Positions 1 to 64,000 of a DNA stretch of 64,000 nucleotides are shown here, piece after piece. The stretch comes from Haloarchaeobius amylolyticus. GTDB lineage: Archaea; Halobacteriota; Halobacteria; Halobacteriales; Natrialbaceae. A model generated the notes under the pieces. The model was not told the origin of the DNA. It did not search any database and saw only the letters and a program-made list of their open reading frames with translations. The stretch lies in the NCBI RefSeq assembly GCF_026616195.1, contig NZ_JANHDH010000001.1, positions 1,426,001 to 1,490,000 of the forward strand. Reading direction: 5' to 3'. How positions within the stretch are numbered: the first letter of the stretch is position 1; each line of letters begins with the position of its first letter. The translations under genes were made by a program, and so were the position numbers.

Positions 1-1155
1 ATCGGCAAGGACGTCGGCCCGGCCGCCCAGAAGGTCCTGAGCGCGGCCGCCGAGGCCACCGGACGCGACATCGCGTGGATGCGTGTCTACGCCGGTGAGT
101 CCGCTCGCGAGCGATACGACGGCGAGAACCTGCCGGACGACACCGTCAACGCCATCGACGAGTTCCGCGTCGCCATCAAGGGCCCGCTCACGACGCCCGT
201 CGGCGCCGGCTTCCGCAGCCTCAACGTCGCCCTCCGCCAGACGCTCGACTTCTACGCGAACGTCCGCCCGACCTACTACCTCGACGGCGTCCCGTCCCCC
301 ATGAAGAAGCCCGAGGACATGAACATGGTCACCTTCCGTGAGAACACGGAGGACGTCTACGCCGGCATCGAGTGGGAGCAGGGCACCGAGGACGTCGAGA
401 AGGTCCGCAACTTCGTCGAGGAGGAGATGGGCTTCGACGAGACGATGCACGATGGTCCCATCGGCATCGGCATCAAGCCCATCACCGAGAAGGGCAGCAA
501 GCGCCTCGTCCGCAAGGCCATCGACTACGCCATCGAGCACGACCGCGACAAGGTCACGCTCGTCCACAAGGGGAACATCATGAAGTTCACCGAGGGGCAG
601 TTCTCGGAGTGGGGCATGGAGGTCGCCGAGGAGGAGTACCCCGACGACGAGGTCTTCGCCGCACCCGACTCCCTCTGGGAGACCCAGGACGACATCGACA
701 TCCCCGAGGGCGCCGTCATGGTCGAGGAGCGCCTCGCCGACGCGATGCTCCAGTGGATGCAGCTGCGCACCGACGAGTTCGACGTGCTCGCCATGCCGAA
801 CCTCAACGGTGACTACCTCTCCGACGCCGCCGGCGCCCAGATCGGTGGCCTCGGCATCGCGCCCGGCGCGAACTTCGGTGACGCCCGCGTGCTCGCCGAG
901 CCGGTCCACGGCTCCGCGCCCAAGCGCGCCGGCCAGGACCAGGCGAACCCGACCGCACTCATCCTCTCCGGCCGCCTGATGTTCGACTACATGGGCTGGA
1001 AGGACGCCGCCGAGCTCGTCCGTGACGCCGTCGAGGAGACCATCTCCTCCGGCACCGTCACCTACGACCTCGAGCGCAACCTCGAGGACGCCGAGAAGGT
1101 CTCCACGACCGAGTTCGCCGACACCGTCATCGAGAACATTCACGACCTCGCGTAA
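1..1155 (+). CDS. icd: Isocitrate dehydrogenase (NADP type), 5' end outside window
   Basis: TCA-cycle enzyme converting isocitrate to 2-oxoglutarate and CO2 in the cytoplasm. The frame is open from base 1 (I-G-K-D-V-G), so the N-terminus lies before the window; it stops at TAA 1153-1155. The substrate loop GPLTTPVGAGFRSLNVALRQ (about 181-240), the tyrosine segment ENTEDVYAGIEWE (about 343-381), the catalytic lysine in VHKGNIMKFTEG (about 562-597), the metal-site segment NLNGDYLSDAAG (about 799-834) and the cofactor loop HGSAPKRAGQD (about 907-939) are all present. The basic residues of the cofactor loop fit NADP rather than NAD (family knowledge). Hairpins follow the stop, so it probably ends its transcript. 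Confidence 0.95.
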   Translation: MGKDVGPAAQKVLSAAAEATGRDIAWMRVYAGESARERYDGENLPDDTVNAIDEFRVAIKGPLTTPVGAGFRSLNVALRQTLDFYANVRPTYYLDGVPSPMKKPEDMNMVTFRENTEDVYAGIEWEQGTEDVEKVRNFVEEEMGFDETMHDGPIGIGIKPITEKGSKRLVRKAIDYAIEHDRDKVTLVHKGNIMKFTEGQFSEWGMEVAEEEYPDDEVFAAPDSLWETQDDIDIPEGAVMVEERLADAMLQWMQLRTDEFDVLAMPNLNGDYLSDAAGAQIGGLGIAPGANFGDARVLAEPVHGSAPKRAGQDQANPTALILSGRLMFDYMGWKDAAELVRDAVEETISSGTVTYDLERNLEDAEKVSTTEFADTVIENIHDLA

Positions 1156-1189
1156 AGCGAGTCGTGGGTCTGCCGGGCTTCGCCCGGCA
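1141..1189 (+). terminator. Hairpins at the icd stop codon
   Basis: Two hairpins in series. The first (1141-1166) pairs CACGAC..CTCGC with GCGAG..TCGTG and holds the TAA stop in its loop region. The second (1171-1189) is a perfect 8-bp stem, TGCCGGGC / GCCCGGCA, with a 3-base loop. A third copy of the CTCGC-GTAA-GCGAG motif lies at about 1201-1214, followed by pyrimidine-rich bases near 1229-1245. The likely role is transcript 3'-end formation for icd. Confidence 0.5.
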
Positions 1190-1350
1190 ACATCGAAAAG
1201 CTCGCGTAAGCGAGTCCTCGAACCACCACGTTCCGTTCTTCTTTCGCGCGCGTCGTCGCGACCACGCGCCCGTCCACTCCGTAGTCGTCCCGACCCCTCC
1301 AGCGCCGGGTCGTACGTAGAGTTATCGTGGTAGCAGCCCTCTCTCCGGGC

Positions 1351-2004
1351 ATGGCGATCATCGCGGAGGTGACGATCGCCTCGGATGCGTTCCCGCTGGG
1401 GCAGCTGACGCTGGAGGAACCAGGGATGCGGATCGAACTCGAACGGGTAGTGCCGACCGACGACACGGTCATCCCGTTCTTCTGGGCGCAGGGGGGCGAC
1501 TTCGAGGCGTTCGAACGACGGGCGGGCGAACTCGAATCGGTCGACAGGTTGACCGTACTGGACAGGCTGGACGACGCGGTGCTGTACCGCGTCACGTGGG
1601 GCGAGGACGTGGTGAGCTTCGTCTCGGTCATCGCCGACCTCGGGGCGACCATCCTCGAGGCACACGGCAACCACAAGTGGCTGTTCCGGTTGCGGTTCCG
1701 TGACCACGGCGACCTCTCGGCGTTCAGCAGCTGGTGTGCCGAGAACGAGGTCCCGTTCGAGCTGCGGCGCCTGCACTCCCTCGCGGACGTGCAGGGCCAG
1801 TCGTACGACTTCGGGCTCACCGACGAACAGCGCGAGGCGCTGGAGATCGCGGTGCGCCTCGGCTACTACAAGGTCCCGAAACGGGCGACGCTGGCGGACG
1901 TCTCGGCGAAGCTCGACATCAGCGAGCAGGCCACCGGGGAGCGCCTGCGGCGGGCGATGGACAAGCTCGCGAACGTGGTCGTGCTGGCCGACGAGGCGGC
2001 CTGA
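1351..2004 (+). CDS. Bacterio-opsin activator-like HTH regulator
   Basis: Predicted DNA-binding regulator of the haloarchaeal Bat-like family. Residues 1-150 form the sensor-like N-terminal domain (starts MAIIAEVTIASDAFPLG). Residues about 155-215 form the C-terminal HTH_10 domain, with the hallmark LTDEQREALEIAVRLGYYKVPKRAT (quoted in two parts: LTDEQREALEIA and VRLGYYKVPKRAT) followed by SAKLDISEQATGERLRRA. ATG 1351 is chosen over the in-frame GTG 1327 because homologues begin right at the sensor domain. The next gene is a paralogue without the HTH. Target genes cannot be read from sequence. Confidence 0.85.
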   Translation: MAIIAEVTIASDAFPLGQLTLEEPGMRIELERVVPTDDTVIPFFWAQGGDFEAFERRAGELESVDRLTVLDRLDDAVLYRVTWGEDVVSFVSVIADLGATILEAHGNHKWLFRLRFRDHGDLSAFSSWCAENEVPFELRRLHSLADVQGQSYDFGLTDEQREALEIAVRLGYYKVPKRATLADVSAKLDISEQATGERLRRAMDKLANVVVLADEAA

Positions 2005-2112
2005 CCGGCGACTGGTGGCCCGACGACTCCACGGCGTGTGCCGGTCCGACTTAAGCAGGTTGTGGTGACCGGGTGTACCGCCAAGCCCGTGGAGTGGCTA
2101 CCTCCGGTAGGG

Positions 2113-2547
2113 ATGGTACTCGTCGACGTCGCGGTTCCGGCGACCGGTTTCCCGGTCGGTGCCCTCACCGCCGAGACGCCGGCGACCGCCATCGAACTCG
2201 TCCGGGTCGTCCCCATCGACGGGGTCATCGTACCGCTGTTCTGGGCGGTCGGCCGCGACCTCACCGGCTTCGAGCGCTCGGCCGGGGCGCTCGAGCAGGT
2301 CGAACGGCTCTCGCTCGTGGAGTCCCATCCGGGGCGGCGGCTGTATCGGGTCTGGTGGCGGCCGGAGGCGACCACGCTCGTCAGCACCATCCACCGGCAC
2401 CAGGGGGCGATACTGGACGGGCGCGGGACCGACGAGTGGCACTTCTTCGTCCGGTTCCCCGACGAGGGTCGCTTCGAGTCGTTCTTCGCGGCGTGCACGC
2501 GGGCCGGTATCCCGGTCGACGCGACCGAGTACAGCCCCGTCGGGTGA
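2113..2547 (+). CDS. Bat-like sensor domain protein without HTH
   Basis: 144 residues, clearly paralogous to residues 1-150 of the gene just upstream: both have ATxFPxGxLTxExPxxxIEL near the N-terminus, then VVPxDxxxxPxFWAxGxDxxxFER. It ends in DATEYSPVG, exactly where the HTH_10 domain would begin, at a clean TGA, with no HTH-coding remnant in the 40 bases before the next gene. It may be a natural one-domain partner, for example titrating or heterodimerising with its neighbour (inference). ATG 2113 is preferred because it aligns with the paralogue's start. Confidence 0.75.
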   Translation: MVLVDVAVPATGFPVGALTAETPATAIELVRVVPIDGVIVPLFWAVGRDLTGFERSAGALEQVERLSLVESHPGRRLYRVWWRPEATTLVSTIHRHQGAILDGRGTDEWHFFVRFPDEGRFESFFAACTRAGIPVDATEYSPVG

Positions 2548-2588
2548 GCCCCGGTAACGGCTTTAGCCGCTGACGGCCTAGATTCCTC

Positions 2589-2873
2589 GTGGTACACGAC
2601 TCGAACACGTTCGACGACCTCGACATCGACCTGCTCGGCGACCTCGACCGCGCCGAGGCCGAACTCACGGTCCGCACGGAGAAGCGACGCTACGGGAAGC
2701 CGGTGACCATCGTGGAGGGGTTCCCCGAGGATACCGACCTCGACGCGCTCGCGTCGACGTTGAAGCGGGCGGCCGGTGCCGGCGGGACCGTCCACGACGA
2801 CAGGATCGAGATACAGGGCGATCAGGTCGACCGGATCGTCGCCCTGCTGCGTGACAACGGCTACACCGTCTGA
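2589..2873 (+). CDS. SUI1/eIF1-family translation factor
   Basis: 94-residue SUI1-domain protein (eIF1 in archaea/eukaryotes, YciH in bacteria), expected to bind the small ribosomal subunit and police start-codon choice. The core KPVTIVEGFPEDTDLDALA (residues about 38-56) and GGTVHDDRIEIQGDQVDRI (about 66-84) match the family pattern of a basic strand, a helix, then G-x-x-x-x-x-x-I-x-x-Q-G-D. It starts with GTG 2589, about 40 bases after the preceding gene, and is followed closely by the convergent kinase gene. The N-terminal 30 residues are acidic and lack the zinc ribbon seen in some family members. Confidence 0.9.
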   Translation: MVHDSNTFDDLDIDLLGDLDRAEAELTVRTEKRRYGKPVTIVEGFPEDTDLDALASTLKRAAGAGGTVHDDRIEIQGDQVDRIVALLRDNGYTV

Positions 2874-2889
2874 CCGTTTTCCGGCCGTC

Positions 2890-4320
2890 CTATAACGGCT
2901 CCACGCCCGAGACGACGAACCGGGCACCGCCGGCCTCGCTCGCTTCGACCGCCACCGACCAGCCGTGGGCCTGCGCGATGGTCTCGACGATGGCCAGCCC
3001 GAAGCCGGTTCCCTCCGAGTCGGTGGTGAAGCCCTGCTCGAAGATGGACTCGCGTTCCGCCGGGTCGATTCCCGGCCCGTCGTCGGCGACGTAGAAGCCG
3101 GCGTCGTCGCCGGGCTCGGTGCCGAGCCGGCCGATGGTGACGGTGGTGGCGCCGGTGGCGTGGTCGACCGCGTTCCGGAACAGGTTCTCGAACAGCGTCT
3201 GCAGCCTGCTGGCGTCGGCCTCGACCATGCCGAGGTCGTCGACGACCTCGATGTCGAGGTCGCCGGTCTCGCCGGTCTGCCAGGCCTTCGTCACGATGGA
3301 CTCAAGTGAGACGGGCGCCGGCTCGTCGACGGCCTCGCCCTCGCGCGCGAGGGTCAACACGTCGTCGACCATGCGCTCGATGCGTTCGAGGGCCTCGAGG
3401 GCCGCGTCGAGGCCGTCGGTGGACTCCTCGGCGACGGCCATCTCGACGTGGCCCGTCGCGATGCTGAGTGGGCCGCGGATGTCGTGGCTCACGACGGAGG
3501 CGAACTCGTCGAGGCGCTCGTTCTGGCGGCCGAGTTCGCGTGCGAGTTGCTCGCGCTCGGTGACGTCCTTCTGGAAGCCGAAGTAGTGCGTGACCTCGCC
3601 CGTCTCGTCGAACACGGGCGAGATGTCGAGCTGGTTCCAGAACAGCTCTCCGTCGGCGTCGTAGTTCCGGAGGACGATGGAGATGGGCTCCTCGGCGTCG
3701 ATCGCGGCCCGGATGGCCGCCACCTTCTCGGGGTCGGTGTCGGGCCCCTGCAGGAACCGACAGTTCTCGCCGAGGACCTCGCGCTCGTCGTAGCCCGTCA
3801 GCTGCTCGAACCCCTCGTTCACGTAGATGAGCGATTCGTCCGGGCCGGCGATGGTGATGCCGACGCCGGCCTGGTCGAGGGCGCGGTCCTTCAGCTGGTG
3901 GTCGCGTTCGCGCCGGAGTCGCTCGACGAGCCGGGTGACCCGGGTCGCGAGGAGGCTCCCGTCCGCGCCGTCGAACCGGGGGACGAACTCGGTCCACTCT
4001 GCAGAGAGGACGCCGTCGAGGGTAGCGGGGTCGGGGTCTGCAGCGTACAGGACGAACGGCGTCTCCCGGACCGAGCGGACGGTCTCGAGCGTCGTCTCCG
4101 CCGCGGACGCGTCGCCGGCGAAGACCACGCAGTCGACCGGCACTGGGGGGTCGGTCAGTGCGTCGTCGACGGCGGCGGTCGAGACGCGGGTGACGTCGAG
4201 GCCACCGTCCTCGTCGAGGCCGACGGGGTCGTCGTCGCTCGCGACGAGGAGGACCGCGACCGGCGAACTGGCCGATTCCTTCCGGTGGTCGGCCGGCCGC
4301 GTGCCGCTCGAGCGTGTCAT
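2890..4320 (-). CDS. LOV-domain sensor histidine kinase
   Basis: 476-residue soluble histidine kinase. Residues about 20-135 look like a degenerate receiver domain. Residues about 143-258 form a PAS domain carrying the full LOV flavin signature: GENCRFLQ with candidate photoactive Cys187, Asn219 in RNY, Asn229 in FWN, and the flavin-facing Gln250 in FGFQKDVTER. Residues about 272-335 are HisKA with H279 (SHDIRGPL). The C-terminus is HATPase_c with boxes ENLFRNAVDHA, VADDGPGI and GTGFGLAI. There are no membrane segments. It is likely a blue-light-responsive kinase (family knowledge); no response regulator lies next to it. Start ATG at 4320; longer starts to 4362 are possible but add non-conserved residues. 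Confidence 0.9.
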   Translation of the reverse strand: MTRSSGTRPADHRKESASSPVAVLLVASDDDPVGLDEDGGLDVTRVSTAAVDDALTDPPVPVDCVVFAGDASAAETTLETVRSVRETPFVLYAADPDPATLDGVLSAEWTEFVPRFDGADGSLLATRVTRLVERLRRERDHQLKDRALDQAGVGITIAGPDESLIYVNEGFEQLTGYDEREVLGENCRFLQGPDTDPEKVAAIRAAIDAEEPISIVLRNYDADGELFWNQLDISPVFDETGEVTHYFGFQKDVTEREQLARELGRQNERLDEFASVVSHDIRGPLSIATGHVEMAVAEESTDGLDAALEALERIERMVDDVLTLAREGEAVDEPAPVSLESIVTKAWQTGETGDLDIEVVDDLGMVEADASRLQTLFENLFRNAVDHATGATTVTIGRLGTEPGDDAGFYVADDGPGIDPAERESIFEQGFTTDSEGTGFGLAIVETIAQAHGWSVAVEASEAGGARFVVSGVEPL

Positions 4321-4403
4321 TGTCGGAACGTGGGTACCCGGTGTCTTGAGCGTATCGCCCAATCAAGCGAAGGTTCAAACACGTGGCCGCACCACCGTCG
4401 GGT

Positions 4404-4928
4404 ATGTACCACGTGGTCGGGTGTAGCGACTGCAGCGCCCTGCGCATCGTCGAGGGTCGCCCCGAGACGACGCAGTGCGGTCGCTGTGGCAAACGACGGC
4501 AGTTCTCGAAGGTGCGCTCGTTCCTGTCGACCGAGGACCTCGACCACGCCCGCGAGGTCCGGGCGTCCATGCTGGCGAACCGCCAGGGCGAGGGCGAAGC
4601 GTTCGCGGCGGTGGAGTCGTTCGCCGAGCTGGACGACGCGGTCGCCGACGGCGTCATCGACGACGACGCGTTCCTCGACGCCTCGGGGCTCGACGTCGAC
4701 GAGGTGGCGGACGCCGGCGAACGCGCGAGCAGTGGCGGTGGCGGGTCGATGAACCGCAAGGAGACGGTCGAGGCCGCGCTCCGGGAGCTCGACCAGCCCA
4801 CCGAGGACGAGGTGGTCGAGTACGCCGCCGAGCACGGCGTCCCGGCGGACTACGTCGAGACGGCACTGCAGAAGCTCGTCCGTCGTGGCGAGGTCAGCGA
4901 GAGTCGCGGGCGCTACCGCCGGCTCTGA
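4404..4928 (+). CDS. Zinc-ribbon plus winged-helix protein (DUF5817-like)
   Basis: 174 residues. The N-terminus holds a zinc ribbon, CSDC at residues 8-11 and CGRCGKR near 27, then FSKVRSF and a helical linker. A Gly/Ser linker (SSGGGG) precedes a C-terminal winged-helix-like domain (about 110-174) with KETVEAALREL and ALQKLVRRGEVSESRGRYRR. The layout resembles haloarchaeal DUF5817 proteins, of unknown function; a nucleic-acid-binding role is a reasonable guess. Divergent from the LOV kinase across 83 bases. Confidence 0.7.
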   Translation: MYHVVGCSDCSALRIVEGRPETTQCGRCGKRRQFSKVRSFLSTEDLDHAREVRASMLANRQGEGEAFAAVESFAELDDAVADGVIDDDAFLDASGLDVDEVADAGERASSGGGGSMNRKETVEAALRELDQPTEDEVVEYAAEHGVPADYVETALQKLVRRGEVSESRGRYRRL

Positions 4929-4949
4929 GTCGGCCGGGTGCGGGGGCTC

Positions 4950-5297
4950 TCATCCCAGCACGCCGCTGGTCGCGAGGAAGACGGCGATGGAGGTCAGCCC
5001 CGCGCCGAGGGCGGTGAACGCCAGGCCGAGCCGGCCGGGGATGCCCTGTGGCTGCAGGGAGCTCGGGTCGGTGACGTCGAAGCCGCCCTGGACGCCCGCC
5101 GAGGTCGTGTCCAGCCCGGCGTCGCTCGCCGCGAACGGCAGCGGGGCACACACCAGCATCGCGACCCCGAAGAAGAACGAGGCCGTGGGGAGGGACACCC
5201 CGCCGAGGGCGCTGGTGCCGAGGACGAGCGCGGCGACGACCGGCCCCGCGAGCAGCGTGTACCGGAGGACGTACGGCTTGAGGGCGGCGAGATTCAT
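4950..5297 (-). CDS. Small membrane protein, unknown function
   Basis: 115 residues with about three hydrophobic segments: residues 10-30 (TLLAGPVVAALVLGTSAL), 35-55 (PTASFFFGVAMLVCAPLPF) and 90-112 (LGLAFTALGAGLTSIAVFL). No recognised domain; it looks like one of the many short haloarchaeal membrane proteins. An AT-rich box on the minus strand (about 5317-5324) sits roughly 25 bases before ATG 5297 and fits a leaderless start. Confidence 0.65.
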   Translation of the reverse strand: MNLAALKPYVLRYTLLAGPVVAALVLGTSALGGVSLPTASFFFGVAMLVCAPLPFAASDAGLDTTSAGVQGGFDVTDPSSLQPQGIPGRLGLAFTALGAGLTSIAVFLATSGVLG

Positions 5298-5358
5298 ACG
5301 CCCACGTTCATAACAGAATTATTTCAATCTTCCGCCGGTGGGCGGTCGTTCGACCGTC

Positions 5359-5703
5359 TCAGTCGTCGTCCTGCCACGCCGGGTTCTCCCGCGGCGGGCT
5401 GAAGATGTCGAGGCCCTTGACGGGCACGTCACCGCGGTTCTCGGCGGCGTGGGGCTCGTCGCCCGGAATCGAGTACGAGTCGCCCGCGGAGACGTGGTAC
5501 TCCTCGCCGTCGACGAGGAAGGTGAGCGTCCCCTCGTAGATGAAGCCCGCCTGCTCGTGGGGGTGGCTGTGCTCGGGGACGGTCGAGTCGGGCTCGATGA
5601 AGAAGTGCTGGACGTTCATCTTCTCTCCGCCGGCGAGCATCGAGAGGTGGGTACCGTCGACCGCCTCGGTCGACTCCACGGAATCGTTCGGGACGTGTTC
5701 CAT
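5359..5703 (-). CDS. Cupin-domain protein
   Basis: 114-residue single-domain cupin. Motif 1, PEHSHPHEQAGFIYEGTL, supplies the His/His/Glu metal ligands; motif 2 is SIPGDEPHAAEN with the last His. The cargo or substrate is unknown; such proteins are often small dioxygenases, isomerases or sensors. ATG 5703 is favoured over the upstream in-frame start at 5727 because a TATA-like box (5728-5734) lies 28 bases before it. Confidence 0.85.
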   Translation of the reverse strand: MEHVPNDSVESTEAVDGTHLSMLAGGEKMNVQHFFIEPDSTVPEHSHPHEQAGFIYEGTLTFLVDGEEYHVSAGDSYSIPGDEPHAAENRGDVPVKGLDIFSPPRENPAWQDDD

Positions 5704-5727
5704 ACCGGGTCGACAGCCGGTGACCAC

Positions 5728-5734
5728 CTAAATC
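5728..5734 (-). promoter_or_regulatory. TATA-like box of the cupin gene
   Basis: GATTTAG on the minus strand, centred 28 bases upstream of ATG 5703, the spacing of a leaderless haloarchaeal transcript. Confidence 0.45.
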
Positions 5735-5764
5735 TACGGTCGGTACCGGGCCCGCGACCGTGGC

Positions 5765-6976
5765 CTACCGGCCCAGTTCCTCGTGCGCCGAGGAGAGGTG
5801 GCGCGAGGCGAGCGCGGCGAGCAGCGAGAGTTCGCCGGCCAGCGCGCCCGTCGCGATGATCTCCGCGAGGGCGTCGGCGTTCGAGCCGGCCGGGTCGCCG
5901 CCGCCGCGCAGGCCCAGCACGTCGAGCGCCTCGGACTGGGTCGGGAGTTTGGTGCCGCCGCCGACGGTCCCGAGTTCGAGCGAGGCCAGCGAGACGGAGG
6001 CGTAGAGGTCGCCGTCGCGCTCCTCGACCGTGGTGATGGTGTTCGCACCCTCGACGACCTGGGCGGCGTCCTGCCCGGTGGCGAGGAAGGCCGCCGCGAC
6101 GACGTTGGCGGCGTGGGCGTTGAAGCCCAGACTCCCCGCCTTGGCGCTCCCGATGAGGTTCTTGCGGGTGTTCGCCTCGGCGATGGCGCCGGGCGTGGTG
6201 TGCAGGCGCGCTTCGACCACGTCGCCCGGGATGACCACGTCGGCGGTCACGGAGCGCCCGCGGCCCTCGACCGCGTTCACGGCGGCCGGCTTCTTGTCCG
6301 AACAGAGGTTGCCCGAGAGCGCGACCAGCGACGCCGGCGTCTCCGTCTCGACCACGTCGCAGGCCTCGCCCGTCGCGATGGTGGCCATGTTCATCCCCAT
6401 CGCGTCCTTCGTGTCGTAGCGGAAGCGCAGGTACACCGAGTCGCCGACGACGTAGGGCGTCACGTCGAGCAGTTCGCCGTGGCTCGTGGTTGACTCGGCG
6501 GCCTCCCGGAGCCGGTCGGTGTGCTCGCGCACCCACTCGACGGTCTCGGCGGCCTCGACGACGCCGGAGACGCGGAAGACGGGCGCGCGGGTCATCCCGT
6601 TCTTGGTGACGCGGGCGTCGGCGCCGCCCGAGGATTCGATGACGGAGAGGCCGCGGTTCACGCTGGCCAGCAGCGCGCCCTCGGTCGTCGCGAGCGGGAG
6701 GTGGTACTCGCCGTCGGCCGCGCCGCCGTTCACCGTGACGGGGCCGACGATGCCCATGGGAATCTGGGCCGCGCCGATCATGTTCTCGATGGCCGAGTCG
6801 GCCACCTCGGCGTCGAAGGCGTACTGGCCCACGGTGTCGAGGTCGGCGTCGGTCGACTCCTCGACGAGCAGGCGACGGGCCGCGACGGCCGTGTCGTGGT
6901 CGGCGTGGTCTTCGAGTTCGTGCAGTCGGAGGTCCCCCTCGCGGACCCGCTCCGCGAGCGTCGCCGGGTCGGTCAT
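5765..6976 (-). CDS. hmgA: HMG-CoA reductase (class I)
   Basis: 403-residue soluble 3-hydroxy-3-methylglutaryl-CoA reductase, the committed step of the mevalonate pathway to archaeal isoprenoid lipids. All family signatures are present: ENMIGAAQIPMGIVGPV, the catalytic Glu in TTEGALLASVNRG, the catalytic Lys/Asn in VTKNGMTRAPVF, KDAMGMNMAT, the NADPH/CoA stretch GTVGGGTKLPTQ, and a C-terminal His in AHEELGR. The length matches archaeal enzymes, which lack the eukaryotic membrane domain. It is the target of mevinolin (lovastatin) in haloarchaea (established). Monocistronic by context. Confidence 0.97.
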   Translation of the reverse strand: MTDPATLAERVREGDLRLHELEDHADHDTAVAARRLLVEESTDADLDTVGQYAFDAEVADSAIENMIGAAQIPMGIVGPVTVNGGAADGEYHLPLATTEGALLASVNRGLSVIESSGGADARVTKNGMTRAPVFRVSGVVEAAETVEWVREHTDRLREAAESTTSHGELLDVTPYVVGDSVYLRFRYDTKDAMGMNMATIATGEACDVVETETPASLVALSGNLCSDKKPAAVNAVEGRGRSVTADVVIPGDVVEARLHTTPGAIAEANTRKNLIGSAKAGSLGFNAHAANVVAAAFLATGQDAAQVVEGANTITTVEERDGDLYASVSLASLELGTVGGGTKLPTQSEALDVLGLRGGGDPAGSNADALAEIIATGALAGELSLLAALASRHLSSAHEELGR

Positions 6977-7051
6977 AGAAGAAGGTGTTCGGGGGCGGTT
7001 GATACCGGTTACCCTTTCAGCCGGGGTGTGTCGGCGGACGTGCCCCGGCCG

Positions 7052-7582
7052 TCACGACCGCGAGTCGCCCCGGAGCCGGGAGAGCACGTCGATGAGTCGG
7101 TCGATGGAGGTCCCCGCGAGCAGCGAGATGAGCCGGTCGCTCTGGCGGTAGACCTGCTTCAGCGTCCGTATCTTCTCCAGGTCGCGCTCGGCCTGCTCGC
7201 TCTCGGCGTCCTCGAGCGCGGTCTCGGCGCTCTCCAGCGCCCGGAGCATCACGTCGACCTCGCGCTGGGCCTTCTGGCGGAGAAACTCGCGTGCGATGTA
7301 CCAGAAGTCCCGCTCGGCCTCGAAGAAGGCCCGTTTGCCCTCGCCGGGGAGGGACTGGCGGTGGACCATCTGGTAGGACTGCAGGGTCCCCATCGCGGTG
7401 CTGACCGTGGACTTCGCGTACCCCGACTCCTCGACCAGGTCGTCCAGCGAGAGCGGGTCGTCCGCGAAGTAGAGGATGCCGTACAGTCGCCCGTAGCTCC
7501 GGTTGAGCCCGTATATCTCGGCGGAGCGCGCGAGCGCGTCGATGACCTCCTCGCGTGCCCGCTCGACGTCGTCGCTTGGCAT
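7052..7582 (-). CDS. GbsR/MarR-like winged-helix regulator
   Basis: 176 residues. A winged HTH spans about 20-95: IYGLNRSYGRLYGILYF, then LSLDDLVEESGYAKSTVSTAM as recognition region (split here as LSLDDLVEESGY and AKSTVSTAM), then a basic wing. Residues 105-165 are helical and heptad-rich, likely a dimerisation arm. This is the GbsR-type MarR layout. It is divergent from an ABC exporter operon, and a perfect inverted repeat overlaps that operon's start codon, so repression of the exporter and possibly itself is the natural reading (inference). ATG 7582 is the conserved start. Confidence 0.85.
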   Translation of the reverse strand: MPSDDVERAREEVIDALARSAEIYGLNRSYGRLYGILYFADDPLSLDDLVEESGYAKSTVSTAMGTLQSYQMVHRQSLPGEGKRAFFEAERDFWYIAREFLRQKAQREVDVMLRALESAETALEDAESEQAERDLEKIRTLKQVYRQSDRLISLLAGTSIDRLIDVLSRLRGDSRS

Positions 7583-7601
7583 ACTCGGACTTGCCCACCA
7601 G

Positions 7602-7612
7602 AAAAGATAAAT
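7602..7612. promoter_or_regulatory. Shared AT-rich promoter core, regulator/exporter
   Basis: AAAAGATAAAT between divergent genes. It is about 26 bases before ATG 7582 on the minus strand and about 29 before ATG 7637 on the plus strand, so it could serve as TATA element for both. Confidence 0.4.
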
Positions 7613-7625
7613 CAGTTGGTTCAGA

Positions 7626-7647
7626 ATATTCGGTAGATGCCGAATAT
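7626..7647. promoter_or_regulatory. Operator-like inverted repeat over the exporter start
   Basis: Perfect 8-bp arms ATATTCGG (7626-7633) and CCGAATAT (7640-7647) with a 6-base centre; the ATG at 7637 lies in the centre/right arm. Position and symmetry fit a binding site for the dimeric regulator encoded at 7052-7582. Confidence 0.55.
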
Positions 7648-8368
7648 ACAGAATCAGTCCGGAACCGACAGCAGCGACGCCGGCGCGACGCTGCGCGCCG
7701 AGAACATCGAGAAGGCCTACGGCTCGCGGCTCCCGTTCACCCGCACGGTCGAGGTGCTGACCGGGGCGAGCATCGAGCTCCGGGCCGGCGAGATCGTCGG
7801 CATCGTCGGCGAGAACGGCTCGGGGAAGTCGACGCTGATGAAGGTCCTCGTCGGGGCACTGGAACCCGATGCCGGCGAGGTCGTCCGGAACGCGACCGTC
7901 GGCTGGTGCCCGCAGGAGACGCTCCTGTACGACCGCCTGACCGTCCGCGAGACGTTCACCCTGTTCGGCCGGGCGTACGACATGCGCGACGAGGCCATCC
8001 GGGACGCCCGCGACCGCCTCGCCGAGACGCTCGACTTCGAGCGCTTCCTCGACTACCGCGTCGACCACCTCTCGGGCGGCAACCGCCAGAAGGTGAACCT
8101 CGCCGTCTCCCTGCTGCACGACCCCGACATCCTGCTGCTGGACGAACCCTACACCGGCTTCGACTGGGAGACCTACCAGGCGTTCTGGGACCTCACCGAG
8201 GAGCTGACCGAGCGCGGCACCGGCATCGGCATCATCTCGCACCTGCTCAACGAGCACGAGCGCTTCGACCGCATCTACGAGTTGCGAGACGGGACGCTGT
8301 CGCTGCAGGACGCGGCCGAGCAGGCGGCCCAGAGCGACGACGAGCAGGAGGTGCAGGGTCGTGCCTGA
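7637..8368 (+). CDS. ABC exporter ATP-binding subunit
   Basis: 243-residue ABC ATPase. Walker A is GENGSGKST, Q-loop WCPQETLLYDRL, signature LSGGNRQKVNLA, Walker B ILLLDEPYTGFDWE, and switch His in IISHLLNEH. It groups with ABC-2 type exporters by its two downstream membrane partners; no binding protein is present. The stop overlaps the next gene's GTG by 8 bases, so translation is coupled. Substrate unknown. Confidence 0.9.
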   Translation: MPNIQNQSGTDSSDAGATLRAENIEKAYGSRLPFTRTVEVLTGASIELRAGEIVGIVGENGSGKSTLMKVLVGALEPDAGEVVRNATVGWCPQETLLYDRLTVRETFTLFGRAYDMRDEAIRDARDRLAETLDFERFLDYRVDHLSGGNRQKVNLAVSLLHDPDILLLDEPYTGFDWETYQAFWDLTEELTERGTGIGIISHLLNEHERFDRIYELRDGTLSLQDAAEQAAQSDDEQEVQGRA

Positions 8369-9083
8369 GGTCCGGACCGCCGTGGTCGCCAGCGGCCGCG
8401 AGTTCGTCCGCAAGCCCCTGAACCTCGTGCTACTCGCGGTCCTGCCGCCGGCCGTGGTCGTGGGCTACGCCGAGGCGATGGCGGTGTTCCCGGTGCTACC
8501 GGGGGTGACGGCCCCGCCGGCCACGCTCGGCCGGGTCAGCGGTGCACTGTTCGCCGCGGCCTTCCTCGCTGGCGTCGTCGGCCTGTTCCAGGTCATCAGC
8601 GCCCGCAGGGCCGACGGCAGGCTGGCCCTCGCCGGCTTCTCCAGGCGTGGCCTGCTCGCGGGGCGGTTACTCACCGTCGCCGGGGTCGGCGTCGCCGGGG
8701 CCACCGTCTCGCTGGCCGCGCTCTGGTACGGCGTCGAGCCCGAGCAGCCACTGCTGGCGTTCGGGGCGCTCGTCCTCGCCGGCCTGAGCTACGGCCTGCT
8801 CGGCGTGCTCGTCGGCTCCGTGCTCCCCCGGGAACTGGAGGGGTCGCTGGTACTGGTGTTCGCCGCGGACGTCGACGCCGCGCTCTCCTCGGGGCTGGTC
8901 GAGGGCGTCGAGAGCGTCGCCCGGTTCCTCCCGCTGCACCACGTCCACGCGGTGTTCGAGGCCGCCGTTCTGGACTCGTCGGTTCCGACGGCGGACGCCG
9001 GGCTCGCCCTCGCCTACACCGCGGTCCTGGCCGTCCTCGCCACCATCGCGTACGCCCGGCTCACCCGGGGTGGTGCGGCGTGA
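8361..9083 (+). CDS. ABC exporter permease 1
   Basis: 240 residues with about six membrane segments (starts near residues 18, 55, 90, 120, 140 and 210), the layout of ABC-2 type half permeases. GTG 8361 overlaps the ATPase gene; its end overlaps the next permease by 4 bases. It includes the amphipathic segment SARRADGRLALAGFSRRGLL that would contact the ATPase. Likely a heterodimer with the next gene product. Confidence 0.8.
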   Translation: MPEVRTAVVASGREFVRKPLNLVLLAVLPPAVVVGYAEAMAVFPVLPGVTAPPATLGRVSGALFAAAFLAGVVGLFQVISARRADGRLALAGFSRRGLLAGRLLTVAGVGVAGATVSLAALWYGVEPEQPLLAFGALVLAGLSYGLLGVLVGSVLPRELEGSLVLVFAADVDAALSSGLVEGVESVARFLPLHHVHAVFEAAVLDSSVPTADAGLALAYTAVLAVLATIAYARLTRGGAA

Positions 9084-9859
9084 GCCGGACCGGGTCGGGG
9101 CGCGGTGGGGCGGGCGGTTCCCACCTCCGAACCGTCGGCACCACGCTGGCGATGGGGCTGCGCGAGTACGCCCGGACGCCGGTCCTGCTCGCCCTGTTCG
9201 CCTTCCTCCCGGTGTACTTCGTGGCCGTGTTCGCCTCGGTCGCGCCGGCCGACGCGGTCCCGGTCCACCTCCCCGGGGGCGGGACCGCCACCCTCCCGAT
9301 GGACGAGACGATGGCCGTCCTGATGGCGCCCGTCGTCGGCGCCCTCGTCGTCGGCATCTCCGGGCTGTTCCTGATGCGGAGCGCCCAGCAGACCGACCGC
9401 CGGCTGGTCATCGCGGGCGCCGGCACCGCCGAGGTCGTCCTCTCGCGGTTCGGCCTGCTGGCCGTGGTCGCGGTGGTCGAGGCCGCCGTGACGACCGCGG
9501 TCCTGCTCGCGTTCACCGCGCCCGACCACCTGCTCGGCGTCTGGGCGGCCATCCTGCTCGGCGGCCTGACCTACGGCATGGTCGGCGTCCTCGCCGGCAT
9601 CGTCCTCGACCGGCTGCCGGGCGTCTACCTCATGCTGTTCGCGCCGACGCTCGACGCCTTCCTGTTCCAGAACCCGCTGACGGCTGAGGCTCACGACCTC
9701 GCCCCGTACATGCCCGGCCACTACGCCAGCGACCTCGTCGTGGCGAGCGCCTTCGGCAGCGGCCTGCCCGGAGACGCGCTGGCGGGCGGCCTCGCCTTCC
9801 TCGGCGTGGTCGTGGTGCTGGCCGGCGTCGCCTTCTGGCGGTCCGCCCGGCCCGCGTGA
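9080..9859 (+). CDS. ABC exporter permease 2
   Basis: 259 residues, again about six membrane segments, with the paralogous coupling region RSAQQTDRRLVIAGAGTAEV and a second conserved segment GGLTYGMVGVLAGIVLDR, matching GLSYGLLGVLVGSVLPR in permease 1. GTG 9080 overlaps the preceding stop. Third and last gene of the exporter operon. Confidence 0.8.
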   Translation: MSRTGSGRGGAGGSHLRTVGTTLAMGLREYARTPVLLALFAFLPVYFVAVFASVAPADAVPVHLPGGGTATLPMDETMAVLMAPVVGALVVGISGLFLMRSAQQTDRRLVIAGAGTAEVVLSRFGLLAVVAVVEAAVTTAVLLAFTAPDHLLGVWAAILLGGLTYGMVGVLAGIVLDRLPGVYLMLFAPTLDAFLFQNPLTAEAHDLAPYMPGHYASDLVVASAFGSGLPGDALAGGLAFLGVVVVLAGVAFWRSARPA

Positions 9860-9875
9860 AGCCACGGCATCCAAA

Positions 9876-9882
9876 CGTTTAC
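9876..9882 (+). promoter_or_regulatory. TATA-like box of the amidohydrolase gene
   Basis: CGTTTAC centred 28 bases before ATG 9908, consistent with a leaderless transcript separate from the exporter operon. Confidence 0.45.
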
Positions 9883-9907
9883 CCACCAGCGCGTCGCCCC
9901 CTGAACT

Positions 9908-11443
9908 ATGACAGACGCCGCGGACCTCGTGCTGACGAACGCGGAGGTCCACACCCTGACGGAACCGGACGAGACCGCCGAGGCGGTCGCGGTCCGCGAC
10001 GGCCGCATCGTCCGCGTCGCCGACGCCTACGAGGTCGACTTCCTCGTCGGCGTCGACACCGAGGTCGTCGACTGCGACGGCCGGGTCGTCCTCCCCGGGT
10101 TCGTCGACGCCCACACGCACATGCAACAGCTCGGCCAGTACCAGGTCCACGCCGACCTGGGCGAGGTCGACTCGCCCGGGCACGCGGTCGACCTGCTCGC
10201 CAGCGAGGCCCACGACGACCGCGAGTGGATCCTCGGCTTCGGCTGGGACGAGTCCGGCTGGAGCGAGGACCGCTATCTCACCCGTGAGGACCTCGATTCC
10301 GTGAGCGAGGAGCGCCCGGTCGCCGCGGTCAGAGTCGACATGCACACCGCGGCGCTGAACTCGGTCGCGCTGGACCGCCTGCGCGGCGAGATGCCGGAAG
10401 AGGACGTCCGGACCGACGAGGACGGCGAGCCGACCGGCGTGGTCGTCGAGGACGCCATCGAGCCGGTGTGGGACGCCATCGACCCCGACCCCGCCGAGAC
10501 GCGAGAACTCCTGCGGGCCGCCCAGCAGTACGCGGTCGAACGCGGCGTGACGGGGGTACACGACATGGTCCGCCAGAGCCACGCGCCGCGGGCCTACCGC
10601 GAACTGGAGCAGGCGGGCGAGCTGGACATACGGGTGCGCATCAACTACTGGAGCGACCACCTCGACGCGGTTCAGGAGGTCGGCCTGCGGACGAACCACG
10701 GCAGCGAGAAGGTCGAGACGGGCGCCATCAAGTCCTTCACCGACGGGAGCTTCGGCGGCCGGACCGCGAAGCTCTCCGAACCCTACGCCGACGCCGGGGA
10801 CGAGACCGGTACCTGGGTCGTCGAGCCCGACGACCTCCACGACATCGCTCGACAGGCAGACGAAGCGGACCTCCAGCTGACCGTCCACGCCATCGGCGAC
10901 GAGGCCATCACGGTCACGCTGGACGCCTTCGAGGATACGGAAGACCCGGGCGAGGCCCGCCACCGCGTCGAGCACGTCGAACTGGTCACCGACGAGCACA
11001 TCGAGCGGTTCGCCGAGCTCGACGTGGTCGCCTCCTGCCAGCCGAACTTCCTCCAGTGGGCCGGCGAGGACGGGCTGTACCAGTCCCGGTTAGGGACCGA
11101 GCGCCGCGAGCAGTCGAACCGCTACCGCGACCTGCTCGACGCTGGCGTCCACCTCGCCTTTTCCAGCGACGTGATGCCGATGGACCCGCTACTCGGCGTC
11201 GACTACGCGGTGAACGCACCCGCCGAGAGCCAGCGGTTGACTGTGACTGAAGCACTCCGCGCGTACACTCTCGGGGGCGCGTACGCGGGCTTCGCCGAGG
11301 ACCGACGCGGGACCATCGAGGTGGGCAAGCAGGCTGACTTCACTATTCTGGACGAATCGCCGTGGGAGCACGAGGAGTCGATTCGCGACATCGACGTGTC
11401 GATGACGGTCGTGGGCGGCGAGGTCGTCCACGACGGGCGGTAG
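9908..11443 (+). CDS. YtcJ-like metal-dependent amidohydrolase
   Basis: 511-residue amidohydrolase-3 family protein, a TIM-barrel hydrolase with N- and C-terminal beta-sandwich parts. Metal ligands: HxH in VDAHTHMQQLGQ (about residue 72), a likely carbamylated Lys in AIKSFTDGSFGGRTAKL (about 278), His in VHAIGDEAI (about 326), HVE in RHRVEHVELV (about 356), and Asp in FSSDVMPMDPLLGV (about 421). The fold family includes N-substituted formamide deformylase and other C-N hydrolases; the substrate cannot be read. No export signal. Confidence 0.85.
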   Translation: MTDAADLVLTNAEVHTLTEPDETAEAVAVRDGRIVRVADAYEVDFLVGVDTEVVDCDGRVVLPGFVDAHTHMQQLGQYQVHADLGEVDSPGHAVDLLASEAHDDREWILGFGWDESGWSEDRYLTREDLDSVSEERPVAAVRVDMHTAALNSVALDRLRGEMPEEDVRTDEDGEPTGVVVEDAIEPVWDAIDPDPAETRELLRAAQQYAVERGVTGVHDMVRQSHAPRAYRELEQAGELDIRVRINYWSDHLDAVQEVGLRTNHGSEKVETGAIKSFTDGSFGGRTAKLSEPYADAGDETGTWVVEPDDLHDIARQADEADLQLTVHAIGDEAITVTLDAFEDTEDPGEARHRVEHVELVTDEHIERFAELDVVASCQPNFLQWAGEDGLYQSRLGTERREQSNRYRDLLDAGVHLAFSSDVMPMDPLLGVDYAVNAPAESQRLTVTEALRAYTLGGAYAGFAEDRRGTIEVGKQADFTILDESPWEHEESIRDIDVSMTVVGGEVVHDGR

Positions 11444-11500
11444 TCGCCACACACCGGCCCCACCGCCACCGTTTTCTGTCGGTTGGCAGAACCGTCGAGC

Positions 11501-11866
11501 ATGCCCTCCGCCCTCCTCACCAGCCTGCGCGAGCGACGGTTCGCCGCGCTGGCCCTCTCGGTCTCGCTCGGACTCTGCGCCGCAGCCGGGGCGTTCGTCA
11601 CGCTCGGCGAATCCACCCTGCTGGTCCCGCTCCTCGTCGGTGTCGGCGGCACCGCCTACTACCTGCTGTACCACGGCCACCGGCTCTCCCTGCAGGAGCA
11701 GGACTTCGGCAGGGGCGTCCTCCGGGTGTTCGCCCTGATCGTCCTGGTCGACCTCGTCACGACCGGTGGCGAGCCCCTCGCAGAGGCGCTGTCGACCGCG
11801 ATTGCGGTCGCCGGCCTCGCGACGGTCTTCGCGTTCACGGTCCAGCTCGACCACGCCGAGCAGTGA
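11501..11866 (+). CDS. Small membrane protein, unknown function
   Basis: 121 residues with four hydrophobic segments (about 15-37, 40-60, 73-92 and 97-115) separated by short charged turns such as HGHRLSLQEQDFGRG. No recognised family. ATG 11501 is chosen because a T-rich TATA-like stretch (CGTTTTCTG, about 11469-11477) lies 28 bases upstream; the in-frame start at 11483 would be too close to it. Confidence 0.6.
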   Translation: MPSALLTSLRERRFAALALSVSLGLCAAAGAFVTLGESTLLVPLLVGVGGTAYYLLYHGHRLSLQEQDFGRGVLRVFALIVLVDLVTTGGEPLAEALSTAIAVAGLATVFAFTVQLDHAEQ

Positions 11867-11890
11867 CCACCGAAGTCGATTCGTCATAGA

Positions 11891-11908
11891 AACCCGGTGA
11901 ACCGGGTT
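11891..11908. terminator. Perfect 8-bp inverted repeat after the membrane protein gene
   Basis: AACCCGGT-GA-ACCGGGTT. It lies 25 bases after the stop at 11866, so a 3'-end hairpin is most likely; a protein-binding site for the nad promoter is the alternative. Confidence 0.4.
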
Positions 11909-11977
11909 GGTTCTCATCGTTCACTCGGTCTGTAGTTTATTCCTCACGCGACGGGGTGTACCCGACAGTATGCACTC

Positions 11978-12038
11978 TGATAGCACTATCAAGTGGTGGT
12001 AATCCCCCATACCAGACTATCGAAGAGAAAATTTCTTC
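11978..12038. promoter_or_regulatory. Candidate operators upstream of nadA
   Basis: Two palindromes in the nadA leader: TGATAG-CA-CTATCA (11978-11991, perfect 6-bp arms) and GAAGA..TCTTC (12022-12038, AT-rich centre). A TTTATT box at about 11936-11941 could start the transcript near 11965, which would place the first palindrome just downstream of the start, a repressor position. This suggests control of NAD synthesis, but no regulator gene is linked. Confidence 0.35.
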
Positions 12039-12082
12039 AATACGGGCCTCTGACGGGCTAGGTAACCACAGGTGTCCAGACC

Positions 12083-13216
12083 GTGCCAAAGATGGAAACT
12101 GCGAACTTCGAGACGGAGCTGAGTCTCTTCAAGTACGACAATCTCGAACAGCTCCCGCCGGAGTACCGCGAACTCACGGAAGACGAACGGACCGAACGCA
12201 TCGAGGCCGCGAAGGCCGAACTCGGCGACGACGTGGTCATCCTCGGCCACAACTACCAGCGCCGCGAGATCGTCGACCACTCGGACTTCATCGGTGACTC
12301 CTACCAGCTGAGCGTCGAGGCGGCCAACGCCGACGCGAAGTACGTCGTCTTCGGGGGTGTGACGTTCATGGCGGAGTCGGCCGACATCATCACCGACGAC
12401 GGCCAGACCGTCATCCTGCCGAGCATGGAGGCCTCCTGCCCGATGGCCGGGATGGCCGAGGCGCTGCAGGTCGACGCCGCCTGGGAGGAGATCACGAGTG
12501 CGGCGCCCGACGCCGACATCATCCCCATCACGTACATGAACAGCTACGCCGACCTGAAGGCGTTCTGCGCCGAGCAGGGCGGGCTGGTCTGTACGTCCTC
12601 GAACGCCCACCGCGCCTTCGAGTGGGCCTTCGAGCGCGGCGACAAGGTGCTGTTCCTGCCGGACAAGCACCTCGGCGAGAACACGGCCCACCGGCTCGGC
12701 ATGCAGGACAACATGGCCGAGTGGGACCCGTGGGACCCCGAGGGCAAGGACGCCGAGCAGGTCGCGAAGTCGGACATCATCCTCTGGGACGGCTACTGCC
12801 AGGTCCACGAGCGCTTCCGCGTCGACCACATCGAGCAGGTGCGCGAGGACCACCCGGACGCGAAGGTCATCGTCCACCCCGAGTGCCGCCGCGAGGTCGT
12901 CGAGGCCGCCGACAAGTCGGGGAGCACGGCGACTATCACGGAGACGGTCGAGAACGCCGACCCCGGCGAGACGTGGGCCATCGGCACGGAGATACACCTC
13001 ACGAACCACCTCCAGCGCTGGCACCCAGAGGTGAACGTGCTTCCCCTCTGTGGCGACGCCTGCATGGACTGCAACGCGATGCGCCAGATCGACCCGAACT
13101 ACCTGACGTGGGTGCTGGAGGAACTGGTCGCGGGCCGCGAGCGCAACGTCATCGAGGTCGCCCCGGAGGAGAAGGAACTGGCGAAGGTGGCGCTGGACCG
13201 GATGCTGGAGGTGTAG
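12083..13216 (+). CDS. nadA: Quinolinate synthase NadA
   Basis: 377 residues. Condenses iminoaspartate with dihydroxyacetone phosphate to quinolinate using a [4Fe-4S] cluster, step two of de novo NAD synthesis. Key segments: [30 protein letters not shown], cluster cysteines in [18 protein letters not shown] and [12 protein letters not shown], and [13 protein letters not shown]. Start GTG 12083 (ATG 12092 also possible). First gene of nadABC, 4 bases before nadB. Confidence 0.96.
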
Positions 13217-13220
13217 CGAT

Positions 13221-14729
13221 ATGAGACAGACAGAAGTCCTCGTCGTCGGCACCGGCATCGCGGGCTGTGCCGCCGCCCTCGGCGCGGCCCGCGAGGGCGC
13301 GAACGTCCTCGTCGTCACCAAGGCGGAGCGCCCCGAGGACGCCTCCTCGGACTGGGCGCAGGGCGGCATCTCGACCACGGGCACCGACCCCGAGCGGTTC
13401 AAACAGGACATCCTTGCGGCCAGCGCGGACACCGCCGACGAGGCCGCGGTCGACGTGCTGGTCGAGAACGCGGACGACGCAGTCGAGGACGTGCTGGTCG
13501 ACACCCTCGGCGTGGAGTTCGACCTCGACGCCGAGACCGACGAGTTCGACTACACCCGCGAGGCGGCCCACTCCGAGGAGCGCATCCTCCATGTCGACGC
13601 CTCCACGGGCAAGCACATCCTCCGGCCGTTCCTCCGCTACCTCGACGACCACGAGAACGTCGAGATACTGGAGGACACCGCGGCCCTCCAGCTCATCACC
13701 CACGAGGGCCGGGTCCACGGCGCCATGCTGGACACCGAGACGACGGGTGAGCCCGTCTTCGCAGGCACCACCGTCCTCGCCACCGGCGGCATCGGCGACC
13801 TGTTCGCGCGCAGCACGAACCCCGCCGGTTCGACCGGTGACGGCATCGCGATGGCCGCCCTCGCGGGCGCCGACGTGGCCGACATGGAGTTCGTGCAGTT
13901 CCACCCGACGGCCTTCGCAGGGGAGGAGCCGTTCCTGCTCTCGGAAGCGGTCCGCGGGGAGGGCGGCCTCCTCCGGAATGCAGAAGGAGAGCGCTTCATG
14001 CCCGACTACCACCCGGACGCCGAACTCGCGCCGCGCGACGTGGTCGCCCGGGCGGTCCAGGACGAGATAGACGCCACGGGCGAGGTGACCCTCGACGTGT
14101 CCACCCTCGAGGAACCCTTCGCGGAGGCGTTCCCCGACCTCGCCGCGAAGTGCGAGGAGCACGACGTGGACTGGGAATCCGGCATCCCCGTCGCCCCCTG
14201 CGAGCACTTCCTCTGCGGGGGCGTCGACGTTGACGACCGTGGGCAGACCACCCTCGACCGGCTCTACGCCGTCGGGGAGTGCGCCCGGACCGGCGTCCAC
14301 GGCGCGAACCGCCTCGCCAGCACGAGCCTGCTCGAAGGGCTCGTCTGGGGGCTGCGCGCCGGCGAGGACGCGGTCGGCGTGGAGCCGGAGCCGGTCGAGG
14401 CCCCGGACCTGCTCGACCGCGACCCGGACCTTCCACCCCGGTTCGCCGCCGAGAAGTTCCACCGCCTCCGGCACGTGATGGACGAGTATCTCGGCCTCCG
14501 GCGCGACCCGGCAGACATGGCCCGCGCCCAGGGTGTGCTCCGCCGGCTCAAGGGCGAGGTCGACGCCTACATCCGGACCCGCACCGCGCGAGACCTCTAC
14601 GAGCTCCGGAACGCGAGCGTCACGGCCCTGCTCGTCGCCCGGGCGGCCGCCGACAACGAGGAGAGCGTCGGCTGTCACTACGTCGTCGAGGCGGCCGACG
14701 AGGAAGCCACCGCGACCGCGGACGACTGA
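13221..14729 (+). CDS. nadB: L-aspartate oxidase NadB
   Basis: 502-residue flavoprotein oxidising L-aspartate to iminoaspartate for NadA. FAD-binding N-terminus [15 protein letters not shown], then [48 protein letters not shown], the active-site segment [13 protein letters not shown], and the flavin cap [22 protein letters not shown]-terminal helical domain completes the succinate dehydrogenase/fumarate reductase flavoprotein fold. Cytoplasmic; sits between nadA and nadC in one operon. Confidence 0.95.
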
Positions 14730-14748
14730 TGGGAGGCGAGTGAGACAG

Positions 14749-15558
14749 ATGATCCACGACTCCCAGATAGAGCAGTGGTTCCGGGAGGACCTCGGCCACC
14801 ACGACGTGACGAACGAGGTGCCCGGCGAGACGACGGGGAGACTCGTCGCCAAGGAGCCCGGCGTCGTCGCCGGGATGGCCGCCGCCGAGCGGGTCTTCGA
14901 CTACGTCGGCGTCGACGTGCTGGAGACGACAGAAGACGGCACTCGAATCGAGTCGGGCGACGTGGTGCTTCGCGTTTCGGGCCCGGCGAAGGCCGTCCTC
15001 CGCGCCGAGCGCATCGCCGTCAACGTCGTCGGACACGCCTCCGGCGTCGCGAGCCGCACCCGCAAGGCGGTCGACGCGGCCCGCGAGGTCGACGACGAGG
15101 TGCGAATCGCGGCGACCCGCAAGACCACACCCGGTCTGCGCGGCATCGAGAAGCGCGCCGTCGTCGCCGGCGGGGGCGACACCCACCGGCTCGACCTCTC
15201 GCACATGGTCATGGTGAAGGACAACCACGTCGCCGAGATGGGCCTGGAAGGTGCCATCGCGCACTTCCGCGACCGCGTCTCGTTCGCGACGAAGATCGAG
15301 GTCGAGGTCGAGGAACCCGAGGACGCGCCGACGGCCGCCGAGGCCGGCGCCGACATCGTCCTGCTCGACAACATGCGCCCCGAGACGACGACCGAGGCCG
15401 TCGACCTGCTGCCCGGGGGGGTCCTCGCCGAGGCCTCCGGTGGCATCACGCTGGCGACCGTTCCCGACTACGCCACGACCGGCGTCGACGTAATCTCGAT
15501 GGGGTCGCTGACCCACTCCGCGGCGAGTCTGGACTACTCGTTCCGGACCGGCGAGTGA
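14749..15558 (+). CDS. nadC: Nicotinate-nucleotide pyrophosphorylase NadC
   Basis: 269 residues. Quinolinate phosphoribosyltransferase: quinolinate + PRPP to nicotinate mononucleotide, CO2 and PPi. Signatures: the PRPP/quinolinate-binding basic stretch AATRKTTPGLRGIEKRAV, GGGDTHRLDLSHMVMVKDNH, KIEVEVEE, LLDNMRPE, and C-terminal ASGGIT..GVDVISMGSLTHS. ATG 14749 gives the family-typical start IHDSQIEQWFREDLG. A 3'-end copy of this gene is present 1.1 kb downstream. Confidence 0.96.
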   Translation: MIHDSQIEQWFREDLGHHDVTNEVPGETTGRLVAKEPGVVAGMAAAERVFDYVGVDVLETTEDGTRIESGDVVLRVSGPAKAVLRAERIAVNVVGHASGVASRTRKAVDAAREVDDEVRIAATRKTTPGLRGIEKRAVVAGGGDTHRLDLSHMVMVKDNHVAEMGLEGAIAHFRDRVSFATKIEVEVEEPEDAPTAAEAGADIVLLDNMRPETTTEAVDLLPGGVLAEASGGITLATVPDYATTGVDVISMGSLTHSAASLDYSFRTGE

Positions 15559-15714
15559 GGTCGGGACGGCCAGCACGGCCGGGTACTCCACGGGGATCCA
15601 GGGCATCGCACACGGAACACCCCAGTTTTTTGAACAGTGCAGTGGTACCTATGGGCATGGTGTCTGAATGGGGAGGGCCGAGGGCAGTCCTCGGAGTCAC
15701 GGGAGGGGCGAGCG

Positions 15715-16533
15715 ATGGTTCGTAAACGTACCTACTACCGGGTGGCGTCGGTGCTCTGGTTCTTCGGGTCCATGGTGGGGTTCATCGCGGTGGGGCTCGG
15801 GATGCTCGAGCCGACCGTCCCCGCGTCGCTGGTCCCCAGTCGGGCCGTCGCCTTCGGGGGCGGAGTCGGCGTGGGGCTCGCCGGGCTGGCGGTCATCCAG
15901 TTCTTCAGGGGGAGAGCCTGGGTCCGGGCGGGTCGGGGTGCGGACCTCTCGACCCAGGAGCTCGCGCTGCCACTCCGGACGCCCGACCTCGCGGGCGAGG
16001 TCGACGGCCGACCCGTCCGGGCGTACACGCTCAGCCGGTCGACCGGGAGCGGGGAGTCGAGTAGCAAGACGACGTACACCCGCGTCGAGGCCGACCTGGA
16101 CGAACCGGCCAGGACTGGCTGTCTGGTCTACCCCCACGGCGACGCGAGTGCCGGCGACGAGGCGCTGCGGGACCTCCAGCTCCCGGCCGCCACCGTCGAC
16201 GGCGTGCTCGCCATGGGACCGTCGGCGGAGTTCGCCCGGGCGGTCCTCACGCCGGCCGTCGTCGACACCCTCGGAGAGGCCGACTCCGTCGGTGGCGTGT
16301 ACGTGGGCGACGCCGGCGGGCTGGTGCAGCAGCTGGTGGCCGAGGAGGACAGCGTGCTCCTGGGCGCCGTGGCGAAGCGAGCCATGCAGTCGCTCCCCGG
16401 CGGCGAGTCGTCGGCCGGCATCGAGACGAAAGGGGCGGTCCTCGACGCGGACATGCTGGCCGAACAGACGCGGGCCGTCGCCACCGTCGCCGAGGGGTTC
16501 GAGGAGGCCGCCAGAACCGTCGAGCCCGTCTGA
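15715..16533 (+). CDS. Membrane-anchored protein, unknown function
   Basis: 272 residues. Two hydrophobic segments at the N-terminus (about 9-30 and 43-63), then a soluble domain of about 200 residues with TPDLAGEVDGRPVRAYTLSR, a Ser/Thr-rich turn, and long helices toward the end (AEQTRAVATVAEGFEEAART). No family recognised. A GGAGGGG tract 9-10 bases before ATG 15715 is a strong Shine-Dalgarno, so it is probably translated from a leadered message. It is bracketed by nadC and a copy of the nadC 3' end, suggesting it arrived with, or caused, that duplication. Confidence 0.65.
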   Translation: MVRKRTYYRVASVLWFFGSMVGFIAVGLGMLEPTVPASLVPSRAVAFGGGVGVGLAGLAVIQFFRGRAWVRAGRGADLSTQELALPLRTPDLAGEVDGRPVRAYTLSRSTGSGESSSKTTYTRVEADLDEPARTGCLVYPHGDASAGDEALRDLQLPAATVDGVLAMGPSAEFARAVLTPAVVDTLGEADSVGGVYVGDAGGLVQQLVAEEDSVLLGAVAKRAMQSLPGGESSAGIETKGAVLDADMLAEQTRAVATVAEGFEEAARTVEPV

Positions 16534-16565
16534 CGGGCTATCCCTCGCCCTCGGATGGGAACGGT

Positions 16566-16702
16566 TCGCCGAGGAATCCGGTGGCATCACACTGGCGACC
16601 CTTCCCGACTGTGCTACGACCGGCGTCGACGTCATCTCGATGGGGTCGCCGACGCACTCCGCGGCGACTCGGGACTACTCGTTCCGGACTGAGGAGCCCT
16701 GA
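16566..16702 (+). pseudogene. Duplicated 3' end of nadC (gene remnant)
   Basis: About 125 of these bases align without gaps to nadC 15425-15552 with roughly a dozen mismatches, at a constant offset of 1141 bases. Translated in the nadC frame it reads ESGGITLATLPD then TTGVDVISMGSPTHSAA and DYSFRT, ending at TGA 16702. There is no start codon or upstream nadC sequence, so it is a non-functional fragment. Mismatches fall at both silent and replacement positions, so it is not very recent. Confidence 0.85.
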
Positions 16703-16734
16703 CAGAACATATACAAGAATCGGTTTCAGAAAAC

Positions 16735-16741
16735 GGTTTAG
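16735..16741 (+). promoter_or_regulatory. TATA-like box of the MFS gene
   Basis: GGTTTAG centred 28 bases before GTG 16766, which supports that unusual start codon for a leaderless message. Confidence 0.45.
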
Positions 16742-16765
16742 GGGCTGCCACGACGATGCTTCGGC

Positions 16766-17962
16766 GTGTCCCCGCCCCGCCCCTCCCGCCCCGTGTTCAA
16801 GTACTACGCCTACAAGGCGACGGCCTCGGTGGGGCTCTCCATCCCGGTCTGGGTGCTGTTCCTCCGCGCCAACGGCCTGAGCTTCACCGAGATCATGGTG
16901 CTCGACGCCATCTGGTGGGTCGGCATCACGCTGGGCGAGGTCCCCACGGGCTGGGTCGGCGACCGCATCGGCTGGAAGAACAGCCTCGTCGTCGGCAACG
17001 CCCTCCGGGCTGTCGCCGTCGTCGCGATGGGAGCCTCGGGCACCTTCTGGGCGCTCGCGGGCATCTACCTGCTGTGGGCGCTCGGGTCGACCCTCCAGTC
17101 CGGCAGCACCGACGCCTGGCTCTACGAGGTGCTCGACCGCGGCGATGACGGCGACACCGACGACTTCACCGGCATCCGGGGGCGCGGACAGTCGCTGACG
17201 CTGGCCTTCGGCGCGGCCGGCGCGGTCGCGGGCGGCTACCTCGGCGAGGTGAGCCTGCGCTGGCCCTTCTACGCGACCGGCGTGCTCTGGACACTCGGCG
17301 TGCTCGTCCTGCTGACGTTCCCCAGCGTCTCGGTCGACGACGACGACCGCATCACCGCCGCCGACGCCATCCCGGTCCTGCGCGAGCGCCTGCTCTCGGT
17401 CGAGTTGCGCGGGTTCGTCCTCTGGGTCGCGGTCGTGCTCGCCGTCGCGAGCGCGACCAGCCGCCTCACCCAGCCGGTCGCGGTCGACCTCGGCGTCCCA
17501 CAGGCGTGGCTCGGCTGGCTCTACGGCGGGTTCACGCTACTCGCCGCCGGCGCCAGCTACCGGGCCGGCTGGATTCGGGAGCGCTTCGGCCTGCTGGGCT
17601 GGGTGACCGTCGCGCCCGCCGTGCTCGGGGTCACGCTGGCGGTGGTGCTGGTGGCGCCGGTCGCCGCCCTGCCCGCGTTCGTGCTCCTCCGGGCGGTCAA
17701 GGCGCCGACGAGCACCCTCGCCACCCAGTACGTCAACGACCGCATCGAGACCGCGGGCCGGGCGACGGTCCTCTCTGGCGTCTCGATGGTGAACGCCGTG
17801 GTCGCCATCCCCTTCGGGGTGGCCGTCGGCCGGGTCGCCGACGCCTCGCAGTACCTCTCGCTCGGGCTGGCCGGCCTCGCGCTGGTGCTGCTCGCGGGGG
17901 TCGCGTCGCTGCGGCTCGCGGGGAGCGTGACCGACGTTCGCGCGGCCCAGGAGGCCGACTGA
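16766..17962 (+). CDS. MFS transporter
   Basis: 398 residues, 12 predicted membrane segments in two halves. The MFS loop motif between segments 2 and 3 is GEVPTGWVGDRIGWKN. The central loop is acidic (VSVDDDDR). Resembles drug/solute efflux members but the substrate is not readable. GTG 16766 is chosen from promoter spacing. Convergent with the phosphoglycerate mutase gene. Confidence 0.88.
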   Translation: MSPPRPSRPVFKYYAYKATASVGLSIPVWVLFLRANGLSFTEIMVLDAIWWVGITLGEVPTGWVGDRIGWKNSLVVGNALRAVAVVAMGASGTFWALAGIYLLWALGSTLQSGSTDAWLYEVLDRGDDGDTDDFTGIRGRGQSLTLAFGAAGAVAGGYLGEVSLRWPFYATGVLWTLGVLVLLTFPSVSVDDDDRITAADAIPVLRERLLSVELRGFVLWVAVVLAVASATSRLTQPVAVDLGVPQAWLGWLYGGFTLLAAGASYRAGWIRERFGLLGWVTVAPAVLGVTLAVVLVAPVAALPAFVLLRAVKAPTSTLATQYVNDRIETAGRATVLSGVSMVNAVVAIPFGVAVGRVADASQYLSLGLAGLALVLLAGVASLRLAGSVTDVRAAQEAD

Positions 17963-17970
17963 GAGGAGAA

Positions 17971-17984
17971 CTGGCGGACGCCAG
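17971..17984. terminator. Hairpin between convergent genes
   Basis: CTGGCG-GA-CGCCAG in the 30-base gap between the MFS gene and gpmI; its symmetry could end transcription from both sides. Confidence 0.35.
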
Positions 17985-17992
17985 CGACTCGC

Positions 17993-19573
17993 CTACTCGT
18001 CGTCGAGCAGGTCGGCCTGCTGTCGCTGCCGGTCGGCCGGGCGCCCGGACTGCTCGGGGACGAGCAGGCTCTCGCCGGTCATCGCGGCCGGTTGCTGGAC
18101 GCCGACCAGCGAGAGCAACGTGGGTGCGATGTCACAGAGCGACCCGCCCTCGCGCACCTGCTTCCCGCCGCCGTCGCCGCCCGGCGTGGTGTAGATGAAG
18201 GGCACGTCGTTGTAGGTGTGAGCCGTGTGCGGGTCCTCCTCGGTGCCCATGTCGTCGGCGTTGCCGTGGTCGGCCGTGACGAGCACGTGCCCGCCCGCGG
18301 CCCGGACCGCGGCCTCCAGCCGCCCGAGTTGCACGTCGACAGCCTCGACCGCCTCGACGGCGGCGCGGTAGTCGCCCGTGTGCCCGACCATGTCGGGGTT
18401 CGCGTAGTTCAGCACGAGCACGTCCGGGTCGGTCGTCGCGATGCGCCGGACCGCGGTCTCGGTGAGTTCGTCGGCGCTCATCGCCGGCGTCGCGTCGTAG
18501 GTCGGCACGTCCGGGCTCTCGATGATCTCGCGGCTCTCGCCCTCGAAGGCGACCTCGCGGCCGCCGTTCAGGAAGTAGGTGACGTGGGCGTACTTCTCCG
18601 ACTCGGCCATCCGGAGCTGAGTCTTGCCCGCGTTCGAGAGCACCTCGCCGAGCACGTCCTCGGGCTCGTGGGGCTCGAACGCGACCGGGAACTCGAACGT
18701 CTGGTCGTACTCCGTCATCGTGACGAGGCGCGTCTCCGGCGGTTCGGGCCAGTCCTCCTCGGGCTCGACCGCCTGGAGCATCCGGACGAGCTGGCGGGCG
18801 CGGTCCGACCGGAAGTTGAAGAAGATGACCGCATCACCGTCCTCCAGACCGGCGTGCCCGCCCACCGTCGTCGCCTCCACGAACTCGTCGGTGTCGCCGC
18901 GCTCGTAGCTCTCCTGCACCGCCTCGACCGCGCTGTCGGCGTGGTGGGGTGCCTCGCGCTCCACGATGGCGTCGTAGGCCATGCGGGTGCGCTCCCAGTT
19001 CTGGTCGCGGTCCATCGCGTAGTAGCGCCCGCAGACCGTCGCGACGTTCCCCGTGCCGTACTGCTGGACGTGTGCTTCCAGGTCGGCGAGGTAGGACTCG
19101 CCCCCCTGGGGTGCGGTGTCGCGGCCGTCCGTGAAGGCGTGGGTGACCGCCGGGACCTCGCGCTCGGTCGCCATCTCGATGAGCGCGTGGAGGTGGCGCT
19201 GCGAGGAGTGGACGCCGCCGTCGCTGACGAGGCCCATGAGGTGGACCCGGCCCCCGTTATCGTCGGCGTACTCGAACGCCGAGGCCAGCGCCTCGTTGTC
19301 GAAGAAGGAGCCGTCGTCGATGGCGTCCTCGATGCGGGTGTACTCCTGCATGACGACCCGGCCCGCCCCGATGTTGAGGTGGCCGACCTCGGAGTTGCCC
19401 ATCTGGCCGTCGGGGAGGCCGACCCGCCGGCCCGCGACCGACAGCCGGCCGTACGCCCCGGTTCGCCTGAGCCGGTCGAAGACGGGTGTGTGCGCTGCTG
19501 CGACCGCGTCGCGATGGTCGCCGGGGTCGTCGTTGAGCCCCCAGCCGTCGAGGATGATGAGTGCCGCGTCCAT
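17993..19573 (-). CDS. gpmI: Phosphoglycerate mutase, 2,3-BPG-independent
   Basis: 526 residues. Interconverts 3- and 2-phosphoglycerate in glycolysis/gluconeogenesis; alkaline-phosphatase superfamily with two metal ions. The phosphorylated Ser lies in GQMGNSEVGHLNIGAGR. Other signatures: LIILDGWG at the N-terminus, HAFTDGRDTAPQG, FFNFRSDRARQL, the metal motif NYANPDMVGHTGDY, and VTADHGNAD. Full length (bacterial enzymes are about 510 residues), with an acidic C-terminal tail. Cytoplasmic. Confidence 0.97.
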   Translation of the reverse strand: MDAALIILDGWGLNDDPGDHRDAVAAAHTPVFDRLRRTGAYGRLSVAGRRVGLPDGQMGNSEVGHLNIGAGRVVMQEYTRIEDAIDDGSFFDNEALASAFEYADDNGGRVHLMGLVSDGGVHSSQRHLHALIEMATEREVPAVTHAFTDGRDTAPQGGESYLADLEAHVQQYGTGNVATVCGRYYAMDRDQNWERTRMAYDAIVEREAPHHADSAVEAVQESYERGDTDEFVEATTVGGHAGLEDGDAVIFFNFRSDRARQLVRMLQAVEPEEDWPEPPETRLVTMTEYDQTFEFPVAFEPHEPEDVLGEVLSNAGKTQLRMAESEKYAHVTYFLNGGREVAFEGESREIIESPDVPTYDATPAMSADELTETAVRRIATTDPDVLVLNYANPDMVGHTGDYRAAVEAVEAVDVQLGRLEAAVRAAGGHVLVTADHGNADDMGTEEDPHTAHTYNDVPFIYTTPGGDGGGKQVREGGSLCDIAPTLLSLVGVQQPAAMTGESLLVPEQSGRPADRQRQQADLLDDE

Positions 19574-20164
19574 GTCAGAGGGGTCGCGGGTCGGTACAAA
19601 GAAAGGTTCGTTCGCGACAGTGAGATGGTGAGGGTTCGCGTGTCGCTATCGGTGGTGGGTTTCGGGCGGGAGCTCGCGTCGAGACGGTCGGTTACGACGA
19701 GCAACCAGCTCGCGCTGGCGGCATGGAGACCGCACCACAGCCTCCCCAGCCGACTCCCTTCGCTTCGTTTCACTTCGCTCCAGTCGTCCCTCGCGCGTTG
19801 GCGGGCGGACGAGAACCGCCCGCCTGCACACGCCAGACCGGGTGGCCGAGTGCAGACGCTCGACTGGCCAGCCGGGTGGCGCGCGCTGGTGAGCGTGTCG
19901 AAGACCGCGAGCAGAACTCGCGCGAGGGACGAGACGCGCAGGCGAAGCCGAGCATCGAAGTCGGCTGGGGAGAGTGTGGCTGCGGTGCTGTGCGGTGGCG
20001 GTCACCATGCCGCCAGTGCGAGTGACCTGCGCGTCGAACCTGACCCTGTGAGCAACTCCAACCCGGTCCGGCCCAGTGAACAACACGAACCCGGCCCAGC
20101 GAAGAACTCGAAACCGACGACCGACAGTGAGACGCGCGAATCCAGCCACCCACAGACCGACTCG
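19574..20164. repeat. 590-base gene-free stretch built on a long imperfect inverted repeat
   Basis: No gene with plausible haloarchaeal protein composition on either strand. About 19709-19755 pairs imperfectly with 19959-20024 (shared CTGGCGGCATG / CATGCCGCCAG ends and the perfect CCCCAGCCGACT / AGTCGGCTGGGG), and TCGTCCCTCGCGCG (19784-19797) pairs perfectly with 19919-19932. The centre, 19815-19910, holds smaller inverted and direct repeats (CCGGGTGG twice). From 20050 to 20160 there are short repeats of CCCGGCCCAG-like sequence. I recall similar interspersed sequence in other haloarchaeal genomes, but cannot search here. It could be a degenerate MITE-like element or encode a structured RNA. 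Confidence 0.6.
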
Positions 20165-20485
20165 TCACCCGTAGCGCGGCGTGAGACACTCGAACTCGCC
20201 GTCGCGGACCTGCACCAGACAGGTCTCCCCGGAGGACTGCTGCTGGGGCCCCGGCTGCCACTCGGTCTCGTGGCGCTCGTCGTCGTACTCGAGCGCGATG
20301 CGGTAGGCCCCGGTCGGGGGGACCCACGCCAGCGTCGCCAGCCGGTGTGGGTAGAGCCGACCCTCGTAGGTGGCCACCAGCTTGCCGGCCTCGTCGTGGA
20401 CGGTCGCCCGGACCCACAGCTCCGGCCGGTCCCGGTTCACGACGGCGATGCGCGGATAGTCCGGCGGCTCCAGGGTATTCGGCAT
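20165..20485 (-). CDS. Conserved-looking small protein, unknown function
   Basis: 106 residues, mostly beta by pattern: IAVVNRDRPELWVRATVHDE, LVATYEGRLYPHRLATLAWV, YRIALEYDD. Short, soluble, acidic, with two cysteines near the end (TCLVQVRDGEFECL). Reads like a single immunoglobulin-like or beta-sandwich domain; no family recognised. ATG 20485. Confidence 0.6.
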   Translation of the reverse strand: MPNTLEPPDYPRIAVVNRDRPELWVRATVHDEAGKLVATYEGRLYPHRLATLAWVPPTGAYRIALEYDDERHETEWQPGPQQQSSGETCLVQVRDGEFECLTPRYG

Positions 20486-20537
20486 GCGACCGTACTACAC
20501 ACTGGCGGGACAAGAAACTGGCCTCGGCGGGTCCTGC

Positions 20538-20792
20538 TCACTCGGTCGCGAACTCGGTCTGGCACTCGCCACAGACCGAGCAGTTGCCGGGGCGGGTCGG
20601 CTGGGGTGCGACGGCCCCGCACTCGTCGCAGACCATGAACAGGCGCTTCTCCGGCGGGACGCCGGCCTCGAACTCCATCTCGACCCACGCGTCCGGGTTC
20701 TCCGGGTCGTAGATGCGGACGCCGCCGTCGGTCCGCGTCCAGTCGTAGGCCGGGTCGTCCTCGGTGACCGCTTTCGCGGTTCGCTCCGTCAT
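20538..20792 (-). CDS. Small zinc-ribbon protein
   Basis: 84 residues. The C-terminal half carries two CxxC pairs, CDEC and CSVCGEC, as a treble-clef/zinc ribbon; the N-terminal half (TRTDGGVRIYDPENPDAWVE) is a conserved-looking beta patch. Such short ribbons in haloarchaea often act in protein or nucleic-acid contacts; the function here is unknown. ATG 20792 is fixed by a TATATAAAT-like box 28 bases upstream, ruling out much longer versions. Confidence 0.7.
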   Translation of the reverse strand: MTERTAKAVTEDDPAYDWTRTDGGVRIYDPENPDAWVEMEFEAGVPPEKRLFMVCDECGAVAPQPTRPGNCSVCGECQTEFATE

Positions 20793-20815
20793 CACCTCGA
20801 ACTCGCCGACCCATT

Positions 20816-20824
20816 CATATAAAT
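20816..20824 (-). promoter_or_regulatory. TATA box of the zinc-ribbon gene
   Basis: ATTTATATG on the minus strand, centred about 28 bases before ATG 20792. One of the clearest TATA boxes in the window; points to a strong leaderless promoter. Confidence 0.6.
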
Positions 20825-20906
20825 CTCTTGATAAATTTGAACACGGAATCGAGTTAACGCTCTCCCGACCGTCGGCTTTAGTACGGCAGGGCGGGTCCGG
20901 TGGGAT

Positions 20907-22160
20907 ATGACGCTGGACCCGGTGCACTTCGAGGGCATCGCGCAGCTGGCCCGCCGCATCAGGTACGACGTGGGCGAGGACGACCACCGCGACTTCGCCC
21001 GGACGGTGTGGGCCGAGTTCCTCGACCCGCTGGTCGACGACGGCCGGACGGTCCTCGAACCGCTGGGCGAACAGGGCCGCCACTCCGCGCCCATCGAGGA
21101 CGTGGCGCTGACCGACGAGCCCTTCGAGACAGTCCACGGGCTTGACTCGGGCACCATCAACCCGACCACCTTCACCAACGGGCTGGTGCTCGACATCGCC
21201 CAGGCTGCCATGTCCGCGACGCCCTCGGACCTCGAACTCCACCGGGCGCGCACCCTCGTGATGACGGTCCACACGAACGACCGGACCGTCGACGTCTCCG
21301 AGTCCGACTGGGAGATGGGCGACGAGGGCTACATCCGGTCGCAGATTCGGCAAGCCCCGCGCGTCGACCGCTTCGCCGAGGGTGTCGTCCACGCGCTGGC
21401 GCTCTACCTCGCGGAGTCGAAACACGCCCTCACGCAGGCCGAGGTGGTCGACGACCTGCTCGTCCTCGACGGGCCGCTCTACCCGAAGGGGCTGTTCAAG
21501 TGGGCCGACCGCCACCCCGAGCTGGCGGCCCTGCTGGACGAGGACGACCGGGTGCGCGAGGTCGTCTCGAACTACGTCGAACTCGTCGAGCGCTTCGTCA
21601 CCCGGGACGTCCCCCTCGTCGGCTTCGTGAAGAACCCCGCGACGAAGGTCATCACCCGGACCGTCCAGAAGAAGGGTGCACACGCCCCCTGGGTCGACGA
21701 CACCGCCTTCTTCACCCGCGTCCTCGAACGCGGCGGGTTCGACCCCGACACCGAGCAGTGGGAGCGCGACACGAACCACCTCACCTGCACGAACTGGTTC
21801 GCCTCCCGCGGCGGCGCCGACCACCCGCTCTCGACGGACGGGGACGCCCTCGGCGTGGAGCGCCGCCTCGACGACGAGGACTACGAACCCACCTTCTGTG
21901 CCATCTACGACCCACGGAACGACCTCGTCTACCGGCTCGAGGCACCCTACGCCTTCACGAAGGACGCGGCGACCCGCGAGGACCTGCGACTGTTCGCGCT
22001 GCAGGAGATCGCCGCCCGGAACGGGCCGCCCCTGGCCGTCGCGAAGGCCGACGAACTCGCGCGCATCAGCCGCGACGAGAAGCGCGCGCTCACCGCGACG
22101 CTCGAGGAGACGTTCGAGGCCCGCCGGATGCGGGACTACGACGACACGCGCTGGGACTGA
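20907..22160 (+). CDS. nurA: NurA-domain 5'-3' nuclease
   Basis: 417 residues. NurA nuclease works with the HerA translocase in resecting double-strand breaks for homologous recombination. The N-terminal NurA signature appears as VHGLDSGTINPTTFTNGLVL (about 75-94, with the metal-binding Asp), and the second acidic motif as FCAIYDPRNDLVYRLEAPYA (about 330-349). A CTTTAGTA box (about 20875-20882) is 28 bases before ATG 20907. herA lies 480 bases downstream on the same strand, with one small gene in reverse between them. Confidence 0.85.
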   Translation: MTLDPVHFEGIAQLARRIRYDVGEDDHRDFARTVWAEFLDPLVDDGRTVLEPLGEQGRHSAPIEDVALTDEPFETVHGLDSGTINPTTFTNGLVLDIAQAAMSATPSDLELHRARTLVMTVHTNDRTVDVSESDWEMGDEGYIRSQIRQAPRVDRFAEGVVHALALYLAESKHALTQAEVVDDLLVLDGPLYPKGLFKWADRHPELAALLDEDDRVREVVSNYVELVERFVTRDVPLVGFVKNPATKVITRTVQKKGAHAPWVDDTAFFTRVLERGGFDPDTEQWERDTNHLTCTNWFASRGGADHPLSTDGDALGVERRLDDEDYEPTFCAIYDPRNDLVYRLEAPYAFTKDAATREDLRLFALQEIAARNGPPLAVAKADELARISRDEKRALTATLEETFEARRMRDYDDTRWD

Positions 22161-22198
22161 GTAGGACGAGACAAGAAACCGAGAGAGAAAGACCCGAC

Positions 22199-22534
22199 TC
22201 AGGCCGTCTCCGCCTTCTGCACCGAGATGTCGACCACGTCGGGGTCCACGCCGACGCGGGCGAACTGCGTCCGGATGTGCTCCTTGGCCGCGGTCAGCGC
22301 CTGGTCCTTGGTGTCGAACCCGCGGGGCATCGGCGACTCGAAGGCGATGTGGATCTCCTCGCCGTCGACCTCCTGGACCGTCCCCCCGCTCTCGACCTCG
22401 TAGAACTCGTCGCACACCCAGACGTAGGGAGCGTCCTCGTCGGGCGCGCCGCGGAACTCCGGCGCGTCCTCCCCCCGCTCGTAGATGGTGCCGGTCAGGT
22501 CGGTCCCGGCCGCACTCCCGCGTACTAGCAACAT
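22199..22534 (-). CDS. Conserved haloarchaeal protein between nurA and herA
   Basis: 111 residues, soluble and acidic. Contains DAPYVWVCDEFYEVESGG, then a strand-helix stretch EIHIAFESPMPRGFDTKDQA and a helical C-terminus. No family function known to me (possibly DUF7113-like, weakly recalled). ATG 22534 is supported by CTTATG (22560-22565) 28 bases upstream. Its place inside the nurA-herA pair suggests, but does not show, a link to DNA repair. Confidence 0.65.
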   Translation of the reverse strand: MLLVRGSAAGTDLTGTIYERGEDAPEFRGAPDEDAPYVWVCDEFYEVESGGTVQEVDGEEIHIAFESPMPRGFDTKDQALTAAKEHIRTQFARVGVDPDVVDISVQKAETA

Positions 22535-22643
22535 GCCCAGAGAATAGGCGACGGACTCGCATAAGACCATGGCTTCACATCGCCACCGGCGCACAGGCGA
22601 CCGAGGGAAACCGGTTTCACGCCGCGATTCCTTGCGTTGGGGT

Positions 22644-24482
22644 ATGACCGACCTCGGTGACTTCGGGGACTTCGACGTCGACGACGAGTCGGCCGGTGAC
22701 GACGCGCTGGCCGAGGAGTCCACGGGGGACGACGCCCCGCAACGTGGCGACGACCAGCCGGCGAGCGACCAGCAGGCCGACGACTTCCAGCGCATGGACG
22801 TGACGCCCAGTGGCCGCGACCGCGGCATCGGGACCATCGCGGTCTCGGAGGGCCTGCGCATCGCCGAACGCGAGGAGGACACCCAGTTGCGGGCGTACGT
22901 GACGACGGGCAACCGGCCGAACGTCCGCATCGGCTCGTACCTGCTCGCGCCGTACCCCGACGGCGAGAAACTGTTCGCCCGCATCACCGGCCTGGAGTAC
23001 GCCCAGGCGTTCCACGCCGACGACGCGACCGAGATCCACGCCCGGCGGGCGATGCGCCGCGACGGCATCGACGAGGCCGACTACAAGTTCATGGCGACGC
23101 TGGAGCCGATGGCCGTCCTCTTCGACGACGAGGGTGAACTCAAACGACGGATGGTCGACCGCGTCCCCAAGCCGGAGACCATCGTCCGGGAGGCGACCGA
23201 CACCACGGAGATCAAGACCGGCCTGAAGATGCCCGAGGAGGGCGTGTTCCTGGGCCACCTCTCCGTCGGCGGCGAGAAGGTCCGCACCAACGCGGAGCCG
23301 CCGACCATCGACTACCGGCTGAAGGACGACTACGAGGCCGGCGACCCCCTCGTCTTCCGGCACACCCTCGTCGCGGGTGGCACCGGGTCCGGGAAGACCC
23401 ACGGCGCGAAGAACATCCTCCGGCAGTACCTCGCCGAGGACCGCACCTACCCGATGGAGGGCGGCCGCGACGTGCGCCCCGCGATGGTCGTCTTCGACCC
23501 GCAGGACGAGTACGCCCAGATGCACGACGACAACCCCGGGATGACCGACGAGTTCGCCCGCCGGCTCGAACGCGAGGACATCGCCCACGGCGGCATCGAC
23601 GACACCACCGCGTTCGTCCCGAAGGTCGGGCAGGCCAGCTACGCCGCCGACCACCACCGCGCCGAGCAGGTCGAGTTCACCATCCCGTTCTCGATGGTTC
23701 GCTCGCGCCCCTGGCTCGTCGCCAGTGGCGGCCTCAACGACAACCAGTATCCCGCCCTCAAGCAGCTGCTCCGGCGCTTCTTCGACCAGTACGGCAACGG
23801 CGGCACCTACTCGCAGTTCCGGTCGTTCCTCGACGACCCCGCACTCAAGGAGGAACTGCACGAGTCCGGGCGCATCCACGAGGCGACCTTCGACGCGGTC
23901 AAGCGCCGGACCTACGGCTTCGGCGACGTGTTCGACCAGAGCGCGAAGCCCATCACCGACCTCGTCCACGAGTTCGTCCGCCCGGGCGGGCTCTCGGTGG
24001 TCCCGACCTACCACGTCAACGACTCGCGGACGACCACGACCGTCGTCCTCGCGCTGGCGAGCCTGCTGGTCGACCAGAAGCTCTCGAACGACCCCGACTT
24101 CGACCGCATCAAGGAGACGCCCATGGTCCTCGGGATGGACGAGGCGCACAACTTCCTCACCGACGCCGACACCGTCCAGGCCCGCAAGGTCATCACGAAG
24201 TTCACCGAGGCCGCCAAACAGGGCCGCAAGGAGCGCCTCGGCCTGTTCCTCATCACGCAGGACCCACAGGACATCGCCGACCCGGTGTTCAAGCAGGTGA
24301 ACACGACGGTCGTCCTGAACCTCGGCGACGAGGACGCCATCAAGAGCGTCAACATCCCCGCGAACCTGGAGTCGAAGGTCCCCTACATGGAGAAGGGCCA
24401 GATGGTCGTCTACTCGCCGGACAACTCAGAACCGGTCGAGTGCATCGGGCTCTCGACGTGTGTGACGAGTCACGGGCGCTGA
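22644..24482 (+). CDS. herA: HerA ATP-dependent DNA translocase
   Basis: 612 residues. Hexameric FtsK/VirB4-like pump that drives DNA into NurA during end resection. Residues 1-55 are an acidic low-complexity tail; about 60-200 form the HAS barrel (RIGSYLLAPYPDGEKLFARI); then the RecA-type motor with Walker A GGTGSGKTH (about 248), Walker B PMVLGMDEAHNF (about 492) and a sensor/arginine-finger stretch QGRKERLGLFLITQDPQDI. ATG 22644 follows the NurA region on the same strand; the short reverse gene separates the two. Confidence 0.93.
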   Translation: MTDLGDFGDFDVDDESAGDDALAEESTGDDAPQRGDDQPASDQQADDFQRMDVTPSGRDRGIGTIAVSEGLRIAEREEDTQLRAYVTTGNRPNVRIGSYLLAPYPDGEKLFARITGLEYAQAFHADDATEIHARRAMRRDGIDEADYKFMATLEPMAVLFDDEGELKRRMVDRVPKPETIVREATDTTEIKTGLKMPEEGVFLGHLSVGGEKVRTNAEPPTIDYRLKDDYEAGDPLVFRHTLVAGGTGSGKTHGAKNILRQYLAEDRTYPMEGGRDVRPAMVVFDPQDEYAQMHDDNPGMTDEFARRLEREDIAHGGIDDTTAFVPKVGQASYAADHHRAEQVEFTIPFSMVRSRPWLVASGGLNDNQYPALKQLLRRFFDQYGNGGTYSQFRSFLDDPALKEELHESGRIHEATFDAVKRRTYGFGDVFDQSAKPITDLVHEFVRPGGLSVVPTYHVNDSRTTTTVVLALASLLVDQKLSNDPDFDRIKETPMVLGMDEAHNFLTDADTVQARKVITKFTEAAKQGRKERLGLFLITQDPQDIADPVFKQVNTTVVLNLGDEDAIKSVNIPANLESKVPYMEKGQMVVYSPDNSEPVECIGLSTCVTSHGR

Positions 24483-24558
24483 GGGCGACGGACGGAAACC
24501 GCCCGACGTATCGACCCGGGTTCCAGCCACGACACCGCGATACCGCCGACGGGAGGGG

Positions 24559-24566
24559 GATTTATG
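24559..24566 (+). promoter_or_regulatory. TATA-like box of the universal stress gene
   Basis: GATTTATG centred 29 bases before ATG 24592. Confidence 0.45.
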
Positions 24567-24591
24567 CGACAGACCGTGCTAGTCTATACCA

Positions 24592-25023
24592 ATGGCACAG
24601 CACGTCCTCGTCGCCTACGACGACTCGCCGCAGGCCGACCACGCCCTGCGGCTGGCACTCACCGAGTTCGACGACGCGGGACGGATGACGCTCCTCACCA
24701 TCATCGACCCCGCAGACGCGGGCTACAGCCGGAACCTCGCCATCCCGAGCCTCCCCGAGGAGTGGTACGAACAGCGCAAGACGGCCGCGACCGAACGCCT
24801 CGGGACCGCCCAGCGCGCCGCCGCCCAGGTCGGCGTCGACGCCGAGACGGACATCGTCGTGGGGCGGCCCGCCCGGCGCATCGTCGACTACGCGAACGAG
24901 CACGACGTGGACCACATCGTCACCGGGAGCCACGGCCGGTCCGGCGTCTCCCGGATCCTGCTCGGGAGCGTCGCCGAGGCCGTCATCAGGCACGCGGACT
25001 GTCCGGTGACGGTGGTGCGCTGA
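24592..25023 (+). CDS. UspA-family universal stress protein
   Basis: 143-residue single Usp domain, Rossmann-like, usually a dimer. N-terminal strand HVLVAYDDSPQADHAL; the C-terminal ATP-binding motif G-x2-G-x9-G-S is complete as GSHGRSGVSRILLGSVAE, followed by ADCPVTVVR. So it is probably an ATP-binding member. Stands alone, convergent with the Lrp gene. Confidence 0.93.
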   Translation: MAQHVLVAYDDSPQADHALRLALTEFDDAGRMTLLTIIDPADAGYSRNLAIPSLPEEWYEQRKTAATERLGTAQRAAAQVGVDAETDIVVGRPARRIVDYANEHDVDHIVTGSHGRSGVSRILLGSVAEAVIRHADCPVTVVR

Positions 25024-25050
25024 CCCGCACCCGGTCCGCGCTCCCGCGAC

Positions 25051-25524
25051 TCACTCCTCGCGGATGGCCTCGAATCCCGAGTACGAACTGCGGTGCGTGT
25101 TCCGGACGAGGTCCTCGTCGGAGACCTTGAGCCCGAGTTCGTCCAGTTTCTCGCCGATGCGGGTCAGGTCGTCGCCGTCGGCCCCGACGGCCCGGACGAG
25201 GACGTTCCCCTCACCGGTCATCACCTCCTGCACCTCGACGACACCGTCCACGTCGGCCGCCGCCTCGGCGAGTTCCTCACGGGTCGGAATCGGCGCCGTA
25301 CACACGATGAGGGTGAAGAGCTGGTAGCCGGCGCGCTCGTAGTCCACGTCGGCGTGATACCCCTGGAGCACCCCGTCGTCTTCGAGCCGCTGGATGCGGT
25401 TCCGGACGGTACTCGCGGAGACGTCGAGGTCGGCCGCGATGTCGCTGGAAGACGTATGCCGGGCCTCCGACTGGAGTTCGTGGAGGATGCGTCGGTCGAG
25501 GTCGTCCAGTTCTCGAATCGCCAT
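25051..25524 (-). CDS. Lrp/AsnC-family regulator
   Basis: 157 residues. N-terminal HTH (residues about 5-60): LDDLDRRILHELQSEA and SDIAADLDVSASTVRNRIQR; C-terminal RAM ligand-binding domain (about 65-140): YELFT-like strand YQLFTLIVC, then VVEVQEVMTGEGNVLVRAV with the conserved Gly-x-x-x turn. Likely an amino-acid- or metabolite-responsive regulator forming octamers. Divergent from the CBS membrane protein gene, which it may control. Confidence 0.92.
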   Translation of the reverse strand: MAIRELDDLDRRILHELQSEARHTSSSDIAADLDVSASTVRNRIQRLEDDGVLQGYHADVDYERAGYQLFTLIVCTAPIPTREELAEAAADVDGVVEVQEVMTGEGNVLVRAVGADGDDLTRIGEKLDELGLKVSDEDLVRNTHRSSYSGFEAIREE

Positions 25525-25549
25525 TTGACTACCCTCTTCGGCTGGGTAA

Positions 25550-25557
25550 GTAAAAAC
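25550..25557 (-). promoter_or_regulatory. TATA-like box of the Lrp gene
   Basis: GTTTTTAC on the minus strand, 29 bases before ATG 25524. Confidence 0.45.
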
Positions 25558-25619
25558 GTGGCCAAAGTGGCTTGTCAGAACAACACCGAGCAGCAGATTT
25601 TCTCGTTTTTCGCCAACTA

Positions 25620-25670
25620 CGTATTTAAACTACAGGACAGTCCGACACATTTTCCCGTCCCGAGCGGGAA
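25620..25670 (+). promoter_or_regulatory. Promoter and inverted repeat before the CBS membrane gene
   Basis: GTATTTAAAC (25621-25630) is a good TATA box and would start RNA near 25655, leaving a leader of about 35 bases. The leader begins with TTCCCG (25652-25657) facing CGGGAA (25665-25670), a 6-bp inverted repeat that could be an operator at the start site. Confidence 0.4.
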
Positions 25671-25688
25671 TCGGGAGCACGGACGACA

Positions 25689-26783
25689 ATGAACACCCTC
25701 GAGATCTTCATCCGCCTGTTCGCGGGCGTGTTGCTCATCCTCGCGAACGGCTTCTTCGTCGCCATCGAGTTCGCCCTGACGCGTGCCCGACAGTTCACCG
25801 AAGAGGAGTTCGTCGACGGGGACTCACGGCTGGAACGCGCGTGGAAGATGACCAACGACCTCGAACTGTACCTGACGACGTGCCAGGTCGGTATCACGGC
25901 CTCGAGCATCGCCGTCGGTATCGTCGCCGAGCCGGCGCTGGCGGCCATCTTCAAGCCGCTGTTCGGGAACACGCCGCTCGCCGGCATCGGGGCCGGTGCG
26001 TTCATCGCGTACTTCATCATCAACCTCATCCACCTGACCCACGGCGAGCAGACGCCGACCTACCTCGGCGTCGAGCGCTCCCGACTGGTCTGCCGGTACG
26101 GCGCCGCGCCCCTCCACTGGTTCTACGTGGTCATCTCGCCGGTCATCAAGCTCGGCGACTGGGTCGCGAAGTGGACGCTCCGGATGTTCGGCATCGAGAT
26201 GTCCGGCGCGTGGCTCGAGACGGAAGAGGACGCCATCGAGTCCCGGAGCCAGCTCCGCAACCGCGTGAGTTCCCTGCTGGAGCAGGGTGACATCGAGGGT
26301 GAGCGCCACGACGAGGTGCTGAGCGCGCTCGACGCCGGGACGATGGAGGTCCGGAACGTGATGGTCCCCGAGTCCGACGTCGTGTTCCTCTCGACCGAGG
26401 CGACCCCCGAGGAGAACCTGCGACGCGTCTCCGAGTCACAGCACACCCGGTACCCACTGGTCGGCGACGCGCCGAAGGAGGCGGTCGGCATCGTCTACGT
26501 CCCGCAGGTCGTCGAGAACATCGACGCGTTGCGCGACGGTAGCATGACGTTCGCGGACATCGCCGCCCCGCCGATGACCATGTCGGCCGAGACCTCCGTC
26601 AGCGACGCCATCGACCGGTTCCAGGCCGAGAGTCAGGAGCTGGCCCTGATACTCGCCGACGGGGACATCGTCGGGCTAGTCACCGCGACCGACGCGCTCG
26701 AGGCGGTCATGGGCGACCTCGAGGACCCCCTCGACACGGGGACCTCGAACCCGTCCAGACGGGGTCAGGCGACGCCGAACTAG
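25689..26783 (+). CDS. CNNM/DUF21 membrane protein with CBS pair
   Basis: 364 residues. The DUF21 membrane domain covers residues about 1-190, with the family start NGFFVAIEFALTRARQ and the amphipathic HLTHGEQTPTYLGVERS. A tandem CBS pair follows (about 215-345): VRNVMVPESDVVFLST and FADIAAPPMTMSAETSVSDA. The C-terminal CorC/HlyC transporter-associated domain seen in longer relatives is absent. Family members are linked to magnesium homeostasis or Na/Mg exchange; called hemolysin-like in older annotation. ATG 25689. Confidence 0.88.
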   Translation: MNTLEIFIRLFAGVLLILANGFFVAIEFALTRARQFTEEEFVDGDSRLERAWKMTNDLELYLTTCQVGITASSIAVGIVAEPALAAIFKPLFGNTPLAGIGAGAFIAYFIINLIHLTHGEQTPTYLGVERSRLVCRYGAAPLHWFYVVISPVIKLGDWVAKWTLRMFGIEMSGAWLETEEDAIESRSQLRNRVSSLLEQGDIEGERHDEVLSALDAGTMEVRNVMVPESDVVFLSTEATPEENLRRVSESQHTRYPLVGDAPKEAVGIVYVPQVVENIDALRDGSMTFADIAAPPMTMSAETSVSDAIDRFQAESQELALILADGDIVGLVTATDALEAVMGDLEDPLDTGTSNPSRRGQATPN

Positions 26784-26786
26784 GCG

Positions 26787-28121
26787 TCAGAAGATGTTCG
26801 CCTGCCGGTGGACCGAGATGCCGTCCTCGGTTATCTCGTAGGGCTTGGTCTCCCGGGAGTGGTTCGCGTCACGTATCTTCTGTATCTCGACGGCGAGACG
26901 CGTCTCCCGGAAGTCCGACGGCCGGACGTACTGCAGGATGAACACGGCGTCGGTGAGGTACTCGACGATGCCGTGACGGGAGGCGTAGGGCGAGTCCTCG
27001 CTGGCCTCGGAGGTCATCATCGTCGTGATACCGGCCTCCTTCAGGCTCTTCGTGAAGTCGTAGATCTCGTTGCGACGCTTGGCGCGGTCGTCGTACATCA
27101 TCTCCAGCAGCGACACCGAGTCCAGCACCAGCCGGCTCGCGCCGAACTGGCTGATGAGCCGGGGGAGTTCGGACCGGATGGACCCGAGGCTGTTGGCCAT
27201 CTCGATGGGGTCGATGTCGACGACCGCGAGCAGGCCGTCCTCGACGTACTCGTCGAAGGGCATCCCCTTCTCGGTGGCGGAGTTGATGACGCGGTCGCGG
27301 TTCTCCTCCAGCGTGATGAAGATGCCACGTTCGCCCTGTCGCATCCCGTGGTCGAGGAACTGCAGGCCGAAGGTGGTCTTCCCGGTCCCGGCCGACCCGA
27401 CCGCGACCATCAGCGAGCGCTCGGGGACCCCGCCCATGATCATCTCGTCGAGGCCCTTGATGCCGAGGTTGATGCGGGGGAGTTCTGACTCGAACTCGTC
27501 GGCGTCGAAGTCGGTCGTCCCGAACCCGCCGCCGGTGTCGAAGCCACCGCCGCCCATGCCGAAGTCGTCGGAGGCCATGTCGAACTCGCCGTTCCCCACG
27601 TCGAACGGATTGCCCTCGACGTCGAAGCCGTCGTCGACGTCGCCACCGGCACCGCCGCCAGCACCGTCGTCGACGTCCGGCATCTGGACGTTCCCCATGG
27701 CCGCGCCGAAGTCGTCGTCGAACAGCGACCCCGACGAATCGTCGGGCTGGTCGCCGAAGTCTGGGTCGGAGTCCGAACCGGCGTCGGTGCCCTGGCCGGC
27801 GTCGTCGTCGACGTGACGCCCGCCGCTCTCGTCGGGCGAGTCGTCCGCGAATCCGAGGTCCTCGCCGGTGTCCTCGGCGGCCTCGCCAGCGGCTGGTTCG
27901 GCGGTATCGTCGTCGGAGAAGGCAGCGTCCCAGTCCGCGCCGGTGTCGCGAGCGCCGTCGGTCTCTTCCGAGTCGGCCGGGTCGGGCGAGCCGGCGTCCG
28001 CGGTGTCGTTCTCGCCGTCGAATCCGGCGTCGTCCCCGTCGTCGGGCGACTGTTGCTCGTCGTCGGCCGCCTGCCCGTCGCGTTCGCGGATGGCTCGCTC
28101 GAACCAGTCCTCCTCGCTCAT
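26787..28121 (-). CDS. KaiC/RadA-like single-domain ATPase with acidic N-terminal half
   Basis: 444 residues in two very different halves. Residues 1-215 are Asp/Glu/Ser/Gly-rich with almost no hydrophobic core (only EEDWFERAIRERDGQ at the extreme start looks ordered). Residues about 217-444 are a KaiC-type RecA fold: GIKGLDEMIMGGVPERS, Walker A GSAGTGKTTFG, FITLEENRD and Walker B LVLDSVSLLEMMYD. Related haloarchaeal proteins are signal-transduction ATPases of unknown output. ATG 28121 begins the conserved start; it converges 3 bases from the CBS gene's stop. Confidence 0.85.
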   Translation of the reverse strand: MSEEDWFERAIRERDGQAADDEQQSPDDGDDAGFDGENDTADAGSPDPADSEETDGARDTGADWDAAFSDDDTAEPAAGEAAEDTGEDLGFADDSPDESGGRHVDDDAGQGTDAGSDSDPDFGDQPDDSSGSLFDDDFGAAMGNVQMPDVDDGAGGGAGGDVDDGFDVEGNPFDVGNGEFDMASDDFGMGGGGFDTGGGFGTTDFDADEFESELPRINLGIKGLDEMIMGGVPERSLMVAVGSAGTGKTTFGLQFLDHGMRQGERGIFITLEENRDRVINSATEKGMPFDEYVEDGLLAVVDIDPIEMANSLGSIRSELPRLISQFGASRLVLDSVSLLEMMYDDRAKRRNEIYDFTKSLKEAGITTMMTSEASEDSPYASRHGIVEYLTDAVFILQYVRPSDFRETRLAVEIQKIRDANHSRETKPYEITEDGISVHRQANIF

Positions 28122-28324
28122 CGCGACCACCGTCGCTCTCGTCGGGCCAGCAGTCGTCTCTTGCCGGCCGCCTGAACCGTCGACGCGACGTAGCCGGCGC
28201 GAACCTGTTCGGAGGGGGACATTGCTTGCGTGTCGACGGGCCGAGTCTGTCACTCCTCGACCACGTCGTTCGTACACCCGAGGCCACGCCCTGCGCAGGC
28301 TTTAACCTTGTTGCTGTCGGTGGG

Positions 28325-28332
28325 GTTTTTAG
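28325..28332 (+). promoter_or_regulatory. TATA-like box of the NAD kinase gene
   Basis: GTTTTTAG centred 27 bases before ATG 28356; supports that start over the longer in-frame ones beginning at 28230. Confidence 0.5.
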
Positions 28333-28355
28333 CCTCGTGGCCGGTAGGCTCGGGC

Positions 28356-29180
28356 ATGAAGGTGGGGCTGGTCGCCCAGAAGGACAACGCTCGCGCGGCG
28401 CATCTGGCGGAGAGACTCCGCGAGACGCTCCGCGAGCACGACGTGACGGTAGTAGTCGACACGGCAACAGCCGAGGCCCTCGGCAGCGACGGCGTCTCGC
28501 CCGAGGCCATGCAGGACTGCGCGCTGGTCGTGAGCATCGGCGGCGACGGGACGTTCCTCTACACCGCCCGCGGTGCCGGCACCGCCCCCATCATGGGCGT
28601 CAACCTCGGCGAGGTCGGGTTCCTGAACGCAGTCTCGCCGGACGACGCCCTCGAGGCGGTCCAGGCCGAGGTCGAACACATCCGCGACACCGGGTCTCCC
28701 CACGTCCGCGAGATGATGCGCCTGCAGGCCCGGGGCGAGGGGTGGACGCTCGACCCCGGCATGAACGAGATCGTCGTCCAGGGCCCCCAGCGCGGCCACG
28801 GCGGCGGGGCCTCCTTCGAGGTGCGCATCGACGGCGAGCTGTACACCGGCAGCCAGGGTGACGGCGTCCTCGTCGCGACACCGGCGGGCAGCACCGCCTA
28901 CAACCTCAGCGAGGGCGGCCCGTTCATCCGCCCCGAGGTCGACGCCGTCGTCGTCACCGAGATGTGCGCCTCCGAGCCGATGCCGTCGCTCGTCAGTGCG
29001 GCCGACAGCACCGTCACCGTCCGGGTCGACGACGCCGACTCCGGCTTCGTCATCAGCGACGGGCGCAACCAGCAGGTCATCGAACCGCCGGAGACCGTCA
29101 CCATCGAACGCGCCGACCGGCCGGTCCGGATGGCCGGGCCGCCGGGCGAGTTCTTCAAGGCGCTGAACAAACTCGACTGA
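28356..29180 (+). CDS. nadK: NAD kinase
   Basis: 274 residues. Phosphorylates NAD to NADP. Motifs: GGDG in VVSIGGDGTFLYTARG (about 60), GVNLGEVGFLNAV, the NE/D site in PGMNEIVVQ, and the conserved glycine-rich block GDGVLVATPAGSTAYNLSEG. Archaeal-type length. Its TGA stop abuts a 78-base inverted-repeat element, and the same TGA triplet recurs at the element's other edge. Functionally downstream of the nadABC operon 13 kb away. Confidence 0.96.
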   Translation: MKVGLVAQKDNARAAHLAERLRETLREHDVTVVVDTATAEALGSDGVSPEAMQDCALVVSIGGDGTFLYTARGAGTAPIMGVNLGEVGFLNAVSPDDALEAVQAEVEHIRDTGSPHVREMMRLQARGEGWTLDPGMNEIVVQGPQRGHGGGASFEVRIDGELYTGSQGDGVLVATPAGSTAYNLSEGGPFIRPEVDAVVVTEMCASEPMPSLVSAADSTVTVRVDDADSGFVISDGRNQQVIEPPETVTIERADRPVRMAGPPGEFFKALNKLD

Positions 29181-29258
29181 TACTGTCGGACGTAACTTCG
29201 GGAAGATATCCGACACCCCGAGTGACGAAAATCCTCCATGGGATTACGTCCGACAGTA
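29181..29258. mobile_element. 78-base inverted-repeat element (MITE-like) at the nadK stop
   Basis: Perfect 15-bp terminal inverted repeats TACTGTCGGACGTAA (29181-29195) and TTACGTCCGACAGTA (29244-29258), with 48 bases between and no coding capacity. It is bordered on both sides by TGA (29178-29180 and 29259-29261), consistent with a 3-bp target duplication. The left TGA is the nadK stop codon. An alternative reading is a large 3'-end hairpin. Confidence 0.6.
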
Positions 29259-29327
29259 TGACCGGAGTACGGGCAATCCCCCCGACTTTCGAAAGCCCTT
29301 AGCAAGTCCTGACCCTTCCTGCACCTA

Positions 29328-30260
29328 ATGAGTGAGCAACTGCCGGACGTCCAGGCGTCCAGCCCGGACGTCACCGTCGGGCTGAGTCAGGTGGGGGTCA
29401 CGGGTGTCGAGAAGCTCGTGAAGCTCCACCGCGACGACAAGCGACCGATCGTCCTGATGGCCGAGTTCGAGGTGTTCGTCGACCTGCCGTCGTGGCGCAA
29501 GGGCGCCGACATGTCCCGGAACATGCAGGTCATCGACGAGACGCTGGAGGCCGCGACCCGCGAGGAGGCCCTCCGCGTCGAGGACGTCTGTGGCGACGCC
29601 GCAGAGCGCCTGCTGGCCAAACACGACTACACCAGCAAGGCCGTCGTGAAGATGGAGGCCGAACTCGTCACCCGCGAGGAGACCCCTGCCTCCGGCCTGG
29701 AGACCCAGAGCGTCGTCGACATCATCGCCAGCGCGACCGCCACCGACGAGGGCACCCGCGAGGAGATTGGCGCCCACGTCGTCGGCATGACCGTCTGTCC
29801 CTGCTCGCAGGGGATGTCCGCCGCCCGCGCCCGCTCCGTGCTCGCCGACCTCGGGATCGACGACGAGACCACCGAGGAGTTCCTCGACCGGGTGCCCCAG
29901 CCCGGCCACAGCCAGCGCGGCCACGCCACCATCACCATCGAGAGCGAGGGCACCCCCGACGTGGACCTCATGGACATCGTCGAGGTCGCCCGCGACTCCA
30001 TGTCGGCGCGCATCTACAACCTCGCGAAGCGCCCCGACGAGGACCACATGACCTACGAGGCCCACGCCGACGCCAAGTTCGTCGAGGACTGCGTGCGTGC
30101 CATGGCCGAGGGCGTCGTCGAGACGTTCGACCACCTGCCGGACGACGCCGTGATCCACATGGAGCAGTCCAACGACGAGTCCATCCACCAGCACAACGCC
30201 CACGCCGAGCGTCTCGTCGAGATGGGCCAGCTGCGCGAGGAACTGAACGGGACCGCCTGA
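29328..30260 (+). CDS. mptA: GTP cyclohydrolase MptA (FolE2 family)
   Basis: 310 residues. Opens GTP to a dihydroneopterin cyclic phosphate, the first step of archaeal pterin (methanopterin/folate-type and molybdopterin-unrelated) synthesis, using Fe2+. Family landmarks: [20 protein letters not shown] at the N-terminus, DMSRNMQVI, the catalytic Cys in [19 protein letters not shown] (split: [11 protein letters not shown]), [13 protein letters not shown] and [18 protein letters not shown]. Complete; ATG 29328. Alone on its transcript. Confidence 0.94.
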
Positions 30261-30338
30261 GTTCGCGCCGTCTCTCTGTTCGTCGCGGTTCTCAAGACAC
30301 TATTCGCGCCCGTCAGCGCACTGTTCGTGGCCGTCGGT

Positions 30339-31493
30339 TCAGAACCACCCGAGCACCCGCTCCGTGACCGACCGACCCGGGTTCTCTCGCTCCCGGTTGC
30401 GGAGCCGCCCCTGCTTCAGCGTCACCGCCCCGGCGAGGTAGACCGTCGACCCGAGCAGCCCGTCGATGGCGACCAGCGGGAGCCAGGGATGCACCCGGTA
30501 CAGCCCGTCGATGACCGGCCCCGGCAGCACCGCGAGGTACCGATGTTGCGTGAGGAACCGCCGGTAGTACCCCGTGTCGTCCGCCGCCGCGAGCGTCAGG
30601 GTCGCGTTCGTGCGACTCTGGCCGTCGACCACGAGGTGTCGCGGCGTCACCGCCACCCCCTCGCTCGCCGGTTCGAGGTAGACGTGCACCGGGACCAGCC
30701 CGGCGTTGGCGACGCGGTAGGGCAGGTCGCTCGTGGTTCCCTGCTCGATGACGGTCGGGTTCTCGGACTCGAACTCCGCGCTGACGACGCCGAACTCCTG
30801 CGTGCCGGCGGGGACGACCATCGCCGCGGTCGCCGCGACCACCACGAGCAACGCCAGTCCCGCGAGCACCAGCCGCAGTGATGTCCCGTCGTCGCGGCTC
30901 CGTGACCGCTGGCGCTTCTCGGCCGCCGGGTCCGTGAGGTACCAGTCCAGCACGTAGCCGACGACCGACAGCCCGAACAGCACCATGGCGACGCCCTGTG
31001 ACCCGAGCAGCGACCGCATGCCGAGGGTCTGGGCGAGCCGGAGCTGGGTCCATTCGAGCGCGTCCTGGATGCTCATCACGACCGTCCCGAGGTACGGGAT
31101 GACCAGCACGGAATCGCCCACGGTCAGCGCTTTCGCGACGACCTGGGCGTCCTTCACCGGTGGCTCCTCGCCGTCCTGGTCGGTGAAGGGATTCGCATCT
31201 CCGCGGGTGACGTACCCGCGGTCCGTCTCCGCGACGACCCGGTGGGTCGTGAGCCCGCCGCCGTGGAGGTGTTCGGCCTGGAAGACGATGACGTCGCCCT
31301 CGGAGACGTCCCCGCCGATGGCGGTCGGGATCGCCACGAAGCCGTCGCCGGGGTCCATCGTCGGCTGCATGCTGCCGGTCTCGACGTAGCTCAGGAGGAT
31401 AGGCTGGCCGAGCAGCGCCCCCGCGAGCAGCGAGACGAGGACCAGCGCGACCGCTGCCGAGGCTGCGAGCGATAGCAGACGGCGTGCCCCCAT
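30339..31493 (-). CDS. SipW-like type I signal peptidase with C-terminal extension
   Basis: 384 residues. S26 signal peptidase of the archaeal/ER type with a Ser-His dyad: one N-terminal membrane segment (9-30), nucleophile Ser41 in YVETGSMQPTM, His84 in THRVV, and the conserved Asp in YVTRGDANPF. After about residue 150 there is a further membrane segment, a basic loop, another segment (near 220-240), a beta-rich extracytoplasmic part (EFGVVSAEFESENPTV) and a final hydrophobic region. That extension is not in housekeeping signal peptidases. Last gene of a block of secreted-protein genes whose signal peptides are of SipW type, so it is the probable processing enzyme. Confidence 0.85.
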   Translation of the reverse strand: MGARRLLSLAASAAVALVLVSLLAGALLGQPILLSYVETGSMQPTMDPGDGFVAIPTAIGGDVSEGDVIVFQAEHLHGGGLTTHRVVAETDRGYVTRGDANPFTDQDGEEPPVKDAQVVAKALTVGDSVLVIPYLGTVVMSIQDALEWTQLRLAQTLGMRSLLGSQGVAMVLFGLSVVGYVLDWYLTDPAAEKRQRSRSRDDGTSLRLVLAGLALLVVVAATAAMVVPAGTQEFGVVSAEFESENPTVIEQGTTSDLPYRVANAGLVPVHVYLEPASEGVAVTPRHLVVDGQSRTNATLTLAAADDTGYYRRFLTQHRYLAVLPGPVIDGLYRVHPWLPLVAIDGLLGSTVYLAGAVTLKQGRLRNRERENPGRSVTERVLGWF

Positions 31494-31539
31494 CTGGTGG
31501 TCCCCCCAGTAGCAATCGGTTCGTCGCCCGACAGGAAAT

Positions 31540-31568
31540 GCCCCGGGTTGATATATCCTGCACGGGGC
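31540..31568 (-). promoter_or_regulatory. TATA box of the signal peptidase gene inside an inverted repeat
   Basis: GATATATC (31550-31557) lies about 57 bases before ATG 31493, giving a leader of about 30 bases that carries a G-rich Shine-Dalgarno-like run. The box is flanked by GCCCCG (31540-31545) and CGGGGC (31563-31568), perfect 6-bp arms that could be an operator or the 3' hairpin of the preceding gene. Confidence 0.45.
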
Positions 31569-31586
31569 TGCCGGGCGGGGCCGCAC

Positions 31587-33098
31587 TCAGACGCTCGTGA
31601 GTCGGCGGAGCACCACCACCGAGACCAGTACGCTGGCAGCACCGACGACGACCGCGACGACGGCCCCCGGGTCGGCCTCGCCACCCTGGGTGGACAGCCC
31701 GGGTGCGCCCGCGTCGGTCGCCTCCTGCTCGGCGCCGGTTCCCTGGCTGTCGCCCGTGCCGGCGGAGCCGTCGCCGACGCCGGTCGTCTGGTCGGCGCCG
31801 GCCGCCCGACTGACGACGACCTCCCCGGCGTCGACAGTCCCGACCTGGAGCGAGTGCGTCCCCGGCTCCTCGAACGTGAGCTCGTACCGGACGACCGCAC
31901 GCTCGTCCGGGTCCAGTGCGACCGGTTCGCGCTCGACCGCCGCGTCGTCGACCGCGACCGCCAGTTCCCGGCGACCATCGGCCATGCCGTCGTTCTCGAC
32001 CGAGGCACGGACCGTCACGGTCTCACCGGGAACCACGTCTCGGTCCGCGACGCGCACGCCAGCGACCTGGATGTCGGGCTGCCCGCTCGCCACGACGACC
32101 GTCCCGAGCGCGTCGGTCGTCGCGACGTAGTGCATTCGCTCGCCGTGCTCGACCAGCCGGGCGTCGAGTTCGGTCCAGTTGCCGTCTCCGTACTCGAGGA
32201 GGGTCACGTCGGCCGGGTCGGTTCCCCGCCAGTCGAGGTAGTCCCGGTCGACGCTGACGTACAGCCGCACCGTCTCGAACCCGCCGGTTCCGATGGCCTG
32301 CCGGAGGTCGAGGTACCCGTCCGGCTGGGCGTCACGACCGGCCGGGAGCGCCCCCACCCCGCCGACCGGCTCCGGGCTGCCCACGATGTCCACCCGCACC
32401 ACGTCCTCCCGCGTGGGTGCGAGCGCGACGCGGTCGAGGGTCACGTTCGCCCCCGCGACGTGCATCCGGTCGAGGTCGGCCGTCTTCGACCCCGTGACGT
32501 GCCAGAGGGTGACCCGGCGCTCGTTCGGTGCCGGCTTCGCCACCGACACCGCCGGGACGCTCGCGGTCTGGATGTCCGCGTCCGTTCCCTGGGTCGAATC
32601 GGTGGCGGCCTCCGCCGGGACCGCGTTCACCTCGAACTGGTCCCGCACGATGTCGACCGTCACGTCCTCGGTCGTGTCGACCCGCAGCCCGACCGCGACG
32701 CTCTCGTTCTGCCCGAGCACGACCGCGTTCCCCTTGCCCTCGATGGACTCACCCCGGGCGACGAAGGTCAGAAATGGCTGGTCGAGGTCGAGCCACACCC
32801 GGGCCGGCTCCGGGTTCGTGTTCGTGACGGTGAAGATGTCCCGGACGGTGGTTCCCGCGTCGATGGAGACGCCCTCGCCCTCGAGGTTCGGGTTCTCGGC
32901 GGTCAGGTCGACCGTCAGCTCGCCGTCCTCGTCGTAGTAGGCGAAGTCGCCGTTGTCACCCGGGTGCGGGGTGAGGTGGATTCCCTGTCCGATGGTGTCG
33001 GACTGGGTGGTGAGGAACGCGCCGGTGCCCTGGAGGAGCGCGAGGGCGATGGTGATGGTGGCGACGGCCGTGAGGAGGAGTTTCGTTGCTCGGTGCAC
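31587..33098 (-). CDS. Secreted CARDB-type surface protein with C-terminal anchor
   Basis: 503 residues from GTG 33098 (the frame stays open to 33212; the shorter start puts the signal peptide at the terminus). Signal/anchor ATKLLLTAVATITIALALLQ is followed by GTGAFLTTQSD, the same end motif as its neighbours. Residues about 40-150 are a DUF1102/TasA-like beta region (TVRDIFTVTNTNPEPARVWL). About 340-440 is a CARDB-like beta sandwich (VVPGETVTVRASVENDG). A Gly/Ser/Thr-rich linker leads to a terminal membrane segment (about 477-498) and RRLTSV. Likely cell-surface anchored. Confidence 0.75.
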   Translation of the reverse strand: MHRATKLLLTAVATITIALALLQGTGAFLTTQSDTIGQGIHLTPHPGDNGDFAYYDEDGELTVDLTAENPNLEGEGVSIDAGTTVRDIFTVTNTNPEPARVWLDLDQPFLTFVARGESIEGKGNAVVLGQNESVAVGLRVDTTEDVTVDIVRDQFEVNAVPAEAATDSTQGTDADIQTASVPAVSVAKPAPNERRVTLWHVTGSKTADLDRMHVAGANVTLDRVALAPTREDVVRVDIVGSPEPVGGVGALPAGRDAQPDGYLDLRQAIGTGGFETVRLYVSVDRDYLDWRGTDPADVTLLEYGDGNWTELDARLVEHGERMHYVATTDALGTVVVASGQPDIQVAGVRVADRDVVPGETVTVRASVENDGMADGRRELAVAVDDAAVEREPVALDPDERAVVRYELTFEEPGTHSLQVGTVDAGEVVVSRAAGADQTTGVGDGSAGTGDSQGTGAEQEATDAGAPGLSTQGGEADPGAVVAVVVGAASVLVSVVVLRRLTSV

Positions 33099-33260
33099 GG
33101 CTACCGGCCTCTGTGCTGGCTGCTGTTGGTCAGCGTTCCCATCCTCTGTCCCCCCGCGAAGACCCACCGGCGGAATCGAACCGCCGAATGCCAGAGTGGG
33201 TCGAATCCCCAACCGAGTCGTAGTCGTCCGACAGCGCTTCCTCTGGCGTTTCTGGTGTGG

Positions 33261-33836
33261 TCAGTCCGTAGCGACCGCGTTGATAGTCAGCGTCACGTCA
33301 TACTCTTCCTCTTGGACAGGAACCCCATGGGTATCGATCTCCAGCCCGCAGATTAGCTGTTCACCGACAGCGAGTGGTCCCGACGGACTGCTCTCCGTGA
33401 GCAGGTTCCCCGTTTCGACATCGTACATCGTCACCGACGGGACGCCCGCGGTCGTCTCCTGTGTGCTGTAGACCTCGACGGGCTGTGTACCCTGGTTCTT
33501 GACACCGAACAGACCCGGTTCGTCGTGAGCAGCGTCTTCGCCAAAGCGGTAGACAGAGTCGATTCCGAGCCCTTCTGGGTCAGTTGGATTGCCGGCTGGA
33601 TAGTTCCCCTCATCTGGGCTGGGAATATCAAATTGAAGTTCTGATGGGTTCCCGTCAAGTAGCGAACGTCTGCCCGTTCCTTGCTGGGTCAGAGTAAAAA
33701 CCGCAACGTAATCGTCTGTTGTTTGGATATTTATGTTTCGATTCGTACTGACGTTGGTGAATGCCTCTGTTCCGATGGCGAACGCGCCACTCATTGCGAG
33801 ACCTCCCAAGCCAGCAATGAGGGTGCGACGGTTCAT
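33261..33836 (-). CDS. DUF1102-type secreted protein, SipW-type signal
   Basis: 191 residues. N-terminus MNRRTLIAGLGGLAMSGAFA then IGTEAF, a SipW-type signal peptide with twin-arginine start. The mature part is beta-rich: NRNINIQTTDDYVAVFTL, an acidic middle, GVKNQGTQPVEVYSTQ and a C-terminal pair of strands EEEYDVTLTINAVATD. The NQGTQ-V-V-Y motif recurs in the next gene. Resembles DUF1102 proteins, probably TasA-fold-like fibre or matrix subunits (inference). AT-richer than its flanks. 16 bases downstream of its paralogue. Confidence 0.78.
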   Translation of the reverse strand: MNRRTLIAGLGGLAMSGAFAIGTEAFTNVSTNRNINIQTTDDYVAVFTLTQQGTGRRSLLDGNPSELQFDIPSPDEGNYPAGNPTDPEGLGIDSVYRFGEDAAHDEPGLFGVKNQGTQPVEVYSTQETTAGVPSVTMYDVETGNLLTESSPSGPLAVGEQLICGLEIDTHGVPVQEEEYDVTLTINAVATD

Positions 33837-33852
33837 TTATATGTTCTTCTAA

Positions 33853-34518
33853 TCAATCCCCTTTTCCCACGTAGGAATCAGGGACGATAGAGGTGTCAGC
33901 GACCATGGTCATCGACACGTCAATGTCTGCATCACCCGGGTTCTTGATGTAGAGTCCGAGACTGAAACTCTCACCGGGCTCGAGAACGAAGTCTCCCTTC
34001 TCTGCAGCGTAGCTGTTGAAGTCCGGAAGATTGTAAATCCCGGTCAGGCTAACTTCACCCTGTAGGTTAGCACCCGGATTATCGGCTGGGAGGTCGTTTT
34101 CAGGGTTGTAGTCCCCGTTGGGGCGGTTGGTCACCTGCGGGTCTACGCCAAACCCACTGCTCGTCGTCCTCTTGTTGTTCGGGATACTGTCTCCATCGAC
34201 GTAAACGACTGCGGCCTGGGTCCCTTGGTTCACAACATCGACCATATCGAGAATCCGGGTGAGTGAGTCTGCATTAAGCCCGTTTGCATCGTTGTTGGAG
34301 GTTGTGATTTCGACTTTACCTCCGTTCCCATCGATATTGACGTATTCACTGTTCGTATTACTATTCGACTGGAACGCGAGGAGGGCGTTCGAGTCGTTAG
34401 CAGTGCTGATACTGACACTACGATCAGCACTCACACTCGAGAACGCACCAGTACCCATTGCAGCTGCCCCGCCGGCAGCGACCGATCCGAGTCCGATCAA
34501 GAACTTGCGTCGTTCCAT
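33853..34518 (-). CDS. DUF1102-type secreted protein, SipW-type signal
   Basis: 221 residues. Signal MERRKFLIGLGSVAAGGAAA then MGTGAFSSVSADRSVSI, the same cleavage region as its neighbours. Mature part: SNALLAFQSN, an Asn/Ser/Thr-rich stretch, VVNQGTQAAVVYVDGD, and a C-terminal FVLEPGESFSLGLYIKNPGD followed by DIDVSMTMVADTS. The last two motifs are typical of TasA/camelysin-like or CalY-like Ig folds. Base composition is visibly AT-richer than the surrounding genes. ATG 34518; long leader possible. Confidence 0.8.
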   Translation of the reverse strand: MERRKFLIGLGSVAAGGAAAMGTGAFSSVSADRSVSISTANDSNALLAFQSNSNTNSEYVNIDGNGGKVEITTSNNDANGLNADSLTRILDMVDVVNQGTQAAVVYVDGDSIPNNKRTTSSGFGVDPQVTNRPNGDYNPENDLPADNPGANLQGEVSLTGIYNLPDFNSYAAEKGDFVLEPGESFSLGLYIKNPGDADIDVSMTMVADTSIVPDSYVGKGD

Positions 34519-34954
34519 TGTCCTGTATTCACCGTGTTGCGAGCACGACCCCGCACGAGCCGGCGTCCGACCGCGGGACGCCGCCTCGCACCGAATCGCT
34601 TCACTCGAACCCAATGGGAGATACCCGTACTGTATTGAGGCCCCTGCGAATCGGTGACACGTCGATTATAATTCGGGCGATTCGTGGCAGGCTTTCTCAG
34701 AGAACCCGCAGAGTCGCTCTGCGATGCGACAAATACCTACTGGCCGACCGGTAAGTGATGGATACTCGACCAGACCAGCCGAGTCCGACCGATGGAAGAC
34801 AGACCGCCATCACAGCCGTTCTCTGTGGCGGTATCCTCTCGATAACCGCCACACCCCGTCCGGTAACCACCCGGTAACCGACCGTTTACGTTACTAATGG
34901 TATCTGAAAGGTCGAACCGTTTTTTATACTGACCTGTCAATGACTACCCGTCTC
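34519..34954. promoter_or_regulatory. Divergent control region of the secreted-protein block
   Basis: 436 bases without a gene. It holds TTATAA (about 34674-34679), readable on both strands; a perfect hairpin GCAGAG-TCG-CTCTGC (34708-34722); CCGGTAA copies at 34748, 34860 and 34871, the last two 11 bp apart (one helical turn); and the TTTTTATAC box (34921-34929) for the rightward regulator. CCGGTAAC also occurs at 40249 before the large secreted protein, so these may be shared binding sites. Confidence 0.4.
34921..34929 (+). promoter_or_regulatory. TATA box of the DUF7344 regulator gene
   Basis: TTTTTATAC, centred 30 bases before ATG 34955 but only 15 before ATG 34940; this spacing selects 34955 as the real start. 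Confidence 0.55.
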
Positions 34955-35539
34955 ATGGGGGTCGCGAAACAGCGGGGGAACGAGGAGGCCGAGGTATCGA
35001 CACCGGTCTCCGAGGACGAACTGTTCGACGTGCTCTCGAACCAGCGACGACGCTACGCGGTGCACGTCCTGAAACAGGAGGAACAGGCGGCCATCGACAT
35101 CGGGCCGATGGCGCGACAGATCGCCGCGTGGGAGAACGACGTCGAGCTGTCCCAGGTCGATTACTCCGAGCGCAAGCGGGTCTACACCGCGCTCCAGCAG
35201 CAGCACCTGCCGCGGATGGACGAGGCGGGGGTCGTCGAGTTCGACAAGGACCGGGGGGTCGTCGAACCGACCGCCGCGCTGGCGGACGTCGACCTGTACC
35301 TTGACGTGGTCCGCGGGAAGGAGATGCCCTGGAACGAGTACTATCTCGGTCTCTCCGGCGTGGCCGTGGCGCTCACGGCCGTCGTCGGCGCGGACCTCTG
35401 GCCGTTCACCGCGTTCTCTGACTTCTCGTGGCTCGTCGCGGTCGTCATCGCGTTCGCCTGCTCGGCGCTGGCGCATCGCTACTACGTGACCGAACTGGAG
35501 CTCGGGTCGACGGAGGAACCACCGGAACTCGATAGATGA
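34955..35539 (+). CDS. Membrane-bound DUF7344 winged-helix regulator
   Basis: 194 residues. N-terminal DUF7344 winged helix (about 15-105): SEDELFDVLSNQRRRYAVHV, MARQIAAWENDV and VYTALQQQHLPRMDEAGVVE. Two membrane segments follow (about 128-148 and 153-175), then an acidic tail. A DNA-binding domain tethered to the membrane fits sensing of surface-protein status. Its stop overlaps the next gene by ATGA. A close paralogue (37438-38025) lies on the far side of this three-gene operon in the opposite orientation. Confidence 0.82.
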   Translation: MGVAKQRGNEEAEVSTPVSEDELFDVLSNQRRRYAVHVLKQEEQAAIDIGPMARQIAAWENDVELSQVDYSERKRVYTALQQQHLPRMDEAGVVEFDKDRGVVEPTAALADVDLYLDVVRGKEMPWNEYYLGLSGVAVALTAVVGADLWPFTAFSDFSWLVAVVIAFACSALAHRYYVTELELGSTEEPPELDR

Positions 35540-36084
35540 CACGCCTCAAGGCGGTGAGTATCGTGCTCGCGCTCGCGGCAGCCACAGCGCTGGTCTACGG
35601 GACCGTCGGCTACTCGTCGGTGTCGGCGGAGCGCGGCGTCGAGGTGTCGGTCGTCGGCGACGAGCAGGCCCTCGTCGGCTACCACGCGGCTGACCGGACG
35701 GTTACCGCCGGGACGACGACGCGACTCGTGACGGTGACCGACCGGACGCCGGTGCCGGTGACCGTCGAGGTCGTGCGCATCGAACACGGGCCCGGCGTCG
35801 AGGTCACCAGCGTCTCCGGCCCGGGGTCGGTCGGGGCCGGCAAGCGTGGCGTCGTCTTCGGGCAGGTCACGTGCGCGAACGAGACCACCGCCGACGTCAG
35901 CATCACCGTCGCGGTCCACGGCGAGGGGATCGACGCGACCCTCGACGGCGAGGCGCGGACCTTCGAGGTGCGCTGTCTGCCGACGCCGGCCGACGACGGA
36001 GTGGAGGAACCAGACGAGGAGACGAACGAGAGCACCACCAGCGACGAGACCACGACCGATGGCGAACACCGGGTGGTCGCATGA
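35536..36084 (+). CDS. DUF1102-like secreted protein
   Basis: 182 residues. Signal segment MTRLKAVSIVLALAAATALV then YGTVGYSSVSAERGVEV, matching the G-T-x-x-F/Y-S-S-V-S-A-x-R end of the DUF1102 neighbour (GTGAFSSVSADRSV). Mature beta-rich domain: RTVTAGTTTRLVTVTDRTPV and ETTADVSITVAVHG. The last 30 residues are acidic and Thr-rich, a likely disordered tail. Four-base overlaps with genes on both sides, so it is co-translated with the regulator and the DUF5305 gene. Confidence 0.75.
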   Translation: MTRLKAVSIVLALAAATALVYGTVGYSSVSAERGVEVSVVGDEQALVGYHAADRTVTAGTTTRLVTVTDRTPVPVTVEVVRIEHGPGVEVTSVSGPGSVGAGKRGVVFGQVTCANETTADVSITVAVHGEGIDATLDGEARTFEVRCLPTPADDGVEEPDEETNESTTSDETTTDGEHRVVA

Positions 36085-37310
36085 CCGACGACCACACGAA
36101 ACTGCGTGCTGTCGTCGGCGACAACCAGACCGTGGTCGCGCTCGCGCTCGTCGCCTGCGTGCTGGCCGGCGGCTGGCTCGCCTACGGGGCCTACGCCGAC
36201 CCCGGGGAGTCCACCCGGACGGTCCAGCAGGAGGCCTGGTCGACGACCGGCTGGTACAACCACTCCGCGACCGTCACCGAGGAGAACGACGTCTACGAGA
36301 CAGGCACCACGCTGGACGACCGGTCGACATACCTGGGTCGTATCGCGCCACGGCTCGACGGGAGCTACGTCTTCCAGTACGACGCCCGGCAGTCGGGCGA
36401 CCTCGCGGGGAACGTCTCGGTCGTGCTGGTCTTCACCGGGACCGAAGGCGGCTCCGGTGAGGAGCCCGCGACGGTCCACTGGCGGAAGGAACGCGTCCTC
36501 GCGAACGATAGCTTCTCGTCGCTCTCGCCCGGTGACCGCGTGCAGGTTCCCTTCTCGCTCGACGCCATCGCGGCCGACCAGCGTGCCGCGAACATCTCCG
36601 AGCAGCTCGGCAGCTCGGGCGAGCCGTCGGTGTCCATCCGGACGACCGTGACGGTGCAGGGGACCGTCGACGGGGAGCAGGTGACCCACCGGCAGACGGA
36701 CCCCCTCTCGCTCTCGGTCGACGGGAGCACCTACAGCGTCTCCGGGGCCACCGCACAGACCGAGTCCTTCGACGAGGCGCGGCAGGTCGCCGTCCCGGCA
36801 CAGGCCGGCCCACTGGGACGCTTCGGCGGCCCGGGACTGCTGTTCGTCGGGCTCGCTGGCCTCGGCGTGCTCGCGGTCGGGAACCGACGCGACCTCTTCA
36901 CCGTCTCCGAGGCCGAGCGCGAGCGACTGGCCTTCGAGGGCGAACGCGGCGAGTTCGACGAGTGGATCTCGGAGATCCGCCTGCCAGAGGACGCCTTCGA
37001 CCGCCCGGCGGCCGAGGCCGAGTCGCTGCAGGCCCTCGTCGACTTCGCCATCGACACGGACAACGCGGTCGTCGAGGACCCCGACGAGGAGGCGTTCTAC
37101 GTCGTCCACGGTGACTACCTGTACGTCTACCGACCGCCGACAGAGACGCCGGACGAGCCGGGAGCCGTGGCGATGGACGACACGGCTGACGCCGAGGAGG
37201 AGCCGGCCGGCCCGGACGCGGGCGCCGACGACTGGCCGGACCCGCTCGAACCCGTCACCACGTCGGAGGAGCCGCCGACCTGGGACGACACCGGGCAGGC
37301 GGAGGACTGA
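36081..37310 (+). CDS. DUF5305-type membrane protein
   Basis: 409 residues. One N-terminal membrane segment (about 16-38, VVALALVACVLAGGWLAYGA), an extracellular beta-rich region of about 200 residues with ARQSGDLAGNVSVVLVFTGT and SIRTTVTVQG, a second membrane segment (about 250-270), then an acidic cytoplasmic part with SEAERERLAFEGERGEFDEW and a Pro/Glu-rich tail. The topology and central fold fit haloarchaeal DUF5305 proteins, which travel with signal peptidases and DUF1102-type genes; function unknown. Last gene of the three-gene operon. Confidence 0.78.
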   Translation: MTDDHTKLRAVVGDNQTVVALALVACVLAGGWLAYGAYADPGESTRTVQQEAWSTTGWYNHSATVTEENDVYETGTTLDDRSTYLGRIAPRLDGSYVFQYDARQSGDLAGNVSVVLVFTGTEGGSGEEPATVHWRKERVLANDSFSSLSPGDRVQVPFSLDAIAADQRAANISEQLGSSGEPSVSIRTTVTVQGTVDGEQVTHRQTDPLSLSVDGSTYSVSGATAQTESFDEARQVAVPAQAGPLGRFGGPGLLFVGLAGLGVLAVGNRRDLFTVSEAERERLAFEGERGEFDEWISEIRLPEDAFDRPAAEAESLQALVDFAIDTDNAVVEDPDEEAFYVVHGDYLYVYRPPTETPDEPGAVAMDDTADAEEEPAGPDAGADDWPDPLEPVTTSEEPPTWDDTGQAED

Positions 37311-37437
37311 CCGGTCCGGCCCCGTCGACCGACGCTTTCCTCGTCTCCCGCGAGTCGGCTCGGTGCGGGGCGGGACGGAACGGGAGAGGAGGACAGTCCA
37401 TCCGTCTGTGGCAGCTGGCTCCCGAGTCCGGCCGCTT

Positions 37438-38025
37438 TCACTGGTGCCGGAGTTCGATGGGTGGCCCTCGCGGACCCCGCCGGGGGCGGTAGTAGTGCTC
37501 GTAGCAGTACCGCACCAGGGCGACCAGCACCGCGGCGAGGGACATCAGCAGCCACGTCTCTGGTGGGAGCGCGTCGAAGGGGGTGATCTCGAACGCGCCA
37601 CCGACTGCACACAGCGTTCCGACGCCGACCAGGGTGAGCAGGTACCGGGTCCAGGGGAACCGTCGCTCGAAGAGGACGGTCGTGAGGAGGTCACACTCGG
37701 TTGCTTCCGGTGTCACCGCGACCGTCCCACGACGCTCGTCGAACTCGACGATACCACTGCTCGCCAGTTTGGGCAGGTGGAACTGTCGAAGCGCGTTCTT
37801 CACCCGGCGGAGTTCCTGGGAGTGCAGTTCGTCGGGCGGTTTCTCGTTCTCCCAACTCGCGACCGTCTCGGCGAGGTCGCGGAGGGTCACCTGCTCGCCG
37901 GCCCGACAGAGCGCGTAGAGCGCGAACCGGCGCCGCTCGTTGCCCAGGGCCTCGAGTACGTCGTCGCGTGTGACGCGTCGCTCCCCGTGGCCGTCGCCGC
38001 TGGTCGAACCCCCGTCCCCCAGCAT
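37438..38025 (-). CDS. Membrane-bound DUF7344 winged-helix regulator (paralogue)
   Basis: 195 residues, same design as the protein at 34955: LEALGNERRRFALYALCRAG, LAETVASWENEKPP, VKNALRQFHLPKLASSGIVE, then two membrane segments (about 133-152 and 158-178) and a basic tail. Convergent with the DUF5305 gene and upstream of nothing on its own strand except the control region; the large secreted protein is encoded behind it on the same strand. ATG 38025 has TTTTGT(A) about 30 bases upstream. Confidence 0.82.
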   Translation of the reverse strand: MLGDGGSTSGDGHGERRVTRDDVLEALGNERRRFALYALCRAGEQVTLRDLAETVASWENEKPPDELHSQELRRVKNALRQFHLPKLASSGIVEFDERRGTVAVTPEATECDLLTTVLFERRFPWTRYLLTLVGVGTLCAVGGAFEITPFDALPPETWLLMSLAAVLVALVRYCYEHYYRPRRGPRGPPIELRHQ

Positions 38026-38052
38026 CTGTCGTTGATGGGTCGTGTCCCTCGT

Positions 38053-38070
38053 ACAAAAGAACGATTTTGT
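38053..38070. promoter_or_regulatory. Inverted repeat at the promoter of the DUF7344 paralogue
   Basis: ACAAAA-GAACGA-TTTTGT, perfect 6-bp arms, centred about 36 bases before ATG 38025 and covering the likely TATA/BRE position; a candidate autoregulatory operator. Confidence 0.4.
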
Positions 38071-38146
38071 CATATCAGGGTGAACGACACCGGGCGACCA
38101 TGCTGGGCCGGACGACTCAGGGGTGGAACCGGTCGGCCGAGCACGC

Positions 38147-40174
38147 TCAGGCCATCTCGTCCGACCCGGTGTTGTGCCGGCACTGTTCGGCCGTGAACTG
38201 GAGGCCGACGTGGCAGGTGTCCGTCTGCGTGATGTTGACGTCGATGGTGGCGTCGTTCTCGTCGACGTACCCGCGAGCACGGAGTTCGTCGTCGAAGGTC
38301 CCCGACGCGACCGGGTTGTTCACGAGCGGGAGGTCGGTGAAACCGTTCCCGTTCGAGTCGTTCGCCTTGCACGGCAGGAACCACTGCATGACGTAGCAGT
38401 GGACGCCCGGTTCGAAACAGAACGCGTCGACGTCGGGGTCACCGGCGACGCCCGACCCGTCGGCCTTCACGACCGGAGGAATCCGGATGCGGCCGTCGAA
38501 CTCCGGGCCGAACTGTTCGAGCCAGCCACTCATCGACCCGGCGTAGAGGACGTCGCCGGTCGGCTCGACGATCTCTGTGGGGTCCTCGGTGGAGAGGCTG
38601 CCGCCCTCGATGAGCACCCACGAGTCCAGCGAGGCGTCACCGGCGTCGGCGATGGCCAGCCGGAGCGTGTTCGGCTCCCCGGGAACGACGTCACCTTCTA
38701 CGTCGAGGACGACGGTGAACCCGTCCATCTCGGTGTCGGCCATCTGCCCGTCGTCCATCTCCGACGGGTCGTTGTTGTTGTACAGCTGGTCGTTGACGTC
38801 CTCGTTGACGTTGTCGATGGCTGCGGGGACCGTCTCGCTGGAGTCGTTCGGGTCCGGAACGACGGCGAGGTTCTGCCCGTTCAGGAAGAAGCCGAAGACG
38901 TCGTTGTACCCGGCATCGACGTACTCGTTGTACTCCTCGGAGCCGAACACGTAGTTGAAGTAGACCTTGTTGGCGTCCTGTGGGACCGTGAAGTCGAACT
39001 CGAGGACCGTCGCGTCCTCGGTCGTGGCGTTCGAGAGCGTGTCGAGGTCGCTGTCGCCGGGGTTATCGAACGCGGTGGTCGTCCCGTCCTCGTCGTTCGG
39101 CCCGGCCACGTCGGCCGCAGCCCCTGAGCTGAGGATGATGCCGCTCTCGATGCCGAGTGGGTCCATCCCACCCTGGAACATGCCGGCCGAGGCGTCGTTG
39201 CCGGTGTAGGTGACGCTCGCCGGGTCGATGGTGACGCCACCCTGGGTGGAGACCAGCGACGCCGCGAGGTCCTCCGCGGTGAGACTCCCATCGGTCAGGT
39301 CGGTGACCGAGAACGCGTCCGCGGCCGTGACGGCGGCCGTCTCGACCTCCTGGGCTGCGGGCGCCGTGGGGCTCTCGCCGTCCGTGGCCCCGTTCTCGTC
39401 GACCTCGATGATGTTGTCACAGTCAGGGTCGGCCGCGATGACCACGTAGAGGTAATCGCAGAGTTCCCCGCCCTCGAACCGGGGGTCGTCGATTAGCTCG
39501 CCCGCCTCGCGCTCGGGCTCGATGGGGTCGGTGACACCCTCGCGGTAGTCCTCGTCGCTCCGGGGAAGCGGCCCGCCCTCGCTGTCCTCGTCGAGGAGTT
39601 CCGCGTAGATGTACGACGGGTTGCCACAGAGGTGGAAACTGAAGGTGGTCTCACCCTCGTCGTACGGCTTGATGTCGACGAGGTCGATGAACATCCCGCG
39701 GGTCCCATCGACCAGGCCGGGGAGGAACTGGTTGCCGGGGTCGTCCTCGACGGTGAGGCCGCCCAGTACGTCTGGGTTAGCCTCGTCGGCGAGGTCGGTC
39801 GGGACGGGCAGCACGCAGACGTCTGTCCCCGTCTGGAACGCGCCCCAGTCCTCGTGGCTGATGGCGTCTCCGTCCGCGTTCCGGACCGCGGGCGCGGCGC
39901 CGACCTCGTATGTCATCCCCTCTGTTCCCACGACCACCGGGGGTCGCTGGTCCTCCGGGACGTTCTGCAGGTCGTAGCGCTCCCACGGCCGGTACGTCGA
40001 CCGATAGTCGAGCAACAGGTCGACGCGGCCCGCCTCGTACCAGCCCTCGAGCGATTCGCGGTCGCTGTAGAACGCGGTCGTGCCGAGTCCGGCACCCGCG
40101 CTTGCGACGCCGATGGTTCCGAGCCCGGCCAGCACCTGCCGACGAGACAGTCCGATATCTTGCTTCGTTGTCAT
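38147..40174 (-). CDS. TasA-like secreted protein with inserted choice-of-anchor-L domain
   Basis: 675 residues. Residues 1-35 are a SipW-type signal (LSRRQVLAGLGTIGVASAGA, then GTTAFYSDRES). Residues about 36-245 resemble the front half of haloarchaeal TasA/SipW-substrate domains, with IKPYDEGETTFSFHLCGNPS. About 285-526 is a choice-of-anchor-L domain: QGGVTIDPASVTYTGNDASA, VYFNYVFGSEEYNEYVD, NDVFGFFLNG and DSWVLIEGGSL. The last about 100 residues return to the first fold's ending (HCYVMQWFLPC ... EQCRHN). So one domain seems inserted in another. No C-terminal anchor. Its promoter region contains a CCGGTAAC site shared with the block's other promoter. Confidence 0.82.
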   Translation of the reverse strand: MTTKQDIGLSRRQVLAGLGTIGVASAGAGLGTTAFYSDRESLEGWYEAGRVDLLLDYRSTYRPWERYDLQNVPEDQRPPVVVGTEGMTYEVGAAPAVRNADGDAISHEDWGAFQTGTDVCVLPVPTDLADEANPDVLGGLTVEDDPGNQFLPGLVDGTRGMFIDLVDIKPYDEGETTFSFHLCGNPSYIYAELLDEDSEGGPLPRSDEDYREGVTDPIEPEREAGELIDDPRFEGGELCDYLYVVIAADPDCDNIIEVDENGATDGESPTAPAAQEVETAAVTAADAFSVTDLTDGSLTAEDLAASLVSTQGGVTIDPASVTYTGNDASAGMFQGGMDPLGIESGIILSSGAAADVAGPNDEDGTTTAFDNPGDSDLDTLSNATTEDATVLEFDFTVPQDANKVYFNYVFGSEEYNEYVDAGYNDVFGFFLNGQNLAVVPDPNDSSETVPAAIDNVNEDVNDQLYNNNDPSEMDDGQMADTEMDGFTVVLDVEGDVVPGEPNTLRLAIADAGDASLDSWVLIEGGSLSTEDPTEIVEPTGDVLYAGSMSGWLEQFGPEFDGRIRIPPVVKADGSGVAGDPDVDAFCFEPGVHCYVMQWFLPCKANDSNGNGFTDLPLVNNPVASGTFDDELRARGYVDENDATIDVNITQTDTCHVGLQFTAEQCRHNTGSDEMA

Positions 40175-40336
40175 GGTATCTGTGACACGTCACCAGCCGG
40201 GTGGTACCGGCGCCTGTTTCCTGGGAGGTCTTTAGAGCCGGTTTCCGGCCGGTAACGTACCGGTCCCATCTCTGCGTGGCGGGGGGTTATGTATACACAG
40301 CTAGCAGTTCTCTATTCGACCGTTCCTCGCGTAGAA

Positions 40337-40354
40337 GCCCGGCTTAAGCCGGGC
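40337..40354. terminator. 18-bp perfect palindrome after the TrmB gene
   Basis: GCCCGGCTTAAGCCGGGC, 82 bases past the TrmB stop on the minus strand. As RNA it gives a 7-bp GC stem with a TTAA loop; 3'-end hairpin is the simplest reading. The rest of the 261-base gap holds the promoter of the large secreted-protein gene (TCTAAAG near 40229-40235 on the minus strand). Confidence 0.35.
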
Positions 40355-40435
40355 GAAAGGTGACCCCAGAACTCCCCGAACGACTCGTTCGGACGGACGG
40401 CTGCGGTCGAACCGAAGCGGGTCAGGACGGCTGGC

Positions 40436-41242
40436 TCAGAAGTGCAGCGGTTCCGCGTTCTCCCACGTCGGCTGGAACTCCTCGTACACCTCGGTCGCGA
40501 ACTCGGGGTCCTTGAGGTCGATCATCGCGAAGGTCTCGCCGGAGGAGCCCAGCGGGTTGGGCACCTGGATGACGCACTCCACGTCGTCGAGCAGGTTGAA
40601 CGTGCCCGTGACGTCCTCGCTGGTGCGGACCTCGAAGTCGGGGTTGGGCGAGAGACGTTCGCGGTAGCGCCGGCCGACCTCCTCCGAGAGGGTGTCGACG
40701 ACCTCACGGGTGAGCAACACGTCGATCTTGACGCCACGGTCGAGGGCGTCCTCCAGCTGTTCGACTATCTGGTCGCCGATATCGGTCACGTCGAACTGGG
40801 GGGTCTGGGCCGAGGCGACCATGATGATGCGGCGGTCGGCCGCGGTGAGGCGTTCGAGCAGGAGGTCGGTGGTCTCCTCCTGCCCGACGGCGGCGGTCCA
40901 GAACTGCTCCTCGACGGGTTCGGCCGCGTCGAGTTCGTCCGAGAGCTCCTCGACGATGTTCTCGTACTGTTCGGCCTTCTCCTCGAGTTCGCGCTTCTTG
41001 TCGTCGAGGAGGCGGTCCAGCGCGGTCGCGGGCTCGACGGCCACGTACTTCTTCGGCCGGCTCGCGGTCTGGCTGCGGACGAGGTTGTACTGCTCGATGC
41101 TGTTCAGCACGTCGTAGATACGGCCCATGGGCACGTCGCTGGCCCGGGACAACTCCTTCGCGGTTGTCGGTCCGGTGTTCAACAGCGCGCGGTATGCTCT
41201 CGCTTCGTACTCCGACAACCCGAGGTCCCTGAGACTCGCCAT
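40436..41242 (-). CDS. TrmB-family regulator
   Basis: 268 residues. N-terminal winged HTH: LRDLGLSEYEARAYRALLNT, AKELSRASDVPMGRIYDVLN, LVRSQTASRPKKYVAV; a coiled-coil linker (about 80-115, LDDKKRELEEKAEQYENIVE); C-terminal PLD-like effector domain. TrmB relatives in haloarchaea govern sugar and central carbon metabolism (family knowledge); its targets are not shown here. ATG 41242 is set by GTTTATGG 29 bases upstream. Confidence 0.9.
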   Translation of the reverse strand: MASLRDLGLSEYEARAYRALLNTGPTTAKELSRASDVPMGRIYDVLNSIEQYNLVRSQTASRPKKYVAVEPATALDRLLDDKKRELEEKAEQYENIVEELSDELDAAEPVEEQFWTAAVGQEETTDLLLERLTAADRRIIMVASAQTPQFDVTDIGDQIVEQLEDALDRGVKIDVLLTREVVDTLSEEVGRRYRERLSPNPDFEVRTSEDVTGTFNLLDDVECVIQVPNPLGSSGETFAMIDLKDPEFATEVYEEFQPTWENAEPLHF

Positions 41243-41266
41243 AATAAACCCAAACAGAGTGGAGAA

Positions 41267-41274
41267 CCATAAAC
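41267..41274 (-). promoter_or_regulatory. TATA-like box of the TrmB gene
   Basis: GTTTATGG on the minus strand, centred 29 bases before ATG 41242; leaderless spacing, and it rules out the longer start at 41278. Confidence 0.5.
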
Positions 41275-41305
41275 ACAACGGTAGTTTCCGCGAGCAGTCG
41301 CGGCG

Positions 41306-42952
41306 TCACTCCATCGCGTCGGAAACTCGCCGGCTGAGTGTTTCGGGGTCGTGGGCCGGCTCGGCGACGGACTCGCCCCGGACCACGTAGGCCGCGCCGG
41401 CCTCGTCGTAGCCGCTGGCGTCCGGGACGACGACCTTCTCGTGGTCGGCCATCCGCAGGGCGGCGCGGTGGAGGTCGCTGCCGGCCTCGTCGGTGACCGC
41501 GATGACGAGCGGGTCGTAGAGCAGGCGCGAGACGGCCGAGCCGTAGGCCGCGATGCGGACGCCGAAGCGGTCCGCGGCGCCCGCGAAGGCCCCCAGCGCG
41601 TCGGCGGCGATCTCCTCGTACCGGTCCTCGCCCGTGAGCAGCGCGAGGTCGAGCAGCGCGTCGGCGAACTCCACGTTCCCGTCGAGGGGGCGGAGCGGCC
41701 GGTCGAGCAGCCCGAGGCCCTCGCGCGGGCCGTCGACGAAGGAGTCGCCGACGAGCAGGGTGTCGATGGCGTGGTCGGCGACCGCCTGGGCGGTGTCGAG
41801 GGTGTCCGCGCCGAGGACCTCGCGGGCGCGGGTCAGGGCGCTCACGACGCGGGCGTGGTCGACCAGCAGGCCGGCCTCGCCTTCCGTCCCGTCGTCGTCA
41901 CGGAAGTGGGTGACGACGCCGTCCGCGACGAGGTTCTCGGTGAGGTAGTCGAGGGTGCGCTCGGCGTATCGCCGGGCGGTCTCGTCGTCGGTGTAGGCGT
42001 GGTAGGTGAGCAGGGCGTCGACCGCCAGCGCGTTCCAGTCCGCGAAGGCCGTCTCGTCGACCGGGGGCGTCTCGGCGGCCTCGCGGTCGCTGGGCTCTGC
42101 GGCGTAGTAGCTCCGGCCCGCGCCGGCGGCCTGGCTCCCGCCGAAGGCCTCGCCGGTCCAGAGCGTCCCCGTCAGGTAGTCGAGGGTCGCCTGGGCGGGC
42201 TGGCGGTACTCGTCCTTGCCGGTGTAGAGGTAGGCGTTGGCGAACGCGCGCAGCAGGGAGGCGTTCGTGTCCAGCAGTTTCTCGTGGTGGGTGTCGCTCC
42301 AGTCCGCGTTCGCGGCAAATCTGAAAAAGCCGCCCGCGTAGTCGTCGAGCAGGTTCGCGCTCACCGCGTTCAGGCTCCGGAGTGCCTGCTCGCGCTCGCG
42401 CTTCAGCGCGAACTCGATGCTCCGGGGCATCGGGAACTTCTCCGCGTTGCCCCAGCCGCCGTTTCGCTCGTCGTAGCTCTCGCGGAGCTGGCCGACGAGC
42501 TGGGCCTCGATGTCCTCGGTCAGCTCGCCCGCGGGCGTGTCGTTGCCCTGCACCGACCGGGGGATGCGCCCCGCGGCGGTCCCCTTCTCGTCCCACATCT
42601 GGCGCACCGAGTCGATGACCTGGCGCATGCCGTCCTCGCCGAGGTAGCCCGACCCCGTCAGCACCTCGCCGTCGGGCGTGAGGAACACGTTCGAGGGGAA
42701 CCCGCCCATGTTGTACCGGTCTCGCACCCGGGGATTGCGGTCCACGTCCACCCGCACCGGCACGAACCCGTCGTTCACGTTCGCCGCGATGCGCGGCTCG
42801 TCGTAGGTCTCGCGGTCCATCTCGTGGCAGTGCGAACACCACGTCGCCGACAGCGAGAGGAGAATCGGTCTGCCGGTCTCCGCCGCGAGGTCGAAGGCGT
42901 CCGGTCCCCACTCGTGCCACTCCACCCGTGTCTGGGCTGCGGACTCGTCCAT
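41306..42952 (-). CDS. DUF255 thioredoxin-domain protein (YyaL-like)
   Basis: 548 residues. N-terminal thioredoxin-like domain (about 1-130) with the redox pair in SATWCSHCHEMDRETYDE and VRVDVDRNPRVRDRYNMGGF. The rest is an alpha/alpha toroid as in six-hairpin glycosidases (EKFPMPRSIEFALKRE, LLRAFANAYLYTGKDEY, DWNALAVDALLTYHAYTDDE). Shorter than the roughly 700-residue bacterial/eukaryotic relatives (SSP411/spermatogenesis-associated protein 20), but both ends are intact. Function unknown in archaea. Confidence 0.85.
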   Translation of the reverse strand: MDESAAQTRVEWHEWGPDAFDLAAETGRPILLSLSATWCSHCHEMDRETYDEPRIAANVNDGFVPVRVDVDRNPRVRDRYNMGGFPSNVFLTPDGEVLTGSGYLGEDGMRQVIDSVRQMWDEKGTAAGRIPRSVQGNDTPAGELTEDIEAQLVGQLRESYDERNGGWGNAEKFPMPRSIEFALKREREQALRSLNAVSANLLDDYAGGFFRFAANADWSDTHHEKLLDTNASLLRAFANAYLYTGKDEYRQPAQATLDYLTGTLWTGEAFGGSQAAGAGRSYYAAEPSDREAAETPPVDETAFADWNALAVDALLTYHAYTDDETARRYAERTLDYLTENLVADGVVTHFRDDDGTEGEAGLLVDHARVVSALTRAREVLGADTLDTAQAVADHAIDTLLVGDSFVDGPREGLGLLDRPLRPLDGNVEFADALLDLALLTGEDRYEEIAADALGAFAGAADRFGVRIAAYGSAVSRLLYDPLVIAVTDEAGSDLHRAALRMADHEKVVVPDASGYDEAGAAYVVRGESVAEPAHDPETLSRRVSDAME

Positions 42953-43060
42953 GTGGAGGGCTTCGGGTGCGCGGGCGTATGAACTCGGCGATGGCCACAG
43001 CCCGCCGACCCGACCAGCGATGGAAAAAGGGCTTTGACCCCTGGCCCGTTACCCCCGACC

Positions 43061-43669
43061 ATGCGAACACTCCGGCTCATCGGGCTGTTGCTCGTCATCC
43101 CCACGCTCGATGCCGCCTTGCTGTTGCTCATCACGCTCTTCGCACCCGAGGTGACCGTGGTCATCGCGGCCGCGCTGGTCGTCCTGACCGCGTTCGTCGG
43201 CCTCCTGCTCGTGCGCGCCGAGGGCCGGCGCACCATCCGCAAGATACAGCGCCAGCTCGTCGAGGGCGAACCGCCCACGAACGAGGTCATGGACGGCGGG
43301 CTGCTCATCGCGGCCGGCGCGTTCTTCCTCACGCCCGGGCTGGTCACGGACTTCGTCGCCCTGCTGCTGACGATCCCCCTGACCCGCATCCCCATCCGCA
43401 CGGTGCTGAAGAAGTACGTCGTCACGCCGTACCTCGACAAGCAGACCGGCGGCATGGCCTCCGGGAACGTCTGGACGTTCGGCTTCCCGCAGGGCGACGC
43501 CGACGGCAGCGGCCAGATGGGCGGCTTCGGCGGCATGGGTGGCGGTTCCGGTGGCATGGGCGGCGGCTCCAGCGGCTCCGGCACCGGAAATTCCGGCGGC
43601 AACAGCGGCGACGACACCTACAACCTCGGCGACGACGCCTACGACATCGAGTTCGAAGACGACGAGTGA
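43061..43669 (+). CDS. FxsA-family membrane protein
   Basis: 202 residues. Residues 1-125 are the FxsA domain: two N-terminal membrane segments (4-28, 32-52), IRKIQRQLVEGEPPTNEVMD, then GGLLIAAGAFFLTPGLVTDF and a third/fourth segment. Residues 140-185 are a Gly/Ser/Met-rich repeat (GGFGGMGGGSGGMGGGSSGS) leading to an acidic end. FxsA in E. coli relieves F-plasmid exclusion of phage T7; its cellular role elsewhere is unknown. Divergent from the DUF255 gene. Confidence 0.85.
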   Translation: MRTLRLIGLLLVIPTLDAALLLLITLFAPEVTVVIAAALVVLTAFVGLLLVRAEGRRTIRKIQRQLVEGEPPTNEVMDGGLLIAAGAFFLTPGLVTDFVALLLTIPLTRIPIRTVLKKYVVTPYLDKQTGGMASGNVWTFGFPQGDADGSGQMGGFGGMGGGSGGMGGGSSGSGTGNSGGNSGDDTYNLGDDAYDIEFEDDE

Positions 43670-43744
43670 GAACCCCTGTCTAAGCTCTGCGAGAAAGAAA
43701 CCCTTATACTTCCCACCGCACAACTCGGAAATGCGAACGACGGC

Positions 43745-43818
43745 GGGCCGATAGCTCAATCAGGTTGAGCGCCACTCTGATAAGGTGGAGGCTCTCGGTT
43801 CAAATCCGAGTCGGCCCA
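43745..43818 (+). tRNA. tRNA-Ile (anticodon GAU)
   Basis: 74 bases, all four arms pair: acceptor GGGCCGA/TCGGCCC with discriminator A, D-arm GCTC..GAGC, anticodon stem CCACT/GGTGG with loop CTGATAA (GAT at 43779-43781), and T-arm CTCGG-TTCAAAT-CCGAG. No intron; CCA is not encoded beyond CCC-A-C. Confidence 0.96.
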
Positions 43819-43904
43819 CTACTTTTCCGCGGACGTTAGCTCATTCAGACTCATCTCCACCGTGATTGAGTGTGGCACCGGATTTTCTAGGCATTCAAGT
43901 GGTC

Positions 43905-44501
43905 TTACTTCGGTTCGAAGACGAACGACTCCCTAGCTCCCTCCTGAACTACAGTCTTCACAACTGTCCCTTTGGGTCGACGTAGAAGACTGAAAAACCC
44001 GAAGATATCCGAACCAGATGAGCTGGTATTGACTACGAAACACACCATGGCTGTCAAGGAAACAAGGGAGCCCGATTCAAGCCAGATAATCAATCCTGCT
44101 GCGAGGTTTACGAGTATGAACGGGGATATCAGCGATATCATGCTATCTCGTCGCCTCATGAACTGATAGTCATTTGTAACTCTTGGTGGTAGATAGCTAA
44201 TTTCAGGGTCATAACCCATGAGTCGTGAAGCCGCATAGTGGATGTTCTCGTGGACAAATACGGTCAACATCAGCCCAGATGGAATAGTGAGAACGACAAA
44301 CAGAGAATCTATCAATGGCGTGGCTTCTCCTATTGAATCAGCGATGGCGCTGGAGGCGATCTCTTGAACGGGATAGAAAATCACCAGCAACCCGAATGCT
44401 GTGAGCCCAACTGCTGCGCTTGAAACACGCTTGTAGACAGAATCCTCTCCGTACGGTTCCGGTTCGGAGAACCCGTCTGGAGAATCCGGAGCGGATTTCA
44501 T
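43905..44501 (-). CDS. DUF3267-like membrane zinc protease
   Basis: 198 residues with about four to five hydrophobic segments. A zinc-protease HExxH motif, FVHENIHYAASRLMG (about residue 85), lies at the start of a membrane segment, with PEISYLPPRV after it: the DUF3267 (putative zincin) layout. Codon use and base composition are markedly more AT-rich than the flanking genes, and the gene sits directly behind a tRNA gene, a common integration site; horizontal origin is likely. ATG 44501 preferred; ATG 44534 possible. Confidence 0.75.
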   Translation of the reverse strand: MKSAPDSPDGFSEPEPYGEDSVYKRVSSAAVGLTAFGLLVIFYPVQEIASSAIADSIGEATPLIDSLFVVLTIPSGLMLTVFVHENIHYAASRLMGYDPEISYLPPRVTNDYQFMRRRDSMISLISPFILVNLAAGLIIWLESGSLVSLTAMVCFVVNTSSSGSDIFGFFSLLRRPKGTVVKTVVQEGARESFVFEPK

Positions 44502-44668
44502 ACTGACATTTTTCGTCCGCTTCGAGTATATCAATTACCCAAATCCCGTTTCGATAATTGAGGAGAATCTCAAGTTACAAAGTAGCAAACCTAGTCGTCT
44601 ACCGTCGTGTTTGTCAACGGTTCTGTCTAGATTGCTTCGACAATCAAACATTCACCCCCGACAGAACT

Positions 44669-45286
44669 ATGACTCTGCCAACACGACCAGAGCGTAGTAT
44701 GGACCAGCGTGCCCAGGTGTCCGTCGGGATCATCTTCCTGTTCATCGCGATGGTGGCGGTGGCGGCCATCGCGGGGGGCACGCTGCTCAGCGGGGCGGGC
44801 CAGTTGAGCGCCGAGGCCGAGAACGAGACGGCGGCGGCGTTCGAGGACATCTCCGGGGGCGTGCTGGTCGTGAACGAGGTCGGGAAGGTCGACGCCGCGG
44901 ACGGGAGCGTCGGGACGGCCCGGCTGACCGTGAAACTCGGCGCGGGCATGAACCGGACCGACCTGTCGAACGCGACCATCCACTACCGGGGCGAGCACGT
45001 GAACCGGACGCTGAACTTCACGGCGGCGGAGGCGAACGCGACGAACTTCTCGGTCGTGAGCCCCATCGACCACGACGGGTCCGCGCCGGTGCTGAACAGC
45101 GAGACGGACGTGTTCCACGTCGTCGTCGCGGTGGAGGATATCCGGGCCGGGAGCGAGGCGGCGACGGCCGGGCTGGGCGCCCAGGACCGGGCGGTGCTGG
45201 TCATCACGACGGAGCGGGGCATCGTGACGCGGTCGGTGCTGACGGTGCCGCAGTCGATGGAGGAGAAGGAGTGGGTGCCGCTGTAG
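44669..45286 (+). CDS. Archaellin/pilin-like protein with type III signal peptide
   Basis: 205 residues. Preflagellin-type leader ending SMDQRA, then QVSVGIIFLFIAMVAVAAIA, the hydrophobic N-terminal helix that forms archaellum/pilus cores. The rest is a beta-rich head (GVLVVNEVGKVDAADGSVGT, ARLTVKLGAGMNRTDLSNAT) typical of haloarchaeal archaellins, with several N-x-S/T sites. No arl/fla motor genes or second archaellin nearby. ATG 44669 gives a leader of usual length; ATG 44699 would leave only five residues. Confidence 0.82.
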   Translation: MTLPTRPERSMDQRAQVSVGIIFLFIAMVAVAAIAGGTLLSGAGQLSAEAENETAAAFEDISGGVLVVNEVGKVDAADGSVGTARLTVKLGAGMNRTDLSNATIHYRGEHVNRTLNFTAAEANATNFSVVSPIDHDGSAPVLNSETDVFHVVVAVEDIRAGSEAATAGLGAQDRAVLVITTERGIVTRSVLTVPQSMEEKEWVPL

Positions 45287-45333
45287 GCGGGGACAGGATT
45301 CTCCACCGGTGAGTCACCGACGGCGAGCCGCGG

Positions 45334-46119
45334 CTATCCGTCGTCCCCGAACCCGGCGAAGGCTTCGACGAGCCGGTCGTCTTCGATGGTCTCGACGCCG
45401 ACGTGGAGCGGGGAGACGCTGGTGACGTGGTCCGCGCAGGCGCCGAGGTCGGTGTCGGGGTCGGGTGCGGGGGCGTCGCGCTCGGGGACGACGGGGTCGT
45501 AGAAGCGGTTGTCGAAGGTGAACTCGCGGTCGTCCTCGCCCTCGACGACCCGGCGGTCGAAGCCGCGGGCGGGGCGGGTGAGCCGGAGTTCGTCGCCGCG
45601 GGAGCGTTCGGTCGGGACGGTGACGTTGAAGTACCAGTCGGGGCCGAGCCAGTCCGCGTCGTGGAGGCGCGAGACCAGGAAGCGGGTGACCCGGACCGCC
45701 TCCGCGAAGTCCTCGCGGGTGGGCTCGGCGAGCATGCCGCGCTCGGGGTCGTAGGCCGAGACGGCGATGCCGGGGATGCCGAGGAACGCGGCCTCCATGG
45801 CGGCGCTGACGGTGCCGGACTGGCTGAGCTTGTGCGCGCCGATGTTGGGGCCGGGGTTGCAGCCGGCGACGACGAGGTCGGGCTGGCACTGGTAGCGCCC
45901 GATGGCCACGCAGTCGACGGGGGTGCCGTCGATGGCGGTCCCGCGCTCGTGCTCGTGGGCGGAGACGGCGTGGGACTTCCGGCGGCCCGCCCCGCTCCGG
46001 TCCTCGGTGGGGGCGACGACCGTCACGTCGGCGACCTCGCCGAGGCCGTCGTGGAGCGCGTGCAGGCCGACCGCGTCGATGCCGTCGTCGTTCGTGAGCA
46101 GCACCCGTGGCTGAGCCAT
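45334..46119 (-). CDS. surE: SurE 5'/3'-nucleotidase
   Basis: 261 residues. Metal-dependent nucleoside monophosphate phosphatase. N-terminal RVLLTNDDGIDAVGLHAL holds the metal-binding Asp pair; then APTEDRSGAGRRKS and VVAGCNPGPNIGAHKLSQSG with the conserved Asn (commonly SGINxGxN), and GTVSAAMEAAFLGIPGIAVS. Haloarchaeal members are this size. ATG 46119 gives the canonical start. Confidence 0.93.
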   Translation of the reverse strand: MAQPRVLLTNDDGIDAVGLHALHDGLGEVADVTVVAPTEDRSGAGRRKSHAVSAHEHERGTAIDGTPVDCVAIGRYQCQPDLVVAGCNPGPNIGAHKLSQSGTVSAAMEAAFLGIPGIAVSAYDPERGMLAEPTREDFAEAVRVTRFLVSRLHDADWLGPDWYFNVTVPTERSRGDELRLTRPARGFDRRVVEGEDDREFTFDNRFYDPVVPERDAPAPDPDTDLGACADHVTSVSPLHVGVETIEDDRLVEAFAGFGDDG

Positions 46120-46274
46120 CGGCGTGAGGTGGGGTCCGGAGCGGGACAACCCTATCGGTTCTTCATGAGCAGGGGTCCGGATGGACACCGCGAGTGCAGT
46201 GACACACACCGCCGAAATGTGGGTCCAGCACGCACAGGGCGAGCAGTTTCACTTTCACCACGCGTGGCTCGCGG

Positions 46275-46281
46275 TTTAGTA
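46275..46281 (+). promoter_or_regulatory. TATA-like box of the 46-residue ORF
   Basis: TTTAGTA centred 26 bases before ATG 46304; the main argument that this short frame is transcribed. Confidence 0.45.
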
Positions 46282-46303
46282 CCCGTGGCACGAACCGGTG
46301 ACC

Positions 46304-46444
46304 ATGGACGAGAAGGCACAGGAGGCACTCGACGCTGCCCGGCTCGCGGTCGCCAGCGACGACTACGACGCCCTGGAACGGGCGGGCCTCGAACTGCTCG
46401 GGCTGGCCCGGCGTCGGCGCCGGGAGGCCCGCCGCGCCGACTGA
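46304..46444 (+). CDS. 46-residue basic/helical micro-protein, hypothetical
   Basis: Encodes a 46-residue, fully helical-looking peptide: MDEKAQEALDAARLAVASDD at the start, LELLGLARRRREARRAD at the end, with an acidic front and a strongly basic tail. Codon third positions are GC-rich like real local genes, and a TATA-like box sits at leaderless spacing. No homologue is known to me. Alternative: chance frame. Confidence 0.5.
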   Translation: MDEKAQEALDAARLAVASDDYDALERAGLELLGLARRRRREARRAD

Positions 46445-46484
46445 CCGGCCGGGAGGACCGACACGTCGCCCCGAACTGCCGGCC

Positions 46485-47582
46485 TCAGGCGCCTCCGCCG
46501 CGCGTCCCGAGCGTGAGGGTCCGGTCGACGAGTTCGCCGTCCCGGAGGATGGTCGCCTGCACCACGTCCCCGGGGCGGGTCCGCAGCGCGAGGTAGGTCG
46601 CGTACGCCTGCTGGCTGGCGATGCGGGTGTCGTCGATGGCGACCAGCACGTCGCCGCCGACGGGCACCCGGACCCCACCGACCGTGGTCGTCCCGGTCGC
46701 GGGCTGGAGCAGGCCGGCCGCGGGACCGCTGTCGGCCACCGTGACGACCATCACCCCGGAGACCCCGTCCAGGTCGTTCACCCGCGCCACCGTCGGCGTG
46801 ACGTTGGTCATGCTGATGCCCATCGCGGCGTGCTGGTAGTCCCCGTGCTCGACGAGCGTCGGGACGACCCGCCGGATCATCGCCGCGGAGATGGCGAATC
46901 CGAGGTTCTCGCCGCCGCCGGCGTTGATACAGCCCACGACCGTCCCGTCCAGCCGGAGCAGTGGGCCCCCGGAGTTCCCCGGGTTCACCGCCACGTCGGT
47001 CTGGATGGTGTCCGCAATCTGCACCCCGTTGATGTTCGGGAGCAGGCGGTTCACCCCCGAGACGATGCCCTCCGACATCGACCCCTCCAGCCCGTAGGGG
47101 TTCCCGATGGCGACGACACGGCGGCCGACCGGCGGGTCGCCCGTCATCAGGGGCAGTGGCTCCGCGGCGGCCGGTTTCCCGGCGACCTCCAGTACCGCGA
47201 GGTCGCTGAAGCGGTCGCTCCCGACGACGGTAGCCTCGGCCCAGTCCCCGTTGGAGAACTGTACGTCGACCGCCTCGGCGTCGGCGACCACGTGGTGGTT
47301 CGTCACGACGTGGGTGTCGTCGTACACCCAGCCCGACCCCTGGCTCTGGCCGGTCGGGAGGAACGCCTGGACGAGGACGACCGACGGGATGGCCGCCTCG
47401 TACACGTCGACGTAACTGGCGGTCTCGTCCTCCTGGACCGGCTGGTCCCCGACCTCCCCGACCGACTGCTCCGACTGCGTGACCCCCTGCTCGCCGACGC
47501 GGGTCCCCGAACAGCCGGCGAGGCCGACGCTGGCGGCGGCACCGGCGCCGAGCAGGAACCGGCGGCGACTGACCTGTTGCAT
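46485..47582 (-). CDS. HtrA/DegP-like serine protease, Tat lipoprotein
   Basis: 365 residues. Signal SRRRFLLGAGAAASVGLAGC combines a twin-arginine motif with a lipobox (LAGC), so it is exported folded and lipid-anchored outside the cell. The trypsin-like domain has His in VVTNHHVVADAEAV, Asp in DRFSDLAVLEVAG and Ser in NPGNSGGPLLRLDG; a PDZ domain follows (about 265-355, GPAAGLLQPATG ... GGDVLVAIDDTRIAS). Likely surface protein quality control. ATG 47582 is preferred over GTG 47591 by its TATA spacing. Confidence 0.92.
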   Translation of the reverse strand: MQQVSRRRFLLGAGAAASVGLAGCSGTRVGEQGVTQSEQSVGEVGDQPVQEDETASYVDVYEAAIPSVVLVQAFLPTGQSQGSGWVYDDTHVVTNHHVVADAEAVDVQFSNGDWAEATVVGSDRFSDLAVLEVAGKPAAAEPLPLMTGDPPVGRRVVAIGNPYGLEGSMSEGIVSGVNRLLPNINGVQIADTIQTDVAVNPGNSGGPLLRLDGTVVGCINAGGGENLGFAISAAMIRRVVPTLVEHGDYQHAAMGISMTNVTPTVARVNDLDGVSGVMVVTVADSGPAAGLLQPATGTTTVGGVRVPVGGDVLVAIDDTRIASQQAYATYLALRTRPGDVVQATILRDGELVDRTLTLGTRGGGA

Positions 47583-47606
47583 GTCGTTCACTTCGGCGCC
47601 AACGAG

Positions 47607-47613
47607 GTTAAGT
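47607..47613 (-). promoter_or_regulatory. TATA-like box of the HtrA-like gene
   Basis: CTTAACC on the minus strand, 27-28 bases before ATG 47582. Confidence 0.4.
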
Positions 47614-47695
47614 CACGTCCCGGCCCGGCACCGTCGTTCCGAGAATCTGGCCACCTTCTCCGCCTTTTTTGTCCTGCTGGGGGCTATCTCTCTCC

Positions 47696-50600
47696 ATGGC
47701 ACGGAGTGAAGGGTCTGGCACGGACCCGGCTGCCGACCGACGGAGTGTCTTCGACTACCGGAGCGAGGAGGTACCGGAGACGCCGTTGCAGGCGGCACTC
47801 GACAGGCGAATCGACGGGGACGTCCGGTTCGACACGTACTCGCGACAGCTGTACGCGACGGACGCCAGCATCTACGAGCAGACGCCCATCGGCGTGGTCT
47901 TCCCGCGCTCGACCGACGACGTGGCTGCCGTCGTGTCGTACTGCGCCGAGGAGGGCGTCCCGGTCCTGCCCCGGGGTGGCGGGACCTCGCTGGCCGGACA
48001 GACCGTGAACGAGGCGGTCGTCCTCGACTTCTCGCGGCACATGGACGGCGTGGAGTCGGTCGACCCCGAGGGCCAGACCGCCCGCGCCCAGCCCGGCGTG
48101 AAGCTCGGCCGGCTGAACACCGTCCTGTCGGAACACGACCTGAAGTTCGCGCCGGACCCGGCGTGGGGCGACAAGTCGGTGCTCGGGGGGGCCATCGGCA
48201 ACAACTCGACGGGCGCGCACTCGCTGAAGTACGGCAAGACAGACGCCTACGTCGAGGCCTGCGAGGTCGTCCTCGCCGACGGGACGGTCACGGAGTTCGC
48301 GGACGTCCCGGTCGAGGAACTGGACGAGTACGCCGACCCCGAGGGCGACCTCGAGGGACGCATCTACGCCGCGGTGCAGCGCGTGCTGGACGAGGAGGCC
48401 GACGAGATCCGCGAGAAGTTCCCCGACCTGAAGCGGAACGTCTCGGGGTACAACCTCAACTACCTGCTCGACCAGGCCGAAGAAGAGGGCGTCGTCAACC
48501 TCTCGAAGCTACTCGCCGGGAGCGAGGGTACCCTCGCGGTCGTCACCGAGGCCGAGGTGTCGCTCGAACCCGTCCCCGAGACGACGGCGCTGACGATGCT
48601 GTGTTACGACGACCTCGTCGCGGCGATGGACGACCTGCCGGCCATCCTCGAACACGACGCGGCCGCGGTCGAACTCGTCGACGACGTGTTGCTCGACCTC
48701 GCCCGGGAGCGCCCCGAGTTCGAGCAGGTCGCCGAGCAGTTGCCCGCCGGCACCGAGGCGACCCTGCTCGTGGAGTTCTACGCGGAGGACGCCGAGCACG
48801 GGCGCGAGCAGGTCGCCGACCTCCTCGCCGACCGCCTGCCGGGCCACGAACCCGAGGGCGAGCCGACCAGTGCCGGCGAGGATGGCGAGGCGACCGACGG
48901 CGGCGCGGCCGTCAGCGTCGACGAGCCCGCCCGCGCCTTCGACGCGCTCGAGGCCTACGACGCCGAGCAGATGGCGAAGATCTGGAAGCTTCGCAAGTCC
49001 GGCCTCCCGATCTTGCTCTCGCGCACCGGCGACGCGAAGCACATCGCGTTCATCGAGGACACCGCCATCCCGCCGGAGAACCTCGGCGCCTACGTCTCTG
49101 ACTTCCAGGACATCCTCGACGACCACGACACCTTCGCGAGTTTCTACGCCCACGCCGGCCCCGGCGTGCTCCACATCCGGCCGCTGGTGAACACGAAGAC
49201 GGTCGAGGGCGTCCAGACGATGTTCGACATCGCCGACGAGGTGACCGACCTCGTCGTGAAGTACGACGGCTCGGTCTCCGGCGAGCACGGCGACGGCCGC
49301 GCCCGCACCGAGTGGAACAAGAAACTCTACGGCGAGCACCTCTGGACCGTCTTCCGAGACCTCAAGAGCGCCTTCGACCCGGACTGGCTGCTCAACCCCG
49401 GGCAGGTCTGTGGCGACGTGGACATGACCGAGAACCTGCGTTCCGGCCCGGAGTACGACTTCGACCTCGGGTTCGACCCGACGCTGAACTGGGACAACGA
49501 GAACGGGATGCAGGGCATGGTCGAACTCTGCCACGGCTGCGGTGGCTGTCGCGGCGACCAGGACACCACCGGCGGCGTGATGTGCCCGACCTACCGCGCT
49601 TCGGGTGAGGAGATCACCGCCACCCGCGGCCGGGCGAACATGCTCCGGCAGGCGATGAGCGGCGACCTGAGCGAGGAGGAGCAGTTCTCCGAGGAGTTCA
49701 AACACGAGGTGCTCGACCTCTGTATCGGCTGCAAGGGCTGCAAGAACGACTGCCCCAGCGGGGTCGACCTCGCCAAGCTCAAGGTCGAGGTCGAACACGA
49801 GCGCCAGCAGCGCGAGGGCGTCGACCTGCGCAACCGCGTCTTCGCGAACATCCACCAGCTCTCGAAGCTCGGGAGCATGACCGCGCCCATCGCGAACTGG
49901 ATGGCGGACTTCGGGCCCGCCCGGAAGCTCGGCGAGAAGTTGGTCGGCATCTCCGCGGACCGCAGCCTCCCGAAGTTCCGGCGCGAGACCTTCCGCGACT
50001 GGTTCGAGGCACGCGGCGGCTCGACCGTACCGAAGTCCAGTGCCACCCGGAACGTGCTGCTGTTCCCGGACACCCACACCAACTTCAACGACCCCGACTC
50101 CGGGAAGGCCGCCGTCAAGGTGCTCGAAGCGGCCGGCGTCCACGTCGACGTGCCGGACCTCGGCGACACGGGCCGACCCGCCCACTCGAAGGGGCTCCTC
50201 GACCGGGCACGCGAGGAGGCGCGCGAGAACGTGGCCGCGCTGGCCCCGCAGGTCCGCGACGGCTGGGACGTGGTGCTCGTCGAGCCCTCGAACGCCGTGA
50301 TGTTCCAGAGCGACTACCGCGACCTCCTCTCCGGCGACTCGGTCGAGCAGGTCGCCGCGAACACCTACGGGGTCTGTGAGTACCTCGACGCCTTCGGGCT
50401 CGACGAGGCCATCGACTTCGCCGCCCCCGACGAGCACCTGACCTACCACGGACACTGCCACCAGAAGTCGACGAAGAAGGACCACCACGCCGTCGGTGTG
50501 CTGCGCCGGGCCGGCTACCGGGTCGACCCCCTCGACTCCACCTGCTGTGGGATGGCCGGGAGCTTCGGCTACGAGGCCGAACACCGCGGGATGACCGAGG

Positions 50601-50770
50601 CCATCGCGAACATCCTCTACGACCAGATCGACGAGAGCGAGGGCGACACCGTCGTCGCCCCCGGCGCCTCCTGCCGGACCCAGCTCGAGGACCGCGACAC
50701 GCTGGGCGACGCGACCGAGAGCGAGGAGCCGCCGACGCCCATCCAGCTGGTCGAGCAGGCGCTGGCCTAG
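47696..50770 (+). CDS. FAD-linked oxidase/Fe-S dehydrogenase (GlcD-GlpC type fusion)
   Basis: 1024 residues. N-terminal FAD domain (about 1-480): PCMH core VLPRGGGTSLAGQTVNEAVV, GAHSLKYGKTD, then the oxidase C-terminal lobe with AKIWKLRKSGL, HAGPGVLHIRPLV and GSVSGEHGDGRARTEWN. Next a two-cluster ferredoxin-like part: CHGCGGCRGDQDTTGGVMCP and CIGCKGCKNDCPS. Last a CCG (cysteine-rich) domain: YHGHCHQKSTKK and STCCGMAGSFGYE. This is the layout of D-lactate/glycolate/2-hydroxyglutarate-type dehydrogenases passing electrons to the quinone pool; the substrate is not readable. ATG 47696 has a CCTTTTTT tract about 30 bases upstream. Confidence 0.88.
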   Translation: MARSEGSGTDPAADRRSVFDYRSEEVPETPLQAALDRRIDGDVRFDTYSRQLYATDASIYEQTPIGVVFPRSTDDVAAVVSYCAEEGVPVLPRGGGTSLAGQTVNEAVVLDFSRHMDGVESVDPEGQTARAQPGVKLGRLNTVLSEHDLKFAPDPAWGDKSVLGGAIGNNSTGAHSLKYGKTDAYVEACEVVLADGTVTEFADVPVEELDEYADPEGDLEGRIYAAVQRVLDEEADEIREKFPDLKRNVSGYNLNYLLDQAEEEGVVNLSKLLAGSEGTLAVVTEAEVSLEPVPETTALTMLCYDDLVAAMDDLPAILEHDAAAVELVDDVLLDLARERPEFEQVAEQLPAGTEATLLVEFYAEDAEHGREQVADLLADRLPGHEPEGEPTSAGEDGEATDGGAAVSVDEPARAFDALEAYDAEQMAKIWKLRKSGLPILLSRTGDAKHIAFIEDTAIPPENLGAYVSDFQDILDDHDTFASFYAHAGPGVLHIRPLVNTKTVEGVQTMFDIADEVTDLVVKYDGSVSGEHGDGRARTEWNKKLYGEHLWTVFRDLKSAFDPDWLLNPGQVCGDVDMTENLRSGPEYDFDLGFDPTLNWDNENGMQGMVELCHGCGGCRGDQDTTGGVMCPTYRASGEEITATRGRANMLRQAMSGDLSEEEQFSEEFKHEVLDLCIGCKGCKNDCPSGVDLAKLKVEVEHERQQREGVDLRNRVFANIHQLSKLGSMTAPIANWMADFGPARKLGEKLVGISADRSLPKFRRETFRDWFEARGGSTVPKSSATRNVLLFPDTHTNFNDPDSGKAAVKVLEAAGVHVDVPDLGDTGRPAHSKGLLDRAREEARENVAALAPQVRDGWDVVLVEPSNAVMFQSDYRDLLSGDSVEQVAANTYGVCEYLDAFGLDEAIDFAAPDEHLTYHGHCHQKSTKKDHHAVGVLRRAGYRVDPLDSTCCGMAGSFGYEAEHRGMTEAIANILYDQIDESEGDTVVAPGASCRTQLEDRDTLGDATESEEPPTPIQLVEQALA

Positions 50771-50774
50771 GGGC

Positions 50775-51251
50775 TCAGCGGTCCACGAGGAACCGCCGCA
50801 GGCTCTCTCGCGGGCTGAACCCGACGCCGGCGACCAGTTCGACGTCGAATCCCTTCTCCTCCCCGAGGTCGGTGAGCACGTCCCGGAGCGCCGCGACCTC
50901 GACCGGCGCGTGGATCCGGTAGCCGTATGGCGGGCCCTCACCGGTGTCGATGGCGAGCTTCGGCCGGCCGAACCGACCACCTTCGTACAGTCGAATCGTC
51001 TCGACCTCGGCGTAGGGAATCGAGACGTGACGCTCGGCCGCATCGAGGACCGCCGTGGGCCCCGCCTCGGCACACCGGGCCGCCATCTCCGCGGCGCGCT
51101 CGCGGTGGCCGCCGGTGACGATGCCGAACATCGGTGTGACGGTCGCGTACTCGCCTATCTCGACGGCGTCGTCGGTGAACAGCACGTCTGCGATGCGGAG
51201 GGGCGTGGTCCCGGTCATGCAGTGGTGGACGTGGGCGTGGACGGTCGTCAT
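50775..51251 (-). CDS. Conserved-looking protein, unknown function
   Basis: 158 residues, soluble. HVHHCMTGTTPLRIADVLFT, then EIGEYATVTPMFGIVTGGHR, a helical middle (ERAAEMAARCAEAGPTAVLD) and VETIRLYEGGRFGRPKLAID, a PH-like strand pattern as in proteins that gauge a bound ligand or membrane. No family assigned. ATG 51251 overlaps the upstream gene by ATGA, suggesting one operon with it and the Nramp-like gene. Confidence 0.65.
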   Translation of the reverse strand: MTTVHAHVHHCMTGTTPLRIADVLFTDDAVEIGEYATVTPMFGIVTGGHRERAAEMAARCAEAGPTAVLDAAERHVSIPYAEVETIRLYEGGRFGRPKLAIDTGEGPPYGYRIHAPVEVAALRDVLTDLGEEKGFDVELVAGVGFSPRESLRRFLVDR

Positions 51252-51610
51252 CGCCCGTCACCCGCGACCGCCCGGCGGAGGACGAGCGCGCCACCCGCGA
51301 CGAACAGCGCGCCGGCGACCTGGTTCCCCGCGAGGACGACGTAGCCCCCGGCGCCCATTCCGAGGAGGCCGGCGAGGAACAGGAGCCGGGAGCCGGTCGT
51401 CCGCAGTCCATTCGCCCCCTCGCCGACGTAGGACTCGGCGGCGTAGGTGGCGATCATGACCGCGAGTGCGAGCGCCACGAGGACGGTTCCAAGCGGGTCG
51501 GTGAGGCCCCTGGCGAGGACGACCCCGACGAGCCCGACGAGGTAGAGGACGAGCCGGAGACCGGTGAGTCGGTGTGCGAGCGCGTCGAGTCGGTCGCCCA
51601 TTGCGGCCAT
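51248..51610 (-). CDS. Small membrane protein in the Nramp-like operon
   Basis: 120 residues with four hydrophobic segments (about 18-38, 42-60, 73-92 and 94-112). Starts 2 bases after the transporter's stop and overlaps the next gene, so it is co-transcribed. No recognised family; a transporter accessory is possible. Confidence 0.65.
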   Translation of the reverse strand: MAAMGDRLDALAHRLTGLRLVLYLVGLVGVVLARGLTDPLGTVLVALALAVMIATYAAESYVGEGANGLRTTGSRLLFLAGLLGMGAGGYVVLAGNQVAGALFVAGGALVLRRAVAGDGR

Positions 51611-51612
51611 CG

Positions 51613-53361
51613 TCACGAGAACAGCCCGTCCGCCTCCTCGGCGTCGGGGACGGTCTCCTCGGCGCGCCACTTCGCCTTGGCCGACGCGGACATGACGTAC
51701 ACCTGCGTCGCCGCGAGGACGACGAACAGCAGGAACCCGCCGGGGGCGCTGCCAGCGACCCCGATGGTCACGCGGAACGCGTCCAGTCCCAGCAGTTGCT
51801 CGAACGTGTTCCCGACCAGCAGCACCGAGAAGTACCCGAAGAACGCCGTCGCCCACCACATCGCGAAGATGCGCGGCCAGCCGGGCTGGGTGTGCTCGGG
51901 GAGTCGTCGCGTGTTGATGAGCAGCGTGAGCGCGGTGTAGGGCCACATCATCGCGCCGGACATCGCGGCCGCCGTCAACAGCAGGCCGAAGGGCTGCTCG
52001 ATGGGGATGGGCAGGGTGAGGATGAGGATGCCCCAGCCCGCGAACGCGGTGAGCAGGTACCAGAAGATGCGCGGGAGGCTCCAGCCGCGCTCGCGGCCGA
52101 CGGCCTCGTAGATGACGTCCGCACTGTTCCGGACGACCGATTCGACGATGGCGTACTCGGTGGTGAACAGCGCGAGGAAGAGCACGCCGTACAGCAACGC
52201 CCCGGCCAGCGGCGAGAGGTCCGGCGCGACGCCTGTGAGCCACATCTCCACGCCGCCGGGGTCGGTCGCGGTGACGTAGGTCGCCGCGATGGCCATCATC
52301 GCCGTCGCGGTCACGAAGACGCCGAGCACGAACGTCACGAGGTGTTCCAGCTGGGCGAGTCGCCACCAGCCACGCCAGCGTCGCATGTTCTCGACCGTCG
52401 CCTCGAATGAGAAGCCGTCGCGGTGGACGATCTCGGGTTCGTCGCCGACGATGGGGTTCAGGACCCGGCCCTGGTAGCGGCCCATGCCGTAGCCCTTCTC
52501 GCGGATCCACAGCGACTGCGAGAGGTTGAGATATCCTCCCGCGCCCGCGTACGCGAGCCCGCCGAGGAACACCGCCACGTCCTCGTCGCCGGGCAGGGTC
52601 CCGATGCTCGCCGCCCCGACCGGGATGTTCGCCAGCTCGGCCGGGTCGCCGACCAGCACGAACAGGGCGATGGCACAGAGCGCCGAGGAGGCGACGAGGA
52701 CCGCCGTGACGCGCTCGACCACGTTGTACATCAGCGGTGTGAGCTGGTAGGAGGCCCAGATGAGCAACATCAACAGGATGCCGTAGGCCTTCCAGCCGAG
52801 GAACTGGTAGCCAAGCACCGTGAACGTCGATTCGATGCCGAGCCCCGTCGCGCCGACCTTCGCGGCCGTCGCGGCCCACCCCGGCCAGCCGAAGCTCACG
52901 AAGCCGAGTACCAGAAAGAGCACGGGCCAGGCGCGGTGGACGCGCTCGAACGCCCGGAAGATGCTCTCGCCGGTCGCGAGCGTCCAGCGCTGGATCTCCG
53001 TGTTGATGACGAAGTGCGTCAGCACGCCGACCCAGAACGCCCAGTAGACGCTCCAGCCGTTCTGGGCGACCAGCAGCGGCCAGAAGATGGTCTCGCCGCT
53101 GCCGAGGGAGGCGCCGAGCATGATGGCGCTCGGGCCGAGAACGTGACTCAGTTTCGGGACGCGGGGGAGGTCGACCTCCCGGTAGGCGTCCCCGTTCCCG
53201 CGGTCGGGGTGTTCCTCGTCCTCGGCGGCGAGCTCGAGGTTGTCGTAGGCGGTCGGGGCGTACGCCGAGGTCCGGTACTCGCGCCCCTCCTCGGCCGAGG
53301 CGTACACCTCCGGCTCCGTCTCGGCGTCGTCGACCTGCTCGTGCTCGCGTTCTATCGCCAT
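51613..53361 (-). CDS. Nramp-related transporter lacking the metal-site motifs
   Basis: 582 residues. An acidic cytoplasmic N-terminus of about 65 residues precedes 11-12 membrane segments with APC/LeuT-type order. The first segment reads LGPSAIMLGASLGSGETIFW: where Nramp metal carriers have DPGN this has GSGE, and no MPH motif is visible in the sixth segment. So classical Mn/Fe transport is doubtful; it belongs to a broader Nramp-like branch of unknown substrate. Promoter-proximal gene of a three-gene operon. Confidence 0.8.
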   Translation of the reverse strand: MAIEREHEQVDDAETEPEVYASAEEGREYRTSAYAPTAYDNLELAAEDEEHPDRGNGDAYREVDLPRVPKLSHVLGPSAIMLGASLGSGETIFWPLLVAQNGWSVYWAFWVGVLTHFVINTEIQRWTLATGESIFRAFERVHRAWPVLFLVLGFVSFGWPGWAATAAKVGATGLGIESTFTVLGYQFLGWKAYGILLMLLIWASYQLTPLMYNVVERVTAVLVASSALCAIALFVLVGDPAELANIPVGAASIGTLPGDEDVAVFLGGLAYAGAGGYLNLSQSLWIREKGYGMGRYQGRVLNPIVGDEPEIVHRDGFSFEATVENMRRWRGWWRLAQLEHLVTFVLGVFVTATAMMAIAATYVTATDPGGVEMWLTGVAPDLSPLAGALLYGVLFLALFTTEYAIVESVVRNSADVIYEAVGRERGWSLPRIFWYLLTAFAGWGILILTLPIPIEQPFGLLLTAAAMSGAMMWPYTALTLLINTRRLPEHTQPGWPRIFAMWWATAFFGYFSVLLVGNTFEQLLGLDAFRVTIGVAGSAPGGFLLFVVLAATQVYVMSASAKAKWRAEETVPDAEEADGLFS

Positions 53362-53498
53362 GTATCAGATACCCACTCTGTCCTGTGCCCCCACCGGCAC
53401 CGGATAGCTGCTACCACGTGTCGTGTCTACCCAGTAGAGTGGATGCCGGCGGTTTATATCTATCCGTCACTGCCGGAGAGAGCCACGCCTCGGGCTGC

Positions 53499-54134
53499 CT
53501 ATCCGCCGAGGAAGTGCCAGATGTGCCCGCGCTCTTCGGGCGGGTCCACACCCGGGAGCTGTTTGAGCGCGGGCTGGATGGCGTTCCACCAGCCGTCGGC
53601 GGTCTGGAACTCCGCCGGGTGCTCGGGGAAGACGTCCTGCAGGAAGTCGCCCTTCTTCGCGCTCGGGTTCTCCGTGAGGTAGTCGTACGCCGCCAGGACG
53701 GCCTCGCGCCGGGCCGTCGCGGTGCTGCCGGTCCCGGGGATGTCGACCTCGGTGATCGCCTGGCGGACCGCCGGAGGATACGCCGCCAGCTCGTCGTCGG
53801 AGACCGGTGTGGCCCCCTCGGAGAACGAGTCGTCGTGTCGCGCGTCTGTGATCGGGTCGTCGACCGCCTCGACCGGGAGCGGTCGCCACCAGACCCGGCC
53901 CCGGGCCCCCACCTTCCGCGTCTCCAGGTCGCCGCGCTCGACGAGGTCGTTGAGCTTGTTGTGGACCGTCCGGCGCGAGCAGTCCAGCTCCTCGAGCACG
54001 TCGCTCGCGGTGAGTGGGCGCGCCCGGTCCTCCTGTCGCTCGAACACGGCGAGTGCGGCCTCGAGTGGGATGCGGTCGGCGAACTGACCGTCGTCGTCCC
54101 GGTCGCGCTCGCGCGCGCCACCCTCGGTTGCCAT
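53499..54134 (-). CDS. Winged-helix regulator next to the amino-acid ABC operon
   Basis: 211 residues. Winged HTH (about 20-80): LEAALAVFERQEDRARPLTA, VLEELDCSRRTVHNKLNDLV, ERGDLETRKVGARGRVWW. The C-terminal 130 residues are helical (AVRQAITEVDIPGTGSTATA, AVLAAYDYLTENPSAKKGDF, HPAEFQTADGWWNAIQPALK). Not assigned to a named family. It is divergent from livK-like genes across a 420-base region full of TGTGAA-type repeats, so it probably regulates that operon. Confidence 0.78.
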   Translation of the reverse strand: MATEGGARERDRDDDGQFADRIPLEAALAVFERQEDRARPLTASDVLEELDCSRRTVHNKLNDLVERGDLETRKVGARGRVWWRPLPVEAVDDPITDARHDDSFSEGATPVSDDELAAYPPAVRQAITEVDIPGTGSTATARREAVLAAYDYLTENPSAKKGDFLQDVFPEHPAEFQTADGWWNAIQPALKQLPGVDPPEERGHIWHFLGG

Positions 54135-54157
54135 GGACTACCATGTTAGCTACCCCC

Positions 54158-54164
54158 GTATAAG
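54158..54164 (-). promoter_or_regulatory. TATA box of the winged-helix gene
   Basis: CTTATAC on the minus strand, 27 bases before ATG 54134; the first operator-like repeat lies about 10 bases further out. Confidence 0.5.
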
Positions 54165-54174
54165 CCTTTACACA

Positions 54175-54353
54175 CGAGTGAACTCCGGGTGCAGTCGTGT
54201 GAATCGGTCGCTTCACACGTGCGAACACGGTTCGTGGTACCACCTCACACGTAAATACTGCCGCGTTTTCGTCGCGTTCGCGTCGGTGATTTCCGGCAAA
54301 ATCACCGGACGTAGCCGATTCATTCGTGTGAATCGAAGATTCAGTCGTCTGAA
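54175..54353. promoter_or_regulatory. Array of CGTGTGAA-type sites between regulator and ABC operon
   Basis: In a 420-base gene-free region. Forward copies: CGAGTGAA (54175), CGTGTGAA (54196), CGTGTGAA (54325) and CGTCTGAA (54346); reverse copies: TTCACACG (54212) and CTCACACG (54244). The forward ones come in two pairs, each exactly 21 bp apart (two helical turns), and 54196/54212 form a perfect 8-bp inverted repeat with an 8-base spacer. This is the pattern of a cooperative operator, likely bound by the adjacent winged-helix protein. 54354-54520 shows only AT-rich sequence. Confidence 0.55.
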
Positions 54354-54526
54354 CCACCGCTCGGACGGGGTCGGCCCGCGTGCGATGGAGTATAGCAATG
54401 GTCACAGAACCGATTGAAACAGGGTACAACAGGCCGCAAAAGCCCTCTTCAGACCCTCAAAACAGCAGAAATGGACGTTTCTATATGCCCTTAAACAATA
54501 ATATCGCTTACTACTTGGGAAATCTA

Positions 54527-54533
54527 TTTATAC
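54527..54533 (+). promoter_or_regulatory. TATA box of the ABC transporter operon
   Basis: TTTATAC centred 25-26 bases before ATG 54555, in a strongly AT-rich run; leaderless start of the operon. Confidence 0.6.
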
Positions 54534-54554
54534 CTCTATTCGCATGCTTGTTCC

Positions 54555-55880
54555 ATGCCAGAACACGGCAAGAACAGTGGTAGCACGGTTCACAGGCGGC
54601 GGTACCTGCAGGCACTCGGCACGGGGGCAGTCGCGGCGTTCGCCGGCTGCGCAGACACCAGCGATCCGGACACCAGCGGCGGTGGCGGTGGTGGCGGCAA
54701 CGGCAACAACGGCGGCACGCAGGGTGGTACGCAGTCCAGCGGCGAGGACATGTCGTTCAAGGTGGGTGTGATCACCTCGCAGTCCGGCTCGTACTCCTTC
54801 CTCGGCAAGGGTGAGGTCCAGGGCGCCAAGCTCGCGAAGGCCGACCTCGAAGAGGAGTACGGCGTCGACATCGAGCTCGTCACCGCGGACACCGAGACCG
54901 ACCCAGGGACCGGTCTCGAACGCATGAAGCGGCTCGTCAACGAGGACCAGGTCGACTTCACGCTCGGGGGCGTCTCCTCGTCGGTCGCCATCAAGATGGG
55001 GAACTGGGCCTCCGACAACGGCGTGGCCTACATGGCGGCCGGGTCGCACTCCGACGCGACCACGGGTGGGAAGTGCGCCGCCAACATGTTCCGACCGACG
55101 TGTTCGAACTCCATGCTGGCGAACGCGCTCGGCACCCAGATGGCGGACTACGCCGACTCGTGGTTCGTCATGTTCGCCGACTACACCTGGGGCCAGACCG
55201 GTGCGAAGGCCATCAAGGGCGCGCTGAAGGCCAACGGGGCGGAGATCAAGGGCGAGGTCGGCACGCCGTTCCCCTCGCAGGACTACACGCAGTACCTCAA
55301 CGAGGCGGCGAACTCCGGCGCCGACGGCCTCGCGGTCGTCATCGCTGGCACCGACCAGCGCATCGTCACCAAGCAGTTCCTCAACAAGGGCCTCGACCAG
55401 GACATGAAGATGGCCGGGCCGCTGTTCGAGGAGTCCGTCTTCTGGGGCATCGGCAAGGAGGCCGCCTCGGCGGCCGGCCTGTGGGCGACGCCGTGGGCCG
55501 CCTCCTCGCCCGCGACCGACCTCGGCGAGAGCGTGAAACAGCGCGTCGCCAGCGAGTTCGGCGCCTCGCCGTTCTCCCGGCACTTCATGGGCTACACCTC
55601 GATGGACCAGCTCACCCGGGCCGCCATCCGCGCCGGCTCGAAGGACGCCGCCGACATCCGCGGCGAACTCGAGGGCCACGAACTCGAACACAAGCTCAAG
55701 CAGGGGAAGATGTACTTCCGCGCCGACGACCACCAGCTCATCCAGCCGGTGTCGACCGTCGAGGCGAAGGCGCAGTCGAACATGCAGGACGACCCCTACA
55801 AGAGCTGGTTCGAACACACCAGCAAGACGGCCGGCGACGAGGTCGCCCGCGACCCGAGCGAGACGGGCTGCAGCCTGTAA
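54555..55880 (+). CDS. Branched-chain amino acid/amide ABC substrate-binding lipoprotein
   Basis: 441 residues, LivK-type periplasmic binding fold. Signal HRRRYLQALGTGAVAAFAGC: twin-arginine plus lipobox, so Tat-exported and lipid-anchored; a Gly-rich flexible stalk (residues 38-60) follows. Family segments: FKVGVITSQSGSYSFLGKGE, DIELVTADTETDPGTGLERM, DFTLGGVSSSVAIKMGNWAS, ADYTWGQTGAKAIKGALKAN, PFPSQDYTQYLNEA. HAAT-family relatives carry branched-chain amino acids, amides or urea; specificity unknown. First of five genes. Confidence 0.92.
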   Translation: MPEHGKNSGSTVHRRRYLQALGTGAVAAFAGCADTSDPDTSGGGGGGGNGNNGGTQGGTQSSGEDMSFKVGVITSQSGSYSFLGKGEVQGAKLAKADLEEEYGVDIELVTADTETDPGTGLERMKRLVNEDQVDFTLGGVSSSVAIKMGNWASDNGVAYMAAGSHSDATTGGKCAANMFRPTCSNSMLANALGTQMADYADSWFVMFADYTWGQTGAKAIKGALKANGAEIKGEVGTPFPSQDYTQYLNEAANSGADGLAVVIAGTDQRIVTKQFLNKGLDQDMKMAGPLFEESVFWGIGKEAASAAGLWATPWAASSPATDLGESVKQRVASEFGASPFSRHFMGYTSMDQLTRAAIRAGSKDAADIRGELEGHELEHKLKQGKMYFRADDHQLIQPVSTVEAKAQSNMQDDPYKSWFEHTSKTAGDEVARDPSETGCSL

Positions 55881-55928
55881 CGTCGAGGCACCACCCGCAA
55901 CCACACTATCTTCAACGAGTACGCAGGA

Positions 55929-56993
55929 ATGACCGAAACACCACAATCAGGTGCCGTCGAACGCCTCAGGGAGGAGGCAGCCGCCTCGCCCCGGCTCGCC
56001 GCGACAGCGGCCGTGCTGGCGGTCCTCCTCGGAATCGCGTTCGTGACCAACCCCGGCCTGTTCGTCGACCAGGCCATCAGCGGCCTCGTCTACGGGATGA
56101 TCCTCATCCTCATCGCGCTGGGGCTGTCGCTCATCCTCGGGCTGATGAACGTCGTGAACTTCGCCCACGGGGCGCTGTTCATGCTCGGGGCCTACCTCGC
56201 CTACCAGCTCGTCGCCATGATGAACCTCCCGTTCTTCGCGGCGCTGGTCATCGCCCCACTGCTGGTCGGCCTCGTCGGGGCGGCCATCGAGCTGCTCGCG
56301 CTTCGCCGACTCTACGGGCAGGAACCCATCGTCGGCCTGCTGGCGACGTTCGGGCTGACGCTGATGCTGCAGGAGTGGATCCGCTACCAGTGGGGCTCGA
56401 CCCCCCTGTCGTTCGACATCCCGGCGTGGCTGTCGACGACCACCAACCTCGGCGTCACGAGCGTCAGCACGTTCCGGCTGTTCACGGTGGCGGTCTCGGC
56501 GGTCGCCATCGCGTTCGTCTACTACCTCGTGACGAACACCGACTTCGGACTGACCGTCCGGGCCGGCGTGCAGGACGCCGAGATGACCGAGATCCTCGGC
56601 GCGAACCTGCCCATCCGCTTCACCGCGACGTTCGTCCTCGGCGCCGGCATCGCCGGCCTCGGGGGCGTGCTGCGGGGCGCGGAGGTCGGCCTCCAGCCCG
56701 ACATGGGCATCTCGTTCATCATCATGACGTTCATCGTCGTGGTGGTGGGCGGCGTCGGCTCCATCTTCGGGAGCGTCGTCGCCGGGCTGCTCATCGGCTG
56801 GGCCATCTACCTCACCAAGCCCGTCCTCAAGGGACTGAGTGAGGTGACCCACCCGCTCGTCGGGGCGGCCGGGCTCGGGCCCGAGTGGCTCGTCATCCCG
56901 TCCATCGGCGGGCTCGTCCCGTTCCTCGTGATGATCGTCGTGTTGCTCGCCAGACCCCGCGGCCTGTTCGGCACGGAGGGGTTCCTCGAATGA
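55929..56993 (+). CDS. livH: ABC permease, LivH type
   Basis: 354 residues, eight or more membrane segments. Opens the pore with LivM. Typical NFAHGALFMLGAYLAY and, near the C-terminus, the EAA-like loop AGVQDAEMTEILGANLPIRF that docks on LivG/LivF, then GGLGSIFGSVVAGLLIG-like VGGVGSIFGSVVAGLLIGW. An N-terminal extension of 30 residues precedes the first segment. Overlaps livM by ATGA. Confidence 0.92.
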   Translation: MTETPQSGAVERLREEAAASPRLAATAAVLAVLLGIAFVTNPGLFVDQAISGLVYGMILILIALGLSLILGLMNVVNFAHGALFMLGAYLAYQLVAMMNLPFFAALVIAPLLVGLVGAAIELLALRRLYGQEPIVGLLATFGLTLMLQEWIRYQWGSTPLSFDIPAWLSTTTNLGVTSVSTFRLFTVAVSAVAIAFVYYLVTNTDFGLTVRAGVQDAEMTEILGANLPIRFTATFVLGAGIAGLGGVLRGAEVGLQPDMGISFIIMTFIVVVVGGVGSIFGSVVAGLLIGWAIYLTKPVLKGLSEVTHPLVGAAGLGPEWLVIPSIGGLVPFLVMIVVLLARPRGLFGTEGFLE

Positions 56994-58129
56994 GCGACGA
57001 CACCCCCGACCTCGCCGGCGACGGCGAGGGCTACGGCACGGGCCTCGGCGAGATGACCGGCAAGGACCTCCTCTGGGAGTTCCGCGTCCCGCTCGCGCTC
57101 GTCGCGCTGGTGTTCGTCCTCCGGCCCGTCGTCGCCCACGAGTGGGTGCTCGGCTACGACAACATCGCGACGACCATCCTCATCTGGATGATCTTCGTCG
57201 CCGGGTTCAACCTGCTGCTCGGGTTCACCGGCGTGCTCTCGTTCGGGCACGCCATGTTCCTCGGCATCGGGATGTACTCGGCGGCCATCGGCCTCTCGAA
57301 GTTCGGCCTCCCGTGGTTCCTCGGGACCGCCATCGGGCTGGCCGCGACCGGTGCCGTCGCCTTCGGCATCGGGACGGTCATCGCCGAGAAGGGCGAGATA
57401 TACTTCGCGATGCTCACCATCGCGTTCGGGGAGGCGTTCTACTACGTCGTCAACCAGAACCCGGGCGGGCTCACCGAGGGCTCGGACGGCATCTCGAGCA
57501 ACACGCTGCCGGCGTGGATCCTCACCGACCGGGGCGACAAGTTCGTCTCGTTCGTCGGCCTGCCCGACTTCGACTGGTACGTCCTCGTCTCGGCGTTCTT
57601 CCTCGTGGCGACCATCGCGCTGTGGCAGCTGCTTCGTTCGCCGTTCGGCCGGACGCTCCGGGCGGTCCGCGAGAACGAGGAACTCGCCCGCGCCATGGGC
57701 ATCGACACGACCCGGTACAAGGTGTACGCGTTCACCATCTCGGCGCTGTTCGCCTCGCTGGCGGGCTCGCTGCTCGAGATCAACGACCAGGGCGCGGTGC
57801 TGGAGACGTTCCACTGGACGACCTCCGGCGACGCCGTCCTGATGTCGGTCCTCGGCGGGATGAACTACTTCGCCGGGCCGTTCGCCGGCGTGTTCGTCTG
57901 GCTGGGGAGCGAGGACTACCTGACCGACTTCGAGTTGCTCCACCTCCCCCTCTCGGAGTTCGCGCTCGTCAGCGTGAACGTCGAACCGTACATGGAGCAC
58001 TGGAAGTTCCTGCTCGGCCTGCTGTTCGTGCTCATCATCCTCTCCTCGCCCCGCGAGGGGCTGTGGGGTGGCCTGAAGGGCGCGGGCGGCCGTCTCGCGA
58101 GCCGGCTCACCGGAGGTGACACCGAATGA
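56990..58129 (+). CDS. livM: ABC permease, LivM type
   Basis: 379 residues, about ten membrane segments. Contains LLLGFTGVLSFGHAMFLGIG, AEKGEIYFAMLTIAFGEAFY and the coupling loop ENEELARAMGIDTTRYKVYA. Partner of LivH. Four-base overlaps with livH and livG; ATG 56990. Confidence 0.92.
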   Translation: MSDDTPDLAGDGEGYGTGLGEMTGKDLLWEFRVPLALVALVFVLRPVVAHEWVLGYDNIATTILIWMIFVAGFNLLLGFTGVLSFGHAMFLGIGMYSAAIGLSKFGLPWFLGTAIGLAATGAVAFGIGTVIAEKGEIYFAMLTIAFGEAFYYVVNQNPGGLTEGSDGISSNTLPAWILTDRGDKFVSFVGLPDFDWYVLVSAFFLVATIALWQLLRSPFGRTLRAVRENEELARAMGIDTTRYKVYAFTISALFASLAGSLLEINDQGAVLETFHWTTSGDAVLMSVLGGMNYFAGPFAGVFVWLGSEDYLTDFELLHLPLSEFALVSVNVEPYMEHWKFLLGLLFVLIILSSPREGLWGGLKGAGGRLASRLTGGDTE

Positions 58130-58935
58130 GCACAGAATCCGATTCCACGACCGACGCGACCGCCGAATCGCCCGAGACCATCGCCCTGCGGACCGAAGCG
58201 CTGACGAAGGCGTTCGGGGAGCTGTACGCCAACGAGGACGTCTCGCTGGCCATCCCCGAGGGCGAGTTGCGCGCCATCATCGGCCCGAACGGGGCCGGGA
58301 AGACGACCTTCTTCAACCAGGTCATGGGCGTGCTCGAACCCACCAGCGGGTCGGTGGAACTCTACGGTGAGGACATCACGGGCCTCCCGGAGCACCGCCG
58401 CGCCCACGTCGGCATGGCCCGGTCGTTCCAGTCGAACCAGCTGTTCACGGACGCGACCGTGCTGGAGAACGTCCGCATCGTCGTCCAGACGGCCGAGGCG
58501 GGCGAGTTCAGCCTCGACCTGCTCGGCCGCGGGCAGTCGGTCGGTCGGAGGCGGGCCGTCTCGCTGTTGCGCCGGCTCGGCCTCGACCACGTCGCCGAGA
58601 CCAAGGCGAAGAACCTGAGCCACGGCGACCAGCGCCTGCTCGGCATGGCGATGGCGCTGGCGACCGACCCCGACGTGTTGCTACTGGACGAGCCGACCTC
58701 GGGCATGAGCCCGAGCGCGACGACCGAGACGGCCGAACTCATCCGGAACGTCCACGAGGAGTTCGACCTGACGATGCTGCTCATCGAGCACGACATGGAC
58801 GTCGTCCTCTCCATCAGCGACAGGGTCACCGTGTTGAACCGCGGCGAGGAACTCGCGACCGGGACGCCCGCGGAGATCCAGGCGAACCAGGCCGTCCAGG
58901 ACGCCTACCTCGGCGGCGTCCGGGAGGAACTATGA
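58126..58935 (+). CDS. livG: ABC ATPase, LivG type
   Basis: 269 residues. Walker A GPNGAGKTTFFN, Q-loop ARSFQSNQLF, signature LSHGDQRLLGMAMAL (the usual LSxGxQR with His), Walker B VLLLDEPTSGMSP, switch His in LLIEHDMDVVL. The insert between Q-loop and signature has the LivG length. Overlaps livM and livF. Confidence 0.93.
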   Translation: MSTESDSTTDATAESPETIALRTEALTKAFGELYANEDVSLAIPEGELRAIIGPNGAGKTTFFNQVMGVLEPTSGSVELYGEDITGLPEHRRAHVGMARSFQSNQLFTDATVLENVRIVVQTAEAGEFSLDLLGRGQSVGRRRAVSLLRRLGLDHVAETKAKNLSHGDQRLLGMAMALATDPDVLLLDEPTSGMSPSATTETAELIRNVHEEFDLTMLLIEHDMDVVLSISDRVTVLNRGEELATGTPAEIQANQAVQDAYLGGVREEL

Positions 58936-59696
58936 GCGCGGACACGCCCGCCGACCCCATCGACGCGACCGAGCGCCGGCCCGGCGAGGACCCACTGCTC
59001 AGCATCGACTCGCTGGAGGCCGGCTACGAGACCGGCCAGGTCCTCTTCGGCGTCGACATGGAGGTGTACGACGGCGAACGCGTCTCGCTGCTCGGCCGGA
59101 ACGGCGCCGGGAAGACCACCACGATGCGGTCGGTCATCGGGACCGAGGTGCCCGAGGTCCGGTCGGGGTCCATCCGGTTCGCCGGCGAGGACCTCGTCGG
59201 GAAGGCCCCCTACGAGGTGGCCGCGACCGGCGTCAGCCTCGTGCCGGAGGACCGCCGGTGCTTCCCGGCGCTCAGCGTCGAGGAGAACATCCAGATGGCC
59301 ATCAACCACGCGCCGAACCCGCGCGGCCGCGAGGAGATACTGGACTCCTTCCCGGAGCTGGACGACATGCGGACGAAACACGCCCGGAACATGAGCGGGG
59401 GCGAACAGCAGATGCTCGCCATCGCCCGGGCGCTCGCGTCGAACCCACAGATGATGCTGCTCGACGAACCGTCGGAGGGGCTCGCACCCTACATCGTCCG
59501 GCGCATCGAGGACATCATCCAGCGCATCAACGAGGAGGAGGGCATCACCGTCCTCTTCGTCGAACAGAACGTCGGGATGGCGATGGCGGTCGCGGACCGC
59601 CACTACATCCTGGACGAGGGCCACATCGTCGAGGAGGTGACGACCGAGGCGCTGCGCGAGGACGAGGAGCTCCGCCAGCGCTACCTCGGGGTCTGA
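58932..59696 (+). CDS. livF: ABC ATPase, LivF type
   Basis: 254 residues. Walker A GRNGAGKTTTMRS, Q-loop VPEDRRCFPALSVEEN, signature MSGGEQQMLAIARAL, Walker B MMLLDEPSEGLAP, switch in LFVEQNVGMAM. LivF-specific ASNPQ.. and EGLAPYIV are present. Pairs with LivG. Last gene of the operon; no extra terminator hairpin is obvious. Confidence 0.93.
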   Translation: MSADTPADPIDATERRPGEDPLLSIDSLEAGYETGQVLFGVDMEVYDGERVSLLGRNGAGKTTTMRSVIGTEVPEVRSGSIRFAGEDLVGKAPYEVAATGVSLVPEDRRCFPALSVEENIQMAINHAPNPRGREEILDSFPELDDMRTKHARNMSGGEQQMLAIARALASNPQMMLLDEPSEGLAPYIVRRIEDIIQRINEEEGITVLFVEQNVGMAMAVADRHYILDEGHIVEEVTTEALREDEELRQRYLGV

Positions 59697-59929
59697 CCCG
59701 CGCGGCCCGCTTCCCGTCATCCCATCACCCGGTTCCACACTCTTTCTGTCCACCCGTCGTGTCCGACCGAGCAGTATTGTACGCCTGTCACGTTCCCAGT
59801 GACACTTTTACTGCTCTGCGTGGTAGACATGTGTGGACGCACAGCACACGCTCCATGGTGACCCAGTGCGTCCATCCCCTTCGCACCGCGAACCGTGAGT
59901 TTCACGCCTGCCCAGCCGTAGGGTCGTGT

Positions 59930-60151
59930 ATGGGAGAACAATCGACGACCGCCACCGACCGCGACGAGACGGTGCTCGCCGGGCTGATGGTCGCCTCCGG
60001 CGTCATCTTCCCCGGTATCCTGAAGTACATGCTGACCGCGGCCGGCTACTCGTTCCTGGGGACGGTCGCCTGGGCCTGTGGTTTCGGCGGCGTCGCACTC
60101 GCGTTCTGGTTCCGGTTCATCCGCCCCCTCGATCTCACCGGGCCGGAGTAG
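59930..60151 (+). CDS. 73-residue membrane protein, unknown function
   Basis: Two hydrophobic segments (about 18-36 and 42-61, GTVAWACGFGGVALAFWFRF) after a polar, acidic N-terminus. Short haloarchaeal membrane protein; no recognised family. ATG 59930. The 233 bases before it hold an inverted repeat GTCAC-GTTCCCA-GTGAC (about 59789-59805) and a CACTTTTACTG box near 59803-59813, otherwise nothing. Confidence 0.6.
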   Translation: MGEQSTTATDRDETVLAGLMVASGVIFPGILKYMLTAAGYSFLGTVAWACGFGGVALAFWFRFIRPLDLTGPE

Positions 60152-60200
60152 GCACGATTCGTTAGCATTAAGGCCGCTTCGTGGGGAGTTCCTACCAAGG

Positions 60201-60455
60201 ATGACCGCGCTCCCACTCCAGATCATCGACAACTTCTTGCTCCAGTACAACGTCGGGCAGGCGCTCCTGGCAGCGTTCATTCTCTCCATCGTCGCGGCGC
60301 TCCCGCTCAAGTCGGCCAAGGTTATCGGCATCAACATCGTCCTGTTCGGTGCCATCTTCGTGCTGACGCCCGCGAGTATGGCACCGGTCGAGTTCACGTT
60401 CCTCGGCCTCGGCCTGCTCATCCTCGGCCCGATGGTACTGGTCAGCTCCCGGTAG
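60201..60455 (+). CDS. 84-residue membrane protein, unknown function
   Basis: Two to three hydrophobic segments: GQALLAAFILSIVAALPL (19-36), IGINIVLFGAIFVLTP and FLGLGLLILGPMVLV. Compact, almost no soluble part. A TTAGCATTAA box lies about 35 bases before ATG 60201. No recognised family; convergent with the siroheme decarboxylase gene 5 bases away. Confidence 0.6.
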   Translation: MTALPLQIIDNFLLQYNVGQALLAAFILSIVAALPLKSAKVIGINIVLFGAIFVLTPASMAPVEFTFLGLGLLILGPMVLVSSR

Positions 60456-60460
60456 AACCG

Positions 60461-61492
60461 CTAGACGAGCTCGTCGTACTGCGCTCCCGTCTGTTTCAAC
60501 GTCTCCGTCGAGTAGAGCCGTTCGTGCTCGAACGGCAGGTACTCGCTCGCCAGCTCGTCCACCTTCTCGTCGACCGCCTCGGCCTCGCGCCCGTGTATCA
60601 TCGTGAACAGGTTGTACTGCCAGTCCTGCTCGGGGCGGCGCGGCCGGTGGTAACACAGCGTCACGTAGGGGAGCTCGCCGACCGCCATCCCGCGGTCGTC
60701 GAGTTCGTCGTCGGGCACGTTCCAGACGACCATGCAGTTGTTCGAGAAACCGGTGACGACGTGGTTGACGATGCAGCCGATGCGCTTGATGCAGCCGTTC
60801 TCCTTGAGGCGCTCGATGGCCGCGAGTACGTCGTCGACCTCGGCGTCGAGGTCGGCCGCGAGGTCGCGGTAGGGCGTCTGCGAGAGCGGGAAGCCGTCCT
60901 GGATGGCGAGCAACAGGTCGGCCTCGAAGGGCGAGAGGTCGCCCGTCGCGTTCTCGGAGATGCGGGTCGCCGAGACCTCGGTCGACTCCAGACTCTCGCG
61001 GGCGAACCGGTCGGAGTTCACGACCGGGAACTCGAGGTCGATGTAGTAGTCGGTGAGCATCGGGAGGGTCAGGACCGCACAGCCGGTCCGGTCCTCGATC
61101 TCGCGCAGGATGCGGTCGCGGGTCTCGCGCGACCCGGCGGTCACGACGAACCACATGTTCCACTCGTGCTCGCGGCGGTAGTTGTGGTTCACCTGCCGGT
61201 AGCCGTTGATGACCTCGGCGACCTCGTCGAAGCGGTCCTCAGGGGCCTGCACCGCGGCCAATGTCGAGGAGCCGATGACGGGCGGGTTCAGCACGGCGCC
61301 GAACCGCCGGAAGACGCCCTCCTCGCGGAGTCGCGTCACGCGTTCGAAGGCCTCGGCCGCGCCGACCCCGAGGTCCTCGCCCACGGCCTCGAAGGGGTCC
61401 GCCTGGACCGGGAAGTTCGACTGGTACTCGTCGATGAGGCGAGCGTCCACGTCGTCGAGACTCGCTCGCCAGTCGCCCGACTGCGTGTTCAT
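60461..61492 (-). CDS. Siroheme decarboxylase, AhbA-AhbB fusion
   Basis: 343 residues in two Lrp-like halves. Half 1 (about 10-160) has an HTH-like start (LDDVDARLIDEYQSNFPVQA) and the AhbB signature NHNYRREHEWNMWFVVTAG. Half 2 (about 185-340) repeats the HTH (LSPFEADLLLAIQDGFPLSQ), FSNNCMVVWNVPDDEL and the AhbA-type end VTLCYHRP.. DWQYNLFTMIHGRE. In the alternative heme pathway of archaea, the Ahb pair decarboxylates siroheme to didecarboxysiroheme (established). Cytoplasmic. Formerly annotated as an Lrp regulator. Confidence 0.88.
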   Translation of the reverse strand: MNTQSGDWRASLDDVDARLIDEYQSNFPVQADPFEAVGEDLGVGAAEAFERVTRLREEGVFRRFGAVLNPPVIGSSTLAAVQAPEDRFDEVAEVINGYRQVNHNYRREHEWNMWFVVTAGSRETRDRILREIEDRTGCAVLTLPMLTDYYIDLEFPVVNSDRFARESLESTEVSATRISENATGDLSPFEADLLLAIQDGFPLSQTPYRDLAADLDAEVDDVLAAIERLKENGCIKRIGCIVNHVVTGFSNNCMVVWNVPDDELDDRGMAVGELPYVTLCYHRPRRPEQDWQYNLFTMIHGREAEAVDEKVDELASEYLPFEHERLYSTETLKQTGAQYDELV

Positions 61493-61613
61493 CGTCGGCG
61501 CTAGGGAGTTCGAGAGGGTAGGTGTTTCGAAGCCAGACAGGCACGCGGCCCGCTCGGCCGGCCTGACGCCTCAGGGAGCAGGTAGAACCCGGCGGGCTGA
61601 GACGACCGAACCG

Positions 61614-62135
61614 ATGCCCTCCACCGACCTGCACCGTCGGCGGTTCGTGACGCGGACACTGGCGAGCGGACTCGCACTGGCGTCGGCCGGGTGTCTCGCC
61701 GGCTCGGGAGGCGGGAGGCCCACCTCGACCGGGCCGGCGACCGGAGCCGACACGACCACGCCCCCTGGGCCGGCGACCGAGACCGGCACGCCCACCTTCG
61801 ACCAGACGTACCCGACCGACGTGGGTACCGGCGACGACCCGGTCGACCTGTGGGTGGCGAACGGGACGGCGGAAACCCGGCGCATCGAGGTCCGCGTGTC
61901 GGCCGAATCCTCGGAGGAGGTACCGTTCGACGAGACCTTCGAGCTCCGTCCGGGGAAACACCGGTACATCGACCTGTTCGGCCACCGTGCGACCGGGGTG
62001 TACCGGGTCGCGGTGCGCACGGACTCCGGTGCCAGCGGCTCGTACACCTGGGACCTGCAGGAGCGCCCTGCCGGCGGTCGGCTCTCGGTGGCGGTCGACG
62101 ACGAGGGCGTCGACTTCGGGTACAGCATCGCGTGA
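61614..62135 (+). CDS. Tat lipoprotein, unknown function
   Basis: 173 residues. Signal LHRRRFVTRTLASGLALASA then GCLAG: twin-arginine plus lipobox. A Pro/Thr/Gly-rich stalk (about 33-70) leads to a small beta domain: DPVDLWVANGTAETRRIEVR and GKHRYIDLFGHRATGVYRVA, then SVAVDDEGVDFGYSI, an Ig-like pattern. Surface anchored; no recognised family. Confidence 0.7.
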   Translation: MPSTDLHRRRFVTRTLASGLALASAGCLAGSGGGRPTSTGPATGADTTTPPGPATETGTPTFDQTYPTDVGTGDDPVDLWVANGTAETRRIEVRVSAESSEEVPFDETFELRPGKHRYIDLFGHRATGVYRVAVRTDSGASGSYTWDLQERPAGGRLSVAVDDEGVDFGYSIA

Positions 62136-62228
62136 AGCGGCGCTCACGGCTGGTTCGACGACGGAGACGACGTTCGGCTTGAGCACTCGTGGGTCGGTCC
62201 TTTGCCAGTGTGCGTTACATTTTCTAGC

Positions 62229-63581
62229 ATGGTCGAAACACAGACGTTCGCCGAGTTCGTCCCGCGCGTCAGCTACGACGCCCTGCCCGACGACGTGGTC
62301 GACGAGTTGAAGAAACGCGTGCTCGACTCGCTCGGCATCGCCGTCGCCGCTCTCGACGCCGAGACGACCGACACCGTCTACAGCACCGTCACCGAGTACG
62401 GCACCGACGGCCCCTGTCGGCTCTGGGGCCATCACTCGCGGGCGACGCCCGACGAGGCCGCGATGCACAACACGACTCTGGTGCGCTACCTCGACTTCAT
62501 GGACTCGTTCCTAGCGCCCGGGGAGACGCCCCACCCGAGCGACAACATCGCCGCGGCCATCGCCTGCTGCGAGGACGCGAACCGCTCCGGCGAGGACCTG
62601 CTCGAAGCCATCGGGGTCGCCTACGAGGTGCAGGGCGAACTGGCGTGGAACGCCCCGGTCCGGGACCGCGGCTGGGACCACGTCACCCACACGGTCGTCT
62701 CGGCGGCGTGTGCCGCCGGGAAGGCCTACGGGCTCGACGCCGACCAGCTGGCCAACGCCATCGGCATCGCCGGCACGGCCCACAACGCCCTCCGGGTGAC
62801 CCGCACCGGCGGCATCAACGAGTGGAAGGGCGTCGCGAGCGCGAACGCCGCCCGGAACGCGGTCTACTCGGTCAGACTCGCCCGGCACGGGATGGACGGC
62901 CCGACGAACCTCTTCGAGGGCCAGAAGGGCTGGCAGCAGGTCGTCTCGGGCGACTTCACGGTCGACCTCGACCCGGCCTGCGAGCGCGTCTTCGACACCA
63001 TGACCAAGCGCTACGTCGCCGAGACCTACGCCCAGTCCGCCGTCGAGGGCATCGTCCAGCTCGCCGAGTCCGAGGACATCGACCCCGCGGACGTCGAGCG
63101 CATCCACCTCGATACCTTCGCGGGCGCGAAGCTCATCATCGGCGGCGGCGAGGGCAGCCGCTACGAGGTCGAGACGAAGGCCCAGGCCGACCACTCGCTG
63201 CCGTACATGCTGGCGGCCGCGCTGGCCGACCGCGAACTCGGCATCGACGCCTACGAGCCCGAGCGCATCGCCCGCGAGGACGTGCAGACGCTGCTCCGGA
63301 CGGTCGAGGTCAGCGAGGACGACGAGCTGACGCGGCGCTTCGAGGGCGGCGAGATGCCCGCCCTCATCCACGTCACGCTCAAGGACGGCACCACCTACGA
63401 GGTGGAGAAGGCGGCCTTCCAGGGCCACCCCAGCGACCCGATGGACTGGGAGCACGTCGAGGCGAAGTTCCACGAGAACACCCGCGGGCGGTACGACGAG
63501 GACCACCGCGAGAAGCTCGTCGAGACGGTCCTGCAACTCGAACGACACGACGTGGACGACCTGGTGGCGCTGCTGAAGTAG
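62229..63581 (+). CDS. MmgE/PrpD-family dehydratase
   Basis: 450 residues. PrpD fold: helical domain 1 (FVPRVSYDALPDDVVDELKK, RVLDSLGIAVAAL) and an alpha/beta domain 2. Conserved pieces: NTTLVRYLDFMDSFLAPGET with the active-site Asp region, HPSDNIAAAIACCEDANR, TRTGGINEWKGVASANAARN, KRYVAETYAQSAVEGIVQLA, KAQADHSLPYMLAAALADRE and GHPSDPMDWEHVEAKF. 2-Methylcitrate/aconitate-type dehydratases or isomerases; propionate use is possible but no prpB/prpC is present here. ATG 62229. Confidence 0.9.
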   Translation: MVETQTFAEFVPRVSYDALPDDVVDELKKRVLDSLGIAVAALDAETTDTVYSTVTEYGTDGPCRLWGHHSRATPDEAAMHNTTLVRYLDFMDSFLAPGETPHPSDNIAAAIACCEDANRSGEDLLEAIGVAYEVQGELAWNAPVRDRGWDHVTHTVVSAACAAGKAYGLDADQLANAIGIAGTAHNALRVTRTGGINEWKGVASANAARNAVYSVRLARHGMDGPTNLFEGQKGWQQVVSGDFTVDLDPACERVFDTMTKRYVAETYAQSAVEGIVQLAESEDIDPADVERIHLDTFAGAKLIIGGGEGSRYEVETKAQADHSLPYMLAAALADRELGIDAYEPERIAREDVQTLLRTVEVSEDDELTRRFEGGEMPALIHVTLKDGTTYEVEKAAFQGHPSDPMDWEHVEAKFHENTRGRYDEDHREKLVETVLQLERHDVDDLVALLK

Positions 63582-63615
63582 CTGGAGAGCAGGACGGCGG
63601 CGCACGACTCTCGGG

Positions 63616-63960
63616 CTACGGCGTCTCGATGTACGCGAAGCCCTCGCGGGCCTGGAGCTTCGTGAGCTCGCCGACGCCCGCGGGGACGGTCTCGACCACG
63701 TCGAGCAGGTCGGACTCGGCCACGTCGAGGGCCGCCATCGAGTTCTGGCAGGCGCGGAAGGAGACGCCCTGCTCGGCGAGCTCGCGGACCTTCTCGGGGT
63801 ACTGCGAGTCGGTCTCGGTGAGCAGGTAGATGCCCTTGCCGTTGGCGACGAGGACGGTCTGGTCGACGGGCGTCGTGTCGTCGGCGAGCAGGTTGGCGAC
63901 GTTCGCGACGGCGTGGCGCTGTTCTTCGGGGGGTTTCGAGAAGTGGAAGACGGTACTCAT
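63616..63960 (-). CDS. DsrE-like sulfur-relay family protein
   Basis: 114 residues, one DsrE/DsrF-like domain: HFSKPPEEQRHAVANVANLL, VDQTVLVANGKGIYLL, VRELAEQGVSFRACQNSMAA and the C-terminal GVGELTKLQAREGFAYIE. One cysteine, in RACQNSM, at the usual active position. May bind or transfer sulfur, or act as a peroxiredoxin-like sensor; function uncertain. ATG 63960; only 40 bases of upstream sequence lie in the window. Confidence 0.85.
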   Translation of the reverse strand: MSTVFHFSKPPEEQRHAVANVANLLADDTTPVDQTVLVANGKGIYLLTETDSQYPEKVRELAEQGVSFRACQNSMAALDVAESDLLDVVETVPAGVGELTKLQAREGFAYIETP

Positions 63961-64000
63961 GGCTGGTTCCTCGGGTTCGGCGGTGGTCTCCTCGGTGGTC

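Follow-up and report, generated by a model that had tools for sequence, protein, structure and literature searches.

The window, a 64,000-nucleotide stretch of the Haloarchaeobius amylolyticus genome, contains a block of genes for secreted and membrane proteins that an earlier note read as a SipW/TasA-type system that builds and senses an extracellular fiber. This reading raises the question of whether the block encodes a single system and, if so, of which kind. Using Pfam and NCBIfam, we examined ten genes across positions 30339-41242 of the window, within a genome of 4.6 Mb. Every gene that the note had named was found where it had placed it (Table 1). Most of the block (30339-37310) is one conserved gene module that comprises an S26B signal peptidase, an anchor-like protein with DUF1102 and CARDB domains, two pilin-like proteins with Tat leaders, a DUF7344 protein, a third pilin-like protein, and a DUF5305 protein. 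We conclude that this module very probably encodes a pilus of the Taf/Tafi type, a kind of system that is already known and named in the PDB and NCBIfam. As judged by sequence comparison, the version in the window is a divergent sister of the named modules and not an equivalog.

Table 1 Features of the block, with positions in the window
Feature	Positions	Strand	Evidence
P0001, dedicated S26B signal peptidase, 384 aa, extra TM segments, C-terminal extracytoplasmic Ig-like domain	30339..31493	-	TIGR02228, catalytic residues
P0002, N-terminal DUF1102/pilin-like domain, middle beta domains, CARDB, C-terminal TM anchor	31587..33098	-	PF06510, PF07705
P0003, small pilin-like subunit with Tat leader	33261..33836	-	profile against 9P0A; TafE below cut-off
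P0004, small pilin-like subunit with Tat leader, best pilin candidate	33853..34518	-	profile against 9P0A
TATA-like TCAATACA (34631-34638) and ~100-nt 5' leader of pilin operon, predicted long hairpin	34519..34638	-	
P0005, DUF7344 winged-helix-type regulator, two C-terminal TM segments	34940..35539	+	PF24035, 104.7 bits
P0006, third pilin-like secreted protein, resembling the TafC N-terminus, without lectin domain	35536..36084	+	TafC below cut-off
P0007, DUF5305 membrane protein, TM segments flanking an extracytoplasmic domain	36081..37310	+	PF17231, 182 bits
P0008, second DUF7344 protein, and P0009, choice-of-anchor-L protein	37438-40174		P0009, 222.9 bits

Conservation of the module and its relation to Taf loci

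We searched 40 other neighborhoods with iterated profiles, giving a sample of 41 loci with the window. The same architecture was present in 40 of 40. The peptidase, the pilin-like proteins, and DUF7344 were found at all 41 loci, and DUF5305 at 38 (the window and 37 of the others). The usual layout consists of the peptidase gene, an optional anchor gene, one to three pilin genes, a gap of ~200-700 bp, and then, divergently oriented, genes for DUF7344 and a TafC-like protein. DUF5305 is usually encoded after the peptidase, but after P0006 in the window. Among 80 named loci of haloarchaea (Halorubrum, Haloarcula, Natrinema, Halobacterium, and others), most carry the same set, and a complete module was found in L231, a genome with 40% GC that belongs to the same phylum but lies outside the order. 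The proposal of an archaeal secreted-fiber system that has its own signal peptidase and a membrane-tethered DUF7344 protein is supported by this shared architecture and by the solved structure of a pilin relative (9P0A).

Peptidase homologs occur in 114 of the 121 genomes of the family. When these 121 genomes were scored for a peptidase of the full-length type (E<1e-50) and for a match to the TafA family, 107 had both, 2 and 1 had only one or the other, and 11 had neither (Fisher p 7e-13, a value that ignores kinship); a lack of co-occurrence with the peptidase, which the earlier note had named as refuting its reading, was not seen. Because of the effect of kinship, the contrast within a single genus weighs more. 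None of the peptidase module, the TafA-family match, and DUF5305 is present in two genomes of the genus Haloarchaeobius (G069 and G081), while three others (G009, G037, and G056) have all three, with DUF5305 on another contig or far off. DUF5305, the peptidase, and the pilins are therefore present or absent together within this genus, which is a new observation. Through this module, DUF1102, DUF5305, and DUF7344, widespread haloarchaeal families of unknown function, become linked to a single pilus system whose pilin has a solved structure, and the module offers testable roles in anchoring, tip formation, assembly, and regulation.

Loci with matches above the TafA, TafC, and TafE cut-offs carry the same genes, namely those for DUF5305, a large anchor, TafE, TafA, DUF7344, TafC, and the peptidase, and the gene set of the window is that of three such loci (L190, L191, and L195). 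The module shares with these loci and with the Tafi locus of Natrinema sp. J7-2 a homologous pilin, the divergent layout, DUF7344, a peptidase with an Ig-like domain, a large anchor, and DUF5305. However, the window proteins fall below the curated cut-offs: the TafA match scored 34.6 bits (cut-off 190), the TafE matches of P0004 and P0003 scored 88 bits (5.9e-25) and 40.2 bits (cut-off 155), and the TafC match of P0006 scored 40.2 bits (cut-off 410). These scores indicate that the window genes are relatives of the Taf genes and not equivalogs. Furthermore, in three genomes of the window's family true TafA adjoins a peptidase paralog of another branch, which argues that the module in the window is a divergent sister.

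Pilin-like subunits and the putative anchor

The assignment as a pilus is carried by sequence profiles. Searched as a single sequence, P0004 had one PDB match, to chain C ("Pilin") of 9P0A (8.5e-12), an entry entitled "Structure of Natrinema sp. J7-2 Tafi pilus" and released on 2025-07-23. A profile of the P0004 family (69 relatives) matched this pilin with an E-value of 1.4e-34 over positions 1-166 of 193, and the P0003 profile did so with 5.2e-24, indicating homology to the solved Tafi pilin over the mature domain. The P0004-family profile also matched those of P0003 (E 1.4e-46) and P0006 (E 1.1e-20); these families were merged by HMM iteration, possibly helped by their shared leaders, and the hhalign alignments also span the mature domains. 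The suggestion that the block encodes three secreted DUF1102-like proteins requires a qualification. P0003, P0004, and P0006 matched no Pfam family, PF06510 included, and the sole PF06510 match in the whole genome is P0002 (25.4 bits). The three small proteins are nevertheless homologous to its DUF1102 domain by profile comparison, as the P0002 N-terminal domain matched the P0004-family profile with an E-value of 3.4e-24 over the whole domain.

An alternative is that the module encodes non-polymerizing surface proteins, either secreted or associated with the S-layer, that have a beta-sandwich fold and a peptidase in common. Features such as CARDB or Ig-like domains, Tat leaders, and C-terminal anchors are common too among haloarchaeal surface proteins that form no filaments. 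Against this, the pilin profile spans most of the solved Tafi pilin and the gene set is the same as at loci whose TafA, TafC, and TafE are named fimbrial, and we regard a non-polymerizing function as highly improbable.

The AlphaFold2 model of P0004 is beta-rich and of moderate quality (pLDDT 68.8, pTM 0.66). When it was searched against PDB folds, donor-strand pilins came first: FimA, 9P0A, the Sulfolobus thread (7PNB, E 0.048), and AbpA (7UEG, rank 11, E 0.097). These matches are weak (E 3e-3 or worse, TM ~0.35), and for this model the fold search is only suggestive. AbpA and the Sulfolobus thread are archaeal donor-strand pilins, as the window pilins would be, but differ in having no sequence match to them.

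Consistent with a role at the fiber base, a C-terminal TM segment was found in 56 of 64 relatives of the large class to which P0002 belongs, compared with 0 of 239 small subunits. P0002 is probably the base or anchor of the fiber, which it would hold through this segment. Pfam confirmed P0002 as the CARDB surface protein that had been predicted (26.6 bits), and a fold search with its AlphaFold2 model (pLDDT 83) recovered CARDB (3IDU). P0006, whose frame overlaps that of P0005 by 4 nt, is probably a minor or terminal subunit. This role is suggested by TafC, whose Haloarcula-type members have a C-terminal laminin-G lectin domain (8.6e-23 in L190), in contrast to P0006.

The signal peptidase and a proposed route of assembly

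P0001 matched TIGR02228 with 57.3 bits (cut-off 51.85), and Ser42, His85, and Asp100 were invariant in an alignment with 12 homologs, as expected of the catalytic residues of an S26B (ER-type) peptidase. It is probably the counterpart of "TafD", a letter that we assign from gene order. The earlier description of P0001 as SipW-like holds only weakly (32.4 bits against the SipW equivalog NF046067, cut-off 190). A profile placed an Ig-like domain at residues ~229-333, and such a domain is found on the peptidase at 121 of 121 module loci (partly by selection) and at 11 of 11 loci of the true-Taf type. By contrast, it was not found in the two peptidases of P0009-type arrays or in the peptidase of the small second module, and among 16 S26 peptidases of other orders only one has it, that of L231, which lies inside a complete Taf-like module. 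The C-terminal Ig-like domain thus appears to mark module peptidases and to be missing from the other S26 peptidases tested, a feature that is new. The domain weakly resembles Ig families of the ASH/PapD-like and CARDB-like kinds; its best Pfam relatives, also weak, are of the ASH/MSP type (15 of 59 members, best 1.2e-4). In hhalign comparisons it scored 34% with the CARDB region of P0002. Homology to the pilins was not supported (10%). At true-Taf loci of the Natrinema type, this domain has ~40% identity to that of the window peptidase, and at the others 25-28%. Natrinema genomes can carry both module versions.

The DUF5305 assignment of P0007 was confirmed. Of 10 DUF5305 loci outside haloarchaea, 7 have an S26 peptidase no more than 500 bp away, the frames overlapping at three of them, and at an eighth the peptidase is one gene away. 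DUF5305 thus seems, on this gene linkage, to accompany S26 peptidases even beyond haloarchaea, which is also new, and P0007 may be a partner of the signal peptidase.

We propose the following model. From their leaders, the P0004 and P0003 precursors would be exported by Tat (RRxF motif), and P0006 and P0002 by Sec. An RR Tat motif was found in 78 of 82 and 57 of 60 small subunits. An invariant R33 follows the GxGAF motif of the small subunits, and for P0003 both RR and R33 are invariant. P0001 would then cut at the shared motif GxGA|F(S/T). In 9P0A, 188 of 215 residues are modeled. If the 27 that are missing lie at the N-terminus, this length would agree with cleavage immediately ahead of the Phe in GTGAF. 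By homology to 9P0A and analogy to TasA and AbpA, the freed N-terminal strand would fill the groove of a neighboring subunit and lead to donor-strand polymerization, with P0007 acting alongside the peptidase in processing or assembly. We offer, as a tentative idea, that the peptidase and DUF5305 form an undescribed platform for pilus processing and assembly, in which the Ig-like domain holds the freshly cut subunit until donor-strand exchange. Put otherwise, P0001 could conceivably join a signal peptidase and a pilus chaperone in one protein, an arrangement that would be conserved at the examined loci of the Taf type and in one distant archaeal genome. If the Ig-like domain were a chaperone, this would hint at how donor-strand pili assemble without an outer membrane, an usher, or a periplasmic chaperone.

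The neighboring TasA/camelysin-type pair and the regulators

The remaining genes of the block have a different distribution. P0008, P0009, and the TrmB gene (P0010) were considered as parts of the module and rejected, as the window is alone among the 41 loci in having them there. The claim that the block is one system therefore stands for 30339-37310 and fails for its last two genes. Likewise, the predicted large TasA-like/choice-of-anchor-L protein is present as P0009, but not in the fiber module (1 of 41 loci).

In its original form, the earlier reading would make the block a SipW/TasA biofilm-matrix operon proper, in which P0009 is the TasA-like fiber and both DUF7344 proteins are sensors. 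P0009 does have a Tat leader, its N-terminus (GTTAFYSDRESLEGW..AGRVDL) is like that of TasA and camelysin, and its relatives have matches to TIGR04088 (SipW-dependent) and to PF12389 (camelysin). However, its family has ~7 copies in the genome, in tandem arrays (C1:430-436 kb and 199-202 kb) and singly (C2:292 kb), and has many members in G069 and G081, both of which are without the module. This distribution largely refutes the operon reading. Moreover, some P0009-family arrays include DUF7344 genes and a peptidase of their own that is closer to SipW than P0001 is (2e-26; NF046067 92.8 bits), and P0003, P0004, and P0006 match no camelysin or TasA models. Indeed, none of P0002-P0009 matched PF12389 or TIGR04088 at E<=1. 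The assignment to the SipW/TasA family proper is also not supported, as equivalog cut-offs were not reached and TasA was not among the top 50 PDB fold matches of the P0004 model, itself of moderate quality (TM ~0.35). We consider such an operon very unlikely. Instead, P0008-P0009 is a separate TasA/camelysin-type pair that is not part of the module fiber. As the P0009 relatives match SipW-dependent and camelysin models and some of their arrays contain a separate peptidase, two signal-peptidase/surface-protein systems lie side by side. P0009-family arrays resemble the module in their Tat leaders and, in some, an S26 peptidase and DUF7344. They differ in the N-terminal motif, in their large VWA or choice-of-anchor domains, and in having another peptidase, without the Ig-like domain, and no DUF5305 was found alongside them.

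The Taf/Tafi-type module and Bacillus tapA-sipW-tasA share an ER-type signal peptidase and, as predicted for the module, cleaved beta-sandwich fiber subunits. The window peptidase is, however, twice as long as SipW and has an Ig-like domain, and the window pilins differ from TasA in their Tat leaders and in matching no TasA/camelysin model. We know of no Bacillus counterpart of DUF7344 or DUF5305. TasA assembles by donor strand (PMC9674648), and its likeness to the window module is one of analogy.

Two membrane-tethered DUF7344 regulators had been predicted, and both are present, each with two C-terminal TM segments; the second (90.8 bits) lies outside the module (1 of 41 loci). In a DUF7344 tree, P0008 sits on a long branch and its placement is unsure, whereas P0005 falls within the module-associated clade. 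The P0005 gene is divergent from the pilin genes and, from this position, the membrane-bound protein may control the pilin promoter. The regulators might, as the earlier note had inferred, also sense how the fiber stands. Between the two lies the leader of the pilin operon, which is conserved in four Haloarchaeobius genomes and has a folding z of -3.1. An Rfam search of the region returned no match. Its pairs are mostly invariant, with few two-sided changes, and the leader may be either an RNA hairpin or a DNA operator. The conserved ~100-nt leader, as recognized by sequence, is a new feature of the pilin operon, and related leaders lie upstream of 40 pilin genes.

A second surface-protein system

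The choice-of-anchor-L protein P0009, encoded beside a DUF7344 gene (P0008), belongs to a multi-copy family of TasA/camelysin-type proteins with Tat leaders, among which VWA and choice-of-anchor domains are interchangeable. Some of the family's arrays include an S26 peptidase of their own, together with DUF7344 genes in pairs. The family makes up a second haloarchaeal system, more SipW/TasA-like than the Taf-type pilus module. At L081 in Halorubrum coriense, a Taf-type peptidase/DUF5305 pair adjoins ORFs that resemble choice-of-anchor-L proteins, together with a short S26 peptidase and a DUF7344, and the two systems are therefore neighbors outside the window too. In the window, the TrmB-type regulator that adjoins the block was not conserved together with it among 41 loci compared.

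Locations of the features discussed
Feature	Location	Strand
TATA-like element and leader of pilin operon	window, 34519-34638	-
P0008-P0009 pair, window site of P0009 family	window, 37438-40174	-
TrmB-type regulator with DUF7436	window, 40436-41242	-
P0009 family elsewhere in host genome G000 (L208-L210)	C1:430676-436188, C1:199183-202361, C2:292090-293274	
Second minimal module, host genome (L188)	G000:C1:1861215-1864300	same for all genes
Complete Taf-like module (L231)	G468:C2:189762-195442	

Minimal and distant Taf-like modules

The host's minimal module runs pilin-like, S26 peptidase, pilin-like, DUF5305; its peptidase lacks the Ig-like domain. A genome of 40% GC, from the same phylum but outside the order, carries DUF5305, an Ig-bearing peptidase, an anchor-like protein, two pilins and DUF7344. 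Leaders in this module are of the Sec type rather than Tat.

Pilin operon promoter and leader

The majority of haloarchaeal mRNAs are leaderless. Upstream of the pilins in the window, L036-L061 and L155, we found a common TATA-like element (TTACAATA/TCAATACA), located 64-186 nt (median about 127) from the pilin ATG, and a structured leader of ~100 nt. Many Natrialbaceae-type pilin loci contain the palindrome GATCCCCG-n3-CGGGGATC. The leader may act as a regulatory RNA or serve as an operator for DUF7344; in several predicted folds, an outer stem pairs with the Shine-Dalgarno GGAG.
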